The position numbers and the translations under genes were made by a program. From positions 1 to 56,774 of the forward strand of contig JAUNFY010000011.1 of NCBI GenBank assembly GCA_030524805.1: 56,774 bases of DNA, given 5' to 3'. This DNA is from Bacteroidales bacterium (lineage in GTDB: Bacteria > Bacteroidota > Bacteroidia > Bacteroidales > Muribaculaceae). The first letter of the stretch is position 1. The number at the start of each line of letters is the position of its first letter. The notes below the pieces were generated by a model that was not told the DNA's origin, searched no databases, and saw nothing but the letters and a program-made list of their open reading frames with translations. Shown here in pieces: positions 1 through 56,774 of the stretch.

Positions 1-51
1 AGCAAAGGACTGAAAATCCTTGTGTCCCCGGTTCGATTCCTGGTGGCACCA
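1..51 (+). tRNA. tRNA-Phe (GAA), 3' part
   Basis: This is the 3' two thirds of a tRNA cut by the window edge. The anticodon arm is a 5-bp stem AAGGA/TCCTT around the loop CTGAAAA, which gives anticodon GAA (Phe). It is followed by a short variable loop, a T-loop TTCGATT and the acceptor strand TGGCACC with discriminator A at 51. CCA is not encoded. The 5' acceptor and D-arm lie before the window. Confidence 0.93.
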
Positions 52-57
52 CCTCAA

Positions 58-96
58 AAATCGCCAAGTATCTAAATCACAGATACTTGGCGATTT
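58..96 (+). terminator. Long perfect hairpin after tRNA-Phe
   Basis: A perfect 16-bp inverted repeat (58-73 and 81-96) encloses a 7-base loop seven bases after the tRNA. Its position suggests a transcription terminator or 3' processing hairpin. The T-run after it is weak (TTTCTGATTT). Confidence 0.6.
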
Positions 97-230
97 CTGA
101 TTTAATGAGATTCGGGCGAGTTACCTATTACGATGCGCCTTGAACGGTACTCAACCGACCTGAATGAGTCGAAATTGAATTATTTAACATCATTAGCCAA
201 TCCGGTTATATATTTAATATTACACGAACC

Positions 231-926
231 ATGTCACGAGATCATGAACTAAAAAAGCGGAATATTTTTGACAAGAATAATTACATACGACGGGCAAACA
301 CGCAAAACCATTGGGTAGATTTCTTTTATAAAAAGATGAGTAAATTTGTCGATGCCTTTGGTGAAGAATTTAACATAGTAATCTATTGGCATGACAAAGA
401 AACCATATCTTATTACTCCATTCCGTATTCTTACATGAAAAGTATTCTTGTTGAAGACAATCTTGACAACAGGAGAAGATGGGTATTCTCGATATATAAA
501 GGTGATATCTTGCACTTACATAAAGGAGGGATAACGTGTAATATTAAAACATTTCTGAAGACTTCAACTGATGTCAATTTTGATCCAATAATAAACCTCG
601 AATCGTCCGAAGAAGGAAAAAGAAAATTGAAACTCCATAAAATTTTGGAGCGAGATAAAAGTTTTATCAATAAAATCAAACGCGAATACTACGATTCAAA
701 TAATGAAATGCCATGTCAAATATGCGGTTTTTCATTTAGAGGAAGGTATGGCGAATTAGGTGTTGGTTATATCGAAGCTCACCATACAATTCCTCTTTCA
801 GAGTTAGACGAAGCCACAAAGACAAAGAAAGAAGATATCATATTTGTATGTGCAAACTGCCATAGGATGTTACATCGAAGGATTCCGGTTATTCCGGATG
901 ATTATCTACGTAGCAAGCTTATTTAG
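231..926 (+). CDS. HNH endonuclease domain protein
   Basis: A 231-residue protein. The C-terminal third has a complete HNH nuclease signature: CxxC at about 161-164 (CQICG), the His-His pair in IEAHHTIP at about 182-189, and CANCHRMLH at about 207-215. This pattern gives a zinc-stabilised beta-beta-alpha-metal nuclease fold acting on DNA. The N-terminal 150 residues are charged and not recognised; in related McrA-like enzymes such a region recognises target DNA. It is AT-rich and sits alone behind tRNA-Phe, a common place for acquired genes. It may be a restriction or defence nuclease, but no partner gene is visible. The ATG at 231 gives the longest frame, and no clear ribosome binding site is seen. 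Confidence 0.8.
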   Translation: MSRDHELKKRNIFDKNNYIRRANTQNHWVDFFYKKMSKFVDAFGEEFNIVIYWHDKETISYYSIPYSYMKSILVEDNLDNRRRWVFSIYKGDILHLHKGGITCNIKTFLKTSTDVNFDPIINLESSEEGKRKLKLHKILERDKSFINKIKREYYDSNNEMPCQICGFSFRGRYGELGVGYIEAHHTIPLSELDEATKTKKEDIIFVCANCHRMLHRRIPVIPDDYLRSKLI

Positions 927-1229
927 ACCTTGAGAGCATAGTTTCAAGAATTCGTTTGTCCATTATCAATTATTGAGATAACGAAGGTAAGAATTTTTTT
1001 GCACACTGCACTATCCTTCACGTGAGTTGGGATCAAAACGCATTAAATAACATTTCAGGGGTGGGAATAATGCACTATTTAACACTGCAAAATCCGGTAG
1101 ACTCAAGATTTATACTTACCTTGCATCTGAAAGGAGAACTTTGATAAGCTAAGGCACGATGTCTCATCAAGGGAGTGGGGACAGGTCTAAAGGTTGAAGA
1201 GAAATAAGACCGCCGATGAATATTCAATT
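927..1229. other. Intergenic region, nothing recognised
   Basis: About 300 AT-rich bases lie between the convergent HNH and DUF488 genes. I see no coding frame, RNA gene or convincing terminator. Confidence 0.5.
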
Positions 1230-1598
1230 TTACTTGGAGGGATTTTCTGACACAAGCAAATCGCGCAGGACTACGGCATTGTTGTGAACCTCGTCATGTG
1301 ACGAGTAAAGAAGAGTTACCTTTGACTTGCCGCTAATCGCTTCCTTCAGATTGGCAAAGGCCGGATTCGACAGCAACTCCTGTCTGTATCGTTTCTCGAA
1401 TTCCGTCCATTCTGTCTGCGGATTGGCATGGAACCATTCGCGCAGCTCGGTTGATGGTGCGATTTCTTTGTCCCACCAATCATAATGAAATGTCTCATGC
1501 GATAGCCCTCTCGGCCACAGTCGGTCGATATATATTCTGAACCCGTCGTCAGCAGATGCAGGTTCATAAGCCCTTTTTATGTTTATAATCTGTTTCAT
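1230..1598 (-). CDS. DUF488 family protein (YeaO-like)
   Basis: A 122-residue protein matching the short DUF488/YeaO family in length and motifs: an early IYIDRLWPRGLS segment, then WDKEIAPSTELREWF, and VTLLYSSHDEVHN near the C-terminus, where the conserved histidine lies. The family is widespread and cytoplasmic and has no established reaction. It is transcribed towards the HNH gene and divergently from hcp. A perfect 19-base tandem duplication covers the start codon, so an out-of-frame copy of the same ATG lies 19 bases upstream. This could reduce or alter initiation. Confidence 0.85.
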   Translation of the reverse strand: MKQIINIKRAYEPASADDGFRIYIDRLWPRGLSHETFHYDWWDKEIAPSTELREWFHANPQTEWTEFEKRYRQELLSNPAFANLKEAISGKSKVTLLYSSHDEVHNNAVVLRDLLVSENPSK

Positions 1599-1617
1599 TG
1601 TTTATAATCTGTTTCAT
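1580..1617. repeat. 19-bp tandem duplication over a start codon
   Basis: TGTTTATAATCTGTTTCAT occurs twice back to back (1580-1598 and 1599-1617). On the minus strand each copy contains ATG. The inner copy starts the DUF488 gene and the outer one is out of frame with it. Confidence 0.9.
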
Positions 1618-1797
1618 TATAAGTGTAACAACTTATTCCCTGTAAGGTTGGATCTTGCATCAGGAAGTATGGTGAACCATTGCTGAATTGAGTGCGTTTT
1701 TATGTCATGACTTCATATCGTTTGCCATCAGCAACAGTGACTATATGAAGGTTTAATCTGACGTTAATTCGTATTTAATAAAAACGTGAAAAAGACT

Positions 1798-3447
1798 ATG
1801 GAAAACCGACCTGCAATGTTCTGCTATCAATGTCAGGAGACGGCACGTGGCAAAGGTTGCGAGCTTCAGGGTGTATGCGGCAAACATGCCGACACATCCG
1901 CAAGAATGGATCTGCTGCTTTATGCTGTCCGTGGCATTGCTATAATCAACCGCGCATTGCGCGAGAAGGGAGACCCGGACCGCGACGCGAGCCATTTCGT
2001 GATTGACGCGCTGTTTACCACAATTACTAACGCGAACTTCGACAACGGCTCTCTCGACCGTTATATCCGCAGGGCGTTTGAACTGAAAAACATCCTTGCC
2101 GGCACCGCCAAAAAACGAGGAATTGAGCTTCCCGCCCTCCCGCAAGTGGAATTTTTCGCCACACCTGACGAGGCTGACAAATGTGAATCATTCACCGGTG
2201 TCCTTGCCGAACCCAACGAGGATATACGCGGTCTGAAGCAACTTGCGATATACGGCTGCAAGGGCATGTCGGCCTACGCACGCCATGCCGCCAATCTCGG
2301 ATACGAGGAAGAGGATGTGTATGCAATCATAGAAAATGCCATGGCGGAGACCGCACGTCCCGACATGAGCGTTGAAGAACTGTTGTCGTTGGTGCTTGAA
2401 GTAGGCGACGGCGGTGTGAAAGTGATGGATCTTCTCGATCGCGCCAACACCTCGACGTATGGTAATCCCGAAGTCACGAAGGTTGACATCGGCGTGCGAA
2501 ACCGTCCCGGAATACTCATCAGCGGCCACGACCTCAAGGATTTGGAAGAACTGCTGGAGCAGACAAAGGATAAGGGAGTGGATGTATATACCCACTCCGA
2601 GATGCTCCCCGGACACTATTATCCGTTTTTCAAGAAATATCCTCACTTTGCCGGAAACTATGGCAACGCATGGTGGAAGCAGACCACCGAGTTTGAGAAA
2701 TTCAACGGTGTCTTCCTCTTCACTACCAATTGCATCGTGCCTCCTCGCGGCAACTGCACCTACATGGACCGCGTATATACAACAGGTGTCGTCGGTATGC
2801 CCGGCACTCATCATATCCCCGACGGGCATCCGAAAGACTTCTCCGAACTAATCGCGCACGCGCAAAAATGTCAGCCACCCACGGAAATTGAACATGGCGA
2901 GATAACCGGAGGTTTCGCACATCATCAGGTGGTGGCCCTCGCCCCGAAGATTATCGACCTTATCAGCCGTGGCAAGATTCGCAAGTTCGTAGTCATGGCC
3001 GGCTGCGACGGGCGCATGCCGAGCCGCGATTATTATACCAAGTTTGCCGAGGCGTTGCCGGAAGATTGCGTCATTCTTACGGCAGGTTGTGCCAAGTACC
3101 GTTACATCAAACTTCCGCTCGGCGACATCGAAGGCGTGCCACGAGTGCTCGATGCCGGACAGTGCAACGATTCATACTCGCTCGTGCGCATAGCCCTTGC
3201 ACTGAAAGACGCCCTGAAAGTACCGTCGGTCAACGACCTTCCGATTGTCTATAACATAGCATGGTACGAACAGAAAGCGGTGATAGTGCTTCTGGCACTG
3301 CTATCGCTCGGTGTGCAAAACATTCACACCGGCCCGACACTTCCGGCTTTCTTCACTCCCGACATTCTGAAAGTGCTGCAGGAGAAATTCCACATCGGCA
3401 CAATCTCAACCGTTGAAGATGACATTAAAAACCTCATCGATCAATAA
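1798..3447 (+). CDS. hcp: Hydroxylamine reductase (hybrid cluster protein)
   Basis: Hcp carries a [4Fe-4S] and a hybrid 4Fe-2S-2O cluster. It is tied to detoxification of nitric oxide or hydroxylamine in anaerobes. The N-terminal cysteines are C9, C12, C21 and C27 (C-x2-C-x8-C-x5-C), the arrangement of the class from strict anaerobes. Hybrid-cluster ligands are visible in HSEMLPGHYYPFF, TTNCIVPP, the GCDGRMPSRDYY segment, TAGCAKYRY and GQCNDSYS. Length is 549 residues from the ATG at 1798. A GTG at 1786 would add MKKT, but the homologous N-terminus fits the ATG. It stands alone, without a visible hcr reductase or nsrR-type regulator. Confidence 0.95.
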   Translation: MENRPAMFCYQCQETARGKGCELQGVCGKHADTSARMDLLLYAVRGIAIINRALREKGDPDRDASHFVIDALFTTITNANFDNGSLDRYIRRAFELKNILAGTAKKRGIELPALPQVEFFATPDEADKCESFTGVLAEPNEDIRGLKQLAIYGCKGMSAYARHAANLGYEEEDVYAIIENAMAETARPDMSVEELLSLVLEVGDGGVKVMDLLDRANTSTYGNPEVTKVDIGVRNRPGILISGHDLKDLEELLEQTKDKGVDVYTHSEMLPGHYYPFFKKYPHFAGNYGNAWWKQTTEFEKFNGVFLFTTNCIVPPRGNCTYMDRVYTTGVVGMPGTHHIPDGHPKDFSELIAHAQKCQPPTEIEHGEITGGFAHHQVVALAPKIIDLISRGKIRKFVVMAGCDGRMPSRDYYTKFAEALPEDCVILTAGCAKYRYIKLPLGDIEGVPRVLDAGQCNDSYSLVRIALALKDALKVPSVNDLPIVYNIAWYEQKAVIVLLALLSLGVQNIHTGPTLPAFFTPDILKVLQEKFHIGTISTVEDDIKNLIDQ

Positions 3448-3552
3448 ACTGACGATGGAACTTCCCGACTACCGGGTATTTCCACTATGTGGAGTAGGTA
3501 AAGACAGTCTCAGGACAGTTGACTGACTGCAATCAAAATAAGAAAATCAGGA

Positions 3553-3591
3553 ACAGGTGTCGGCATCGATTTTGCGTATGCCGGCACTTGT
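3553..3591 (+). terminator. Stem-loop downstream of hcp
   Basis: A 14-bp stem with two G-U pairs (3553-3566 with 3578-3591) lies about 105 bases after the hcp stop. It is followed by TTTATGGTTTT. This is probably the hcp terminator. Confidence 0.5.
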
Positions 3592-3730
3592 GATTTATGG
3601 TTTTGCCTTACCTACAAGCGATTCGGTCAAAAAAGACTTACCGGATTTAACCATAATCCCGCGATGAATATGTGATGACATCAACCGAAAATCAGCCAGG
3701 GCAACAAGTAGAATCATTTAACATGAGAAA

Positions 3731-3862
3731 AATTGTAATTCAGCAGTTATGGATAGCATCTATAGAGTCATGAATAAACCCCTTCCCATCCCGAACAGAA
3801 AAGTTAAAGATGATATCGCCGATGGTACTATGAAAATGGGAGAGTAGGTAATGCCAACAATT
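3731..3862 (+). rRNA. Isolated, divergent 5S rRNA-like sequence
   Basis: The segment 3780-3850 carries the hallmark blocks of Bacteroidales 5S rRNA in order: a CTTCCCAT-CCCGAACAG block, AAGTTAA, CGCCGATGGTACT and GGGAGAGTAGG. Helix II (CATCT/AGATG) is retained with changed bases. Helix IV is shortened to CTAT-GAAA-ATGG, a neat GAAA-loop stem. The ends AATTGT (3731) and ACAATT (3857) can close a helix I. No 16S, 23S or tRNA lies beside it, since hcp ends 284 bases upstream. It may be a functional orphan 5S gene, a decaying copy, or an RNA derived from 5S. The helix I segment is only partly complementary, so decay is possible. Confidence 0.6.
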
Positions 3863-4128
3863 CTATCCGAAGTCCCACCGAATATTTGGTCGCTTAATGT
3901 TAATCATAGGGGGATAGTTATGATGAATTAGAGCTTGAAACCTTTTTAGGATATATCAGGGGATTTACTTTTACTCATATCTATCATAAAAATTTGGTGG
4001 TAGCTTTAAAGCCAAACGAAAATAAAGAAAAGCCACTCTAAATAAATGAACTGACTTTTATTAGATAAACATCATTTAATTAGCTAATTTTAGCACTGTG
4101 TCGATCCCTTCAAACTAACTAATACGTT
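3863..4128. other. AT-rich intergenic with a possible gene fragment
   Basis: There is no intact gene. From about 3924 to 4041 one frame reads about 38 residues with normal composition (LETFLGYIRGFTFTHIYHKN and onward) to a stop, but it has no start codon and an upstream stop. It may be the tail of a lost gene; I do not recognise it. Confidence 0.3.
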
Positions 4129-4596
4129 TTATTCGTCTATGTCGGTTGGTTGGTCGTCAATCGCGTGGATGATTTCGAGTTTTAAGTCTTCGGGGTAGTC
4201 TTCGTTTGCCATGTAGCAGGTTATGATGCGCTGTAGCAGGTCTTTGTCGATGCGTCCGGCTGCTACATGGTAGATGATGGCTTCCATGCACTGCATGAAG
4301 TTGTAGGCGTGCCAGTAATAGCCGTTATGAACAAGGAACCAGACTCCGATTGTCAGTGCCACGCGCTTGTTGGAGTCCTCGAAATAATGACCGGTGCATA
4401 AGCCGAACACAAGATATGTGAGTTTGTCAACGAATGTAGGATAATACAGGTCGTTCTGAATAAAGTCGAGCACTTTTCTGATTCCTCCCTCATCCTTGAC
4501 GCCGCTCAAGCCACCGCCACTGGCAGCTACCGTCTTTGCATAGACCACAAGAGCCTCATCATAGTCTATGTATTTCAGCCCCTCAGTTCTCATCAT
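4129..4596 (-). CDS. Fic/DOC family protein (death-on-curing type)
   Basis: A 155-residue protein with a complete Fic/Doc active-site motif, HYFEDSNKR, with the catalytic histidine at about residue 70, and a preceding helix rich in hydrophobics. Enzymes of this fold transfer AMP or phosphate groups to proteins; the short Doc branch phosphorylates EF-Tu and acts as a toxin. Length fits Doc-like proteins (about 125-160). Its start overlaps the end of the upstream gene by 14 bases, so the two are translated from one message. The neighbour, a DNA-binding-type protein, is the likely regulator or antidote. No separate Phd-like antitoxin is visible. Confidence 0.85.
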   Translation of the reverse strand: MMRTEGLKYIDYDEALVVYAKTVAASGGGLSGVKDEGGIRKVLDFIQNDLYYPTFVDKLTYLVFGLCTGHYFEDSNKRVALTIGVWFLVHNGYYWHAYNFMQCMEAIIYHVAAGRIDKDLLQRIITCYMANEDYPEDLKLEIIHAIDDQPTDIDE

Positions 4597-5605
4597 CGTC
4601 AGCTTGTTTCAGGCGTTTCAGTACTTCTCGGTTGGCTTCGAGGATATTGTCGAAGTCTATTGAAGTATCACCGATGAATTTATCAAATTCATCAGGCGTG
4701 ACGGCTCGAAGATACTCGGCAAGATTGCCATGCCATGCATCACGGAATGCAACGTCACGTGATGCCATTTTGGATCTTGCATCATTTATGAATGGCTCCA
4801 TCATCGGAGCGGATGCCAATTTGTCGATAATAGCCTTGACTTCTTCTATGGTCAGTTGCTTATTTCCATTATTGGAGTAGCCGTTCACAATCTCATGTGC
4901 CACACCATTCTCAAATGATGAAATGCACAGTAAAACTTCCGCATAAAGTGTATGCCTCACATTCTCTTCGTTCTGCAAACGAAGCACCTCACGATATTCT
5001 TTGGCATTTTCCCGGAAGACCGCCTTATAAATCAAGTCGGTTATCTGCTCATACTTATATGTAGGAAGTCCGTCAACATATTTGCCGACAGCCTGAGTGA
5101 AATTCTTGCGATAGTTTTCGCTCTTTATTGCGGTTGGCAGGTAATCCCGGTCGCGCCAGTTGATGTATTTGGTACCACCTCCGGCACGACTATTGATTGT
5201 TGCGATAACGATATCAAGTATCCGCGTGCGTAACTGTTTCGCTTTTTCGCTCTCTGTGAGGAGCATACCGATATTCAGGAATGCACGGAACGGGAAAATT
5301 CCAAGTTGCCGTGTATACTTAGGGACATTAATGTCCCCAACAAAATGCAACTTTAATTCTTTCAGTGAATTACCCTCACTTAAAAAGTATCCATTATCTC
5401 GAAGTTCATCTCCGTGCACCTGCACATAACGCTTAATCGTTCGTTCATCGACATCATAAAATTCAGCGACCATTTTAGTCGTGAAAAGAAGTTGTTCATG
5501 AAAACGCAGGCCATTAACATCCAAGTTTTCTTGGATGGCTTGAAGGGCATAATTGTTGTTCAGCACGTTCTGCCGCTCGATATTTGATACTGTAAGATCG
5601 TTCAT
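4583..5605 (-). CDS. Putative DNA-binding protein (RhuM-like) paired with Fic
   Basis: A 340-residue protein from the ATG at 5605. Residues about 35-75 read as a helix-turn-helix-like start (TTKMVAEFYDVDERTIKRYV), similar to the first part of RhuM/ORF6N-type proteins that often sit beside Fic genes. The middle contains LGIFPFRAFLNIGMLLTESEKA and a charged region. The C-terminus ends in an acidic tail. I infer it is the regulatory or neutralising partner of the Fic protein it overlaps; no direct evidence of antitoxin activity is visible. An in-frame upstream codon at 5641 exists, but the promoter motif at 5612-5619 would lie inside that extension, so 5605 is preferred. Confidence 0.65.
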   Translation of the reverse strand: MNDLTVSNIERQNVLNNNYALQAIQENLDVNGLRFHEQLLFTTKMVAEFYDVDERTIKRYVQVHGDELRDNGYFLSEGNSLKELKLHFVGDINVPKYTRQLGIFPFRAFLNIGMLLTESEKAKQLRTRILDIVIATINSRAGGGTKYINWRDRDYLPTAIKSENYRKNFTQAVGKYVDGLPTYKYEQITDLIYKAVFRENAKEYREVLRLQNEENVRHTLYAEVLLCISSFENGVAHEIVNGYSNNGNKQLTIEEVKAIIDKLASAPMMEPFINDARSKMASRDVAFRDAWHGNLAEYLRAVTPDEFDKFIGDTSIDFDNILEANREVLKRLKQADDDEN

Positions 5606-5611
5606 AGATTG

Positions 5612-5641
5612 CAAATTTACAAAATTTATTTGGATTATCAA
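5612..5641 (-). promoter_or_regulatory. Promoter of the Fic operon
   Basis: On the minus strand there is a TTG at 5641-5639, a 19-base spacer and TAAATTTG (5619-5612), the Bacteroidales sigma-ABfr pattern. Only six bases separate the -7 motif from the ATG at 5605, so the message would be leaderless or nearly so. Confidence 0.6.
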
Positions 5642-5858
5642 TCGTACAATTCAATATATCAGAAGACTTCGCCTTTGTCATGCGCCATCATTCAAGCCCA
5701 CGCTATAGCCTCGCAACCCCAAACTTTAACAGAGTTTATCTATAACAGCATGATGAAACCGTTAGCTCTACTTGACTTGACCGAGTCAAATGTGATGAAT
5801 CTGCCGAAAATTGGCCCGGGTATCATGCAGAATCGTTATAATCTTCAAAATAATTTCG

Positions 5859-6126
5859 TAATTTTGCATTTGGATAGGCGCAGGTCTATCCACGACATTT
5901 TGGTAAATCAGAAGCGGTATGCTCTCTTGTAGGTTGAGAACGTAGGAAATTCAAGATACTGCATAAGGATGACATAGCGGTTCTCGCGCATACGGCGTGG
6001 GCTGCTGTAACAACATCTATATCCAGGGTTTCCTACGACCTCCAATTAAGACGTGGCATTGGCAGTCCGCGCTTCGGCATTTTAATAATCAGCTCAATCG
6101 GACTGATGGGCATAATTCAATAGACT
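5859..6126 (+). other. Promoter and long structured leader, possible ncRNA
   Basis: A -7 motif TAATTTTG (5859-5866) lies about 260 bases before the DJ-1 gene, with no coding frame between. The leader contains a perfect 9-bp pair CGTAGGAAA (5941-5949) with TTTCCTACG (6029-6037), which closes a domain of about 97 bases. It also has a local repeat GGATAG/CTATCC near the predicted transcript start. It could be a structured 5' leader of the DJ-1 gene or a separate small RNA. I do not recognise a known riboswitch. The remaining part, 5642-5858, shows nothing beyond a TTGACT/AGTCAA hairpin near 5775. Confidence 0.35.
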
Positions 6127-6720
6127 ATGAACAACGAAATATTATATATTCTGCTTCCGGATTTTGCGGAGCATGAGATGGTTTATCTTGCTGAGGCGGT
6201 TACTTCCGATGAGTATGCACTGAAAGATAATCCGAAATATGTCAACAAGTTTGTCGCACCGACAATGGAGCCTGTCAAATCAATCGGAGGTTTCCGTCTG
6301 CTGCCTGACTATTCATTCGACACAATGCCGGAAGACTATGCCGCTCTCGTTCTTATCGGCGGTTTCGGATGGGCCACACCGATTGCCGACAAAGTTGTGT
6401 CCATGGTCAAGCACGCCATCGAGAAAGGGAAAATTGTCGGAGCCATCTGCAATGCTGCCTCATTCATGGCTAAACATGGCTTTCTCAACAATATCAAGCA
6501 CACCGGCAATGGTCCTGACCAGTTGAAGATATGGGGCGGAGAAAACTACACTAACCCCGATGGATATGTCAATGCACAAGCCGTCTCGGAGGCCAACATC
6601 GTGACTGCCAACGGTTCGGCTACACTTGAATTTGCCAAGGAACTGTTGTCGCTGCTTGAAAACGACACCCCGGAGCGAATCGAGATGTACTATCAGTTCT
6701 ACAAGCAAGGTTTCTGCTAG
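6127..6720 (+). CDS. DJ-1/PfpI family protein
   Basis: A 197-residue protein with the flavodoxin-like class I glutamine-amidotransferase fold of the DJ-1/PfpI superfamily. The sequence starts ILYILLPDFAEHEM, has a glycine-rich ALVLIGGFGW turn, and the nucleophile elbow GAICNAASFMA with the reactive cysteine at about 108. Members act as glyoxalases, chaperones or stress proteins in the cytoplasm; the exact role here cannot be read. It is followed by 20 bases and then the YwqG-family gene, probably in one operon. A long, structured leader precedes it. Confidence 0.88.
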   Translation: MNNEILYILLPDFAEHEMVYLAEAVTSDEYALKDNPKYVNKFVAPTMEPVKSIGGFRLLPDYSFDTMPEDYAALVLIGGFGWATPIADKVVSMVKHAIEKGKIVGAICNAASFMAKHGFLNNIKHTGNGPDQLKIWGGENYTNPDGYVNAQAVSEANIVTANGSATLEFAKELLSLLENDTPERIEMYYQFYKQGFC

Positions 6721-6740
6721 CTATTCAAATAGATAAGACA

Positions 6741-7589
6741 ATGAAAGACAAGATACTTCAATTAAGACAGAATTGTATAGCCCTCGACATTGAGGGTAAG
6801 GCAAAATATAAACTATGCGGTACCCGGTTCGGAGGTAAACCCGATGTGCCGGATGGCTTCATTTGGCCTCGATTCGAGTGCGAGGACGAGGATGGTGTGA
6901 CTACCAACCGCCCATTGTCGTTTATGGTGCAGTTCAACTGTGAGGATTTTGCAAAATATGATTCAGAACGCTTGCTTCCTGATCACGGACTGCTCTCTTT
7001 TTTCTATGAGATGGATAGCCAACGCTGGGGGTTTGATCCGAACGACAAAGGTTGTGCCCGCGTATTTTGGTTCGAGGATACGTCCGCATTAGCCACTGCT
7101 GAATTTCCGGACGATCTGGAAGACGATTTCAAATTTCCTATGGTGAGGGTAAAAATGGAGAAAGGGGTCTCATTCCCTTCCGAAGATGATTTTAACGTAA
7201 TTTTCCCTGGGGAAAATGAGAATGATGAGTTTGAAGATGCATTCGAACAAGCTACCGGAATAGCGGTTTATGATGCAGGGGGCGGTTCCCAGTTGCTTGG
7301 TTGGCCCGATGTGATTCAAGGCACAATGTTTGACGAATGTGAGTTCGTAACACAAGGCTATTACATGGGAAACTCTGAAGGATATGCTGTAATTCCAGAG
7401 GCAATACGCAAAGAAGTTGAACTGACAGCCCATGAAAGATGGAGATTGCTTTTGCAATTAGACACTGTTGAATGCGGTGATTTTGAACTGATGTTCGGCG
7501 ATTGCGGCCATCTGTATTTCTATATCACAAAGGAAGACTTGAAAGAGAGACGGTTCGACAATATCTGGCTTATTTCCCAATGTTGCTGA
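6741..7589 (+). CDS. YwqG/DUF1963 family protein
   Basis: A 282-residue protein. The start (KYKLCGTRFGGKPDVPDGFIWP), the LSFMVQFNCEDFA segment, the GLLSFFYEMDSQRWGFDPND block and the LLLQLD...MFGDCGHLYFYI C-terminus match the YwqG family (DUF1963), whose members are cytoplasmic and of unknown biochemical role. It is encoded 20 bases behind the DJ-1 gene and 55 bases before the small membrane protein, suggesting a shared transcript. No signal peptide is seen. Confidence 0.85.
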   Translation: MKDKILQLRQNCIALDIEGKAKYKLCGTRFGGKPDVPDGFIWPRFECEDEDGVTTNRPLSFMVQFNCEDFAKYDSERLLPDHGLLSFFYEMDSQRWGFDPNDKGCARVFWFEDTSALATAEFPDDLEDDFKFPMVRVKMEKGVSFPSEDDFNVIFPGENENDEFEDAFEQATGIAVYDAGGGSQLLGWPDVIQGTMFDECEFVTQGYYMGNSEGYAVIPEAIRKEVELTAHERWRLLLQLDTVECGDFELMFGDCGHLYFYITKEDLKERRFDNIWLISQCC

Positions 7590-7644
7590 TAAAGGCAACT
7601 ATAGTCCTTTAAAAATAATCAAGAAAATGAATAATAAAGTGGAT

Positions 7645-7836
7645 ATGAAGACATTAAGGTTTTACCGGATAATGCAGTATGTATTTGCTGCAATTGCAAT
7701 AATCGTATTCATAAGGGCTTGTTTCGATGCTTTCAATTCTCTTGCACCTATGTCGTGCGTAGCGACAGCATCAGCCGCATCAATAATATTCGGACGTAGA
7801 GTGCGACAACTGACCGAAAATAAATCAAAAGATTGA
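7645..7836 (+). CDS. Small single-span membrane protein, copy 1
   Basis: A 63-residue protein from the ATG at 7645. One hydrophobic helix (about 10-24) is followed by a Cys and a conserved block SLAPMSCVATASAASIIFG, then a basic tail GRRVRQL. A closely similar protein is encoded at 35983-36174, with most residues identical. An ATG at 7627 would add six residues, but the copy at 36 kb starts at MKT, which supports 7645. Function is unknown; the pattern suggests an inner-membrane protein with a small-residue second helix. Confidence 0.7.
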   Translation: MKTLRFYRIMQYVFAAIAIIVFIRACFDAFNSLAPMSCVATASAASIIFGRRVRQLTENKSKD

Positions 7837-7849
7837 ACATATAACGTAT

Positions 7850-8620
7850 ATGAATAGAATCAGATTATCCATAATGGTCGCGATGTCAGTAGTCCTCGGA
7901 GCCTGTACTGCCACAAATAAATCGGCCGACGGTGAGGGGAACATCAATACTGCCACTGCCTCATTGCAAGGAGAATGGTGTCTTGATTCCTATCGCATAG
8001 ACTGCGAGTCAACGCAATTTACCGCGACATCAGATTATGAGTTGACATTCAATGAAAAGGACAAGACATTCAGTCTTTCCACCGACTGCAACATGATTAA
8101 CGGTGAGTTTGTAATCGCTGACGATACCATCCGATTCAAAAACTTATTTGTCACCGAGATGGCTTGCGACAATATGGTTGTGGAGCAGAACATGCTGCGT
8201 CTTCTCAACGACTCCACAGCCTATGCAATTAGCCATGGCGATACACTGACATTCACAGCTCCATATATAGGCTCTGCAATATTTATCAAACATGATGTGG
8301 TAGTCTGGCGGAATTTTATCGGGGAGTACATTGACCCCAATGATGGCTCAACCCTTCAAATAGGTAAAAGTTCTGATCCGAAATTAAATATAAAAGTGTG
8401 CTTGTTCAGGCTGACAGATATTGATTGCGGTATTGGTGAGGTTTCCGATGGAGCATTGACTTTCACCGCTGCAGATGCTGCCGGCAACCCTATAAAAGGC
8501 AATATTACTCTCGAAGGCGATACTGCCACTTTAGTTTTCACTGAATCAACATGGGAGTATCTGCCCGATGGCTCGACCCGTCGGTTCAAGCGGGTTGCGC
8601 AAACCATGATTCAAGAGTGA
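7850..8620 (+). CDS. META-domain lipoprotein (HslJ-like)
   Basis: A 256-residue lipoprotein. The signal peptide ends in the lipobox VLGAC with Cys19. A META domain follows (about 40-140) with the typical LQGEWCLDSY start, the DCNMINGEF turn and the motif VTEMACDNMVVEQNMLRLL. The second half (about 145-256) is a beta-rich region without a named family. META/HslJ proteins are linked to heat and novobiocin tolerance in enterics and are found in the envelope. It starts 13 bases after the small membrane protein. A two-META paralogue is encoded at 16780-17559. Confidence 0.85.
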   Translation: MNRIRLSIMVAMSVVLGACTATNKSADGEGNINTATASLQGEWCLDSYRIDCESTQFTATSDYELTFNEKDKTFSLSTDCNMINGEFVIADDTIRFKNLFVTEMACDNMVVEQNMLRLLNDSTAYAISHGDTLTFTAPYIGSAIFIKHDVVVWRNFIGEYIDPNDGSTLQIGKSSDPKLNIKVCLFRLTDIDCGIGEVSDGALTFTAADAAGNPIKGNITLEGDTATLVFTESTWEYLPDGSTRRFKRVAQTMIQE

Positions 8621-8643
8621 TCTTCAGTAAAAGGCAAAACAGC

Positions 8644-9132
8644 ATGAAGAAAATTCTCGTAATTGGTTGTCCCGGGTCCGGGAAGAGTACATTTGCAAGG
8701 AGACTTTCGGCAAAGACTCGTCTGCCTCTTCATTATCTGGATATGATATGGCATCGTCCGGATAAGACTACTGTGGGAAGAGAGGCATTTGTCGAAGAAC
8801 TGAACAAAATAATCAAAGGCGACGAATGGATAATCGACGGCACGTATCTCCATACATTGCCATTGAGGCTTGAACATTGCGACACTGTTGTGCTGTTCGA
8901 CATTCCGTTGGAACTCTGTCTTGAAGGAGCTCGCCATAGAATTGGCAAACCTCGCGAGGATATGCCCTGGATAGAAACAGAATTGGATCAGGAATTCCAT
9001 CAGTGGATAGTCGATTTCCCGAACAAGCAGATGCCTGTTATCAACGGCCTGCTTTCATTGTATGGCCAAACACGTACTATCATAAGATTGAAGTCACATG
9101 AAGACGCGGATAGCTTGATCAACTCCATGTAA
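8644..9132 (+). CDS. Small P-loop NTPase (adenylate kinase/FlaR-like)
   Basis: A 162-residue protein beginning MKKILVIGCPGSGKSTFAR, with the Walker A P-loop at residues 8-16. HYLDMIWHRPDK and EWIIDGTYLHTLPLRLEHCDTVVLFDIP follow, as in the FlaR/topology-modulation group of adenylate-kinase-like proteins. These probably phosphorylate a small molecule; the substrate is unknown. The start at 8644 is chosen because the P-loop begins directly after it. A longer in-frame extension from 8551 would overlap the META gene and has no family support. Confidence 0.82.
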   Translation: MKKILVIGCPGSGKSTFARRLSAKTRLPLHYLDMIWHRPDKTTVGREAFVEELNKIIKGDEWIIDGTYLHTLPLRLEHCDTVVLFDIPLELCLEGARHRIGKPREDMPWIETELDQEFHQWIVDFPNKQMPVINGLLSLYGQTRTIIRLKSHEDADSLINSM

Positions 9133-9234
9133 AGTGTGAGAAAGAACGCGAAACAGGCTGCGTCATGGTATGCCAAGGCGAAGGAACTGGAAGCAGATTC
9201 AAAAACATGTTGATAACTATGAGATATTAAGACA

Positions 9235-9607
9235 CCGTCTCATAAAATTTCAGAAGCCCCTGGGGCGGTTTTGGGCAAGCGATTTTCGCGTGTCGAGGAG
9301 GGAGCGATGCGGGCATCGTGACTGACGAGACATGGCGAAAAGCGCCGTCCAAAACCGGGCAGAGGTAACTTTTGTTGAGACCTCTTAACGAATTTCTGAG
9401 ATTTGATGACACGGTAGTTAAACATTAATAATAATTACTAAATTTAAAATGTAACCTCGTATCTTGAAAAAAGTTACCCTTTGTCTCGCTTGCTTGGGCG
9501 CTTTTTGCCCTTTGGCTCAATCGCATAGCTCGCTATGCTCAATCGCCTGCATGGCCAAAATCACTCCAAGCCAGCAATCCCAGGGATACTGAAATTTTAT
9601 GAGACGG
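9235..9607. mobile_element. MITE-like element A with 19-bp terminal inverted repeats
   Basis: The ends CCGTCTCATAAAATTTCAG (9235-9253) and its exact reverse complement (9589-9607) form perfect 19-bp inverted repeats that continue imperfectly to a CCTGGG block. Inside is a long nested hairpin (9266-9357): CGGTTTTGG/CCAAAACCG outside, a GCG-TTTTCGC/GCGAAAA-CGC middle, and the core GGAGCGATGCGGGCATCG at 9301-9318. A second palindrome, GCATAGC/GCTATGC, lies near 9525-9540. No transposase is present and no target duplication is evident. The stretch 9133-9234 before it has no gene. The core recurs in element B (32554-32755). Confidence 0.6.
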
Positions 9608-9616
9608 GATCTAAGT

Positions 9617-10108
9617 ATGGATAATATTTTACAAATTGTGAAGGCACACTTGCCTCAAGCGGGAACGGAGTTAAGCATATACACTTTTTTATCCTCGGAT
9701 GCCCTTTGGCTTGGCAAACTGAAATCACAACGCTCTTTTGTTGCCGTGGCGGAAGATACAATACTCGGATTGTACATTGTCGTGATGGATGACGGTTCGG
9801 TTCATTTGCTGGAATTACCTGACGAAAGGAAACTCTACGACCTGTCTGATCTCGACGAAGACCATATCATAGGATATTGCTCCACCAGCTTTCTCGCTTT
9901 CATGGAAATCATGAATCTGTACATGGAAGCGGAAAGACGTCTTGCAGATCTTGAACCCGCTGTAGAGACAGATGTATTCGAGACAGAATGTGAGAAAGCG
10001 GAAGCCGAACTCCGCCGGAAAGTTGATGAAATAGATTCAACAGCCATAGAAGATCCGGAAGGACTATGGAGCACGATGATTGAAGAAATGGGAGCCGGTA
10101 TTTGCTGA
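9617..10108 (+). CDS. Hypothetical acidic protein
   Basis: A 163-residue soluble protein from the ATG at 9617. It has a mixed alpha/beta N-terminus (LSIYTFLSSDALWLGKL, FVAVAEDTILGLYIVVMDDGSVHLLEL) and a strongly acidic, helical C-terminus (about 105-155, EAERRLADLEPAVET). It resembles in general form SMI1/SUKH-type immunity proteins, but no signature is clear. An ATG at 9600 lies inside the terminal repeat of element A and is in frame, adding six residues; I prefer 9617. It is followed 27 bases later by a tautomerase gene. Confidence 0.6.
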   Translation: MDNILQIVKAHLPQAGTELSIYTFLSSDALWLGKLKSQRSFVAVAEDTILGLYIVVMDDGSVHLLELPDERKLYDLSDLDEDHIIGYCSTSFLAFMEIMNLYMEAERRLADLEPAVETDVFETECEKAEAELRRKVDEIDSTAIEDPEGLWSTMIEEMGAGIC

Positions 10109-10135
10109 TTACTAACTATCTAAGAATAACATACT

Positions 10136-10336
10136 ATGCCCTACATATCCATTGAAAGCGGAAAACTAACCGCTGAGCAAAAGAAAGAATTGATTGAACG
10201 CCTCACGGCCACAACCTCAGAGATAACCCATATCCCGGAGCAATTCTTCACTGTAACCATCAAGGAACTCCCCGATGAGAATTTCAGTATCGGCGGCAAA
10301 TCAATCAATGAAATAAAGCGTGATTACAGACCATGA
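10136..10336 (+). CDS. 4-oxalocrotonate tautomerase family protein
   Basis: A 66-residue protein starting MPYISIESGKL. After removal of the initiator Met, Pro1 is the catalytic base of the tautomerase superfamily. The length and the ELIERLTATTSEI helix and FTVTIKELPDENFSIGGK strand fit the small hexameric 4-OT type. The substrate is unknown. Its stop overlaps the ATG of the next gene (ATGA), so the acetyltransferase is translationally coupled. Confidence 0.88.
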   Translation: MPYISIESGKLTAEQKKELIERLTATTSEITHIPEQFFTVTIKELPDENFSIGGKSINEIKRDYRP

Positions 10337-10863
10337 ACGTGCGATTGAGAGAATTTCATCCGGCTGACGCAAATATTATTGCCGGATGGCTGAAAAGCGA
10401 GTATCAAATGCGTCAATGGTGTGCCGACAGGTATTCGCGTTACCCTGTCACGGCTAATGATATTAACTCATTTCATGACAAATTCATAGACAGACATTCA
10501 TCAATCGCTCTTACTATGGTTGATGCCGCCGAAGTCATTGGTTATATAACACTCAGAAAACCAACCCCTGAAAATTCAGAATGGCGACTTGGATTCGTAA
10601 TAGTTGATGATGCAAAGCGAGGTCTCGGATTGGGTAAAAAACTTGTCGGCATGGCGGTTGATTATGCCCACAAAGAATTAGATGCGACTAAAGTATCGCT
10701 TGGTGTATTTGAAAATAATCCATCTGCAATACATTGTTATGAAGCTGCGGGATTCAAGCAAATTCAAAAAGAAGAGACTGAAAGCTACACTTGCCTCGGT
10801 GAGATTTGGTATTGTATAGAAATGGAGTTTGTTGAGTCTCAACAAATACATGATTTTCTATAA
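10333..10863 (+). CDS. GNAT family N-acetyltransferase
   Basis: A 176-residue protein with a GNAT fold: N-terminal MNVRLREFHPADANIIAGWL, central VIGYITLRK strand, WRLGFVIVDDAKRGLGLGKKLV with the acetyl-CoA pyrophosphate loop at about 95-103, and the C-terminal GVFENNPSAIHCYEAAGFK, typical of RimJ/RimL-like enzymes. It acetylates an amino group of an unknown substrate. It overlaps the tautomerase gene by four bases and is followed 22 bases later by the flavodoxin-fold gene. Confidence 0.88.
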   Translation: MNVRLREFHPADANIIAGWLKSEYQMRQWCADRYSRYPVTANDINSFHDKFIDRHSSIALTMVDAAEVIGYITLRKPTPENSEWRLGFVIVDDAKRGLGLGKKLVGMAVDYAHKELDATKVSLGVFENNPSAIHCYEAAGFKQIQKEETESYTCLGEIWYCIEMEFVESQQIHDFL

Positions 10864-10885
10864 TGGATAAACTGACAAAATCTAT

Positions 10886-11461
10886 ATGAAAGTAATAGGT
10901 ATTAACGGCAGTTCCCACAAAGAAGGCAACACTACGATAATAATCAATACGGTTTTTGAGGAATTGAGTAAGGCCGGTATTGAAACGGAACTGATTCAGT
11001 TGGCGGATATTGATATTCAACCGTGTCGCGCTTGTTTCGCTTGCAAGGACAAGAAAAACTGCGTTTTCAGAGGTGATGGTTTCAACGATGTGTTTAACCG
11101 CATGGTTGAAGCCGATGGCATCATACTTGGCTCTCCGGTATATTCCGCTGACGTATCGTCAAAAATGAAAGCCTTTCTTGACCGTGGCGGTGTTGTAGTT
11201 GCTACCAATCCCGGATTATTGAAGCATAAAGTGGGGGCTTCTGTTGCTGCTGTTCGCCGTGCAGGAGGTATGACTGCCGTAGATACGATGAATCATTTTA
11301 TGCTTAACAAAGAAATGATAGTGGTTGGCTCCACATACTGGAATATGGCTTATGGCAGAGAGATTGGCGATGTCCTCAATGATGAAGAGGGAATGGCAAA
11401 TATGCGTAATCTCGGACAAAATATGGCATCACTTCTCAAAAGATTAGATAAACAAGGGTAA
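10886..11461 (+). CDS. Flavodoxin-fold NAD(P)H-dependent FMN reductase
   Basis: A 191-residue protein with the FMN phosphate loop GSSHKEGNT (residues 8-16) and the SPVYSADVSSKMKAFLDR flavin-binding segment of the NADPH-dependent FMN reductase/iron-sulfur flavoprotein family. Four cysteines, C47, C50, C53 and C59, form the compact cluster motif of iron-sulfur flavoproteins, so it may carry a [4Fe-4S] centre and act in electron transfer or quinone/oxygen detoxification. It is followed three bases later by an AraC-type regulator. Confidence 0.86.
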   Translation: MKVIGINGSSHKEGNTTIIINTVFEELSKAGIETELIQLADIDIQPCRACFACKDKKNCVFRGDGFNDVFNRMVEADGIILGSPVYSADVSSKMKAFLDRGGVVVATNPGLLKHKVGASVAAVRRAGGMTAVDTMNHFMLNKEMIVVGSTYWNMAYGREIGDVLNDEEGMANMRNLGQNMASLLKRLDKQG

Positions 11462-11464
11462 GAG

Positions 11465-12262
11465 ATGAGCATATTTAGATATTTCTTACCTTGCGTGAGG
11501 CTACAGCCATTTATCCGCTACTATTGGATACTAAACGGCGATGAAAAGCTGGATACTCTGACATTTCCAATCGGATGTCCGCAGCTGATTTTTCATCGTC
11601 GCAGTCGGTTTTATATTCCTGAGTTGGAGGCTGAACAGGCAAGATTTTCCATTAGCGGCCAGGTCAATTTCCCGGCAAGGATTCAATCATCGGGCGATGT
11701 TGAAACCGTTGTCGTTGTGTTCCATCCTCACGCCATCGGCACAATGTTTAATATTCCGGTTTCATCATTCTACAATCAGGAGATCGACGGCTATTCTCTC
11801 GGCGACAAAAGTCTTAATATCCTTGCCGATGATGTGCTTAATGCAGATGATGCGGCCGAGGCCATCAAACTAATTGAGCAGTGGTTGTTGTTAAGATTGG
11901 CAGAGCCTGGGATTTACAATTTCAAAAGAGTGGGCGCATCGCTTAAACATTTGTTCCTTGATAATGCCATCAGTGTGGAGAGTATGGCGCAACTCGCTTG
12001 CCTGAGCCGGAAGCAGTATGAGCGGGTGTTTTTCAATGCCGTCGGAATGAAGCCAAAGGAATATTCCAATGTAGCACGCTTTCAGAAATCGCTGTGGCTT
12101 ATGCAGACGGGCAACCGCGATTTTGCCGACATTGCCTATTCATGCGGATACGCCGACCAGTCGCATTTTATCCGGGAGTGCCGCCGCTATTCAGGAACCA
12201 CTCCGGCAGAATTGTTGAAAATCCAACCTATATATTCCGATCTGTTTGCCTCGCCTTTCTGA
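11465..12262 (+). CDS. AraC-family transcriptional regulator
   Basis: A 265-residue protein. The N-terminus (IFRYFLPCVRLQPFIRYYWIL, TFPIGCPQLIFHR) matches the DUF6597-like sensory domain of many Bacteroidota AraC proteins. The C-terminal two helix-turn-helix units (about 165-255) include MAQLACLSRKQYERVFFNAVG and FADIAYSCGYADQSHFIREC followed by YSGTTPAELL. It starts three bases after the flavodoxin-fold gene and likely controls it or the acetyltransferase next door. Confidence 0.9.
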   Translation: MSIFRYFLPCVRLQPFIRYYWILNGDEKLDTLTFPIGCPQLIFHRRSRFYIPELEAEQARFSISGQVNFPARIQSSGDVETVVVVFHPHAIGTMFNIPVSSFYNQEIDGYSLGDKSLNILADDVLNADDAAEAIKLIEQWLLLRLAEPGIYNFKRVGASLKHLFLDNAISVESMAQLACLSRKQYERVFFNAVGMKPKEYSNVARFQKSLWLMQTGNRDFADIAYSCGYADQSHFIRECRRYSGTTPAELLKIQPIYSDLFASPF

Positions 12263-12300
12263 ATGTCTCTTTTCTTCTATCGGAAGCAACGGCAATGTGC

Positions 12301-12308
12301 TAACTTTG
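12301..12308 (+). promoter_or_regulatory. -7 motif before the CatA-like gene
   Basis: TAACTTTG followed by C matches the Bacteroidales -7 consensus. Only nine bases separate it from the ATG at 12318, so the message would have almost no leader. A matching TTG at the -33 position is not clear. Confidence 0.5.
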
Positions 12309-12317
12309 CCGTAAAAA

Positions 12318-12935
12318 ATGATAGAAGTAAACCCGAAGGAAACCACGAGGGCCTATGCCTTCGAGATGTGGATGAACGCACCAATGCCTATGGTGACGTT
12401 CTTCAAAACACTCGATGTCACCCGATTATTGAAAATCAGCCGCAGGCGTGGACTTAAATTCAATATGCTGATGTGCTGGTGTGTCGGGCGGGCCGCATCG
12501 CAGATAAAGGAGTTTCGGATGCTCCCGGTCAATGGCAAACTTATTGAGTATGACTCTCTCGCCGTCAATACCATAGTAGCAAACAGTCACGGCGAAGTCA
12601 GTTCGTGTGATGTGCCATTTTCAGATAATATGGAGATATTCAATTCCGATTATCTGCGCCTTACCCGACAAGTGGCTGAAAGCTGCGAAAACCACGATTT
12701 GCCCGACAGTATGGTGATCGGCACCTCCGCACTCGCCCGATACGATATTGACGGAGCAGTGGGAATGTACAGCGGCATCTTCAACAACCCGTTCATGATA
12801 TGGGGCAAATACAGAAAACGCCTGTTCAAAACCACCCTGACGGTTTCATTCCAATTCCACCATACTCAAATGGACGGAGCACACGCAGCCCGCTTCCTTG
12901 ATTTATTACAACGGGAAATTAACGCTATCCACTGA
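12318..12935 (+). CDS. CatA-like O-acetyltransferase
   Basis: A 205-residue protein of the chloramphenicol acetyltransferase fold. The catalytic HHxxxDG motif is present as HHTQMDG (catalytic His at 182, structural Asp at 186). It also has the FKTLDVTRLLKISRRRGLKFNMLMCW start and NNPFMIWGKYRKRLFKTTLTVSFQFHH. Bacteroidales chromosomes carry such CatA-like enzymes without known chloramphenicol resistance, so the natural acceptor is uncertain and resistance cannot be assumed. The gene is followed by a strong hairpin. Confidence 0.85.
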   Translation: MIEVNPKETTRAYAFEMWMNAPMPMVTFFKTLDVTRLLKISRRRGLKFNMLMCWCVGRAASQIKEFRMLPVNGKLIEYDSLAVNTIVANSHGEVSSCDVPFSDNMEIFNSDYLRLTRQVAESCENHDLPDSMVIGTSALARYDIDGAVGMYSGIFNNPFMIWGKYRKRLFKTTLTVSFQFHHTQMDGAHAARFLDLLQREINAIH

Positions 12936-12957
12936 TATTGCATTATGTATCAGATAA

Positions 12958-12994
12958 GCCGACAGTCACGGACGTAACATCCGTAACTGTCGGC
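12958..12994 (+). terminator. Terminator of the CatA-like gene
   Basis: Two nested perfect stems (GCCGACAGT/ACTGTCGGC outside, CGGA/TCCG inside) are followed by ATAATTTTAAG. Confidence 0.75.
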
Positions 12995-13102
12995 ATAATT
13001 TTAAGTCATATCCGTGATTCTGCGTAATAGGACGGTTAATCACGACGAAAAGATAAATGGCAAAGAAACTAAAATGACTGTGATATTGACAGGGAAGGAG
13101 GT

Positions 13103-13483
13103 ATGGAAATGTTCAATAAAATAGTATCGGCACAGGTCAAGCTTCTGCGATTCGCCGTGCTCCCCGGTATCCTTGGAGGACTCGCCTGCTTTATTGGGCC
13201 GCCCCATCATGCCCTTATCAAAGCGTCGATAGGAGCAGTTCTCGGTTTCGCTATTCAGCATCGTTATCTGCTACCGGCTATAAACCTAAAAGCCGCCCCG
13301 AACCATTCGATAAGATTTTTGAAGAGAAAGAATAAAAAATCCCTTCCTGTATCATTATCTGAAACACCTTGTAGCTACTTTTGCGATTGCAAACGCATCT
13401 CCGGATTTGCATCGAAAATGATGAAGCATCCCAACTGCATTGAGAGTAACGCTGCATTCTTTAAGATCCTGATACCGGGATAA
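13103..13483 (+). CDS. Possible small membrane protein
   Basis: A 126-codon frame. The first 60 residues look protein-like, with a hydrophobic segment LLRFAVLPGILGGLACFIG and a second, ASIGAVLGFAIQHRYLLPAI. AAGGAGG stands just before the ATG. The last 60 residues look less natural, so the real gene may be shorter, shifted or decayed. It is not assigned to any family. Confidence 0.3.
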   Translation: MEMFNKIVSAQVKLLRFAVLPGILGGLACFIGPPHHALIKASIGAVLGFAIQHRYLLPAINLKAAPNHSIRFLKRKNKKSLPVSLSETPCSYFCDCKRISGFASKMMKHPNCIESNAAFFKILIPG

Positions 13484-13563
13484 ACCAAATACCAAAACCG
13501 TAACAAAACTAACAGAAAAACCACTACCGGCACAATATTATATCACCCGTCCGCTCTACGACA

Positions 13564-13646
13564 GGTGGCAGCCCCACCCACCCCGCTGCCACCACGTTGC
13601 AGAGTGTTGACTCAGCTATTAAACGATCGAGTCAATGTTTTTTTTA
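13564..13646 (+). terminator. Two successive hairpins in a gene-free stretch
   Basis: GGTGGCAG/CTGCCACC (13564-13593) and TTGACTC/GAGTCAA (13607-13635) are followed by a run of T residues at 13637-13645. The second is a plausible intrinsic terminator. The rest of 13484-13770 is AT-rich and shows no gene. Confidence 0.5.
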
Positions 13647-13770
13647 ATTGTTGTGAGGTATTTTCAAAAATAATTATTAACTTTACAAAAAAATATTCAA
13701 TAAAGATGACATAAATAACCATTCCATTTTTTGAACAATCAATCATAAATCATTCCATTAAATACTAAAA

Positions 13771-13908
13771 ATGAAAACTATAGTTTTAGGCGCAGGCGTC
13801 GACGCCAATATAGGAATACCCCTTACCGGTGAGCTTATTCCTAAGCTCGCTGAATTTGCCTCGACTGACGGGGGTGAACTAACCGGATGCGGAGGGGAAC
13901 GACTATGA
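13771..13908 (+). pseudogene. 5' remnant of a SIR2-like gene
   Basis: A frame of 45 codons starts MKTIVLGAGVDANIGIPLTG and continues ELIPKLAEF. This is the characteristic N-terminus of Bacteroidales SIR2-like proteins (Rossmann GAGV/ANIG nucleotide-binding start). The full family is 250 residues or more, often NAD-consuming defence proteins. Here the frame ends after 45 codons and no continuation follows before the MFS gene, so only the head of the gene remains. A TAACTTTA motif stands about 90 bases upstream. Confidence 0.6.
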
Positions 13909-13926
13909 TTCTTCAGAAATATTTAG

Positions 13927-13934
13927 TAACTTTG
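13927..13934 (+). promoter_or_regulatory. -7 motif before the MFS gene
   Basis: TAACTTTG followed by C matches the Bacteroidales -7 consensus 114 bases before the MFS start. It implies a leader of about 105 bases for the fsr-like gene. No TTG is seen at the expected -33 distance. Confidence 0.45.
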
Positions 13935-14048
13935 CAGGCGGAAAGGCGCCGGCCTTTGCCTAAATTTGGCTAATGGAGATGCGCCTGGTTCATTTTCCTA
14001 TTGAAAATCTGAGGTATAATTAGATTCGTAATCAAATTCTACACGTCA

Positions 14049-15254
14049 ATGCCCACATTTCTGTCTAAACTTAAAAACATATCAAAGGAGGCTACCTTCC
14101 CGGTCCTCATCGCGCTGTGCGCCGTGCATTGCTTCAACGATCTGCTGCAGTCGGTGGTGTCGGCCGTCTATCCCATGCTCAAAGACGACCTCAACCTCTC
14201 ATTCGGCCAGATCGGTCTTATCACGTTGGTCTATCAGATATCGTCATCGGTGTTCCAACCCGTTGTCGGCCTCGCCTTCGACAAGCGTCCCTTTGTCGGG
14301 AGCCTCCCGATGGGCATGGTCTTCTCCTCCCTGGGCATCATCCTCTTCGCGTGGTCTATGTCGATGGCTACGGTGCTCGTGAGCGTGTTTCTGGTGGGGC
14401 TTGGCTCGTCGACCCTCCACCCCGAGGCATCGCGCATCACCTCCCTCGCCAGCCACGGCCGCCGCGGATTCGCCCAGTCGATATTTCAGGTTGGCGGCAA
14501 CCTGGGCAGCTCCATCGGACCGCTGCTCGTGGCCTTCATCGTGGCTCCCCACGGACGCCGCTACATAGCGTGGTTTCTGATAGTGGCGGCTGCCGCCTTC
14601 ATTTCCATGCGATCCATCTGCCGCTGGTATTCAGGCTATCTCGCCGAAACCCGCGCGCATGCCGCCAGCGCCTCTCCGCGCCTCCCCCGCCCTCTCAGCA
14701 CTCCCCTCACCATCTTCACCATCGGCGTGGTCATGATCCTGATTTTCTCGAAATACATCTACATGGCGTCGCTCACCAACTACTATACGTTCTATCTCAT
14801 CGACCGCTTCGGCATCAGCATCAAGACCTCGCAGATATTGCTCTTCGTGTTTCTGGCTGCCACAGCCATCGGCACCCTCGTGGGAGGCCCTGTCGGCGAC
14901 CGCTATGGCCGCAAGCCAGTGATCTGGGCGTCCATCCTTGGCGCCGCCCCCTTCAGCATGGCGATGCCGCATTGCGGCCTCACGCTCACCGTTGTGATGA
15001 GTTTCGGCGCCGGATTCATGCTTGCATCGGCATTCCCGGCCATACTTCTCTACACGCAGGAATTGCTACCCAACAAACTCGGCCTCGTGTCGGGGCTCTT
15101 CTTCGGTTTCGCCTTCGGAGTGGCCGGAGTGGCGGCCGCCATCCTCGGCCATTTTGCCGATACCTACAGCATAGAGGCCGTCTACAACTTCTGCGCCTAC
15201 ATGCCTCTGCTCGGCCTCATCGCCGTCTTCCTCCCCAACCTCAAATCAAGATAA
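14049..15254 (+). CDS. fsr: MFS transporter, fosmidomycin-resistance (Fsr) type
   Basis: A 401-residue major facilitator with about 12 membrane helices. It follows the E. coli Fsr pattern closely: HCFNDLLQSVVSAVYPML at the start, GQIGLITLVYQISSSVFQPVVG, GLGSSTLHPEASRI, the AQSIFQVGGNLGSSIGPLL block, and GGPVGDRYGRKPVIW between helices in the second half. Fsr exports fosmidomycin-like compounds; the natural substrate is unknown. It is GC-richer than the DNA upstream. The next gene begins four bases after its stop, so they share a message. Confidence 0.88.
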   Translation: MPTFLSKLKNISKEATFPVLIALCAVHCFNDLLQSVVSAVYPMLKDDLNLSFGQIGLITLVYQISSSVFQPVVGLAFDKRPFVGSLPMGMVFSSLGIILFAWSMSMATVLVSVFLVGLGSSTLHPEASRITSLASHGRRGFAQSIFQVGGNLGSSIGPLLVAFIVAPHGRRYIAWFLIVAAAAFISMRSICRWYSGYLAETRAHAASASPRLPRPLSTPLTIFTIGVVMILIFSKYIYMASLTNYYTFYLIDRFGISIKTSQILLFVFLAATAIGTLVGGPVGDRYGRKPVIWASILGAAPFSMAMPHCGLTLTVVMSFGAGFMLASAFPAILLYTQELLPNKLGLVSGLFFGFAFGVAGVAAAILGHFADTYSIEAVYNFCAYMPLLGLIAVFLPNLKSR

Positions 15255-15257
15255 CGC

Positions 15258-16115
15258 ATGCCGATGGAATTCAGAAATCTGAGCGATTGCAGTTTCGACA
15301 CTTTATATAAAGGCTTCGAGCGGGCCTTCGCCGACTATCAGATTCACTTTGAAAAAGAGGAAATCCGCTCCATGCTCCGTCGGCGAGGGTATGATGCCGA
15401 CCTTTCATTCGCTTTTTTCGACAACGGCGAGATCGTAGCCTTTACCCTGAATGGAACTGGAACGTTCGACAGCATACCCACTGCCTACGACACCGGAACC
15501 GGGACCGCGAAAGAATACCGTGGCAAAGGGCTGGCCGGAGAAATCTTCACCCGCGCCATGCCATATCTGAAAGATGCCGGCATCAGGCAATATCTGCTTG
15601 AAGTATTGCACGATAACCATAAGGCCATCGCAGTCTACCGCAATCTAGGATTCGAGACCACACGCCACTTTGATTGCTTCCGTCAGACCATCGACAAGCT
15701 CAACCTCACCGTGCACAACCCGGCTTGCACCATCCGCCCCATCGACCTCAAATCGGTAGCCGACCTGCAGCGTGCATGCGATTTCGCGCCTTCATGGCAA
15801 AACAGCATCGACTCCATCAATCGCGGTCAGGCCGACCTGACCATGCTCGGCGCCTTCATCGGCGACGTCGCCGCAGGACATTGCGTATTTGACTCCGACA
15901 CCGGCGATCTCACCCAGATAGCCGTCCTCCCCGAATTCCGGCGTCGGGGCATAGCCTCGCAATTGCTCCACGAAGCAATCCGCAACATGCGCACCGACTT
16001 CATCAAAGTCCTGAACGTCAGCTCCGCCGACGAGATGCTTCACGCATTCCTCGAAAGCAGGCGCATTGCCCCGGCAAGCAGACAGCTGGAAATGAAATTG
16101 GCTCTCCACGGATAA
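15258..16115 (+). CDS. Tandem GNAT acetyltransferase
   Basis: A 285-residue protein with two GNAT domains. The first (about 1-140) has EYRGKGLAGEIFTRAMPYL and LHDNHKAIAVYRNLGFETTRHF. The second (about 150-285) has IAVLPEFRRRGIASQLLHEAI but a degraded end (FLESRRIAPASRQLEM). In such two-domain proteins usually one half is catalytic; here the first keeps the full motif set. The substrate is unknown. It is co-transcribed with the MFS gene (4-base gap) and is followed after 17 bases by a hypothetical gene. Confidence 0.85.
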   Translation: MPMEFRNLSDCSFDTLYKGFERAFADYQIHFEKEEIRSMLRRRGYDADLSFAFFDNGEIVAFTLNGTGTFDSIPTAYDTGTGTAKEYRGKGLAGEIFTRAMPYLKDAGIRQYLLEVLHDNHKAIAVYRNLGFETTRHFDCFRQTIDKLNLTVHNPACTIRPIDLKSVADLQRACDFAPSWQNSIDSINRGQADLTMLGAFIGDVAAGHCVFDSDTGDLTQIAVLPEFRRRGIASQLLHEAIRNMRTDFIKVLNVSSADEMLHAFLESRRIAPASRQLEMKLALHG

Positions 16116-16132
16116 TCAAATCGTTTGGCATC

Positions 16133-16564
16133 ATGTTTGATTACGACGAAATAGACCGGACCGTACGCGACAATAATCTTCCGTTGAAAAGAATCGACGG
16201 CAAGGAGAAAGATGAGTTGCTCAGCATACTCTACGACACATTCATCATCGGCGATCCGCGCGCATTATGGCTGAGTTTCAAGTATGTGCCCACGAGCATC
16301 GACTGCAATATGGAAGATCCTTATTGGCATCTCCCCGACATCATCGATAAAGACACGGAACTTTATTTCATAATCGATTATTGGAATACCGATTTTGTGA
16401 TTTTCAAAGGCCGCATGGCCGACATCCACACATTTATCGGCGACTGCGACGGCATCGATGAATTCTACCTCCTCTCTACCGATTTCAGGAAACTCTATGG
16501 CATCACCGACCACGATGACCTGCTTTATATCGACGTGAACATCAACAGACTGAAGGATATCTAA
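16133..16564 (+). CDS. Hypothetical acidic protein
   Basis: A 143-residue soluble, acidic protein (MFDYDEIDRTVRDNNLP start; DTELYFIIDYWNTDFVIFKG; EFYLLSTDFRKLYGITDHDDLLYID). The ordered strand pattern and clean codon use indicate a real gene. I recognise no named family with confidence; the ending resembles small SMI1-like or immunity-type hypothetical proteins. It is the last gene of the fsr-GNAT operon. Confidence 0.7.
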   Translation: MFDYDEIDRTVRDNNLPLKRIDGKEKDELLSILYDTFIIGDPRALWLSFKYVPTSIDCNMEDPYWHLPDIIDKDTELYFIIDYWNTDFVIFKGRMADIHTFIGDCDGIDEFYLLSTDFRKLYGITDHDDLLYIDVNINRLKDI

Positions 16565-16779
16565 CGGATTGCTGCCATGTCAGGGCCGCCACATAAAATG
16601 TAGCCCCGGTTGGAATAATCCATATTTTCCCCTCACTATCCGTGCCGACAGGCCATCCGGCCGCTCTTCCCATATTTCAGCCACGCCTTAAAACTATATT
16701 CGACAGAGATACGTTTAACTTTAGATGACATACATGGTCTAACCATTGTAGACATAAAAAAATAAAAACAGATATAGAC

Positions 16780-17559
16780 ATGAAACAATACTGGATCATC
16801 GCCGCTTCGGCGGCTATCGCTATCGCAGCCACATCGTGCAGCAGCACAAAAAGCATGAATCTCGATGAGCTTTCCGGACGCTGGGAAGTAACCGACGTAA
16901 ACGGCAGTCAGATCAAGATGACTGCACCTGATGCGGAGAAGCCCTATCTCGGTTTTGACGTTGTCAACGGCAGGCTCTCGGGCAACGCCGGCTGCAACTC
17001 CCTCATGGGCAGCTTCCCCACCACCGACCCCGCCGGAAAAATCTCCTTCAGCGATGTCGCCACCACCCGCATGATGTGTCCCGACATGGAAGTGGAGCAG
17101 AACCTCGTGCAGGCGCTCGGTAATGTGGCCGGCTACAAGAGCGAGGGCACCGACAAAGTGGCACTTGTAGGCGCCGACGGCACGCAACTCCTCTCCCTCA
17201 AGAAAATCAAGGCCAATATCTCTGCTGCCGACCTCAACGGCACATGGCGCATTCAGGAGCTCGCCGGCAAGCAGCTCACCCCCGACGCCGATACGGCCTA
17301 CACCATCACATTCGATGCGAAAGAGAGCAGCTTCTCCTGCGCCACAGGGTGCAACGTGCTCGGAGGATCGTTCATCACCGACTACACCGACTTCAAGTTC
17401 GACCTCTCCACCTCCACCATGATGATGTGTCCCGACACATCGGTTGAAGACACCCTCAAGCAGGTTTTGCCCACCGTCGTCTCCTACGGACGCCTTGCCG
17501 GCGGCGGCATCGGCTTCTATTCCGACGCCAACGACCTGGTCCTCATCCTCGAGAAATAA
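16780..17559 (+). CDS. Lipoprotein with two META (HslJ-like) domains
   Basis: A 259-residue lipoprotein. The signal peptide ends at ATSC (Cys20). Two META repeats follow: the first (about 28-130) with LSGRWEVTDVNG, GNAGCNSLMGSF and TTRMMCPDMEVEQNLVQAL; the second (about 148-259) with LNGTWRIQELAGKQL, TGCNVLGGSF and TMMMCPDTSVEDTLKQVL. Both keep the NxxxG turn and the MMCPD motif. It acts in the envelope; META proteins are associated with stress tolerance. A diverged paralogue lies at 7850-8620. Confidence 0.9.
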   Translation: MKQYWIIAASAAIAIAATSCSSTKSMNLDELSGRWEVTDVNGSQIKMTAPDAEKPYLGFDVVNGRLSGNAGCNSLMGSFPTTDPAGKISFSDVATTRMMCPDMEVEQNLVQALGNVAGYKSEGTDKVALVGADGTQLLSLKKIKANISAADLNGTWRIQELAGKQLTPDADTAYTITFDAKESSFSCATGCNVLGGSFITDYTDFKFDLSTSTMMMCPDTSVEDTLKQVLPTVVSYGRLAGGGIGFYSDANDLVLILEK

Positions 17560-17606
17560 AAGCCGGCTCTCCCCTGCTTTACCCCGAATATCAACCCCAC
17601 AACTCT

Positions 17607-17634
17607 CAGCCCCCTTCCCACCGGAAGGGGGCTG
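17607..17634 (+). terminator. GC-rich hairpin after the META lipoprotein gene
   Basis: CAGCCCCCTTCC pairs perfectly with GGAAGGGGGCTG around a 4-base loop. No T-run follows, so termination strength is uncertain. Confidence 0.5.
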
Positions 17635-17748
17635 ATGCTGTTGTCATCACGATGATGTTAAAATAAGACTATCGTAGTGTTAAAAATTTCAACTTGACCG
17701 CGCGCGAGAAAAAATCATATTTGGATTGAAGAAAGGGAGTTTAGTATC

Positions 17749-17779
17749 TTGATAATCTGATGAATTTTTATTAACTTTG
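17749..17779 (+). promoter_or_regulatory. Promoter of the kinase/LRR unit
   Basis: TTG at 17749-17751, a 20-base spacer and TAACTTTG at 17772-17779 make a full match to the Bacteroidales pattern. The first ATG of the downstream protein that looks coding is 33 bases on (17812). Confidence 0.7.
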
Positions 17780-17811
17780 CATTGTTAACGCTAATCAAAA
17801 GATTCATTGTC

Positions 17812-18273
17812 ATGGCAGGATTTGACTTAAACAAGCTTCAGAAGGATTATAGAGTAGACCGCAAAACCCAGACTCTCTCCACCGGTGGAAACGACCAAGA
17901 TGTAAAAGCCATGCTCGAATTATACGCAGACTTGGTCGACCAAGTTGACCCTCAAGCCGACCAAGAAAAGGACAAGTCCGACCAAGAAACCACCCTAACC
18001 GACCAAGAAACTATCCAGGCCGACCAAGAAACTACCCAGAGAGGTAAAAATACTACCCAGACAACTACCCAGACAGACCACAAAACTACCCGTACTGGAG
18101 ATAAAATACATTATGAACCTCAAAATGGATCCCAAAACAGTCAGGATGAACCCCAAAATTGCGTTCAAGAGGTTCATGAACCCCAAAATGAACTTCAAAG
18201 ATTGTTAGATACAGTCAGAACGAATTATGATAACAAAAGTTACAGAACGTTTCCCGAATCACCCGGATTTTGA
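17812..18273 (+). CDS. Low-complexity Gln/Thr/Asp repeat protein
   Basis: A 153-residue hydrophilic protein from the ATG at 17812. After a normal N-terminus (MAGFDLNKLQKDYRVDRKTQ and an AMLELYADLVDQV helix) comes a run of short repeats of the type xDQETT (about 55-80), a TTQTT stretch, and then EPQN repeats (about 100-140). There is no signal peptide or membrane segment. It is 40 bases upstream of the kinase/LRR gene and shares its promoter. The many Thr residues could be kinase targets, but that is a guess. Confidence 0.6.
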   Translation: MAGFDLNKLQKDYRVDRKTQTLSTGGNDQDVKAMLELYADLVDQVDPQADQEKDKSDQETTLTDQETIQADQETTQRGKNTTQTTTQTDHKTTRTGDKIHYEPQNGSQNSQDEPQNCVQEVHEPQNELQRLLDTVRTNYDNKSYRTFPESPGF

Positions 18274-18313
18274 ATATATTGAGTATTAATATTCATTTTA
18301 TAATTAGTAGTAT

Positions 18314-20809
18314 ATGGAATATCCTTTGATATCAGAATATAGAGAGGCGATAATGGCAGCGGAAGATAACTTCAATGAATTGTCTTCCCTTCGTCCCGTA
18401 GTTGACAGTTACGGCGAGCCCGTGATGTCGAGCGGAAATTTTGCTGTCGTTTTCAAGATGAGGGATGAGACGGATAGAAAACTCTATGCAGTGAAATGTT
18501 TCATAAAAGATCAGGAAGGACGCGATGAAAGTTATCGGAAGATTGCTGATGAGTTGGAAGTGATTTCCTCGTCTTATATTCTGCCGTTGCGATATATGGA
18601 GAATGAGCTGTTTGTAGACTCTGCACAGTGCAGCAATGAGGAGTTTCCGGTAGTCGTGATGGAATGGGTGGAAGGTGAGACACTGGATACATACCTCAAG
18701 AGAAACTTGAACGACAAGTACGAACTGGAGATGCTCAGCTACCGTTTCAACCGGATGGCGGCATGGCTACTTGCGCAGCCGTTTGCACATGGCGACCTTA
18801 AGCCTGACAATATCCTTGTCCGCAATGATGGCTCACTCGTATTGGTAGACTATGATGGAATGTACGTTCCAACCATGAAAGGAGAAAAAGCCAGGGAGAT
18901 AGGAAGTCAGGATTATCGCCATCCATCACGCACAGATTCCGACTTTGATGAGCATATAGATGATTTCTCTATCGCCGTTATCGCTCTCTCATTGAAAGCC
19001 CTCTCTTTGAATCCGCAACTTAAGCCTACTTCGACCGACTCTCTCCTTTTCTCTCAAAAAGACTATCAGAATCCGTCAAATTCTGAAGTTATCAAGGCCA
19101 TCCAGCTTCTGATGGATAATCCCGAATTAGTACTTTTATATGGTGCATTCTCAATCGCGCTGGTTAAAAACAGCCTTGATTTGATCTCTTTCCGTCTATT
19201 CATGACCGGAAAGCCCTCAAAACCGAAGGCGCCAAAACCGAGGATTGTCGCAAATCTATCTACTGAGGTTACTGACAAAGATATCGAAGATGGTATAACA
19301 GATGAATATGGTGTCATTTACAGCAGAGATGGAAAACGGCTGTTGAAATGCGGTAGCAATGTAAATGTAAAAGAATATAATATAAAACTTGAGACCGAAG
19401 TTATTTGTGACAATGCTTTTTCACATAACGGCTCATTACAAAGCGTGACAATCCCCAACTCCGTCACTTCAATCGGTGATTGTGCTTTCTCTGAATGCTC
19501 CTCATTGCAGAGCGTGACAATCCCCAACTCCGTCACTTCAATCGGTGACTATGCATTCTATGATTGCGACTCGTTGCAGAGCGTGACAATTCCAAACTCC
19601 GTTACCTCAATCGGTATGAATCCATTCATAAGGTGTCATAATTTATCTGTTATTGTATCAAATAACTCTAACTTCAACATTGTAAACAAACTCCTTATTG
19701 ACAATAAAGGCCAACTAATCTCTTGCCTTGACAGTTCTCAGTTTGTTACAATTCCTGACTCCGTCACCTCAATCGGTGACAGCGCTTTTTATAATTGCAA
19801 ATCACTGCAGAGCGTGACAATCCCAAATTCCATCACTTCAATAGGAGACAAAGCGTTCTCTCGATGCTCCTCATTGCAGAGCGTGACAATCCCCTACTCC
19901 GTCACTTCAATTGGTGACAATGCTTTCCGTGGATGCAAATCTTTACAGAACGTGACAATCCCAAACTCCGTAGCTTCAATCGAAAAAGGGACTTTCTCTT
20001 CATGCATATCTTTGACGCACGTGACAATCCCTGACTCAGTCACAACAATAGGAGATGCTGCTTTCTCGTTATGTACCTCATTGCAAAGCGTGACAATCCC
20101 CAACTCCGTAACTTCAATCGGAGACGGTGCTTTCTGGTTCTGTACCTCATTGCAGAGTGTGACAATTCCATACTCCGTAACTTCAATTGGTGACGAGACT
20201 TTCTGTAGATGCAAATCTTTACAGAGCGTGACAATCCCCAACTCCGTAACTTCAATCGGTGACTGGGCATTTTATGAATGCTCCTCTTTGCAGAGCGTGA
20301 CAATCCCAAATTCCGTCACTTCAATCGGAAATAATCCATTCACCAAATGTCATAAATTATGTGTTATTGTGTCTAATAATTCTAACTTCAACGTTATAAA
20401 TAAACTTCTTATTGACAATAAAGGCCAACTAATCTCTTGCCTTGACAATTCTCAGTTTGTGACAATCCCCAACTCCGTCTCTTCAATCGGAAATAGTGCT
20501 TTCTCTGGATGCTACTCTTTGCAGAGCGTAATAATACCTAACTACGTCTCTTCAATCGGAAAACGAGCTTTCTCTGGATGCGACTCATTGCTGAGCGTGA
20601 CGATACCCAACTCCGTCACTTCAATCGGAGCCTCGGCTTTCGCTGGATGCTCCTCATTGCAGAGCGTTACAATCCTCGCCTCTGTCACTTCAATAGGTGA
20701 CTGGGTTTTCGATAGTTGCTCCTCATTGCAAAGCGTGATAATCACTGACTCCGTCACTTCAATCGGTGGGTGGTCTTTCCCTTCTACATGTAAAGTAATA
20801 CGAAAATAA
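18314..20809 (+). CDS. Protein kinase-like domain fused to BspA leucine-rich repeats
   Basis: An 831-residue protein. Residues 25-300 are a eukaryotic-like protein kinase domain: AVK lysine K61, catalytic loop HGDLKPDN with Asp161 and Asn166, and DYDG (179-182) in place of DFG, followed by MYVP. After a Pro/Lys linker (about 300-315), residues about 350-831 form BspA/LRR_5 repeats of 23 residues of the form [22 protein letters not shown], broken twice by a related insert ([20 protein letters not shown]). There is no signal peptide, so the LRR part is probably cytosolic with the kinase. BspA repeats alone are usually surface-exposed. The role is unknown; effector recognition or defence are options. 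Confidence 0.88.
19430..20790 (+). repeat. 69-bp coding repeats (BspA LRR)
   Basis: Nearly identical 69-base units recur, for example at 19442, 19511 and 19580. Between 19640-19740 and 20340-20450 two copies of a longer insert interrupt the array, so the array itself looks duplicated. Such DNA is prone to slippage and copy-number change. Confidence 0.85.
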
Positions 20810-20813
20810 TATT

Positions 20814-20982
20814 ATGATCATAATAGAATCCAAACGAAAAAAAATTGAGAATATTCTCAAGAAATATCCGGATGCAATCATCGCGGATATGACGAGTAAG
20901 ACTAAGTCCATTCTATCCTCATGGAGGAATACCTGTGCCTTTCAGTGACGGCGTTGAAGCTGAATGTGGAAGAAATGTTTAG
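20814..20982 (+). pseudogene. Frameshifted fragment of a DUF6939-like gene
   Basis: The frame starts MIIIESKRKKIENILKKYPD and goes on to AIIADMTSKT, then ends at a stop near 20947. The +2 frame continues the family sequence as YPHGGIPVPFSDGVEAECG before another stop at 20982. Family members continue for about 100 further residues, so this copy is both frameshifted and truncated. The stretch to 21081 holds nothing else. Confidence 0.55.
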
Positions 20983-21081
20983 ATACTCTTCTTTTCGACC
21001 ATATTTGGCATTGCATCCTATTTTTTACTAAGGGCCTGCTTTTTCAGGAAAAGGGGGCATGATTGCGGAGGATTCGGATTT

Positions 21082-21109
21082 TTTAAGTATATTTGCAGGG
21101 AATTACCGT
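21082..21109 (+). promoter_or_regulatory. Promoter of the reg_prop regulator (shared 28-mer)
   Basis: The -7 motif TATATTTG is at 21088-21095. The 28 bases 21082-21109 are identical to 26780-26807, in front of the DUF362-GH43 unit, including the likely transcript start. Confidence 0.65.
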
Positions 21110-21178
21110 GGTAAAGGACCACAATCTTTAATTGCCCGATGCACGATATGCTTACGGGTGCCTGCCTATCATGATGTC

Positions 21179-24151
21179 ATGAAATTAAAGTTTGCACTGA
21201 TACACATATTGTTATATTGCTCGTTGCTGCAATTTTCCTCTGCCGCAGCAACTGCGTTTCCTGCTGTGATGAGGCAATATTCGCATCATGACGGATTATC
21301 AGACAATACGGTCCGCAATATTTTCAGCGACAGACATGGATACCTATGGCTTTCCACGCTTAACGGCTTGAACAGGTTTGACGGGCACCGGTTCATCCAA
21401 CCCGCCGGCTGGACCGGCGATCTGCACGTGAAGGATATATTCACCGATAAAAACGGATTGATGTGGATTGCCACATCATCAGGTAAATTCGTATGCTATA
21501 ATCCTTGTTCAGGTCAATATGTCAACCTCGGCTCAGCGTCTTCCGGACCGGAATACACTAAGATATACGAGACCCGCCACGGAATTGTATATCTCTGGAA
21601 TCCCGACGGTAATATGTTGAGATTAACCTACAACGGAGGCTCGCCATCGATACGCAAATTCAACATGTCATCTGCGAAGAACCGGATCAACATCAATTCG
21701 CTGAATGAAGACAACAGGGGAAATCTATGGATCACCTCATCCAACGGCATCTTCGTGCTTAATGGCGACAGCATCCGCCGCATATCACGCGGCACCTCTT
21801 ATGTCGGCATTTCAATCTACAATGATTTAATCCACGGTATTGCCTCCGACGGATCGCTGTATCGGATCAATCCCGGCAACTTCGTCTTCAACAAAGTGAA
21901 CAAGACGCCGGGGCTCATCAGGAAAGCGGGCAATATATATCAGGCAGGGAGCAGGATATATATCAGCCACACGGCAGGCTGCTCGGTATTCGACATCCTG
22001 GACGAAAGCATATCGATGGTGAGCGAGCTGCCGGCAGATGCCCGTTTTTTCACCGACAACTTAGGAAACGGATGGATTGGCGACGGCAATGGAGCGGTGT
22101 TCCGCATAGGGTGCGCGGATGGTGATATCGACAAATATCATGTGGCTTCGCGGGAACTCATTGAGAAAGTGGGCTACGAGCGGTATTCTGCTTTTGAAGA
22201 CAACCGTGGCCGACGTTGGATCGCCACTTATGGCAACGGAGTCTTCTGCATCGATGCGGCCTCCGGCTCCATGAGCCATTATGACACTTACGGATCACAG
22301 AAAAACGCACTGCCGGGCAACTATATCCTGTCGGTATGTGGCGATCCGTTGGGAAACATCTGGGTAGGGACAGAACATGAGGGACTGGTTCAGATTGCAG
22401 AAGACGGAATGGAATTCCAATATCATTATCCGGCCGGTGAAGAATACCACGACCGCAATAATTCATTCCGCCTTGTTTATGCCATACCCGGAGGGGAGCT
22501 GATAGCGGGCAACAGATACTCAGATCTATATTATCTTGACCGACGCCTGGCAACGACTGGTAATCCCAGACATTTCCCGGGCAACATCATGTCGGCCACC
22601 ATCGACAAGTCGCAGCGTCTATGGCTTGGTTTGAGAAATTCCGGAATGATGGTTTTCGACGGAACCCGGACGATTGAGATCGGTACGGATTCCGCCTACA
22701 GTGTCTTCGACCTGCTTGCCGACGGCTCCGGAAGAATATGGTGCGCCATGTTCGACAAAGGACTCGGCTACGTGTCAGCACAGGATGGCGAGCCCTTTGA
22801 GTTGAGGACATTTCCGTTCTCGGACAAATATGGCTCCCACTGGCGCAATCTCGAGACAGACAGCAATGGATTCATCTGGGCATCAACCAACGACGGACTT
22901 GTGATTTTTCATCCCGACTCCCTTCTGGCCCGCGGCCGGTCGGCCATCCGGCATTTCAGCAAAGGAGATGGACTGCCCGGCAATGAGATAAGGCAGATAT
23001 TGCGTGCGCGAGATGGGAAAATGTGGGTAGCGATACTCGGAGTCGGCATTCTCGTATGCGACGGACCGTTTGCCGGCACGCTACCATCCTTCGAAGTGAT
23101 ATCAGAGGAGAACGGACTTGTCAACAATCTTGTGCAGTCGCTCGTGGAAGATTCAGCCGGCAACATGTGGGTCGCGACCGAACGGAATCTATCGCGCATC
23201 GACTTCAGGTCCGGACTGATTGATTGCTATGCACCCGGGCCAAGCGGCAACGACAATGTCTTTCTGGAGAATGCAGCGATCATCATCGAAGACGGACGAC
23301 TGCTGTTTGGCACAGATCATGGTCTTCTATCATTCGATCCGTCGGGAATCAGAATTGACCGGAAAACATCTTCTCCGGTCCTTACCGATTTCCGGTTTAA
23401 TGACGATTGCGTCCGCGCCGACGTGTCGACCATGAGTTTTGATGCCAGCCAATCTACCGAATATTCATTTTATCTCGACGGGTTTGACAAGGCATGGACC
23501 ACCCCCTCGAAAGGCGGACATATTGAATACACGGGGCTGCCGTGGGGAACATACACCCTAAAGGTGAAGGCCCGCGACAAAGAAGCCCTCTGGAGCGACG
23601 AGGTCTCCGTCAGGGAATTTGAAGTCAGGCCTTCAGCAGCGACATATTTATATATCGCACTTGCTCTTTTGGCAGTAGCCGCCGCCTATCTCATCATCCG
23701 CCTCCGGATAAGGAAACGCAGGCACAGGGGCAAGATTCTGTCGGACACCACAGAAAAGGAGACTCCAGAACAATCGCCCGAGCATGACAACTCCGTCATG
23801 CCGGCGCATCATGATGATGCCGGCGGGGTGCTCGCGAAGATCATCGAAACCCGTCTGGCCGACAGTGATTATACCATAGAGGATTTTGCTTCCGACATGA
23901 ACATGAGCCGGTCGGCCCTGTACGGGTTCATGAAAGAGAACGGTCTGCCCTCGCCCATGGAATATCTCCGCTCATGCAGACTCGAGCGGGCCGCACACTT
24001 GCTGATCGACGGCCGCTACAACGTAGGCGAAGTGGCGAATATGGTCGGTATGAAAGATCCTCTCTATTTCAGCCGATGCTTCAAGCAGCGTTTCGGGCTG
24101 TCGCCTACCGCATTTGTCAAGCAGAAAAAGGATGCCGACGCGGGTGCCTGA
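21179..24151 (+). CDS. Membrane reg_prop sensor with AraC head, no kinase
   Basis: A 990-residue protein from MKLKFALIHI at 21179. After a signal peptide come about 14 two-component propeller repeats (motifs such as NIFSDRHGYLWLST, DRRGNLWITS, DSAGNMWVATE), a Y_Y_Y domain (FYLDGFDKAW...LPWGTYTLKVKARDK), one membrane helix (about 860-880) and a C-terminal AraC HTH (TIEDFASDMNMSRSALYGF, NVGEVANMVGMKDPLYFSRCF). Classical Bacteroides hybrid two-component systems add a histidine kinase and receiver between helix and HTH; both are absent here. It probably senses oligosaccharide in the periplasm and binds DNA from the membrane. It precedes the GH2 gene. Confidence 0.88.
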   Translation: MKLKFALIHILLYCSLLQFSSAAATAFPAVMRQYSHHDGLSDNTVRNIFSDRHGYLWLSTLNGLNRFDGHRFIQPAGWTGDLHVKDIFTDKNGLMWIATSSGKFVCYNPCSGQYVNLGSASSGPEYTKIYETRHGIVYLWNPDGNMLRLTYNGGSPSIRKFNMSSAKNRININSLNEDNRGNLWITSSNGIFVLNGDSIRRISRGTSYVGISIYNDLIHGIASDGSLYRINPGNFVFNKVNKTPGLIRKAGNIYQAGSRIYISHTAGCSVFDILDESISMVSELPADARFFTDNLGNGWIGDGNGAVFRIGCADGDIDKYHVASRELIEKVGYERYSAFEDNRGRRWIATYGNGVFCIDAASGSMSHYDTYGSQKNALPGNYILSVCGDPLGNIWVGTEHEGLVQIAEDGMEFQYHYPAGEEYHDRNNSFRLVYAIPGGELIAGNRYSDLYYLDRRLATTGNPRHFPGNIMSATIDKSQRLWLGLRNSGMMVFDGTRTIEIGTDSAYSVFDLLADGSGRIWCAMFDKGLGYVSAQDGEPFELRTFPFSDKYGSHWRNLETDSNGFIWASTNDGLVIFHPDSLLARGRSAIRHFSKGDGLPGNEIRQILRARDGKMWVAILGVGILVCDGPFAGTLPSFEVISEENGLVNNLVQSLVEDSAGNMWVATERNLSRIDFRSGLIDCYAPGPSGNDNVFLENAAIIIEDGRLLFGTDHGLLSFDPSGIRIDRKTSSPVLTDFRFNDDCVRADVSTMSFDASQSTEYSFYLDGFDKAWTTPSKGGHIEYTGLPWGTYTLKVKARDKEALWSDEVSVREFEVRPSAATYLYIALALLAVAAAYLIIRLRIRKRRHRGKILSDTTEKETPEQSPEHDNSVMPAHHDDAGGVLAKIIETRLADSDYTIEDFASDMNMSRSALYGFMKENGLPSPMEYLRSCRLERAAHLLIDGRYNVGEVANMVGMKDPLYFSRCFKQRFGLSPTAFVKQKKDADAGA

Positions 24152-24175
24152 TATGGAAAATAGTCCGGTACGCCA

Positions 24176-24206
24176 TACGTCTGTCCATATCTTATGGACA
24201 GACGTA
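24176..24206. promoter_or_regulatory. Perfect 14+14 palindrome upstream of the GH2 promoter
   Basis: TACGTCTGTCCATA, three bases, and its exact reverse complement lie 25 bases after the regulator stop and 28 bases before the -33 element of the GH2 gene. No T-run follows on the plus strand. It could be the terminator of the regulator or an operator. Confidence 0.5.
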
Positions 24207-24234
24207 CAAATATCATGGATTATCATCCAATCAT

Positions 24235-24265
24235 TTGGTACTTAATCTTATATTGAGTTACTTTG
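24235..24265 (+). promoter_or_regulatory. Promoter of the GH2 gene
   Basis: TTG at 24235-24237, 20 bases, then TTACTTTG at 24258-24265, one mismatch to TAnnTTTG. The GH2 ATG lies 35 bases downstream. Confidence 0.55.
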
Positions 24266-24300
24266 CAATATGAAAAATTGTAACAAGTAACCTTACAGAC

Positions 24301-26745
24301 ATGAAGAAAACAACCTTTTTACGCTTATCGGCAGTGCTCATGCTGATATTATCGGGAGTAGTTGCAATCGCCGCCGGATCTTCCCGTGAGACACATCTTT
24401 TAAACTTCGGCTGGAAGTTCCGGATGGGAGATGTGGAGAATGCCGACCGTCGGGATTTTAATGATGAATCATGGCGTTCGCTCGATCTTCCCCACGACTT
24501 CCAGTTCGAAATGCCATGGGACTCCCTTGAGTCGCGGGGCAGAGGATTCAAGCCCATGGGCACCGCATGGTACCGTAAGACGTTTCAAGCTGATTCCACA
24601 TGGAAAGGACGCCGGATACTGCTTGATTTCGGAGGCATACTGCTCCATGGCGATGTCTATGTGAATGGCATTCCGGCCGGAGCCACCGATTATGGATATG
24701 TCGGCTTTGAGTCGGATATAACGCCGCTTATCGACTTTGACCGCCCCAACATCATAGCTGTGAGGGCTTCCACCGGAGAAAAGTCAGGATCGAGATGGTA
24801 TACGGGCGGAGGAATATTCCGCGATGTCAACATAATTGTAAAGGATTCCGTTTCGATAGCACGCCACGGACTGTTTATAAGCACGCCCGAGGTGAGCAAG
24901 GAAAAAGCGGTAGTGAACCTTCAGGTAGAGATAGAAGGCATAAAGATGAGCGACCGGCCTCTGAAAGTGGATGTCACGATCAGAAATCCGGAGGGCGACA
25001 TAGTGGCGCGAACCGCAATGGATGTCCCCCGGCATTCACGGCGCGACCGTGAGGAAGTGGCACTCCCGGCTGTTTCCGTGTCAGACCCGGAGCTTTGGTC
25101 GTGCGCCAATCCGAATCTCTATACGGCCGAAGCAACCCTTTCCGACGGCAACCGCGTCATTGACAATATCTCCGGCAGGTTCGGCATACGCAAAATTGAA
25201 TTCTCAAAAGAAGAAGGCTTCAAATTAAACGGCGAGAAGGTTTTTCTCAAAGGTATCGCTATCCATCATGACCTCGGAGTGCTCGGCGCAGCCGCATACG
25301 AGACAGCGATCCGCCGCATGATGGACCGAATCAAGGAATTCGGATTCAACCACATACGTACTTCCCACAATCCATATTCCGAATCATTCCTGCGCATCGC
25401 CGATGAAAAAGGGATACTTGTGGTAGATGAACTTTACGACAAATGGAGCAATACGGTGGCATGGGCTGGGCGCAGGCCGTGGACCGACATGTGGCATGAG
25501 AATCTTACGGAATGGGTGAAGAGAGATCGCAACCATCCTTCGGTGATACTCTGGAGCCTTGGCAATGAGCTTCAGTTTCAGGAAGAACGTTGCGGCATTC
25601 CCGGCACAAACGATTGGGGAGTCACCACATATAAGTTGATGTCGACACTCCTGAAGCGTCACGATCCGACACGTCTCACCACTGTCGCCATGTATCCGGC
25701 AAGAGCCGGGGGCATTGTCAAGCATGATCCTGATTTCAGGAAAGAGGAGAACAAGATCGCTCCGGAACTGGCCCAGATCACGGATATCGCCAGTTTCAAC
25801 TACTGCTGGGATGACTACCAGGCATACCTGCGACATAATCCCGATATGATCATATATCAGAGCGAGGCTGTCACAAACGAACTTACGGCCCCTTATTTCG
25901 GAATGGACCGCGACCGGATGGTTGGACTCGCCTACTGGGGCGCCATAGAATATTGGGGAGAGTCAAATGCCTGGCCGAAAAAAGGATGGATGTATTCCTT
26001 CTTCAACCATTCTCTCGAACCGTTTCCGCAGGCTTACCTGATGAAAGCCACTTTCTCCGACGAGCCCCTTGTCAGGATCGGAATCGTCGACAGCGAAGGG
26101 GAAGCCGAACTTTGGAATGATATCATCGTGGGGCAGAAGATGATCTCATCCCACTGGAACCGCAAGGAAGGGAGCATCAACACCGTCTACACTTACACAA
26201 ATGCCGATGAAGTGGAACTTTTCGTGAATGGCAAGTCATGCGGAATCAAAAAGAATCCGGATCTGCCCACCGGAAGGAACGTGATCAGATGGGACAGCAT
26301 AGCCTACCATCCGGGATCTATTACCGCAGTCGCAAGAAAAGACGGCAAGGAGATAGCGCACCATAAAATCGAGACAACCGGGAAACCTGTGAAATTAATA
26401 GCTGAGACAGAAAATCCGGCCTGGGAGGCCAATGGCCGGGACCTTCAATATGTCAGGATATATGCAGTCGACAGCAAAGGTCGGAAAGTACCGACGGCTT
26501 CAGGCAATGTCAGGTTTGACCTGTCGGGAGAAGCAACGTTGCTTGCCACAGACAACGGTTGCCATACGAGCGATGAGCTTTTCCGCAACGACCATATAGA
26601 CCTCTACAAAGGATTTGCAATGGGAATACTCCGGTCGACACGCGAACATGGAGACGTCGTGCTCAAGGCATCCTGCTCCGGTCTGAAACCTGTCACTGTC
26701 AGATTCCGAACCAAAGCATCCGCCGGCACATCAGGCACACGATAG
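24301..26745 (+). CDS. Glycoside hydrolase family 2 (beta-galactosidase type)
   Basis: An 814-residue secreted enzyme with signal peptide MKKTTFLRLSAVLMLILSG. GH2 layout: N-terminal jelly roll (LNFGWKFRMGD, DLPHDFQ, GTAWYRKTF), immunoglobulin-like domain, and TIM barrel (LKGIAIHHDLG, HIRTSHNPYSESFL). The acid/base Glu423 is in ILWSLGNELQ and a candidate nucleophile Glu522 in IIYQSEAVTNE. C-terminal DUF4982-like and GH2_C5-like domains (about 610-810: YTYTNADEVELFVNGKS, ATDNGCHTS) are typical of exo-beta-galactosidases from gut Bacteroidales. It acts in the periplasm on terminal beta-linked sugars. It sits directly behind its likely regulator. Confidence 0.9.
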   Translation: MKKTTFLRLSAVLMLILSGVVAIAAGSSRETHLLNFGWKFRMGDVENADRRDFNDESWRSLDLPHDFQFEMPWDSLESRGRGFKPMGTAWYRKTFQADSTWKGRRILLDFGGILLHGDVYVNGIPAGATDYGYVGFESDITPLIDFDRPNIIAVRASTGEKSGSRWYTGGGIFRDVNIIVKDSVSIARHGLFISTPEVSKEKAVVNLQVEIEGIKMSDRPLKVDVTIRNPEGDIVARTAMDVPRHSRRDREEVALPAVSVSDPELWSCANPNLYTAEATLSDGNRVIDNISGRFGIRKIEFSKEEGFKLNGEKVFLKGIAIHHDLGVLGAAAYETAIRRMMDRIKEFGFNHIRTSHNPYSESFLRIADEKGILVVDELYDKWSNTVAWAGRRPWTDMWHENLTEWVKRDRNHPSVILWSLGNELQFQEERCGIPGTNDWGVTTYKLMSTLLKRHDPTRLTTVAMYPARAGGIVKHDPDFRKEENKIAPELAQITDIASFNYCWDDYQAYLRHNPDMIIYQSEAVTNELTAPYFGMDRDRMVGLAYWGAIEYWGESNAWPKKGWMYSFFNHSLEPFPQAYLMKATFSDEPLVRIGIVDSEGEAELWNDIIVGQKMISSHWNRKEGSINTVYTYTNADEVELFVNGKSCGIKKNPDLPTGRNVIRWDSIAYHPGSITAVARKDGKEIAHHKIETTGKPVKLIAETENPAWEANGRDLQYVRIYAVDSKGRKVPTASGNVRFDLSGEATLLATDNGCHTSDELFRNDHIDLYKGFAMGILRSTREHGDVVLKASCSGLKPVTVRFRTKASAGTSGTR

Positions 26746-26779
26746 AAAGAGCCCGACAGATGGCGTCTGATTCAAAAAA

Positions 26780-26807
26780 TTTAAGTATATTTGCAGGGAA
26801 TTACCGT
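26780..26807 (+). promoter_or_regulatory. Promoter of the DUF362-GH43 unit (shared 28-mer)
   Basis: TATATTTG at 26786-26793 lies inside a 28-base sequence identical to 21082-21109. It is 35 bases after the GH2 stop, so the DUF362 gene need not depend on GH2 read-through. Confidence 0.65.
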
Positions 26808-26869
26808 AATCACGAACCATTATCATAAACTGCCGGCGACTCCCAATGGCTCCCGGCCTACTGACTGTC

Positions 26870-28183
26870 ATGAACATAAGAACGACTTTCACTGCGATTG
26901 CCCTGGCAATCATCGGCATCTCCGGCTTATCGGCCGGCTCACATACCTCCGACCTCAAACCGGCCGCCGACGGCGGAAACGAACGCGCCGCCACCCGACA
27001 GCCGAAAATGTCGGTAGCGCCCAACACCCCGATAGGTAAAGCCAGAGGGGCGGTGCCCGGACGGGTGGCATGGATTCACTGCCCCGGCGTAGCCACATGG
27101 GACGGACACTCCGGCCTATGGCTTGAAGACCGTTGGAACGACCAGGCGAAGGCCGACCGCATGATGAAGGAGACTATCAGGTCGGTAGGTGGCAAATCAT
27201 CGGCCAAGGCGGGTTGGAAAGCTATGTTTGAAGACTTCAACAAGCGGCACGGCAAGGGGAAGAAAGGCTACCGCAAAGGTGAGAAGATTGCCATAAAACT
27301 CAACATGAACAACGCCATCACCCACCGCGACACGGTGGAGCTCAACTCATCGCCGTTCGTCACTCTCGCGCTGGTGCATTCGCTCGTCGAAGACGGCGGT
27401 GTGCGACCTGCCGACATCATCGTCTGCGAACCGAGCCGCGCCATCACCGACAGCATCTATCTGAAAGTGACGCGTGAATATCCGGAAGTCACCTTCATCG
27501 ACCATATCGGGGGCGACGGCCGGCAGAAATGCGAGTACTATCCCAAACGCATCGTATATTCCGTCGACAACGGCAAAATGGCGCGCGGCATCGCCAAGTG
27601 CATCGCCGATGCAGACTACGTCATCAACAGCGCCCTGCTGAAGACCCACAACGGGCCCGGTGTGACCCTCACCGGCAAAAACTGGTATGGCGCCACCGAC
27701 ATTGCCCTCGAATGGCGTAAGAACGCCCACAACAACGTAAGCCCGGACAAAAAGCATGGCACGCCGGGCTACAAGACATTCGTCGACTTCATCTCCCACC
27801 CCGACCTCGGAGGGAAATGCCTTCTTTTCCTTATCGACGGCACCTACGGCTCGCGCGGTGTCAACGGAGCCCCGAGCCCCAGATGGAGGAAAGCACCCTT
27901 TGCCGACGAATGGGCATGCAGCCTCATAGCGTCGCAGGATGCCCTGGCGGCCGACGCCGTGGCGATGGACATCATAATCGGCGAATGGCCTGAGTTCGGA
28001 AGCCTCAACTATTGCGACCAGTATCTGCAGGAAGCGGCCTCGATTCCCGACACTCCGAGCGGCACGGTCTACAAAGCCGCAGACGTCGCCCTTACCGAAC
28101 CGCTCGGGCTCATGGAGCACTGGAACAATGCTCAGGAGCGGAAATACGACGCGATCGATCTCCAATATGTCAGGATCAAGTGA
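26870..28183 (+). CDS. Secreted DUF362 domain protein
   Basis: A 437-residue protein from the ATG at 26870, with a signal peptide (TAIALAIIGISGLSAGS). It has the DUF362 core: GEKIAIKLNMNNA, a FVTLALVHSLVEDGG helix, IIVCEPSRAITDSI, YVINSALLKTHNGPGVTLTGKNWYG, and a C-terminal ASQDALAADAVAMDIIIG. The family is of unknown activity; it is found in cytosolic ferredoxin-linked and in secreted forms, and the secreted form often lies in polysaccharide loci. It lacks the cysteine pairs of the Fe-S forms. The GH43 gene follows after 65 bases, probably in the same operon. Confidence 0.8.
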   Translation: MNIRTTFTAIALAIIGISGLSAGSHTSDLKPAADGGNERAATRQPKMSVAPNTPIGKARGAVPGRVAWIHCPGVATWDGHSGLWLEDRWNDQAKADRMMKETIRSVGGKSSAKAGWKAMFEDFNKRHGKGKKGYRKGEKIAIKLNMNNAITHRDTVELNSSPFVTLALVHSLVEDGGVRPADIIVCEPSRAITDSIYLKVTREYPEVTFIDHIGGDGRQKCEYYPKRIVYSVDNGKMARGIAKCIADADYVINSALLKTHNGPGVTLTGKNWYGATDIALEWRKNAHNNVSPDKKHGTPGYKTFVDFISHPDLGGKCLLFLIDGTYGSRGVNGAPSPRWRKAPFADEWACSLIASQDALAADAVAMDIIIGEWPEFGSLNYCDQYLQEAASIPDTPSGTVYKAADVALTEPLGLMEHWNNAQERKYDAIDLQYVRIK

Positions 28184-28248
28184 ATGCCCGCCACTTCTGC
28201 CACAAAACGATCATAATCTTCAAACATCTAAAAAAAAGACACTAAAAA

Positions 28249-29844
28249 ATGACCCGCAAAATAATAATCTGTCTTATCCTTGCCTTCGCAGGCATCCAGG
28301 CTGCTGAAGCCGATTTCCGTAGAATTGAAAACGACGTGTTCTGGAACACTGCCGACGGCTCCCCCCTTTACAGCCAGGGCGGCGGCATCTTCCGGTTTGA
28401 CTCAGAGCGAGGCGACGGCCAGAAATACTACTGGTATGGCGTGCGCTATAAAGGTGCCGAAGAATATCGAGCCGACCCGTCGCAGACCATCGAAAACGCC
28501 GTCTTCAGCGGAGTGACATGCTACACCTCCGACAATCTCACCGACTGGACCTATGCCGGCGACGTCCTCACTCCCGCCGAGATAACCAAACACGGCCGCC
28601 ACGTCTGGCTCGGACGCATGGGTGTTTGCTATCTTCCCGAGATCAGACGCTACGTACTGGCGATACAATGCGACAACGGTGTGCTGTTCGCGACTTCAGA
28701 TCGTCCTGAGGGTCCATTCCAATGGGAATGGAGAAAGGATATGACGCAGACCATCGGCACTCCCAACACCGGCGACCAGACAGTATTCACCGACCCCGAC
28801 AGCGGCAAGTCGTATCTGGTGTATTCCTACGGCAGGGGACGCAGCAAGATATATGTCTCCGAAATAGGCATCGTTGACGGCCGCCCCGACCTCCTCGACT
28901 GCACGAAGGTGTTTGAAGGGGAAAGCCGCGAAGGCAACTGCATGTTCAAGCACGGGGGCCGCTACTACATGTGCGCCTCCAACATATACGGATGGGACGG
29001 CTCGTATGCCTACTATCTTGTAGCCGACGACATCCGCGGCCCGTACACCCCGCTCAACGACATGCAGGTGATGAAAGGTTGCGAGTCAGACTACGCCCAC
29101 GTGTCGCAGACCGGATTCTTCTATACCCTCCGCAACGCCGGCGACGGAAAGGAGACCGTGATCTTCTGCGGCGACCGGTGGAGCGATTTCGCCGGCAACG
29201 GCCTCGGCTACAACGTCTGGGTGCCCCTCTCGTTTGAAGCGGACGGCACCCCCTGGTTCAACTCCCTCTCGGCGTGGGAACTTGACGAATCCACGGGCGA
29301 ATGGCGCGTCGCCCCCGACAACAACTACGCGCTCAACGGCAGTTTTGAAGCCGACCGACGCATCATCCCCAACCCCGTGAAGCCCAGGCAGGAGCATCTG
29401 CTGGGATGGGACACCGAGATTATCCGTGGAAACACAGTGGCCGTCGGCGATTCCCTTTCCCCGCAGCTCAACTACCTCAACACGCGCGACGACCGACGCT
29501 GCGTGACCGGCGAGAAGAGCCTTTGCATCAGCGACATCGTGGATTTCTCGCGCCGCGTGAGCCAGACCATTTCCTCCACCCCCTTCGTGACCTTGCCCGA
29601 CGGCGAATACACACTCACGGCCAAAGTGCGGACCGAAGGCAATTTTGACAAACTGGAGTTTTTCTCCACAAGCGGCAGCGACGAGACCCGTCAGGCCATC
29701 AAGAGCACTCTCCCTGAGTGGACCCCGATAACGATGAAAGGAATCAAAGTCAGCGGCGGCAAAGTGCAGATAGGAATCGATGCCGACGGCAAAGGCGGAG
29801 CCCGCTGCCTCGCCGACGACATCGAATTCCGACTCGCACGCTGA
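28249..29844 (+). CDS. GH43-like glycosidase, galactanase-type branch
   Basis: A 531-residue secreted protein with signal peptide MTRKIIICLILAFAGIQA. The first 340 residues form a five-bladed propeller of GH43 type: WNTADGSPLYSQGGGIFRF, YYWYGVRY, HVWLGRMGVCYLPEIRRYVLAIQ, GNCMFKHGGRYYMCAS and ESDYAHVSQTGFFY. The GGGI...YYWYG start is typical of the branch with exo-beta-1,3-galactanases (such as GH43_24). Residues about 360-531 form a beta-sandwich of carbohydrate-binding type (ALNGSFEADRRI, GEYTLTAKVRTEG, ADDIEFRLA). With GH2 and DUF362 it suggests attack on galactose-rich glycans such as arabinogalactan; this is inference. Confidence 0.8.
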   Translation: MTRKIIICLILAFAGIQAAEADFRRIENDVFWNTADGSPLYSQGGGIFRFDSERGDGQKYYWYGVRYKGAEEYRADPSQTIENAVFSGVTCYTSDNLTDWTYAGDVLTPAEITKHGRHVWLGRMGVCYLPEIRRYVLAIQCDNGVLFATSDRPEGPFQWEWRKDMTQTIGTPNTGDQTVFTDPDSGKSYLVYSYGRGRSKIYVSEIGIVDGRPDLLDCTKVFEGESREGNCMFKHGGRYYMCASNIYGWDGSYAYYLVADDIRGPYTPLNDMQVMKGCESDYAHVSQTGFFYTLRNAGDGKETVIFCGDRWSDFAGNGLGYNVWVPLSFEADGTPWFNSLSAWELDESTGEWRVAPDNNYALNGSFEADRRIIPNPVKPRQEHLLGWDTEIIRGNTVAVGDSLSPQLNYLNTRDDRRCVTGEKSLCISDIVDFSRRVSQTISSTPFVTLPDGEYTLTAKVRTEGNFDKLEFFSTSGSDETRQAIKSTLPEWTPITMKGIKVSGGKVQIGIDADGKGGARCLADDIEFRLAR

Positions 29845-29890
29845 CCGCCACACTATCTATGGTATCACTCGCCTCTCAATATCCGGCTTG

Positions 29891-29910
29891 ACAGATGATG
29901 ATCTGTTTTT
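29891..29910 (+). terminator. Short terminator after the GH43 gene
   Basis: ACAGAT-GATG-ATCTGT is followed by TTTT, 47 bases after the stop. The rest of 29845-30022 shows no gene beyond a 37-codon frame at about 29933 that I do not trust. Confidence 0.5.
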
Positions 29911-30022
29911 CGCATCATCAAAGGAGAATATTATATGCTCTTTTGGCAACAATACCTACGAACTCTACCGCCAGATGCATGGATTGGGCGATGGTTACAA
30001 TTCAAAAAATCTATTTATCTTC

Positions 30023-30053
30023 TTGACTTTCTGAAAGATTTTCATTAATTTTG
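30023..30053 (+). promoter_or_regulatory. Promoter of the dinD-like gene
   Basis: TTG at 30023-30025, 20 bases, and TAATTTTG at 30046-30053 form a full match. The ATG is 24 bases further. No LexA-like box is evident. Confidence 0.65.
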
Positions 30054-30076
30054 CACTCATTAAAAACATAAGTCAA

Positions 30077-30907
30077 ATGAAAGCAAACGAGATACAAGAC
30101 CTCTTTGATAGTTTCGAGTCTATCGCCATTGAATACGATGGAGTGGAATGTTGGAGTGCACGTGAACTTTATCCTCTTTTGGGCTATGCAAAGTGGGATA
30201 GATTCAAAGATGTGCTTATTCGTGCAAAAGAATCTTGTGAAAATGCAGGGGAAAAAGTAGCCGATCATTTTGCCGACGCCGGGAAAATGATAGAACTCGC
30301 AAAAGGTGCTAAGCGTCAAGTAGATGACGTTATGTTGACGCGCTATGCCTCCTACCTTGTTGCGCAAAATGGCGACCCTCGTAAGCCGGAAATTGCTTTT
30401 GCTCAGAACTATTTTGCTGTACAGACTCGTCGCGCAGAACTTGTGCAGCAGCGACTGTTGGATTATGAACGTGTCCAAGCTCGTGCAAAACTTGCAGACA
30501 CCGAACATACGCTTTCAGGAGTGCTTTATGAGCGAGGCGTTGACACCAAAGGATTTGCGATAATTCGAGCTAAAGGAGACAGAGCCTTATTTGGTCTTGA
30601 CACTGCCATGATGAAACGAAAAGTAGGAGCTCCCGAAAAACGTCCTCTTGCCGACTTTCTGTCAACGGTAGCCATCAAAGCAAAGGATCTTGCAGCTGAG
30701 ATGACCTCCGTCAATGTTCAGCAGAAAGATTTACGTGGACAAGTTGGCATTGAGAGAGAACATGTCGACAATAACAGTGCAGTCAGGAACATGCTTTTGG
30801 ATCGCGGAATACGTCCCGAATCCCTCCCTGCAGAAGAAGACGTTAAGAAGGTAGAGCGCCGTCTCAAAGCCGACGAAAAGAAGATTCTGCCCAAGAAGAA
30901 AAAGTAA
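30077..30907 (+). CDS. dinD: DNA damage-inducible protein D homologue
   Basis: A 276-residue protein that follows E. coli DinD over most of its length: an N-terminal BRO-N-like domain ([36 protein letters not shown], then [37 protein letters not shown]) and the C-terminal domain ([50 protein letters not shown]). E. coli DinD is SOS-induced and inhibits RecA filament activity. In Bacteroidales such genes often sit in mobile or accessory DNA. The Lys-rich tail ends at KKKK. It is AT-richer than its neighbours and has its own promoter. The following 30908-31101 has no gene. Confidence 0.88.
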
Positions 30908-31101
30908 GCCCGTGCTATCACCATTGAGGCATCCCAATTCCCAATCTTGTCGGGATGAATATACGGAAGGCAAATCTGCTCTGTTTGGGCAAGCATGAAA
31001 ATCCCGGTAATAATGATTATGGAAGCCCCCTGAAGCTTTCCACCGCCTTAAAGGCTACACGCCAGAGCGATTCCGCACTTCGTTATAATTATGCCGGCTG
31101 A

Positions 31102-31132
31102 TTGCCTATATAAAAAACTTTTTGTACTTTTG
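31102..31132 (+). promoter_or_regulatory. Promoter of the TPR regulator gene
   Basis: TTG at 31102-31104, 20 bases, TACTTTTG at 31125-31132. This places the transcript start near 31139, so the protein should start at 31181 rather than at the upstream in-frame ATGs (31091, 31136). Confidence 0.65.
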
Positions 31133-31180
31133 TATATGCTTTACAAATCAGCCAACACACAACTTCGATACAAGGCAAAG

Positions 31181-32554
31181 ATGATTCTTTGCCTGATTTT
31201 CTTATCTATTTTAATTGTCGCTTGTTCTAAGGATACCGGACTACAGACATCTCTTGATGCCGCGCAAACCAAATTTTTAAATAAAGAGTATGATGCCGCG
31301 CAATCTGTATTGCTGAAAGCAGAGTCAATGATCACTGACGACACCCCTCTTTCGGAAAAAGAGTATCTTGAACGGCTTAAAGGCATCAACTATCTTGAAT
31401 TGAGGGTAATGGATCGGGCCAAACTTTCATTACAGAAAGCTTTGGAATATTCCAGACAAATGAACGACACCTCCCGTATGATTCAAAATTCCTTTAATCT
31501 TGGTTTATGCAACAACACTGTGGATGAGGCCAAAGAGATATACGAATATGTAATAAGATTGGCAGCAGAGACCGAGCCGGTATTTGTACCTCAGGCACTT
31601 GAAAAACTTGCCCAGGCTTATATCTATGACAACGATTTCGACAATGCACAATGCTCGCTTGACAAGGCGTACAAACTGGCGGGCGGCAACAACGTCATTA
31701 TCCAACAGATAACCTTCACGCAATGTGAATTGTGGTTGGCTGAAGATAATCTTGATGCAGCATTGGCCGGATTCAAATCTATTCCGCCTGATTCTTGTTC
31801 ATTAGTCGGAAATCTGAGCAGATCTGAACATATCTATAGCATACTCTATGAGATTGGAGAGTATAAGAACGCTCTTGCATATAAGGATTCCATACAACTT
31901 TTCTCCGACTCTATAAAGAATATCAACGGAGCGAACAGGGTGCGGCATATAGAAGAAGAATACACTCAAAACATGGAAAAGGAAAGAGCAAGATTCAAAA
32001 TCCTTTTCTATTCCTCATTATGCGCTTTTATTGTCATCGCGACAGTACTGTTTTTTATAGTGAAAAACCTGAAATTAAAACAGAAACAGGTAGCTTTGAC
32101 CAACCAAATTGCGGACCTAAACGTAAAGTTGTCCGAACTCCGGCCTAAAGAAGATCAGGAAGAAAATGTAGAGTTTATCACTGATACAGAAAGTCTTCAC
32201 CACCTCATCATGGAGAAATTCCGATTATCGATGGAAATGTTCAAGACTCAACCTCAATATGAAATTCTTAAAAAGCTTAACCTGATCAGAGATTTTGACC
32301 CGGCCAACAAACAGGAAATCAAAGATGTCTCATCTGAAATAATAGGCAGATTCTCCGATGCCTGTGCCAGTATACGACAGGTTGTGGCAGCCATGACCAA
32401 CGACGACTGTCTGCTGTGCTCAATGTCTTATTGTGGATGCTCTAAAGAAGTCATTTCTGCGATGCTGGGATCTTCAGAAGAAGCAGTGCGTCGCCGCAAA
32501 AGTCGCATCAAACAAAAATTACCTAAGACCCTTTTCGCATTTTTCTTCAAATGA
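31181..32554 (+). CDS. TPR membrane protein with C-terminal HTH
   Basis: A 457-residue protein. The N-terminus MILCLIFLSILIVACSKD looks like a lipoprotein signal (Cys15). Tetratricopeptide-type helices follow (about 20-260). One membrane helix (about 292-313, SSLCAFIVIATVLFFIV) leads to a coiled coil and a C-terminal helical domain ending in a LuxR-like HTH (LLCSMSYCGCSKEVISAMLGSSEEAVRRRKSRIKQKLP). Such TPR-TM-HTH proteins in Bacteroidales pair with an outer-membrane barrel protein next door, here at 32894, which it presumably controls. Element B lies between the two and starts on the last base of this gene's stop codon. Confidence 0.8.
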   Translation: MILCLIFLSILIVACSKDTGLQTSLDAAQTKFLNKEYDAAQSVLLKAESMITDDTPLSEKEYLERLKGINYLELRVMDRAKLSLQKALEYSRQMNDTSRMIQNSFNLGLCNNTVDEAKEIYEYVIRLAAETEPVFVPQALEKLAQAYIYDNDFDNAQCSLDKAYKLAGGNNVIIQQITFTQCELWLAEDNLDAALAGFKSIPPDSCSLVGNLSRSEHIYSILYEIGEYKNALAYKDSIQLFSDSIKNINGANRVRHIEEEYTQNMEKERARFKILFYSSLCAFIVIATVLFFIVKNLKLKQKQVALTNQIADLNVKLSELRPKEDQEENVEFITDTESLHHLIMEKFRLSMEMFKTQPQYEILKKLNLIRDFDPANKQEIKDVSSEIIGRFSDACASIRQVVAAMTNDDCLLCSMSYCGCSKEVISAMLGSSEEAVRRRKSRIKQKLPKTLFAFFFK

Positions 32555-32755
32555 AGTTGTTTAAACTTATTTTTTCGTTAAGATTTCGACAGGTTTCCGA
32601 GTGGATTTTTCTTCAGGAAGAAGGAGCGATGCGGGCATCGCGACTGATGAGTGAGGGAAAATACGCCGGAAAGATGGCGGAAGGTTAATGAAAAGAGTTA
32701 TAGATTTAACATATCATGTTGACTTTTATAATTCGTAAATAAGTTTAAACAACTT
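32554..32755. mobile_element. MITE-like element B with 19-bp terminal inverted repeats
   Basis: AAGTTGTTTAAACTTATTT (32554-32572) is repeated exactly in inverse at 32737-32755. Inside, the core GGAGCGATGCGGGCATCG (32623-32640) is identical to that of element A (9301-9318) and is flanked by TTTCC (32594) and GGAAA (32668), a stem in the same place but of different sequence. No coding capacity. It could also act as a terminator between the TPR gene and the barrel gene. Confidence 0.6.
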
Positions 32756-32847
32756 AACAACCTGGCTTTTTCGGGACAAAAACGTGACAATTTCATTATG
32801 TCACGCCATTGTCACGCCTGATATTCGGGTATTTATCTTTTGAAAGC

Positions 32848-32855
32848 TAATTTTG
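32848..32855 (+). promoter_or_regulatory. -7 motif before the outer-membrane protein gene
   Basis: TAATTTTG followed by CATC lies 38 bases before the ATG at 32894. A clear -33 TTG is missing, as expected for a regulator-dependent promoter. A GTCACG/CGTGAC pair lies upstream (about 32779-32815). Confidence 0.5.
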
Positions 32856-32893
32856 CATCATCAAAATTTCAGTAACTCAAAAGAAACCCGAAT

Positions 32894-35014
32894 ATGAAAA
32901 ATTTGAAATTCATTGTGACTATGATTTTGCTCTTGACGGCATCTAATTTGAGAGCTCAATCAATGGAAGGCCACACCGGTTCAAACTCCGAACCGGACTC
33001 CATGAAGTATGAGAAGGAGTTGATGGAGGTTGTTGTGAAAGCAAGCCGTAAATATGTAAAGCCGACAAGCCGAGGAGTGAAAGTGTCGATGATAGGAAAC
33101 CCGGTGGCAAAACTTGGGTCCGCTTCCGACGCGCTCAAACAGCTTCCTATGATCGATGCTTCAAAGGGAGGCATAGAAGTGCTTGGATATGGCTCACCGC
33201 AAATCTACATCAACAACAAGCTTGTGCGCAACACCTCGGAGCTATCTATGCTCTCGGCAGACGATATCAAAGATGTGGAGATTATCACAAATCCTTCATC
33301 CAAATACGGTACAGACGTAGCATCCGTTATATTGATTCGTACCAGGAAGCCGAACGAGGGATTTCATGCCGTTGCCGCAGGCAACGCTACAATGTCAGAA
33401 GCATTCTCCGCTTCCGGAGATGTAAATGTGAACTACCATACAGAAAGTGGATTCACTTTCTTTGGTGATTTCGCATACGGCACTGCCGCATATAAGCAAA
33501 AACGTTATTACCGTGAGGAATTCTTTATCTCAGGAAAACCGGAAGAACTGTTTTACACACAGACCCACTCAAATGCGAGGAGCAGAAGTCAGTCTCTTTC
33601 CGCAGACGGAGGCGTGAACTATGATTTTGGCAAACATTCAGTCGGTGTTAAGTACTCTTTCTTCCGCACCCCGAAAAGCCATTACACCGACCATGCCAAT
33701 ACTGAAACAGATGCCCGAAGTGAATTGTCAACAATAACATCAAGTACCGACCTTAACTCCCAAAATTCAATGCACCACTTGAATCTGTTTGGAGATTTTG
33801 CGTTGCCACTAAGCATCGGACTTAGATTTGACGCAGACTATGTTAATTCATTCAAAAGGTCTTCCTCTGCTGTGGATGAGAATGAATCATCGGAATGGGT
33901 TCGTAACGATAACCATACGGTCAGCAACCTATGGGCTGCAAAACTGGTACTGACAAGAAAAGTCCTAAACACTGAATTTGAAATTGGAACCGATATTTCC
34001 CATACATTCAATAATCAGGATTTCACCAGTATAGCATCCGACAATTCATCTTTTCTAAAACCGGGAGAAGACGATGTGAAGCAAAATCTCTATGCAGTGT
34101 TCGGCAGTTTCGACTGGACCCCTGATAAGAAATGGAATGTATATGGCGGCATTCGTTGGGAATCAACCGACAGCAGATATCGCCATGACAATATCCTAAA
34201 CCCGGAATTATCTCGTACTTATGGGAATATCCTCCCAAACTTAGGAGTATCTTTCAATTCAGGAATACACGCTTCATTGTTCTACCGCGCGTCTGTTTAC
34301 CGTCCCGGATATCAATCGCTTGACAATAATTATATCTATGTTACTCCGACTCTTTGGGAAACCGGCAATCCGGAATTAAGGACAACATTGGTTCATCGTA
34401 TAGGGCTCAATCTGTCTTATAAGAAATTTACCTTACAAAGTTCATTCAGAATAAATGAGAGAAATACAAGTGCGGTATATTGCCATAATGATGAAAAAGG
34501 CATAAACATCACAAAGCCTGTCAATCTGCCACGTTATAATTATTTTCAGATAGTGGCAGTCCAGCAACTGGACTTCGGTTTCTGGCATCCCACATTACAG
34601 GGAGTATTCTATGTTCAGGATTTGAAATACGGTGCACCACAAAGAAAATACGACAAGCCTCTCTATACTCTCTCAATGAACAACAGGTTTGACATACCCG
34701 GAAGTATATACGCTTATTTGAGTGTCTTTTGCATGGGAACGGGAAATCAAGACGTAGTATATTCGCACGGATCATGGCAGGCATCTCTTACTGTAAATAA
34801 AATATGGAAGAATTGGACTTTCACCTTATCTGCAAATGACTTGTTTGGCACGTGGCGACAACCGTTTGATACAACAACAAATACAGTAGCATATTCTTCC
34901 AATCGAAAGGGCGGCTCTCAATCAGTGTCTTTAAGTGTCAGATATACTCTTAACAGCGCCAAAGGTAAATATAAAGGAAAAACGGCAAGACAGGATGAAA
35001 TTGACCGATTCTAA
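32894..35014 (+). CDS. TonB-dependent receptor-like outer-membrane barrel protein
   Basis: A 706-residue protein with signal peptide MKNLKFIVTMILLLTASNLRA. Residues about 40-150 form a TonB plug (ELMEVVVKASRKYV, DALKQLPMIDASKGGIEVLGYGSPQIYINNKLV, DDIKDVEIITNPSSKYG). A barrel of about 550 residues follows (outer membrane beta-barrel family 3). There is no CarboxypepD_reg domain before the plug, so it is shorter than usual. The C-terminus ends in a charged tail instead of an aromatic residue. It is likely controlled by the TPR-HTH protein upstream. The ligand is unknown. Confidence 0.82.
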   Translation: MKNLKFIVTMILLLTASNLRAQSMEGHTGSNSEPDSMKYEKELMEVVVKASRKYVKPTSRGVKVSMIGNPVAKLGSASDALKQLPMIDASKGGIEVLGYGSPQIYINNKLVRNTSELSMLSADDIKDVEIITNPSSKYGTDVASVILIRTRKPNEGFHAVAAGNATMSEAFSASGDVNVNYHTESGFTFFGDFAYGTAAYKQKRYYREEFFISGKPEELFYTQTHSNARSRSQSLSADGGVNYDFGKHSVGVKYSFFRTPKSHYTDHANTETDARSELSTITSSTDLNSQNSMHHLNLFGDFALPLSIGLRFDADYVNSFKRSSSAVDENESSEWVRNDNHTVSNLWAAKLVLTRKVLNTEFEIGTDISHTFNNQDFTSIASDNSSFLKPGEDDVKQNLYAVFGSFDWTPDKKWNVYGGIRWESTDSRYRHDNILNPELSRTYGNILPNLGVSFNSGIHASLFYRASVYRPGYQSLDNNYIYVTPTLWETGNPELRTTLVHRIGLNLSYKKFTLQSSFRINERNTSAVYCHNDEKGINITKPVNLPRYNYFQIVAVQQLDFGFWHPTLQGVFYVQDLKYGAPQRKYDKPLYTLSMNNRFDIPGSIYAYLSVFCMGTGNQDVVYSHGSWQASLTVNKIWKNWTFTLSANDLFGTWRQPFDTTTNTVAYSSNRKGGSQSVSLSVRYTLNSAKGKYKGKTARQDEIDRF

Positions 35015-35092
35015 AAATATACGAAATGCTGATAATTTCACGTTATTTAGGTAGTTTATAAAATCAGTATGCACTTCATCATCTGAGCCACT

Positions 35093-35917
35093 ATGCGAAT
35101 ATTCACCTTTTCTTTTTCCCCTACCGGGACATCAGCCAAGATACTGCGCGGCATTGCCGAAGGGCTGTCCGGGATACAGGATGCCGCTGTCGTCCACACC
35201 GACCTCACGTTCAAGCCAGCCGCTGACATCGCGCTCTCTCCCGATGACATTGTAGTCGCGGCAGCCCCTGTCTACGGCGGAAAAATAGCACCGATAGCGA
35301 AGCAACGCCTGAGAGGACTCCGCGGCAACAACGCCCGATGCATAGTCGCCGCCATTTATGGCAACCGCGCGTTTGAAAACGCAGTAGCCGATTTCGCATC
35401 GTTCATGACCGAAGCCGGACTCATCGTATGCGGAGCGGCGGCTTTCGTCGGAGAGCACTCCTATTCCACTGCCGCCACCCCTATCGCATCCGGTCGCCCC
35501 GACAGCAACGACATGGCCGATGCGCGGACTTTCGGCAGGGAAATAGCCGCCAGAATACTCAGCGGCGAATTGCGGGAAGTAAGCGCCGCATCGCTGGCCG
35601 ATGTGCCGTCGCCACCCGAATCGATGGTCAACTTCCGCAACTTCGTGATTGGCTACCAAAAACAGCAGGCGGAAAATCCGGTGGCTTATCTTCCTCAGGT
35701 CGACCCCTCGCTTTGCGACGGCTGCGGCATCTGCTACGGCGTATGCCCTACCGAGGCGATCGCTCCCGACTGCGATGAGGCTGATCCCGCCAAGTGCATC
35801 AAATGCTGCGCCTGCGTGAAAAGTTGTCCGCAGGGTGCACGCCGGCTCGACACTCCGTTTGCGAAACCGCTGTCGGAAAACTTCAATCAGCGGAAATCGC
35901 CCGTCTGGATTCTTTAA
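35093..35917 (+). CDS. EFR1 family ferrodoxin (flavodoxin plus 2x[4Fe-4S])
   Basis: A 274-residue protein. The N-terminal flavodoxin-like domain has the FMN loop FSFSPTGTSAKI (about 4-15) and VVAAAPVYGGKIAP. The C-terminal part has two [4Fe-4S] motifs: CDGCGICYGVCPTEAI (about 204-219) and CIKCCACVKSCPQGAR (about 226-241). This is the EFR1 layout, an electron carrier of anaerobes whose partners are not fixed. The C-terminal KSPVWIL tail is usual for the family. The small membrane protein copy 2 follows with its own promoter. Confidence 0.9.
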   Translation: MRIFTFSFSPTGTSAKILRGIAEGLSGIQDAAVVHTDLTFKPAADIALSPDDIVVAAAPVYGGKIAPIAKQRLRGLRGNNARCIVAAIYGNRAFENAVADFASFMTEAGLIVCGAAAFVGEHSYSTAATPIASGRPDSNDMADARTFGREIAARILSGELREVSAASLADVPSPPESMVNFRNFVIGYQKQQAENPVAYLPQVDPSLCDGCGICYGVCPTEAIAPDCDEADPAKCIKCCACVKSCPQGARRLDTPFAKPLSENFNQRKSPVWIL

Positions 35918-35950
35918 TGGTCGGATGCTTCTCAACCGGATTCTTTTTTG

Positions 35951-35958
35951 TAATTTTG
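35951..35958 (+). promoter_or_regulatory. -7 motif before the small membrane protein copy 2
   Basis: TAATTTTG is followed by CATAG, 24 bases before the ATG at 35983. Confidence 0.6.
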
Positions 35959-35982
35959 CATAGACATTTACTTCGTATAGAA

Positions 35983-36174
35983 ATGAAGACAATCAGATTC
36001 TTCAAGATAATGCAATTTGTGTTTGCCGCCATCGCTATTGTGGCATTCATCAGGTCATGTTTCGACGCTTTCGATTCGCTGGCGCCGATGTCGTGCGTAG
36101 CCTCCGCGGCGGCCGCCTCAATAATATTCGGGCGCCGGGCGCGTCAACTCGCCGACAACAATCAGGATAAGTAA
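35983..36174 (+). CDS. Small single-span membrane protein, copy 2
   Basis: A 63-residue protein, MKTIRFFKIMQFVFAAIA at the start, with one hydrophobic helix, a Cys, the invariant SLAPMSCVA block and a basic GRRARQL segment. It matches the protein at 7645-7836 over its whole length with about ten to fifteen conservative differences. The start is fixed by the promoter at 35951. A longer frame reaches back to 35794 through the EFR1 gene and is not real. The function is unknown. Confidence 0.72.
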   Translation: MKTIRFFKIMQFVFAAIAIVAFIRSCFDAFDSLAPMSCVASAAAASIIFGRRARQLADNNQDK

Positions 36175-36257
36175 TCACTCATCCCAACCGTATTTTTCCC
36201 CGGGCAATCAGTTAGCCCCCGGATTACCAACCAATTCAAAATCCCCGATCAAACAAA

Positions 36258-37058
36258 ATGTCACAAATTCCGAACGACTACCAACCGCTGCTCGCGGCGG
36301 CCCTGGAGATGGCTGAAAATGCCGGAAAGATACAAATGAAATATTTCCGGCAGAGCAATCTGGAGCAGTCTACCAAACTCAACGACAGCGATGTAGTGAC
36401 CATCGCCGACAAAGAATCCGAGGCGTACATACTCGGCTTCATCCGCCGCCATTTCCCCGACCACGGCATCATATCGGAAGAATCAGGGAGGGAACATGAG
36501 GAGAAGGAATGGCGATGGGTGATCGACCCGCTCGACGGCACAACCAATTTCGCGTCGGGCCTTCCGGTATTCTGCGTTTCTATCGCACTCGAGCACAATA
36601 AGGATGCCGTGATAGGAGTGGTCTACGCTCCCTATCTTGGCGAGCGTTTCCACGCGGTGAAGGGAGCCGGTGCATGGCTCAACGGGCTGCCCATCCACTG
36701 CTCCGGCAAGCAGGAACTTTCGAAGGCTGTGGTAGCCACCGGAATGCCCTACGACCGCAACGACAATGCCGACAACAATCTCGACGAGATAAGCCGCATG
36801 GCACTCCGCGTAAGGGGTATCCGAAGGATGGGCTCGGCAGCCATCGACCTGTGCTATACGGCAGCCGGTTTTCTCGACGCCTACTGGGAACTGAACCTCA
36901 ACCGCTGGGATGTGGCAGCCGGCCAGCTGATAGCGAAAGAAGCCGGAGCCATCATCGAGCCTATCCGCACCGACAGGAATCATTCCATCCTTGCCTCCAA
37001 TCCCGGCCTGCACGCAGCCATGCGGCAGATTCTTCTTCATGAATCACCAAATCAGTAA
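36258..37058 (+). CDS. Inositol monophosphatase family protein (SuhB-like)
   Basis: A 266-residue protein with the metal-binding motifs of the Li+-sensitive phosphatase family: SEESG (about 74-78), WVIDPLDGTTNF (about 90-101) and LNRWDVAAGQLIAKEAGA (about 215-232). It hydrolyses phosphate from inositol-type or related small molecules. In Bacteroidales the true substrate is unsettled, and NADP or sugar phosphates are possible. Length is normal. The DNA alkylation repair-type gene follows after 20 bases, probably in the same operon. Confidence 0.92.
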   Translation: MSQIPNDYQPLLAAALEMAENAGKIQMKYFRQSNLEQSTKLNDSDVVTIADKESEAYILGFIRRHFPDHGIISEESGREHEEKEWRWVIDPLDGTTNFASGLPVFCVSIALEHNKDAVIGVVYAPYLGERFHAVKGAGAWLNGLPIHCSGKQELSKAVVATGMPYDRNDNADNNLDEISRMALRVRGIRRMGSAAIDLCYTAAGFLDAYWELNLNRWDVAAGQLIAKEAGAIIEPIRTDRNHSILASNPGLHAAMRQILLHESPNQ

Positions 37059-37078
37059 TCACAAAAAGCGACACGGAA

Positions 37079-37828
37079 ATGACAGAAGCTGCCGACATAG
37101 AACATACCTTGCTCTCCATGGCCGATGAGCGCCAGGCACGCCAGTTGCTGAGGTTTTTCAAGACCGGTCCCGGCCAATATGGCGAAGGCGACCGCTTTAT
37201 CGGGCTCCGCAACCCGCAGGTGCGCCTCGTGGTGAAAGAAGCGTGGAAAGACACTCCGCTCAGCGAGGCGGCCACACTCGCCATGTCGCCGCTACACGAA
37301 GTGCGACTCTGCGGACTCCTGATCATGGTGGAGCAATACCTGCGGGCCATGAAGAAGAAAGACAGGTGCCTGCGCAACGAGATTTTCGACACATACCTCT
37401 CGCTTCATCCCTATGTCAACAACTGGGACCTCGTGGACCTGTCGGCCATCAAGATAGCGGGCTACCACGAAACCGACTACCCCGACATGACGCTGCTCGA
37501 CGAGTGGATAAAGCCTGAGAACCACACTCTCTGGCAGCAACGCATCGCCATGGTGAGCACATGGATGCTCACACGCGCCGGACGCCCCGACGTCTGTTTC
37601 CGCCGCGCCGCTCACCTACTCTCAAGTCCGCACGACCTGCTGCACAAGGCTGCCGGATGGATGCTGCGCGAGGCATGGAAGAAAGGCTACCGCGAAGACT
37701 TGCGTGCCTTTCTCGAAGAGAACGTAGCCGGCATGCCGTCCGTGATGCTGAGCTACGCCTGCGAGAAGATGACGGAAGACGAGCGCCACCTGTGGCAGCA
37801 GAAACGCAAAGTCAGCGCTTCCTCCTGA
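37079..37828 (+). CDS. DNA alkylation repair protein (AlkD-like)
   Basis: A 249-residue all-helical HEAT-like protein: ERQARQLLRFFKTGPGQYGEGDRFIGLRNPQVR at the start, then SPLHEVRLCGLLIMV, the VNNWDLVDLSAIKIAG block with the conserved NWDLVD, and WMLREAWKKG near the end. This fits the AlkC/AlkD glycosylases, which remove 3-methyladenine or 7-methylguanine-type lesions without base flipping. It is placed directly behind the monophosphatase gene. Confidence 0.9.
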   Translation: MTEAADIEHTLLSMADERQARQLLRFFKTGPGQYGEGDRFIGLRNPQVRLVVKEAWKDTPLSEAATLAMSPLHEVRLCGLLIMVEQYLRAMKKKDRCLRNEIFDTYLSLHPYVNNWDLVDLSAIKIAGYHETDYPDMTLLDEWIKPENHTLWQQRIAMVSTWMLTRAGRPDVCFRRAAHLLSSPHDLLHKAAGWMLREAWKKGYREDLRAFLEENVAGMPSVMLSYACEKMTEDERHLWQQKRKVSASS

Positions 37829-38297
37829 TCACCTCGATATCAGGAAAGAAGAATGAAAAACATGACTTTTCAGCAACAACTACCGAAAAAAACATGATGC
37901 GCGGTCAGGGAGGCTGTTGTAAATTTGCATCCGGAAACCACGTGTTGAAGTTGTCTGAACAACTTTATCAAACACAAGGGAATTTTTGGATATATTTACC
38001 GACTTTTTTACTTTGCAGATTTTCGGAGTAGTTGTAATTTTGCAAGCGTAAAGTTGCTGCGATCTGCTTTCAATCAATGCTTACAGTTGGCAGACGTCGG
38101 GCAACGGATTATTAGTCACCAGTGATGGCACTACAGGTAAATAATGGATATATGTGATTCCAACCAAACTTCTTAACATTGGCGAAATCGGGCATCAAGT
38201 AGTGATTACTTGGTGTCCGGTATGTTTCAGGGCCATACCTCATGGCATGCGACGCATCCTTCCGTCCGGACTTTCCCGCGATTTTTGAGTCTGATTT
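37829..38297. other. Intergenic region with several promoter-like motifs
   Basis: There is no coding frame that I trust. -7-type motifs occur at 37920-37927 (TAAATTTG) and 38035-38042 (TAATTTTG). The palindrome AAGTTGTCTGAACAACTT is at 37948-37965 and resembles the two termini of element B joined together. This may be the site of a lost gene or of small RNAs. Confidence 0.4.
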
Positions 38298-38328
38298 TTG
38301 GAGCATACCGATTTTATCATTAACTTTG
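38298..38328 (+). promoter_or_regulatory. Promoter of the GH43 gene
   Basis: TTG at 38298-38300, 20 bases, and TAACTTTG at 38321-38328 match fully. The ATG at 38413 leaves a leader of about 75 bases. Confidence 0.65.
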
Positions 38329-38412
38329 CATCTCTGTAAGGGGGCTTCTCAACCGGGTCTCCTGCCGCTGTCTCCGGCAGCGACTATGCCTGCATTATAA
38401 AACCAAACTTTT

Positions 38413-40128
38413 ATGAAAACCAAGATTCTACTTGCCATGATGTGGCTGCTTTCCGCAGCGGGACTGCATGCCGCGACATTCCGAAACCCCGTCATCAACG
38501 CCGACGCGCCCGACATCAGCGTCTGCAAGGTTGCCGACACATACTATATGGTCAGCACCACCATGCACCTCATGCCCGGTGCCCCTATCATGAAGTCGAC
38601 CGACATGGTGAACTGGGAGACCATCAGCTACGTATTCGACCGCATCGACGACGGCGACCGCTACGACCTCATTGACGGACAGACCGTCTACGGACAGGGC
38701 CAGTGGGCCTCCAGCATACGCTACCACATGGGAAAATTCTACGTCTGGTTCACCGCCAACGGTGCTCCCGGCAAAGGGTTTGTTTTCTGCGCCGACAAGG
38801 CCGAGGGGCCATGGAAACTTGTGGCCCGCCCGCCCCACATGCACGATGCCTCGCTCTTTTTCGACGAGGACGGCAAGCGCTATCTCTTCACCGGCAGCGG
38901 AAGCTGCACCGTGGTGGAACTCGACGAGAACTTCAATCCCTTGCAAGGGGGGCTCAACAAGAAGGTGGTCGATGGCAGCACCGACCCCGACGAGCGCGGC
39001 GCACTGCTTGAGGGCAGCAGCGTGGTGAAGCACAACGGCAAATACTACATCTGCATGATTTCCATGAAATGGGGAGTCGACGGCCGCGTGCGCCGCGAGG
39101 TGTGCTACCGCGCTGACAACATCGCGGGCCCCTACGAGAAGAAAATCATACTCGAGACTCCCTTTGAGTCTTACGGCGGAGTGGGACAGGGATGCCTCGT
39201 GGGCGACGACCAAAGCGACCTCGGATGGTGGGCGCTCATCTTCCAGGACCGCGGCGGCATCGGACGCGTGCCCTGCGCGCTGCCCGTCACATGGATCGAG
39301 GGATGGCCTATGGTGGGAGAGTTCACCGGTGAAATCAACACCGCCATAGCGGAATGCAAGGCCGACAATCCTTCGGGCAATATTCGCCTCGATCGCCGTG
39401 CCTACCGCACCCCCTCCGACCTCAGCCTGCGCCACCCCTCCGTGCAGGGAATAATCGGCAGCGATGAATTCGACCTCCTCCCACTGAATCCGGAAGGTGC
39501 CTACCACGACCGTACCGGCCTCAGCAAATACTGGCAATGGAACCACAACCCCATCGACGAGGCATGGAGCCTTACCGACCGCCCGGGATTCCTGCGCCTG
39601 ACGACCGCAAGGGTTGTAGACAACATCAACGTCGCGCCCAACACCCTCACCCAACGCATGGCGGCACCGCTCTGCAGCGGTGCCGTCAAGATCGATGTTG
39701 CCAACATGAAGGATGGCGATATATGCGGGCTGGCGGCCTTCAACGGCGACAGCGGAGTAGCGCGGATTGTGCGGAAAGGGAAACGATTCTTCCTTCAGCT
39801 CACTGAGGAGAAAGCCGTATTCAAGGCACCCCGCGACATTGAGCGCGTCGACGTGACGATTCTGAAGGAAGTACCTCTTAAATTCAGCAGGAAGTCGGGC
39901 TCCGAAGTATATCTGAAAGTCAACGGCGACTTCAATCCCGGACGCGACATGGCTTCATTCTCCTACAGCCTCGACGGCGACAACTGGACCGACCTGGGGC
40001 ATGAGATACCGATGCGCTTCGACTACACCCGCCACTTCATGGGCACGAAGTTCGCCATTTTCAACTACGCCACCCGCTCCACAGGGGGCTACATCGACGT
40101 CGATTGGTTCCGCTTCGAGCAACTGTGA
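38413..40128 (+). CDS. GH43 family arabinofuranosidase/xylosidase
   Basis: A 571-residue secreted enzyme; the signal peptide ends near LHA. The N-terminal five-bladed propeller (about 20-320) has the GH43 catalytic set: base Asp in NADAPDISV (about 35), modulator Asp in HMHDASLFFDEDGKRYLFTG (about 157) and general acid Glu in LLEGSSVVKHNGKYYI (about 200). The C-terminal part (about 350-571) is the concanavalin-like beta-xylosidase C-terminal domain (YWQWNHNPIDEAWSL, MRFDYTRHFMGTKFAIFNYATRSTGGYIDVDWFRFE). This layout fits subfamily 12-like enzymes on arabinose or xylose side chains. It converges with the GH105-type gene, whose stop is 18 bases away. Confidence 0.9.
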   Translation: MKTKILLAMMWLLSAAGLHAATFRNPVINADAPDISVCKVADTYYMVSTTMHLMPGAPIMKSTDMVNWETISYVFDRIDDGDRYDLIDGQTVYGQGQWASSIRYHMGKFYVWFTANGAPGKGFVFCADKAEGPWKLVARPPHMHDASLFFDEDGKRYLFTGSGSCTVVELDENFNPLQGGLNKKVVDGSTDPDERGALLEGSSVVKHNGKYYICMISMKWGVDGRVRREVCYRADNIAGPYEKKIILETPFESYGGVGQGCLVGDDQSDLGWWALIFQDRGGIGRVPCALPVTWIEGWPMVGEFTGEINTAIAECKADNPSGNIRLDRRAYRTPSDLSLRHPSVQGIIGSDEFDLLPLNPEGAYHDRTGLSKYWQWNHNPIDEAWSLTDRPGFLRLTTARVVDNINVAPNTLTQRMAAPLCSGAVKIDVANMKDGDICGLAAFNGDSGVARIVRKGKRFFLQLTEEKAVFKAPRDIERVDVTILKEVPLKFSRKSGSEVYLKVNGDFNPGRDMASFSYSLDGDNWTDLGHEIPMRFDYTRHFMGTKFAIFNYATRSTGGYIDVDWFRFEQL

Positions 40129-40145
40129 GAAGCGGCGCCCTCGCG

Positions 40146-42461
40146 TCAGAAACGGTCTTTTATCGCCGGGCCGTCGCTCCACTGATGGTCTTTCGGGAAG
40201 GGCTGTCCGCCCCACGCCTTGCGCGATGTCCAAGGCTGCGCGGCGTCGGTCCAGTAAGGATGCGCTGCCGGGAGGCCTAAGGGCAGGAATGCGAGCGAGG
40301 TCATGTAGAGCGAGCCGTTGTTGGTATACCAGTCGGCTATTCCCGGCTGGCGGCCGCAGAATCCGATGGTGAGGAATCCTCCCTCGTTGAAGTTTTCCTT
40401 GTCGTCAAACATGCTGTGCATCACCGCCGTAAGTGCCGCACGCACCTGTCCGTTGCCAAGTCCCTCGGGCAGTTCGCCATGCCATGCCGTCAGCGCCAGC
40501 GGCTGCATCGCCGCCATGCGGTAGGGTATGGAGCGGCCAAACACCGGGAAGGTGCCTTCGGGCGATATCATGCGCTCGAGCACTATCGAGAATTTCTTCG
40601 CACGGCGCAGCGCGTTGGCGTGGTAGCGGACGTAGTCGATGCGCGTGCGCCGGCCTGCATCCTTCATGGCCTGCAGCGTCTCGAGAAGCATCGGGTGGAA
40701 CACATAGCTTGAATAGTAGTCGAAGGCAAACGTCGGGCCGTCGGAATACCATCCGTCGCCCACATACCATTCGTTGACTTTCCTTATGGCCGAGTTCACC
40801 CTGTATTCATCGCATTCCGCACCTGCCTTTGCCAGCAGGCTCTCCACCTCGGCCGAGAAGAGAAGCCAGTTGGTGTAGGGCGGATCGATGGAGCGCAGCC
40901 CCGTGAATTCCTTGATGTAGCGTTGTTTCGTGGTATCGTCGAGCGGCACCCACAGCGCGTCCCATGCCCTTAGGAAACTCTCGGCCACGTATGCAGCGTC
41001 GACGAGTACCTGTCCTTCCCCTTTCCAAAGCAGATAGTCGGGGCTGGCGGGGTCTACCGCATTGCGGTAGGACTGCAGCGCGAGCGAGCGCATCTCGGCG
41101 CGTTGCCGCCCTTCGGCCGTGTCGTCGTCGGGAAGCGCGAGCCAGGGCGCTATGCCGGCCATCAGGCGTCCGAATGTCTCCATATACACCACGTTGCGGT
41201 CGCGGCCGTCCCATGTCGGGCTCACTTCCACCTGCATGTTTTTCTTCAGTTCGCCACGCGCCATGTTCTCGAGCACGGGCCGGGCCATGCGGCAAAGCAG
41301 ATCCACCTGGTAGACGCGGTCGGCATTCTCCTGCGCCTCCAGACGCCTTACATATTCACACGCCGCCAGCAGGAACGCACCCGTTCCGAAATTGGATGTG
41401 GATGCAGCGTCCACCACCTGTCCCGGAATGGCCTTCTCCCCTATCGGCTGCACGTAGCCCACACGGCCATCTTTCTGCACCGCTGTGTTTTTCAGATAAT
41501 TCCACCCCTTCGCGGCGGCTTCTTCATATTTCGCTCCTTTCAGATATCCGTTGTTGAGGCCCCAGAGCAGCCCGTAGGTGAAGAAGGCTGTGCCGGAGGT
41601 CTCCGGACCGGGAGCATGGTCTTTGTCGAGTATCGAGCGGGTCCAATAGCCTTCGGGCTGTTGGCATGCCGTCACCGCGTCGGCCATATCCTTGAAGCGG
41701 TTCTCGAAATAGCCCCGGTGCCGGTAGTCGACCGGCAGGTCCTGAAGCACTTTCGCGAGCCCGGCGAGCACCCAGCCGTCGCCACGCGCCCAGAAATCTT
41801 TCTTTCCCGCCGACGTCTGATGCTTGTCGAAAGTGTATTTGGCATCGCGGTAATAGAGATTCTCGTCAGGGTCGAACATGATGCTGTCGGAATAGCATAC
41901 GTATTCATACAGTTTGTCGAGATATTTACCGTTTCCGGTAATCTTGTAGAGCTTTGTCATCACGGGCATCACCATGTAAAGCCCGTCGGCCCACCACCAA
42001 TAGTCGTTCTTCGGTGTCGACATCTCATATTCCATCACCTCGCGCGCCCGCCTGATGCGTCGGTCGTCGGGCAGAAGGTTGTAGAGGTCGGCGTATGTCT
42101 GGAAGCATATCTGCCAGTCGCCGAAGAGCACATGGTCGTCGGTTTCGCCATAATTGTATCGCCATTTGCTGCGGTCGGTGCCCTTAGCACCTTTCCATTC
42201 GTTGTGTTCGGCCCAACGCTGCGAGTAGTCGAGCCAGTCGCCGTTGCCGGTGAGCCGGTAGGCTTCCATGTTGCCGGTGTGGTAGGCGGCGTTGTCCCAG
42301 AAGGCGTTGGTCTCGGCCGCATGGTTCTGCTGCCAGTGGTTGTTGACCTTGTCGATGAGTTTCCTCACCTCCGCAGCCTCTTTCTTACCGTTCGCGCCGG
42401 CCGCCACGCCTACGGCAAGCGCCACGACAGCCAGACTCATCAAAAATCGTTTCATATTCAT
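40146..42461 (-). CDS. GH105-DUF2264 (GH154) fusion glycosidase
   Basis: A 771-residue secreted protein. Residues about 25-385 are an alpha6/alpha6-barrel unsaturated glucuronyl/rhamnogalacturonyl hydrolase (GH105/GH88): HVLFGDWQICFQTY, WWWADGLYMVMPVM with the likely catalytic Asp, DFWARGDGWVLAGLAKVL and ETSGTAFFTYGL. Residues about 400-765 are DUF2264, now a glycosidase family (GH154): SPTWDGRDRNVVYMETFGRLMAGIAPWLAL, YTNWLLFSAEVE and WYSDGPTFAFDYYSSYVFHPML. The two activities would remove terminal unsaturated and saturated uronic acids from pectic or arabinogalactan chains. ATGs at 42461 and 42455 are both possible starts; a TTG at 42470 is unlikely. Confidence 0.87.
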   Translation of the reverse strand: MNMKRFLMSLAVVALAVGVAAGANGKKEAAEVRKLIDKVNNHWQQNHAAETNAFWDNAAYHTGNMEAYRLTGNGDWLDYSQRWAEHNEWKGAKGTDRSKWRYNYGETDDHVLFGDWQICFQTYADLYNLLPDDRRIRRAREVMEYEMSTPKNDYWWWADGLYMVMPVMTKLYKITGNGKYLDKLYEYVCYSDSIMFDPDENLYYRDAKYTFDKHQTSAGKKDFWARGDGWVLAGLAKVLQDLPVDYRHRGYFENRFKDMADAVTACQQPEGYWTRSILDKDHAPGPETSGTAFFTYGLLWGLNNGYLKGAKYEEAAAKGWNYLKNTAVQKDGRVGYVQPIGEKAIPGQVVDAASTSNFGTGAFLLAACEYVRRLEAQENADRVYQVDLLCRMARPVLENMARGELKKNMQVEVSPTWDGRDRNVVYMETFGRLMAGIAPWLALPDDDTAEGRQRAEMRSLALQSYRNAVDPASPDYLLWKGEGQVLVDAAYVAESFLRAWDALWVPLDDTTKQRYIKEFTGLRSIDPPYTNWLLFSAEVESLLAKAGAECDEYRVNSAIRKVNEWYVGDGWYSDGPTFAFDYYSSYVFHPMLLETLQAMKDAGRRTRIDYVRYHANALRRAKKFSIVLERMISPEGTFPVFGRSIPYRMAAMQPLALTAWHGELPEGLGNGQVRAALTAVMHSMFDDKENFNEGGFLTIGFCGRQPGIADWYTNNGSLYMTSLAFLPLGLPAAHPYWTDAAQPWTSRKAWGGQPFPKDHQWSDGPAIKDRF

Positions 42462-42544
42462 GTTGATCAATTAATCTATAGTGAACGTGCGGCCATTGCG
42501 GCGCATCTTTTCAAGCAGGAAGGATGCCCCCTCCGCTTCCTCTG

Positions 42545-42552
42545 CAAAATTA
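42545..42552 (-). promoter_or_regulatory. -7 motif of the GH105-DUF2264 gene
   Basis: TAATTTTG followed by C on the minus strand lies 83 bases upstream of the ATG at 42461. A plus-strand -7 motif for tRNA-Tyr lies 63 bases away, so the two units are divergent. Confidence 0.5.
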
Positions 42553-42614
42553 ATAATTTTTACCTACAAAATGAATTTTATTCAAAAAAATTTGGTCGCT
42601 CCGGATTTTTTTCG

Positions 42615-42622
42615 TAATTTTG
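42615..42622 (+). promoter_or_regulatory. -7 motif of tRNA-Tyr
   Basis: TAATTTTG followed by CATCATG lies 34 bases before the tRNA. It is the only candidate promoter for it in this gap. Confidence 0.55.
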
Positions 42623-42656
42623 CATCATGAAACGCACGCGACGTGCCGTTTTCATA

Positions 42657-42739
42657 GGGCGAATACCAGAGTGGCCAAATGGGGCAGACTGTAAATCTGC
42701 TGGTTTATACCTTCGGTGGTTCGAATCCATCTTCGCCCA
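42657..42739 (+). tRNA. tRNA-Tyr (GTA)
   Basis: An 83-base tRNA. Acceptor stem GGGCGAA/TTCGCCC with discriminator A, anticodon stem GCAGA/TCTGC around CTGTAAA (anticodon GTA), a long variable arm (class II, as in bacterial tRNA-Tyr), and T-loop TTCGAAT. CCA is not encoded. Confidence 0.95.
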
Positions 42740-42743
42740 CAAG

Positions 42744-42777
42744 AAAAGCGGAATCATCCAAGATTCCGCTTTTTTTT
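42744..42777 (+). terminator. Intrinsic terminator of tRNA-Tyr
   Basis: A perfect 10-bp stem, AAGCGGAATC/GATTCCGCTT, with a 6-base loop, runs directly into seven T residues. Confidence 0.9.
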
Positions 42778-42901
42778 ATTTAGCTACCGCACATCGACAA
42801 GCCCCGGATCTTGACAGCGATGACAGGCAGGAGAAGTGCGGTGGCGCGATATGTTTCGACAACTTCAGTTGATAAGACTTCAGTAGATAAGGTAGATAAG
42901 A

Positions 42902-44971
42902 ATGTATAGGTTTGTTTTAGCGGTCGTTTTTCTGATCGGGGCTGTTCCGGCCTTCCGGACGCAGGAGCCTGACTCTATCGCCTCTCAGCAACTTAATGAG
43001 GTGGTGGTGACCGGCAATTCCCCTTTCCAGCGAATCGACAATGTGCAGCTCGGGGCTGAGAAACTCGAACTGAGGGTTCTTGAGAAAGCCCCGGTGCTCT
43101 TCGGCGAGGTAGATATCATCAAGTCGATCACGTTGCTCCCCGGTGTCCGTCAGGAAAGCGAGGGGTCGGGCGGATATATGGTGCGCGGCGGCACAGCCTC
43201 GCAAAACCTCGTGCTGCTCGACGGCGCCACGCTCTACAATCCCTCGCACGTGATGGGTATCTTCTCCACATTCAACGAGGATGCTCTCGGTGGGGCCACT
43301 CTCTACAAAGGTCTCATGCCATCCTGCTTCGGGGGCGCCACATCGTCGGCACTCGACATATCGCTCGCTCCGGGCAACATGGAGCGTTGGCACGCCGGAG
43401 GCACGATAGGCCTTCTTGCCGCCAAGATCAATGCCAACGGACCGATTGTGAAGGATAAGCTGTCGCTCGCTGTGAGCGCCCGACGCTCCTACGCCGACCT
43501 CTTCCTGAAAATGGTGCCGAAATACCGTTCCACCGTGATGCACTTCTACGATGTCAACGCCAAGCTTCGCTACAAACCGACAGCCGACGACTACATAGAC
43601 GCTTCGTTCTCGATCACCCATGACAATATGGGCATCAGCGACATTATGTGGATGGACTGGGGCAACATGGCTGCCTCCGCAAAATGGACGGCGAGCCGTG
43701 GCGACAACTGGAAGTTTGTCACCACAGGTGCATGGACAGGCTACACGGGCGACATGTGGATGGACATAATGAGCAACCGCCAACGGCTCGACGAGTATAT
43801 CCGCACCTTCTCGCTCAATGAACGCGCCTCTTACGCCTTCAACGACAGCCATGCCTTAGAACTCGGCTACCGATCCGAACTGTTCCGCGTCAAGTCGGGC
43901 GAGTGGACGGTAAACAATGCCAAGGAGAGGGAGATACGCTCAGGTTGGGCCAACGATGCGTGGCTCGACTACACAGGTGACATCACAGGATGGTTCTCTC
44001 TTGAGGGTGGCGTCAGGGTGAATGTTTTCTCTGCCCTTCGCGGCCACTCCTTCACTGACCTTACCGACTACTACAATCCCGGAATTTCGCAGGGCGACAA
44101 CGGAATATCCCGCACCTACATCAATGTCGAGCCGCGCCTGAGCATGAAATTCAATGTAGTGGAAAACCACGTGCTGAAGGGTGGCGTCACTTCCAGTTCA
44201 CAAAACCTACACGCCATCCGCACTTCGGCCAACACCTTTCCCTTCGACCGCTATGCCATCACCTCCGCCAAGGTAAAACCGGAAAAAGCATGGCAATATT
44301 CGGCAGGCTACACCGGCACGACTTCCGACGGAGCGTGGGAATGGTCGGCCGAGGCTTATTACAAGACCATGCGCAACGTCTACGACTACCGGTCGGGGGT
44401 TACGGTTTTCTCTGATATAAATCTTGAAAATCTGATTCTCGGCGGCAAAGGGCGTTCCTACGGCATGGAACTGATGCTGCGCAAGAATTCCGGCAGAGTG
44501 ACCGGATGGGTATCATATACCCTTTCCAAGACCGAGACCAAAATCGACGGAATCAACGAAAACCGATGGTATGACGCTTCAAACGACCGACGCCACGACC
44601 TGAACCTCGTGGCCATGTATGACCTTACCGACCGATGGAGCCTCTCGGCTTCATTCCTCTTCGCTTCCGGGCAGGCTCTTTCGGTGCCCGATGCGAAGTA
44701 TCAGTTATCGGGCGAGACTATTTATTACTACTCGCAGCGCAACAACTACCGCACCCCGGCCACGCACCGCCTCGACATCTCTGCCAACTACAGGCATGTC
44801 GGAAAGAAACTCACCTACGAATGGTCGTTCGGTATCTACAACCTCTACAATCATTACAATCCCTACATGATCTACTTCGAGGACTGCCCCGACAACGTAT
44901 CGGGCACACGCGCCGTGCAGTATTCGATGTACGGCATTGTCCCTTCCATTTCCTACACCCTGAAATTCTGA
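42902..44971 (+). CDS. TonB-dependent receptor paired with DUF4249
   Basis: A 689-residue outer-membrane receptor. A signal peptide is followed almost at once by the plug (about 25-150: LNEVVVTGNSPFQRID, DIIKSITLLPGVRQESEGSGGYMVRGGTASQNLVLLDGATLYNPSHVMG), then a 22-strand barrel ending in a Phe (ISYTLKF), the usual barrel-assembly signal. Relatives usually carry a CarboxypepD_reg domain before the plug; here it is missing. It is coupled to the DUF4249 lipoprotein seven bases downstream. Such pairs import substrates other than polysaccharides, often unknown. Confidence 0.9.
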   Translation: MYRFVLAVVFLIGAVPAFRTQEPDSIASQQLNEVVVTGNSPFQRIDNVQLGAEKLELRVLEKAPVLFGEVDIIKSITLLPGVRQESEGSGGYMVRGGTASQNLVLLDGATLYNPSHVMGIFSTFNEDALGGATLYKGLMPSCFGGATSSALDISLAPGNMERWHAGGTIGLLAAKINANGPIVKDKLSLAVSARRSYADLFLKMVPKYRSTVMHFYDVNAKLRYKPTADDYIDASFSITHDNMGISDIMWMDWGNMAASAKWTASRGDNWKFVTTGAWTGYTGDMWMDIMSNRQRLDEYIRTFSLNERASYAFNDSHALELGYRSELFRVKSGEWTVNNAKEREIRSGWANDAWLDYTGDITGWFSLEGGVRVNVFSALRGHSFTDLTDYYNPGISQGDNGISRTYINVEPRLSMKFNVVENHVLKGGVTSSSQNLHAIRTSANTFPFDRYAITSAKVKPEKAWQYSAGYTGTTSDGAWEWSAEAYYKTMRNVYDYRSGVTVFSDINLENLILGGKGRSYGMELMLRKNSGRVTGWVSYTLSKTETKIDGINENRWYDASNDRRHDLNLVAMYDLTDRWSLSASFLFASGQALSVPDAKYQLSGETIYYYSQRNNYRTPATHRLDISANYRHVGKKLTYEWSFGIYNLYNHYNPYMIYFEDCPDNVSGTRAVQYSMYGIVPSISYTLKF

Positions 44972-44978
44972 CTTCAAA

Positions 44979-45788
44979 ATGAAATTGCTGAAATATATCG
45001 TTTCCGTTTGCCTCCTTCCCGCATTGGCCTCATGCGAAAAGGAGATCGACTTCAAATATCACGACATTCCCGAGCAGCAGGTCATCGAAGGGCTGATCAC
45101 TCAGGAAGGCGCGAGCGTCCGCCTCACCAAGACCGTAGCAACCGACGAGCCTTTCAACGATAATACTGTAACTGATGCCGTGGTGACGCTCAACGACATG
45201 ACAGCCGGGCAAGTGTATTCCCTGACGCCTGACGAAAACGGAGCTTTCTCCCGCCCGGGACTTGAGGGAGCTACGGGGCACGAATATGAGTTGACCGTCA
45301 CCATCGGGGAAAACACATATACTTCGTCAAGCCGGATGCTGCCCCCGACAGAGATTGCATCGGCTGAGTTCAACTGGATCAAGATGCCATACGACGATGT
45401 GGCGGTGCTGAAGGTGCAGTTTACCGAAGTCGGCGACAATCAGTCGAACTACTGGCTTCGCGTTTACCGCAACGGCGAGCCCTACCAATGGCAGGCTATC
45501 GAGCCACGGAATGCCGTCGACGGTCTGGTGACCGGCATGATGATGACCTCACGCAAAGACATCGCCGAGGAGGACGATGAATCAGTGCTGAAAGACGGCG
45601 ACATAATCGACATCGAGGTGATGCCAATATCGGCTGTCATGGCCGATTACCTCGACTCACTCAACAATGGCGACTACAACGGCAACCGCATGTTTGCCGG
45701 ACCCTTCTGCCTCGGATATTTCCTCGCCGCACCCATCTCGCGCACCCGCCTGGTCTATCACCCCGACCAAATCCCCTACGCCGAATAA
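44979..45788 (+). CDS. DUF4249 lipoprotein
   Basis: A 269-residue lipoprotein: signal ending ALASC (Cys19) and EKEIDF, the usual DUF4249 start. It then has VIEGLITQEGASVRLTKT, a DAVVTLND segment of the immunoglobulin-like first half, and a conserved NYWLRVYRNG strand. DUF4249 proteins are surface or periplasmic partners of TonB receptors. At 269 residues it is at the short end of the family. It is the second gene of the receptor operon. Confidence 0.88.
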   Translation: MKLLKYIVSVCLLPALASCEKEIDFKYHDIPEQQVIEGLITQEGASVRLTKTVATDEPFNDNTVTDAVVTLNDMTAGQVYSLTPDENGAFSRPGLEGATGHEYELTVTIGENTYTSSSRMLPPTEIASAEFNWIKMPYDDVAVLKVQFTEVGDNQSNYWLRVYRNGEPYQWQAIEPRNAVDGLVTGMMMTSRKDIAEEDDESVLKDGDIIDIEVMPISAVMADYLDSLNNGDYNGNRMFAGPFCLGYFLAAPISRTRLVYHPDQIPYAE

Positions 45789-45792
45789 AAGC

Positions 45793-46658
45793 CGTCGCTT
45801 TCGGTATGACGCCGATCTCCGAGCGGCGTCGCAGATGGCTTGTAAGATCGGTTATCGTGGCGACGGCGGGGATGCTTGTCCTCGCTTCGCTCAGGATCTT
45901 TTTAAGATTTAACGCAAACGCAGATTATTGCTGCCTTCGGCATCGCCGATGGCAATCGCGGATGGCCGCGGATTTTTTCTTGCTTTTGCTCTTGAAAAAC
46001 CTATGCATTAATCCGCGAGATTCCGCTGGAAATCTGCGGATTTTGCCGTTGGCAAAATCATCTGCGTGCCCTCACCGCGACTAATTTTACAAAAGAATGA
46101 AAATAAAGAGAAATCCGCGGAAATCCGCGTCCCCCACGGCGCAGCCGCGAAGCGGCCGCCCGATCCGCGTTTGCGCTTAATCATCAGAGATCCCGAGCGT
46201 AGCGAGGACATGATACAATGGCGCCGCCTTCGGTAGGACGCCGCTCGGAGATCGGCGTCGGTGTTGGATTTGGTTCAGTTATCGGGGCGCCGTTCGGAGA
46301 TCGGCGCGGTACATGCAAAGTTCTCTCTCCTCTCTTCGCTCGGGATCTTTTTAAGATTTATCGCATACGCGGTTCTCGGCTGCCTGCGGCAGCGCCGGTG
46401 GCAAGCGCAGATTTACGCGGATTTTTTTTGCTGTTGCTCTTAATGCTTTCTTCGGCGTGCCCTCATCGCGACAAATTTTACAAGAGAATGAGAATAAAGA
46501 GAAATCCGCGAAAATCCGCGTTCTCCACGGCGCAGCCGCGGAGCGGCCGCCCAATCCGCGTTTGCGCTTAATCATTACAGATCCCGAGCGTAGCGAGGAA
46601 ATACGTCAATGGCGTCGCTTTCGGTATGACGCCGATCTCCGAGCGGCGTCGCGGATGC
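45793..46658. repeat. Cluster of non-coding palindromic repeats
   Basis: Two imperfect-hairpin units, 45880-46207 (328 bp) and 46330-46598 (269 bp), have related ends (CTCGCTTCGCTC/GAGCGTAGCGAG) and share long blocks, including an AAATCCGCG-AAATCCGCGT stretch and a GGCGCAGCCGCG palindrome. Around them are short hairpin modules GACGCCG-9 bases-CGGCGTC: 45793-45836 and 46613-46656 are virtually identical, while those near 46214-46262 are in the opposite orientation. Open frames across here follow the repeats and are not genes. The rest of 45789-46875 holds only a promoter. Confidence 0.75.
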
Positions 46659-46742
46659 AGGAGCCTTTAGTCGGCATGCCACCGTAATTGAGGCCCGACT
46701 CGCTTTTTCGGTAAAATATGAAGAACTTACGGAAATAAATAT

Positions 46743-46774
46743 TTGTGTCGTCAGGGACCAATGTTGTAATTTTG
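46743..46774 (+). promoter_or_regulatory. Promoter of the esterase gene
   Basis: TTG at 46743-46745, 21 bases, and TAATTTTG at 46767-46774. Confidence 0.6.
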
Positions 46775-46875
46775 CAGCTGCTGATAAAAACGCTGTTGAT
46801 AACAAAAACGCTGCTGATAAAAACAATGTGATGACCGTAGCCAATTTATTTCATCATTTATTTGCGACACTTGAC

Positions 46876-47946
46876 ATGAAAATGACTGTTTTTATGTTGT
46901 CGGCCATTCTTTTGCTCGCTTCCTGCGCGGAAGATAACGGCATCGACAAGAAAGGACTCTCTATGAAAACGAATACTGAAGGAAACACCGCGGCAAACAG
47001 TGCTGCCGACAAGGCACCTGCCGAATACGGCTTTACCACATCGTCTACCGTTGCCGATGTGGTTTCCAATCCTGCATTTGGCGATTTCGGCCATCTGCTG
47101 TTTCCCGTCGACCGCAACATCTCCGGCTCAATGACGCTCGCCGACATCAGTTCTTCCAACGTATATGTCTGGTATAGCCATATCCGGACTGAGAAAACGG
47201 TGGAGATCATCAACCGGCTCTACCACGATGCCCTTGCAGGCAACCGTATATTCTACCGCATGTATTCCGATGCGGAAATAGCCGCCGACCCATCGAAGGC
47301 CGACACCGGCCTCTTTCTTTTCCGCGGAGAAACCGGAAAACCGTTTGCCATCACCAATGCCGGAGGAGGATTCATGTATGTCGGGGCAATGCACGACAGT
47401 TTCCCCCATTCTCTCGAAATCAGCAAGGCCGGATATAATGCCTTCGCCCTCATATATCGTCCCGACGATCCCTATTCCGATCTGGCCAAAGCCATCGAAT
47501 TCATCCACGACAATGCCGACGCGCTCGGCGTGAAGGCCGACGATTATTCGCTGTGGGGCGGATCGGCCGGTGCAAGAATGGCCGCCATCCTCGGCAACAG
47601 GGCTTACCTGCAACAGCTGACAGGACGCACCGACATTCCGCAGGCAGCCACCGTAGTGATGCAATACACCGGCTACTCCACCGCATCGCAATACGACGCA
47701 CCGACATACGTATGCGTCGGCTCAAACGACGGAATCGCTTCTTGGCGGACGATGCAGAACCGCCTGATGCGCCTTGAGGAAATGGGCATCCCGACGGAGT
47801 TTCACGTCTACGATGGCTTAGGGCATGGCTTCGGCCTCGGCGAAGGCACCTGCGCCGAAGGCTGGATCTACGACGCGCTCAGATTCTGGCAGAAAAACAT
47901 GAGCGCCGAACCCGGCACAGGCGTGCCTCCGCTATATGCAGACTGA
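46876..47946 (+). CDS. Alpha/beta-hydrolase lipoprotein (esterase-like)
   Basis: A 356-residue protein from the ATG at 46876, with a lipobox LLASC (Cys17). Residues about 90-340 form an alpha/beta-hydrolase: GGGFMYVGAMHDSFPHSLEISKAGYNAFALIYRP, the nucleophile elbow WGGSAGARMAAI, an acid candidate in CVGSNDGIASW, and the histidine in GLGHGFGLGEGT. This resembles BD-FAE/acetyl-xylan esterase-like hydrolases of gut bacteria, acting at the envelope on ester groups; the substrate is not determined. In-frame ATG codons at 46828 are rejected because the signal peptide starts at 46876. Confidence 0.82.
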   Translation: MKMTVFMLSAILLLASCAEDNGIDKKGLSMKTNTEGNTAANSAADKAPAEYGFTTSSTVADVVSNPAFGDFGHLLFPVDRNISGSMTLADISSSNVYVWYSHIRTEKTVEIINRLYHDALAGNRIFYRMYSDAEIAADPSKADTGLFLFRGETGKPFAITNAGGGFMYVGAMHDSFPHSLEISKAGYNAFALIYRPDDPYSDLAKAIEFIHDNADALGVKADDYSLWGGSAGARMAAILGNRAYLQQLTGRTDIPQAATVVMQYTGYSTASQYDAPTYVCVGSNDGIASWRTMQNRLMRLEEMGIPTEFHVYDGLGHGFGLGEGTCAEGWIYDALRFWQKNMSAEPGTGVPPLYAD

Positions 47947-47955
47947 TGAAAATGA

Positions 47956-49059
<1,104 letters not shown>

Positions 49060-49145
49060 CCGACCGACGACCGGCAAACAGTTCACAAAACATTACATAC
49101 ATATATGAAGAAAGGCAGGCGCGACACCTGCCTTTCTCTTTTTCC

Positions 49146-49775
49146 TCAGAATTTGAAGCTGCATGCGAGCCCGGCCTCCGTGTCGGTGGCAACAGGCACT
49201 ATCGCCACCTCATGCTTCTTCATGTAGGGATGGGTGAAGATGAACGACGATGCCGCCCCGATGGCGGCTCCCGCCGCCACATCCCACCAATGATGCTTCT
49301 TTCCGTAGACCCGTCCCCATGCCGTATAGGTCGACAGGGCGTAGGCCGGTATCGAATATTTCCACCCATAGCGTTTGCCGATGAATGTGGCGGCGGCAAA
49401 CGTCACCGAGGCATGCCCCGACGGAAACGAATGGCGGTTGCTCATGTCGGGGCGGTTTTCTTTCACCGAATATTTCAATATCATGGTAGCCCCGATCGTG
49501 ACTCCGGCCGAGATGGCGCCTTCCTTCAGCCCCTCCCAGTCCTGCTTTATCAAGGTAGTGGCAAGCGCGGCTGCCGGCAAAGCCACGAGTATCACGTCGG
49601 TCGATGTGCGCACCGCTTTCTGACCCCTCGAGGGAGTGAACGCGCCTGCAGCATCTTCGCCGAAGGCCGCCACCGGCATCAGCACCACAAGCAACATGAT
49701 AATCAGGGAGCGACGGAACGCGCAGTCTTTCTTCCGCTCTTTTTCTTTTTTATTGTCTCGTTTGTCGTTCGACAT
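49146..49775 (-). CDS. PAP2 family phosphatase
   Basis: A 209-residue protein. The lysine-rich N-terminus (about 1-22) is followed by one signal-like helix, then three PAP2 motifs: KYSVKENRP (about 105), SFPSGHASVTFAAA (about 118) and RVYGKKHHWWDVAAG (about 155). It probably removes phosphate from lipid pyrophosphates or lipid A in the periplasm or inner membrane. It is divergent from the steroid reductase operon and converges with the aldo/keto reductase. Confidence 0.9.
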   Translation of the reverse strand: MSNDKRDNKKEKERKKDCAFRRSLIIMLLVVLMPVAAFGEDAAGAFTPSRGQKAVRTSTDVILVALPAAALATTLIKQDWEGLKEGAISAGVTIGATMILKYSVKENRPDMSNRHSFPSGHASVTFAAATFIGKRYGWKYSIPAYALSTYTAWGRVYGKKHHWWDVAAGAAIGAASSFIFTHPYMKKHEVAIVPVATDTEAGLACSFKF

Positions 49776-49776
49776 T

Positions 49777-49807
49777 TTGCAGATTCCGTTTAAAATTTGT
49801 AATTTTG
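49777..49807 (+). promoter_or_regulatory. Promoter of the steroid reductase operon
   Basis: TTG at 49777-49779, 20 bases, and TAATTTTG at 49800-49807. The ATG at 49877 leaves a leader of about 60 bases. Confidence 0.65.
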
Positions 49808-49876
49808 TGGACTAATTGTAGTTTTTTTGGAATAATAACGCGTTTCCACGTAAGGAAAACTACCATCTACATTATT

Positions 49877-50656
49877 ATGAACGGAATTTTCGACCCCTTG
49901 GTTTTCCACTCTGTGGAATATATAATGATAGCGCTGGCTGCCATTGTCTTCGTATGCCTGCTCTTCATCAGCCCCGGCTACGGGATGTTCTACAACCGCA
50001 AGTGGGGTCCCTCGCTGAGCAACCGCCTCGGCTGGATCCTCATGGAGGCGCCGGTGCTTGTCTGCCTCCTCGCCATCTGGCTCTCGTCGCCACGCAGGGC
50101 GCAGACCACGCTCATCATCATGATGGCGCCCGTAGTGATACATTATCTGCAGCGCACCCTCATCTTCCCGCTCCTCATCAAGGGCTCCAACCGCATGCCG
50201 GTGGCCATAATGCTGATGGGCGTGATATTCAATGTCGTCAACGCCTATCTCATCGGCGGCTGGCTCTTCTACATGTCGCCTGCATCGGCCTATCCCCTGT
50301 CGTGGCTCGCCGACCCGAGGTTCCTCATCGGCACCGCGATCTTCATAGCCGGAATGGTCATCAACATCCATTCCGACCACGTAATCCGCCATCTGCGCGC
50401 CCCGGGCGACCGGCGCCACTACATCCCCCACGGCGGAATGTTCCGCTACGTCTCCTCGGCCAACTATTTCGGTGAGGTCACCGAGTGGGTTGGTTTCGCC
50501 ATTCTCACATGGTCGCTCCCCGGATTAATCTTCGCCCTCTGGACCTTCGCCAACCTCGGCCCCAGGGCCCGCTCCACTTATAAAAGATATGCCGCCGAAT
50601 TCGGCGACGAGTTCACACGTCTGAAACGCAAATATATCATCCCCTACCTATGGTGA
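49877..50656 (+). CDS. 3-oxo-5-alpha-steroid 4-dehydrogenase family reductase
   Basis: A 259-residue membrane protein with about six to seven helices. The C-terminal half has the steroid 5-alpha-reductase signature: GTAIFIAGMVINIHSDHVIRHLR, YIPHGGMFRYVSSANYFGEVTEWVGF (conserved NYFGE in the NADPH/steroid pocket), and the ending LKRKYIIPYLW. The N-terminal half (GPSLSNRLGWILMEAP, VIHYLQRTLIFPL) also fits SRD5A1-type enzymes. It reduces a delta4 double bond of a 3-oxo steroid to the 5-alpha product with NADPH. The next gene starts seven bases before its stop. A start at 49805 would place the N-terminus on the promoter. Confidence 0.87.
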   Translation: MNGIFDPLVFHSVEYIMIALAAIVFVCLLFISPGYGMFYNRKWGPSLSNRLGWILMEAPVLVCLLAIWLSSPRRAQTTLIIMMAPVVIHYLQRTLIFPLLIKGSNRMPVAIMLMGVIFNVVNAYLIGGWLFYMSPASAYPLSWLADPRFLIGTAIFIAGMVINIHSDHVIRHLRAPGDRRHYIPHGGMFRYVSSANYFGEVTEWVGFAILTWSLPGLIFALWTFANLGPRARSTYKRYAAEFGDEFTRLKRKYIIPYLW

Positions 50657-51882
50657 CCAATCTCGACAATCTATTCACTCCCGGCAAGATAGGCCCGGTA
50701 GAGCTTCGCAACCGTTCCATCAGAAGCGCTGCGTTCGAAGGAATGGGACGCGACAACAACCCCACCGATATGCTCCGCGACTATCACTGGAGCGTGGCCG
50801 AGGGTGGCGTCGGCATGACCACTCTTGCCTACGCCGGAATAAACCGCTCGGCACTCTCTTTCGAGACCCAGCTCTGGCTGCGCCCGGAAATAACGGGACA
50901 GCTCCGCGAAATCACCGACGGCATACATGCCCGCGGCGCCAAGGCCTCGATTCAGATTGGCCACTGCGGCAACATGACACATATCAAGACCGCCGGCGGC
51001 ATACCCGTAGGCGCGTCGTCGGGGTTCAATCTTTATTCCCCCACCATAGTGAGAGGTCTGCGCAAGGATGAGCTCACACAGATGGCCCGCGATTTCGGAG
51101 ACGCCGTGCGCACCGCCCGCGATGCGGGCTTCGACTGCGTTGAGGTGCATGCCGGACACGGCTACCTCATATCACAGTTCCTTTCGCCTTTCACCAACCG
51201 CCGCCGCGATGAGTTCGGCGGCCCGCTCGCCAACCGCATGCGCTTCATGCAGATGGTGATGGAGGAAGTGATGAAAGCGGCCGGAAGCGACATGGGAGTG
51301 CTCGTAAAGACCAACATGCGCGATGGATTCAAGGGAGGTCTCGAGATCGACGACTGCATCACGGTGGCCCGCGAGCTCGAGAGGCTCGGCGCACACGCGC
51401 TCGTGCTGAGCGGCGGGTTCGTGAGCAAGGCTCCCATGTATGTGATGCGGGGCGAGATGCCAATCTATTCCATGACCCACTACATGAAGCTGTGGTGGCT
51501 CAAATATGGTGTGCGCATGGTGGGCAAATACATGATTCCCACCGAGCCCTTCCGCCCGCTCTATTTCCTCGACGATGCACGCCGTTTCCGCGCCGAACTT
51601 TCGCTGCCGCTCGTATATGTAGGCGGCGTTGTCGACGGCGAATCGATGTCGAATGCTCTCTCCGAGGGGTTTGAGTTCGTGCAGATGGGACGCGCCCTTC
51701 TCCGCGAACCCGACTTCATCAACCGCCTCGCCCGCGAAGCGTCCCACCATTGCGGATGCGAGCATATCAACTATTGCATCGCCCGCATGTATAGCCGCGA
51801 GATGGCTTGCCACTGCAACGTGCCCGACCTCCCGCCCCGCATACTGAAAGAAATCGACGGAATACGCCGTCGCAACAAATAG
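50650..51882 (+). CDS. NADH:flavin oxidoreductase (old yellow enzyme family)
   Basis: A 410-residue flavoenzyme with a TIM-barrel OYE core: LFTPGKIGPVELRNRSIRSAAFEGMG, IQIGHCGNM, the FDCVEVHAGHGYLISQFLSPFTNRRRDEFGG signature (substrate His-x-x-H region), and PLVYVGGV / FVQMGRALLREPDF for FMN phosphate. A C-terminal cysteine cluster (HHCGCEHINYCIARM, MACHCNVPD) resembles the iron-sulfur motif of the longer 2,4-dienoyl-CoA reductase/BaiCD/BaiH group, although the NAD-binding half of those enzymes is absent. It overlaps the 5-alpha-reductase gene by seven bases. By context it is probably a 3-oxo-delta4-steroid reductase of 5-beta type. Confidence 0.88.
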   Translation: MVTNLDNLFTPGKIGPVELRNRSIRSAAFEGMGRDNNPTDMLRDYHWSVAEGGVGMTTLAYAGINRSALSFETQLWLRPEITGQLREITDGIHARGAKASIQIGHCGNMTHIKTAGGIPVGASSGFNLYSPTIVRGLRKDELTQMARDFGDAVRTARDAGFDCVEVHAGHGYLISQFLSPFTNRRRDEFGGPLANRMRFMQMVMEEVMKAAGSDMGVLVKTNMRDGFKGGLEIDDCITVARELERLGAHALVLSGGFVSKAPMYVMRGEMPIYSMTHYMKLWWLKYGVRMVGKYMIPTEPFRPLYFLDDARRFRAELSLPLVYVGGVVDGESMSNALSEGFEFVQMGRALLREPDFINRLAREASHHCGCEHINYCIARMYSREMACHCNVPDLPPRILKEIDGIRRRNK

Positions 51883-51898
51883 ATCCACGACCGACACG

Positions 51899-52714
51899 AT
51901 GAAAACGACGAAGACCAACGAACTGCAGGGAAAATGGGCTCTCATCACCGGCGCCGACGGAGGCATCGGCCTCGAGCTCTGCCGCGCCCTCGCGCGACGC
52001 GGATGCTCGCTCGTGATGCTGAGCATCACTACCGATGCCCTCCGCAAGGCCGCACGCGACATTGAGTCGGAGTTTTCCGTCGGGGCGCTCCCTCTCACCA
52101 TCGACCTCACCGACCCGCACGCAATGTCGATCATCGCGGCCTTCCTGCTCAACCGCGGCATCGAGATCGACATACTTGTCAACAATGCCGGCATATTCAG
52201 TTTCAAGCCTTTGGCCGACACGCCCGACGACAAGATCAACCGTTTCGTCGACCTCCATGTGCGCGCCACCACTACCCTCTCCACCTACTTCGCGCGCCGA
52301 TTCCGCGAAAGGCGCTCGGGCCGCATCCTCAACATGTCGTCGATGTCCTGCTGGATGCCGATGCCGGGGCTGGCTCTCTATGCCTCCACCAAGGCCTACA
52401 TACGCGTGCTGTCGCGTTCGCTCCACTATGAACTGAAGGATTATGGAGCGTCGGTCACCGTGGCCACTCCCGGCGGCATCGCCACCGACCTCTTCGGCCT
52501 CCCTGCCAACCTGAAGCGGCTGGCGCTCACCCTGCATGCCATCGAGGCCCCCGACTCGTTCGCCGAGAAGGCCGTGAAAGCCATGCTCAAAGGCAAGAAA
52601 CAATATATCAACGGGTTTATCAATCGGCTCGCCATAGTGTTTGTGGCCATCATGCCCACTCCGGTGCGCATGCTCGTGAAGCGGAAGTTGCTCGACAAGG
52701 GCATCTGCCGATAG
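51899..52714 (+). CDS. Short-chain dehydrogenase/reductase
   Basis: A 271-residue classical SDR: cofactor loop TGADGGIG (about 18-25), NNAG (about 96-99), catalytic Ser in NMSSMSCW and YASTK (about 162-166), with a C-terminal hydrophobic segment (FINRLAIVFVAIMPTPVRML, about 240-260) suggesting membrane contact. In this operon, 17 bases after the OYE gene, a 3-ketosteroid (3-beta-hydroxysteroid) dehydrogenase role is likely; sequence alone gives only SDR. It probably completes reduction of a 3-oxo steroid to a 3-hydroxy product. Confidence 0.87.
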   Translation: MKTTKTNELQGKWALITGADGGIGLELCRALARRGCSLVMLSITTDALRKAARDIESEFSVGALPLTIDLTDPHAMSIIAAFLLNRGIEIDILVNNAGIFSFKPLADTPDDKINRFVDLHVRATTTLSTYFARRFRERRSGRILNMSSMSCWMPMPGLALYASTKAYIRVLSRSLHYELKDYGASVTVATPGGIATDLFGLPANLKRLALTLHAIEAPDSFAEKAVKAMLKGKKQYINGFINRLAIVFVAIMPTPVRMLVKRKLLDKGICR

Positions 52715-52757
52715 CCCGTCATAATGCCGCTCTGACGCGCCCCTACCATCTGCCGCC

Positions 52758-55700
52758 ATGTCGATGATCCTATCCCACCGCCGCAACCTCCTCCGCCTCG
52801 TCTTCCCGCTCATTACGTTTCTGGCGTCGCTCGCCACTTATTGGGCCACTGTCGATCCGGGGCCCTCTTATTGGGACTGCCCTGAATATCTCATCACTGC
52901 CCTGCGCCTTGAGGTGGGCCACCCGCCGGGCAATCCGGGGTGGGCACTCACCCATCGCGTGGCTACAGCACTGTTTTCCTCTCCCGAAACCCAAACCCTT
53001 GCCGTCAACCTCATGTCGGGGCTTTTCACCGCCCTGGCCTCGATGCTGCTCTGCATCGTGGGCATGTCGGCCATGCGCCTGATATGGAATCCGAGGCGCC
53101 ACACGCGCTGGCGGCGGCTGGCTATTGGCTTCGCTTCCTGCGCCGGCGCGCTATGTTTCGCATGGTCCGACTCCGCATGGTATAGCGCGGTGGAGGCGGA
53201 AGTCTACGCCATGTCGCTGTTCCTGTCGGCGCTCACCGTGTGGATGGCTCTCAAGTGGGCTTTTTCCTTCTCGCGGGCGGCCCGGATGCGGTGTCTCGTG
53301 GCGATAGCCTACATCATAGGCTTCTCGCTCGGAGTGCATCAGCTCAACCTGCTGGCGCTCCCGGCCATAGCGCTGGTGATGGCTGCCGGAGTGAGAAGCT
53401 GGAAGTCGCATCTTGTGCTCCGCCGCTCGGCGGCGTTTGTCGCGGCCTGCATCGCAGTGGTGGTCATACTCAAAGGCATCATGCCCGGTGCCGTGGCTCT
53501 GGCATCACGCGCCGACGTTTTCTGCGTTAATTCTCTTGGCTGGCCCTATTGGGCGGGTGCCATAGCGGCATGGAGCCTCGCGCTCGCCGTGGCGGTGGCG
53601 CTCGCCATTACCGTTTGCCACAGCCATCCCAAGTCGGGCACCGCCCTGTGGTGTCTGGCAGCCGTGATGACCGGCTATTGCATCTATATCCTGATTCCGC
53701 TGCGCGCATGGGCCAATCCTCCTGTCAACGAGGGCGACCCCTCTTCGCCGGGGCGACTGATCGATTATCTCGACCGCCGGCAATATGGCGGCGCCCCTCT
53801 CTTCTATGGCCGCACGCCGTATAGCCGCATCATGAGGCTGGAGAGGATGTCGGTGTCGGAAAGCGGCGACACCGCCTACGATTATTCCTGGAATGCCCTG
53901 AAAGTCGTAGGCCGCGACCTCAGGCCGATGGTGCGCGGCGGACACATACCGGAGCGGAGCCGCTTCCTCTCAGATGCCGACAGGTGCCTCAACCGACGCC
54001 TCGCGGCCGACAGCGCAGCCCGAGGATATGCCGTGACCGGCTTCCGCACCGAACCCATATATACGCCCGAGCTCAACATGCTCCTCCCTCGCATACATTC
54101 ATCGTCGCCGGCCGACATGCCGGCTTACCGCGACTGGACGGGCATGGATTCCTCCAACATGGTCAGCGTGCTCATCTCGGAAGCCATCGACAGCATGGGG
54201 CGCCCGGTGCCGATGCGCGATGCTGCGGGAAATCCGATGCGCCGCCATGAGCTGCGCCCTTCCTATCTGCAGTCGCTTTCCTACCTGATGGGTTATCAGA
54301 CCGGCTACATGTATCTGCGCTATCTGATGTGGAACTTCTCAGGGCGACAGAACGACGTGCCCGCTTCGGGCGAGATCGACCATGGCAATTTCATCACAGG
54401 CCTGCCGCTCGCTGACGACCTCATGCTCGGCCCGCAGTCAGCTCTCCCGGCGGAAATTGGCCGCGACAACGAGGGCTACAACCGATATTGGGCCATCCCC
54501 TTCCTGCTCGGCATCGTGGGCCTCGTGTGGCTTTTCGCCGGCAACGGACCTGCGCTGTCGCGCCCTGCCATGCGCGCGACGGCATGGACCTCGCTCGTGC
54601 TGATGCTGATGACTGGGGTAGCCATCGTGGGCTATCTCAACCAGACGCCGGGCGAGCCCCGCGAACGCGACTACACTTTCCTCATGAGTTATTGGTCGTT
54701 TGCCCTGTGGATTGCGATGGGGATGCTCCTGCTGCTCTTCGCCGCGCGACGCCAATGGATGCGCATCGCGGCAATGGTCGTCTCCGCCGCAGTGCCCCTC
54801 TGGATGCTCGCCCAGAACTGGGGCGACCACGACCGCAGCCACCGCAGCGCTACCCTCGACTACGCCGCCAACCTGCTTGAATCGCTCGACAAGGATGCCA
54901 TCATCTTCGTGGATGGCGACAACTATATCTTCCCGCTATGGTATGCGCAGGAAGTGATGGGAATGCGCCCCGACGTGTCGGTGGTGTGCAATTCTTTCCT
55001 TTCATGCGACTGGTATCTGCCTCAGCTCATGACTCCCGGCCCGGGCAACGACGGAGTGGCCATGACGGCCGACGTGGCCGACGTGGCCATGGGCAACTAC
55101 AATATGGTGCGGATGCCGGGGGCTGTCTCCGACACCCTCGACGCCGTAGAGGCGCTCCGCAACATTTATGCCGACATGTCGCCCACCCCGCAGTTCTCCC
55201 ACCGCTGGCTCACGATGGGCTCAGGCGATTCGCGATGGGTGTTCGACCTCCTGTCGATGCCCGGCAAATCGGCCAACTCCATCGCGTCGCTGAAGGAAGT
55301 GGCCATGATCGACATTATCGCCACCAATGCCGCATCGCGCTATCCGCGGCCCGTATATTGGCAGCAGGATCTTCCCCGCAACAAGTATCTCGGCTTCTTC
55401 CCCTACTCCCGCCAGGCCCTCTTCGCGCGCCGCCTCATGCCCGATGCGCCCGACTCGCTCGTGCTCACCGGCGAAGCCCTCCGCTCACTCCCCGCATTAC
55501 GATGGGGAGGCACCGACCGCATGCCCTACCCCGGACCCGACGTCATCGCGCAGGCACAGCTCCAGCGGGCATCGCTCATAAGGCTCGCCGAAGCCATGGC
55601 GCACGACCAACGCCACGACCAGGCTCTCCACATAGCACACATGGCGATGGTGCGCTTCCCCGAAAATGTCATACCCTTCGGCATCCGCAATCATTGCGAC

Positions 55701-55913
55701 AGCGCCTACTTCGAAGCCCGCCATCTCGCAGCCCTGCTCATCACCGGCGGCAAAGCCCGGCGCGACACCGCAGCCATATCGGAAGGCAACCGCCTCCTGC
55801 GCGACGACTCCATCCGCACCGCAGCCTACCGCCGCTACCGCCAGGCCATCCCCCCGCACCGCCGAGGAGCCATCTCCCCGAAAACCAACAACCAGACGAT
55901 CCTCCCCAAATAA
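52758..55913 (+). CDS. DUF2723 membrane protein (glycosyltransferase-like)
   Basis: A 1051-residue protein. Residues about 10-180 form DUF2723, with the signature DPGPSYWDCPEYLITALRLEVGHPPGNPGW, where acidic residues of the first loop are as in GT-C mannosyltransferases. About a dozen membrane helices follow (to about 340 and again about 585-690), with periplasmic parts between, and a large C-terminal soluble part (IFVDGDNYIFPLWYAQEVMGMRPDVSVV). This layout is common across Bacteroidota. The proposed role is transfer of sugars to exported proteins. It starts 44 bases after the SDR, so it may be co-transcribed with the steroid operon without sharing its function. Confidence 0.88.
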   Translation: MSMILSHRRNLLRLVFPLITFLASLATYWATVDPGPSYWDCPEYLITALRLEVGHPPGNPGWALTHRVATALFSSPETQTLAVNLMSGLFTALASMLLCIVGMSAMRLIWNPRRHTRWRRLAIGFASCAGALCFAWSDSAWYSAVEAEVYAMSLFLSALTVWMALKWAFSFSRAARMRCLVAIAYIIGFSLGVHQLNLLALPAIALVMAAGVRSWKSHLVLRRSAAFVAACIAVVVILKGIMPGAVALASRADVFCVNSLGWPYWAGAIAAWSLALAVAVALAITVCHSHPKSGTALWCLAAVMTGYCIYILIPLRAWANPPVNEGDPSSPGRLIDYLDRRQYGGAPLFYGRTPYSRIMRLERMSVSESGDTAYDYSWNALKVVGRDLRPMVRGGHIPERSRFLSDADRCLNRRLAADSAARGYAVTGFRTEPIYTPELNMLLPRIHSSSPADMPAYRDWTGMDSSNMVSVLISEAIDSMGRPVPMRDAAGNPMRRHELRPSYLQSLSYLMGYQTGYMYLRYLMWNFSGRQNDVPASGEIDHGNFITGLPLADDLMLGPQSALPAEIGRDNEGYNRYWAIPFLLGIVGLVWLFAGNGPALSRPAMRATAWTSLVLMLMTGVAIVGYLNQTPGEPRERDYTFLMSYWSFALWIAMGMLLLLFAARRQWMRIAAMVVSAAVPLWMLAQNWGDHDRSHRSATLDYAANLLESLDKDAIIFVDGDNYIFPLWYAQEVMGMRPDVSVVCNSFLSCDWYLPQLMTPGPGNDGVAMTADVADVAMGNYNMVRMPGAVSDTLDAVEALRNIYADMSPTPQFSHRWLTMGSGDSRWVFDLLSMPGKSANSIASLKEVAMIDIIATNAASRYPRPVYWQQDLPRNKYLGFFPYSRQALFARRLMPDAPDSLVLTGEALRSLPALRWGGTDRMPYPGPDVIAQAQLQRASLIRLAEAMAHDQRHDQALHIAHMAMVRFPENVIPFGIRNHCDSAYFEARHLAALLITGGKARRDTAAISEGNRLLRDDSIRTAAYRRYRQAIPPHRRGAISPKTNNQTILPK

Positions 55914-55962
55914 GGCTTCCCCACCCCCTCCCCCGCTATAAGGATAGCCCCACAAAAAATAG

Positions 55963-56171
55963 TTCCACTCTTGCTAAGAGTGGAAGCCAAAAGTCAACAA
56001 GCTATCGTTCAGCAAAATAGATTGATTAAAAGCGGTTTTTGTAAAACAAATGCCTTATTTCGCCCCTTAAATCGGCCCATACACATGCAAAAAAGCCGCG
56101 TAAAAACGCGGCTAATTCAAAAAAAAATAGTAACTTTGCATACGATAGTTCCACTCTTAGCAAGAGTGGAA
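55963..56171. repeat. Pair of identical palindromes with an internal hairpin
   Basis: Two 23-base palindromes (TTCCACTCTT, 3 bases, its complement) at 55963-55985 and 56149-56171 differ only in the loop (GCT against AGC), so one is the exact reverse complement of the other. Between them are a GCCGCGT-AAAA-ACGCGGC hairpin (56095-56112) with A-runs on both sides and a -7 motif TAACTTTG (56130-56137). Frames running through here have no family resemblance. Confidence 0.5.
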
Positions 56172-56433
56172 CAGCAGCCAAGACTAATGCGACAAGCCAA
56201 AAACTTGTACCTCAGCAAAATACCCATCACCGCAACCCCGGCCAACCTCCAGCAGGAACCACAAGGCAAGGGGTAGAGAAGAACGTGCCCCCACAAAACC
56301 ACCCCGTGCACCGCTCCTCCAACCCCAACCCCCTAACCACCACCAACATACCCACCGCCACCCACCCCACCCCGTAGAAAGTCCCCACCCCGAAATCCCA
56401 GCCTCCCCCAAAAGCCAGCGTTTTTTTGAAGGA

Positions 56434-56561
56434 GTGTGAGGGCGAAGCCCGAATCCCCGTAATAGTCAGAGGAAGCAGTGTGAGGGCGGAAGCCCGAAAT
56501 CCCCAAGCCCCTTCCCAAAGGCTGCTTTGAAAGTGTGTGAGGGCTGTAAAGCCCGAAATCC
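56434..56561. repeat. Three GGGC/GCCC hairpin repeats
   Basis: GTGTGAGGGC, 3-6 bases, GCCCGAA(A)TCC occurs at 56434-56456, 56478-56502 and 56535-56561. The loops differ while the stem and flanks are kept. The region 56277-56433 is C-rich and shows no gene. Confidence 0.6.
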
Positions 56562-56581
56562 ACCCCGCCTCAAAAAGCCAA

Positions 56582-56774
56582 ATGTACACCCCAATCCGCC
56601 AAATATCCCTCTCCCCCGCCGACCGCCAGATCCTCGTCGACACCGATGCCGACCGCTGCCGCCTCTGCGGCCGGCGCGCACCCGACGTCACCTTCCGCGA
56701 CTCTCCCCACCTCTTCCCCAAACCCCTCGGAATCACCCACTGCACCACCCGCAACCTCTGCGACAGCTGCAACA
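56582..56774 (+). CDS. Cysteine-rich HNH-like protein, 5' part
   Basis: A frame opens at ATG 56582 (MYTPIRQISLSPADRQILVD) and is cut by the window end after 64 codons. It carries CRLCGRRAPDVTF (about 24-36), an FPKPLG turn with a neighbouring His pattern (SPHLFPK), and NLCDSCN (about 58-64). Paired CxxC motifs with His-containing loop between them suggest an HNH nuclease/zinc-ribbon start. Codon use (strong C at third positions) fits the neighbouring GC-rich DNA. It sits behind the three hairpin repeats. Identity beyond this cannot be judged. Confidence 0.5.
   Translation, partial: MYTPIRQISLSPADRQILVDTDADRCRLCGRRAPDVTFRDSPHLFPKPLGITHCTTRNLCDSCN

Follow-up and report, generated by a model that had tools for sequence, protein, structure and literature searches.

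A three-gene operon of a gut Muribaculaceae bacterium, probably for converting bent-ring bile acids or other steroids into their flat form

Background

Bacteroidota strains are described in a recent review as converting 5-beta to 5-alpha bile acids, and it is on bile acids that the activity of this phylum is reported there (PMC10382948). According to section 12 of the review, the 5-alpha-reductase gene of Parabacteroides merdae clusters with genes for a predicted 3-beta-HSDH and an NADH:flavin oxidoreductase, and its disruption leaves the strain no longer making alloLCA derivatives. The precedent that a preliminary description of the present DNA had named for relatives of Parabacteroides and Odoribacter is indeed found in this source, which covers Parabacteroides, Odoribacter and Bacteroides. 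Inhibition of Gram-positive pathogens, C. difficile among them, is reported for flat 5-alpha bile acids such as isoalloLCA (PMC10382948), and bile acids of this form are also described as promoting regulatory T cells (PMC11271093). Among clostridia, the OYE-family reductase ci2350 was modelled on FadH (1PS9) and BaiCD (PMC11722256), and BaiCD is reported to serve in both an oxidative and a reductive step (PMC11574389). Here, we describe three genes encoding an SRD5A-type reductase (5AR), an OYE-family protein (OYE) and a short-chain dehydrogenase (SDR) in a 56,774-nt stretch of Muribaculaceae DNA, hereafter the window.

Results and discussion

Organization of the locus

Going by the sequence coordinates, the three reading frames adjoin one another on the + strand in the order 5AR-OYE-SDR (Table 1). 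The 5AR frame runs from an ATG at 49877 to a stop codon at 50654-50656, the start of the OYE gene overlaps its end by 7 nt and a gap of 16 nt separates OYE from SDR, so that the genes do overlap or lie within 17 bases of each other, as initially described. A single promoter ahead of the trio had also been proposed, and a Bacteroidales-type match was found in the 101-nt divergent intergenic region ahead of 5AR. Neither the intervals within the trio nor the one that follows SDR contained a terminator-like site on the + strand. The pattern TTTG-N20-TAATTTTG, which we take to be the Bacteroidales promoter consensus, matched seven times in the window compared to 1.23 expected, a number reached in 0 of 100 shuffles. 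The OYE gene itself contains one weak + strand terminator-like match at 51656-51668, of a kind that often arises by chance.

Table 1. Features of the locus, in coordinates of the window
Feature	Position	Strand	Length	Basis or remark
Promoter match, TTTG-N20-TAATTTTG, Bacteroidales-type	49776..49807	+		Pattern match to presumed consensus
5AR, SRD5A-type membrane steroid 5-alpha-reductase	49877..50656	+	259 aa	ORF; PF02544
OYE, stand-alone OYE-family FMN oxidoreductase	50650..51882	+	410 aa	Putative 5-beta-reductase/dehydrogenase
OYE C-terminal three-cysteine motif	51757..51810	+		Cys370, Cys376, Cys387, with His372
SDR, type 1 third-slot short-chain dehydrogenase	51899..52714	+	271 aa	Putative 3-oxo-steroid reductase
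TMEM260-like protein	52758..55913	+		PF11028; 43 nt past SDR

The first gene encodes an SRD5A-type reductase

The SRD5A-type identity proposed for the first gene was confirmed. Its product belongs to Pfam family PF02544 (Steroid_dh; E 3.9e-45, 154 bits against a gathering score of 22.6), of which it is the sole match in its own genome, and the nearest solved structures were PbSRD5A (7c83; E 2.3e-53, 39% identity) and human SRD5A2 (7bw1; E 1.2e-40, 38% identity). Conservation was assessed on 125 distinct 5AR sequences of 235-300 aa, taken from the fetched loci only, a set outside which most of the more distant 5ARs without an OYE lie. In common with SRD5A enzymes, the window 5AR has equivalents of the catalytic Glu and Tyr (E57 and Y91 of SRD5A2), present in 125/125 sequences, and retains all but one of the eight residues listed for NADPH in PMC7815742, each of these seven being found in 122-125 of the 125. 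Unlike SRD5A2, it carries Thr in place of H231 and Met in place of Q56, and this latter change, which turns the QEY motif into 'MEY', is common to all 125 sequences. QEY was called conserved among the 5-alpha-reductases studied by the authors of PMC7815742, who report that Ala and Leu mutants of its Gln in human SRD5A2 lost activity and that, of the human variants assayed, all but H231A significantly lost activity. The predicted membership of the 5AR in the SRD5A family stands despite the Met, since the Pfam family makes no demand for Gln at this position, while the claim that the enzyme would work like SRD5A2 is lowered by it.

Flanking genes

The TMEM260-like gene downstream may be co-transcribed with the trio in the window as a fourth gene, and a PAP2 phosphatase gene lies divergently upstream. 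Neither of them qualified as a conserved partner. Downstream of the SDR, the TMEM260-like gene was found in 7 of the 15 longer loci of the genus (six times within 600 nt, including one overlap of 3 nt, and once at 822 nt) and in two of the 80 named loci among the matches listed. One locus is counted in both sets, as L163 among the named loci and as L038 among the 15, the two being one contig. For the PAP2 gene, the corresponding numbers were 3 of 20 loci (L031-L050) and 2 of the 80 named loci among the matches listed.

In the window itself, the TMEM260-like gene starting 43 nt after SDR and the PAP2 gene on the other side would suit a non-steroid role, in which SRD5A3-like polyprenyl reduction together with the SDR, as in dolichol synthesis and with the OYE aiding, feeds the TMEM260-like O-mannosyltransferase; SRD5A3 is described as turning polyprenol into dolichol (PMC7815742). 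We regard this role as very improbable, since the TMEM260-like gene is as scattered as the above counts indicate and the nearest solved homologues of the 5AR are steroid 5-alpha-reductases. Best matches of all three proteins in non-steroid families had been named beforehand as an outcome that would speak against a steroid role. This is not what was found for the 5AR, which matched steroid enzymes, while the OYE and SDR matched generic members of their superfamilies and are uninformative in this respect.

The OYE is a stand-alone protein with an incomplete cysteine cluster

The second protein matched PF00724 (Oxidored_FMN; E 1.4e-49) and consists of the OYE domain alone, as previously noted when it was set apart from clostridial BaiCD. 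His167, His170 and Tyr172, presumably the enone-binding His pair and Tyr of the OYE family, were present in 138/138 OYE sequences. These are distinct sequences of at least 390 aa from 192 loci with a match (68 from the named loci, the rest from other genomes), many of them close kin, with short, X-containing and duplicate sequences left out; for the tree, 71 of the 138 were combined with four outgroups, and L182, which has an in-frame stop, was left out of alignment A3.

The BaiCD-like cysteine cluster of the preliminary description is present at the C-terminus but incomplete: only three of the four canonical Fe-S cysteines are there, in the spacing C-x-H-x3-C-x10-C, and with Ile373 at the second position the protein lacks the four-cysteine [4Fe-4S] motif. 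The second cysteine is likewise missing in 137 of the 138 sequences. Membership in BaiCD was ruled out by this cluster, by the absence of an NAD(P)H/FAD domain and by a score of 166 bits against the two-domain BaiCD model NF041087, the cut-off of which is 825. The best solved matches of the OYE were generic members of a large superfamily, and a PDB search with its C-terminal profile returned neither FadH nor TMADH among the best 60 matches.

His372 is nearly invariant (130 sequences), two OYEs (L070 and L072) carry Cys at this position, and an extra cysteine at 388-391 is found in each of the five that have neither His nor Cys there and lack Cys373. A role of His372 as a substitute Fe-S ligand was not accepted, as the extra cysteine is also found in 62 of the 130 His372 sequences and as His already occupies the position in three of four outgroup OYEs. 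In the latter it sits beside a normal cysteine, and the residue may therefore be ancestral.

The third-slot SDR belongs to a separate subfamily

The third protein is an SDR by its match to PF00106 (adh_short; E 7.1e-42), and its catalytic residues Ser148, Tyr161 and Lys165 each occur in 60/60 third-slot SDRs. When the window and 59 of the 61 loci with an adjacent SDR were compared (two were too short), the window SDR fell into a different subfamily from the SDRs of the Bacteroides and P. massiliensis operons, with a mean identity of 24%; it was nevertheless the best match when the P. massiliensis SDR was searched in the window genome (26%, E 9.2e-8). The type of the window (type 1) is also that of Alistipes, whereas Bacteroides and P. 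massiliensis have type 2. In two loci, L149 and L166, the 5AR-OYE pair is flanked by an SDR of one type on one side and of the other type on the other, an arrangement that would suit separate functions. Among the best 60 of 617 solved homologues there was no characterised close homologue, the matches being generic SDRs that include a 7-alpha-HSDH at E 3.4e-20. Of the earlier assignment as a 3-beta-HSDH, the SDR family thus stood, while the 3-beta specificity is not established, given the 24% identity to the subfamily in the Bacteroides and P. massiliensis operons.

Conservation and distribution

The OYE clade was present in 34 of 247 Bacteroidales genomes, counted after the OYE matches of G111, G192, G215 and G238 (37-41% identity) had been set apart as the outgroup, and all 34 carriers also have a 5AR. 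In 25 of these genomes the 5AR immediately precedes the OYE, in 19 a window-type SDR immediately follows it, and in 15 both are so placed. Among the matches listed, 5AR is the immediate upstream neighbour of OYE in 64 of 80 named loci and an SDR of either type is adjacent in 61, both being adjacent in 50 (46 of the 72 loci readable on both sides). Clustering of neighbouring ORFs gave OYE, 5AR and SDR in 73, 55 and 53 of the loci listed, with the next family in 13. The survey of synteny across Bacteroidales that had been suggested thus supports a conserved operon, with 5AR next to OYE in most carriers and named loci. The operon is patchy: of the 59 genomes in the family to which the P. massiliensis-like G141 belongs, 14 have the OYE. 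Moreover, 5AR occurs without OYE in 14 of the 247 genomes and is not adjacent in 9 of the 34 carriers, and the two can therefore work apart.

In the genus of the window, 5AR is found in 32 of 37 genomes, and the named relatives with the genes, among the matches listed, are Muribaculaceae, which makes Muribaculaceae a candidate producer of flat 5-alpha bile acids. A literature search combining Muribaculaceae with terms of this topic found no evidently on-topic paper. The genome also has a choloylglycine-hydrolase-family gene, which speaks for the role proposed below. Such genes, scored at E 1e-20, occur in 19 of 34 OYE carriers versus 19 of 213 other genomes (Fisher p 1.6e-9, a test that ignores kinship and gut lifestyle); as evidence for the role of the operon, we give this association little weight.

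Proposed role of the operon

We consider it reasonably likely that the operon acts on the A/B ring of 3-oxo steroids from the host, bile acids most likely, and takes it from 5-beta to 5-alpha; the steroid substrate and the direction are ones that we infer from published work on relatives. The OYE would interconvert a 3-oxo-5-beta steroid and the 3-oxo-delta-4 enone on its FMN, exchanging electrons with a separate partner, after which the 5AR would use NADPH to reduce the enone on its alpha face, giving the flat 3-oxo-5-alpha steroid, and the SDR would then reduce its 3-keto group. The net effect would be conversion of a bent 5-beta into a flat 5-alpha steroid with the 3-hydroxyl set.

The assignment of the OYE as a 5-beta-reductase, made in the preliminary description, is not established, and the review speaks of it as hypothesised (PMC10382948). 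In the parallel reading of the preliminary description, 5AR and OYE would both reduce 3-oxo-delta-4 steroids, one to the 5-alpha and the other to the 5-beta product, and the SDR would reduce the 3-keto group; such reduction might serve as an electron sink or for detoxification. All three proteins belong to reductase families and clostridial ci2350 is reported to turn progesterone into the 5-beta product (PMC11722256), yet an NAD(P)H/FAD domain is missing from the OYE, Bacteroidota strains are described as converting 5-beta to 5-alpha acids (PMC10382948), and a conserved pair of opposite stereochemistry, adjacent in 25 of 34 carriers, seems to us more easily understood as a relay. We therefore find parallel reduction unlikely and prefer the relay from 5-beta through delta-4 to 5-alpha.

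No sequence feature determines which side chain the substrate carries. That leaves room for the same chemistry on neutral sterols or on phytosterol ketones from the diet, cholestenone for example, without speaking in its favour. We regard such a substrate as very improbable, given that bile acids are the compounds for which activity of Bacteroidota is reported (PMC10382948) and that the clostridial OYE 5-beta-reductase is described as inactive on cholest-4-en-3-one (PMC11722256).

A more elaborate version of the relay, which we rate as distinctly unlikely, is that a BaiCD/FadH-like reductase turned into a stand-alone 5-beta-steroid dehydrogenase, giving a redox-balanced isomerase operon in which the SDR subfamily sets the product. 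If so, the OYE, with neither the NADH/FAD domain nor the second Fe-S cysteine, would hold its cluster with three cysteines and perhaps a histidine, this would shift its potential such that electrons are pulled off 5-beta steroids to a ferredoxin- or flavodoxin-type carrier, and the SDR subfamily would decide between allo (3-alpha) and iso-allo (3-beta) products in each lineage. The missing cysteine and the two SDR types offer handles on reaction direction and stereochemistry.

Comparison with known systems

The OYE shares the OYE barrel and the region of the C-terminal cysteine cluster with BaiCD and E. coli FadH, but differs from these two-domain Fe-S flavoenzymes (NF041087 in the case of BaiCD) in lacking the FAD/NAD domain and in having three cluster cysteines instead of four. 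Clostridial ci2350, likened here by description, is also of the OYE family and is reported to act on 3-oxo-delta-4 steroids (PMC11722256). Closer to hand, the window trio comprises the same three gene families as the cluster described for Parabacteroides merdae (PMC10382948), and 5AR lies directly upstream of OYE in the window, in the P. massiliensis locus and in most Bacteroides loci among the matches listed. Kinship to the studied cluster rests on the identities between window and P. massiliensis (52% for 5AR, 62% for OYE) and, with P. merdae absent from the 80 named loci listed, also runs via other Bacteroidales; the SDR, in contrast, differs in subfamily from its P. massiliensis and Bacteroides counterparts. 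Operons of this kind have thus been described before in gut bacteria related to the present one.

Layout and genomic context of the operon

The three genes are as tightly packed as the preliminary description had proposed, with a 7-nt overlap between 5AR (SRD5A-type reductase) and OYE (old-yellow-enzyme protein) and a 16-nt gap between OYE and SDR (short-chain dehydrogenase), all on the + strand. The promoter suggested ahead of them was recovered as a putative site matching the Bacteroidales-type consensus. The pattern TTTG-N16-24-TANNTTTG occurs 7 times in the window (1.23 expected), at seven places within 19251-49807, compatible with further Bacteroidales promoters along this stretch.

Features of the operon and its upstream flank
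Feature	Position	Strand	Remarks
5AR ORF	49877-50656	+	259 aa; Pfam Steroid_dh PF02544, E 3.9e-45
OYE ORF	50650-51882	+	410 aa; Pfam Oxidored_FMN PF00724, E 1.4e-49
SDR ORF	51899-52714	+	271 aa; Pfam adh_short PF00106, E 7.1e-42
PAP2 gene	49146-49775	-	divergent from operon
Promoter match TTTG-N20-TAATTTTG	49776-49807		between PAP2 gene and operon; pattern match

SDR is followed after 43 nt by a TMEM260-like gene, with no + strand terminator-like site in this gap among those listed. The TMEM260-like and PAP2 neighbours raised the rival idea that the operon acts on polyprenol instead of steroid. In the genus, however, the TMEM260-like gene comes after the trio in 7 of the 15 longer loci, and among the named loci (best 80 of 589) in 2/80, which argues against a polyprenol substrate.

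Ahead of the PAP2 gene, the stretch 46828-49059 carries an alpha/beta hydrolase-like ORF together with an aldo/keto reductase gene (PF00248), neither of which was found beside the trio in 20 loci (L031-L050) at the cut-off used. A beta-xylosidase-like protein of family GH43 (PF04616, PF17851) is encoded at 38413-40128. The window is one entire contig (C77) of a 2.9-Mb, 95% complete genome, in which 5AR is the sole PF02544 match and one choloylglycine-hydrolase-family gene is present. The genus probably belongs to Muribaculaceae; in the OYE tree the window clusters with Muribaculaceae sequences (support 100/99).

Conservation across Bacteroidales

The operon is real and conserved. Within the genus, 5AR was found in 32 of 37 genomes (source genome counted; several of the remainder are incomplete), and the trio is contiguous in 14 of 15 longer loci, the exception (L046) having approximately 1.1 kb between OYE and SDR. 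Across 247 Bacteroidales genomes, 5AR (E 1e-30) was detected in 51, OYE (E 1e-60) in 38 (34 within the clade, 4 more distant) and the window-type SDR (E 1e-45) in 22. The proposed comparison of synteny bore out the linkage: all 34 OYE-clade genomes contain 5AR, immediately upstream of OYE in 25, while the window-type SDR lies immediately downstream in 19 and both neighbours are in place in 15.

Among the named loci (best 80 of 589), whose carriers include Parabacteroides, Bacteroides, Alistipes, Coprobacter and many gut and rumen MAGs, OYE is adjoined by 5AR in 64/80, by an SDR of either type in 61/80 and by both in 50/80 (46/72 where both sides were readable); neighbour clustering of these loci revealed no further family approaching such frequencies. 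G141 is the genome of locus L067, whose OYE is 95% identical to that of P. massiliensis; of the 59 genomes in the family of G141, 14 have OYE, namely 10/11 of its genus and 4/48 outside. One MAG locus (L182:8001-9215) has an in-frame stop in OYE, which may reflect a disrupted gene or a fault of the assembly. At L204:2342-4083 (genome G111, family f75), a distant Bacteroidales 5AR (42% identical) overlaps an upstream Epimerase/3Beta_HSD-family gene (PF01073, E 9.4e-25), a predicted partnership different from that in the window operon; approximately 9 kb from this 5AR is an outgroup OYE bearing all four cysteines of the canonical motif.

The 5AR protein

Among solved structures, PbSRD5A (7c83, E 2.3e-53) is nearest, followed by human SRD5A2 (7bw1, E 1.2e-40); identities over aligned columns are 39% and 38%, respectively. 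In the PbSRD5A paper, Q56, E57 and Y91 form a signature, and the human enzyme is reported to lose activity upon Q56A/L, E57L or Y91F substitution (PMC7815742). In 125 distinct sequences from the fetched loci, the E57 and Y91 equivalents are invariant (125/125), and the Gln is Met in 125/125, window included. Since 5AR activity has been reported for Bacteroidota strains (PMC10382948), Met is probably tolerated at this position. The window protein keeps 7 of 8 named NADPH residues; the H231 equivalent is Thr, at a position occupied by Ile, Leu, Thr, Val or Ser across the set.

The OYE protein and its cysteines

His167, His170 and Tyr172, at the positions that in OYE enzymes usually bind the enone and donate the proton, are invariant in 138/138 distinct sequences. 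The FAD/NAD domain is absent, in agreement with the earlier description of a single-domain protein unlike clostridial BaiCD; identification as BaiCD itself was rejected (NCBIfam score 166, cut-off 825). The claimed BaiCD-like cysteine cluster held in part. Cysteines 370, 376 and 387, the first, third and fourth of the motif, are present in 138/138 sequences, but the second (position 373) is absent from the window protein and is Cys in only 1/138, the Saprospiraceae protein of L193. The corresponding region of E. coli FadH contains cysteines 335, 338, 342 and 354, the ligands of its cluster, and the four outgroup OYEs (L204-L207) carry the motif C-x2-C-N-x-C-x10-C.

L193 forms the first branch inside the OYE clade (support 100/100 for the clade as a whole and 92/96 for its other members), a placement made unsure by its long branch, odd composition and midpoint rooting. 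Because Cys373 is confined to L193, and given this branching order, the gut clade appears to have lost one Fe-S ligand early on. At position 372, 130 of the 138 sequences have His (Arg 4, Cys 2, Asn 1, Thr 1); His is also found there in 3/4 outgroup OYEs, so His372, a candidate replacement ligand, may be ancestral. The two sequences with Cys372 (L070 and L072) branch after L193 (pair support 87/50). The L193 locus, from a MAG, encodes an SDR beside its four-cysteine OYE and no 5AR was found next to them; it is possibly an early form of the operon predating 5AR gain. In a limited search of the OYE and iron-sulfur literature, the accessible text of the review found (PMC11574389) did not mention the cysteine loss, which is weak evidence of novelty.

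The third-slot SDR

Catalytic Ser148, Tyr161 and Lys165 are conserved in 60/60 third-slot SDRs (window plus loci from the best 80 of 589), which fall into type 1 (n=37 including the window; Muribaculaceae, Alistipes, P. distasonis An897 and others) and type 2 (n=23; Bacteroides, P. massiliensis, Coprobacter and others). Type 2 proteins share a mean of 24% identity with the window SDR, the P. massiliensis type 2 SDR found it as its best but weak match in the source genome (26%, E 9.2e-8), and the PDB matches listed are generic SDRs. The earlier 3-beta assignment is therefore not transferable by orthology. In L149:6471-10024 and L166:6465-10027, SDRs of both types flank the 5AR-OYE pair, type 1 immediately before 5AR and type 2 immediately after OYE, and this co-occurrence suggests that the two types do different jobs.

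Proposed function and relation to known systems

According to section 12 of a review covering strains of P. merdae, Odoribacter laneus and Bacteroides, a number of strains turn 5-beta acids into isoalloLCA, and disruption of the P. merdae 5AR stops formation of alloLCA derivatives; that gene shares a cluster with a predicted 3-beta-HSDH and with an NADH:flavin oxidoreductase, the latter a hypothesised 5-beta-reductase (PMC10382948). As the window operon is made up of the same gene families, its function is probably steroid A/B-ring remodelling, best read as ring isomerisation via a delta-4 enone followed by 3-keto reduction. OYE would then run oxidatively or reversibly, as reported for BaiCD, which is said to act in both an oxidative and a reductive step (PMC11574389). 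According to the same review, which cites a BilR paper, the OYE and FAD/NAD portions can reside on separate polypeptides.

Several points count against ring isomerisation: 5AR occurs without OYE in 14 of the 247 genomes and is non-adjacent in 9/34 OYE genomes, the SDR is by sequence of a different type, and the Gln-to-Met change together with the missing cysteine could signal altered chemistry. This kind of operon has already been published, and the window operon is a further example; the loss of one Fe-S cysteine, the Met of the QEY signature and the two SDR types are shared with named relatives.
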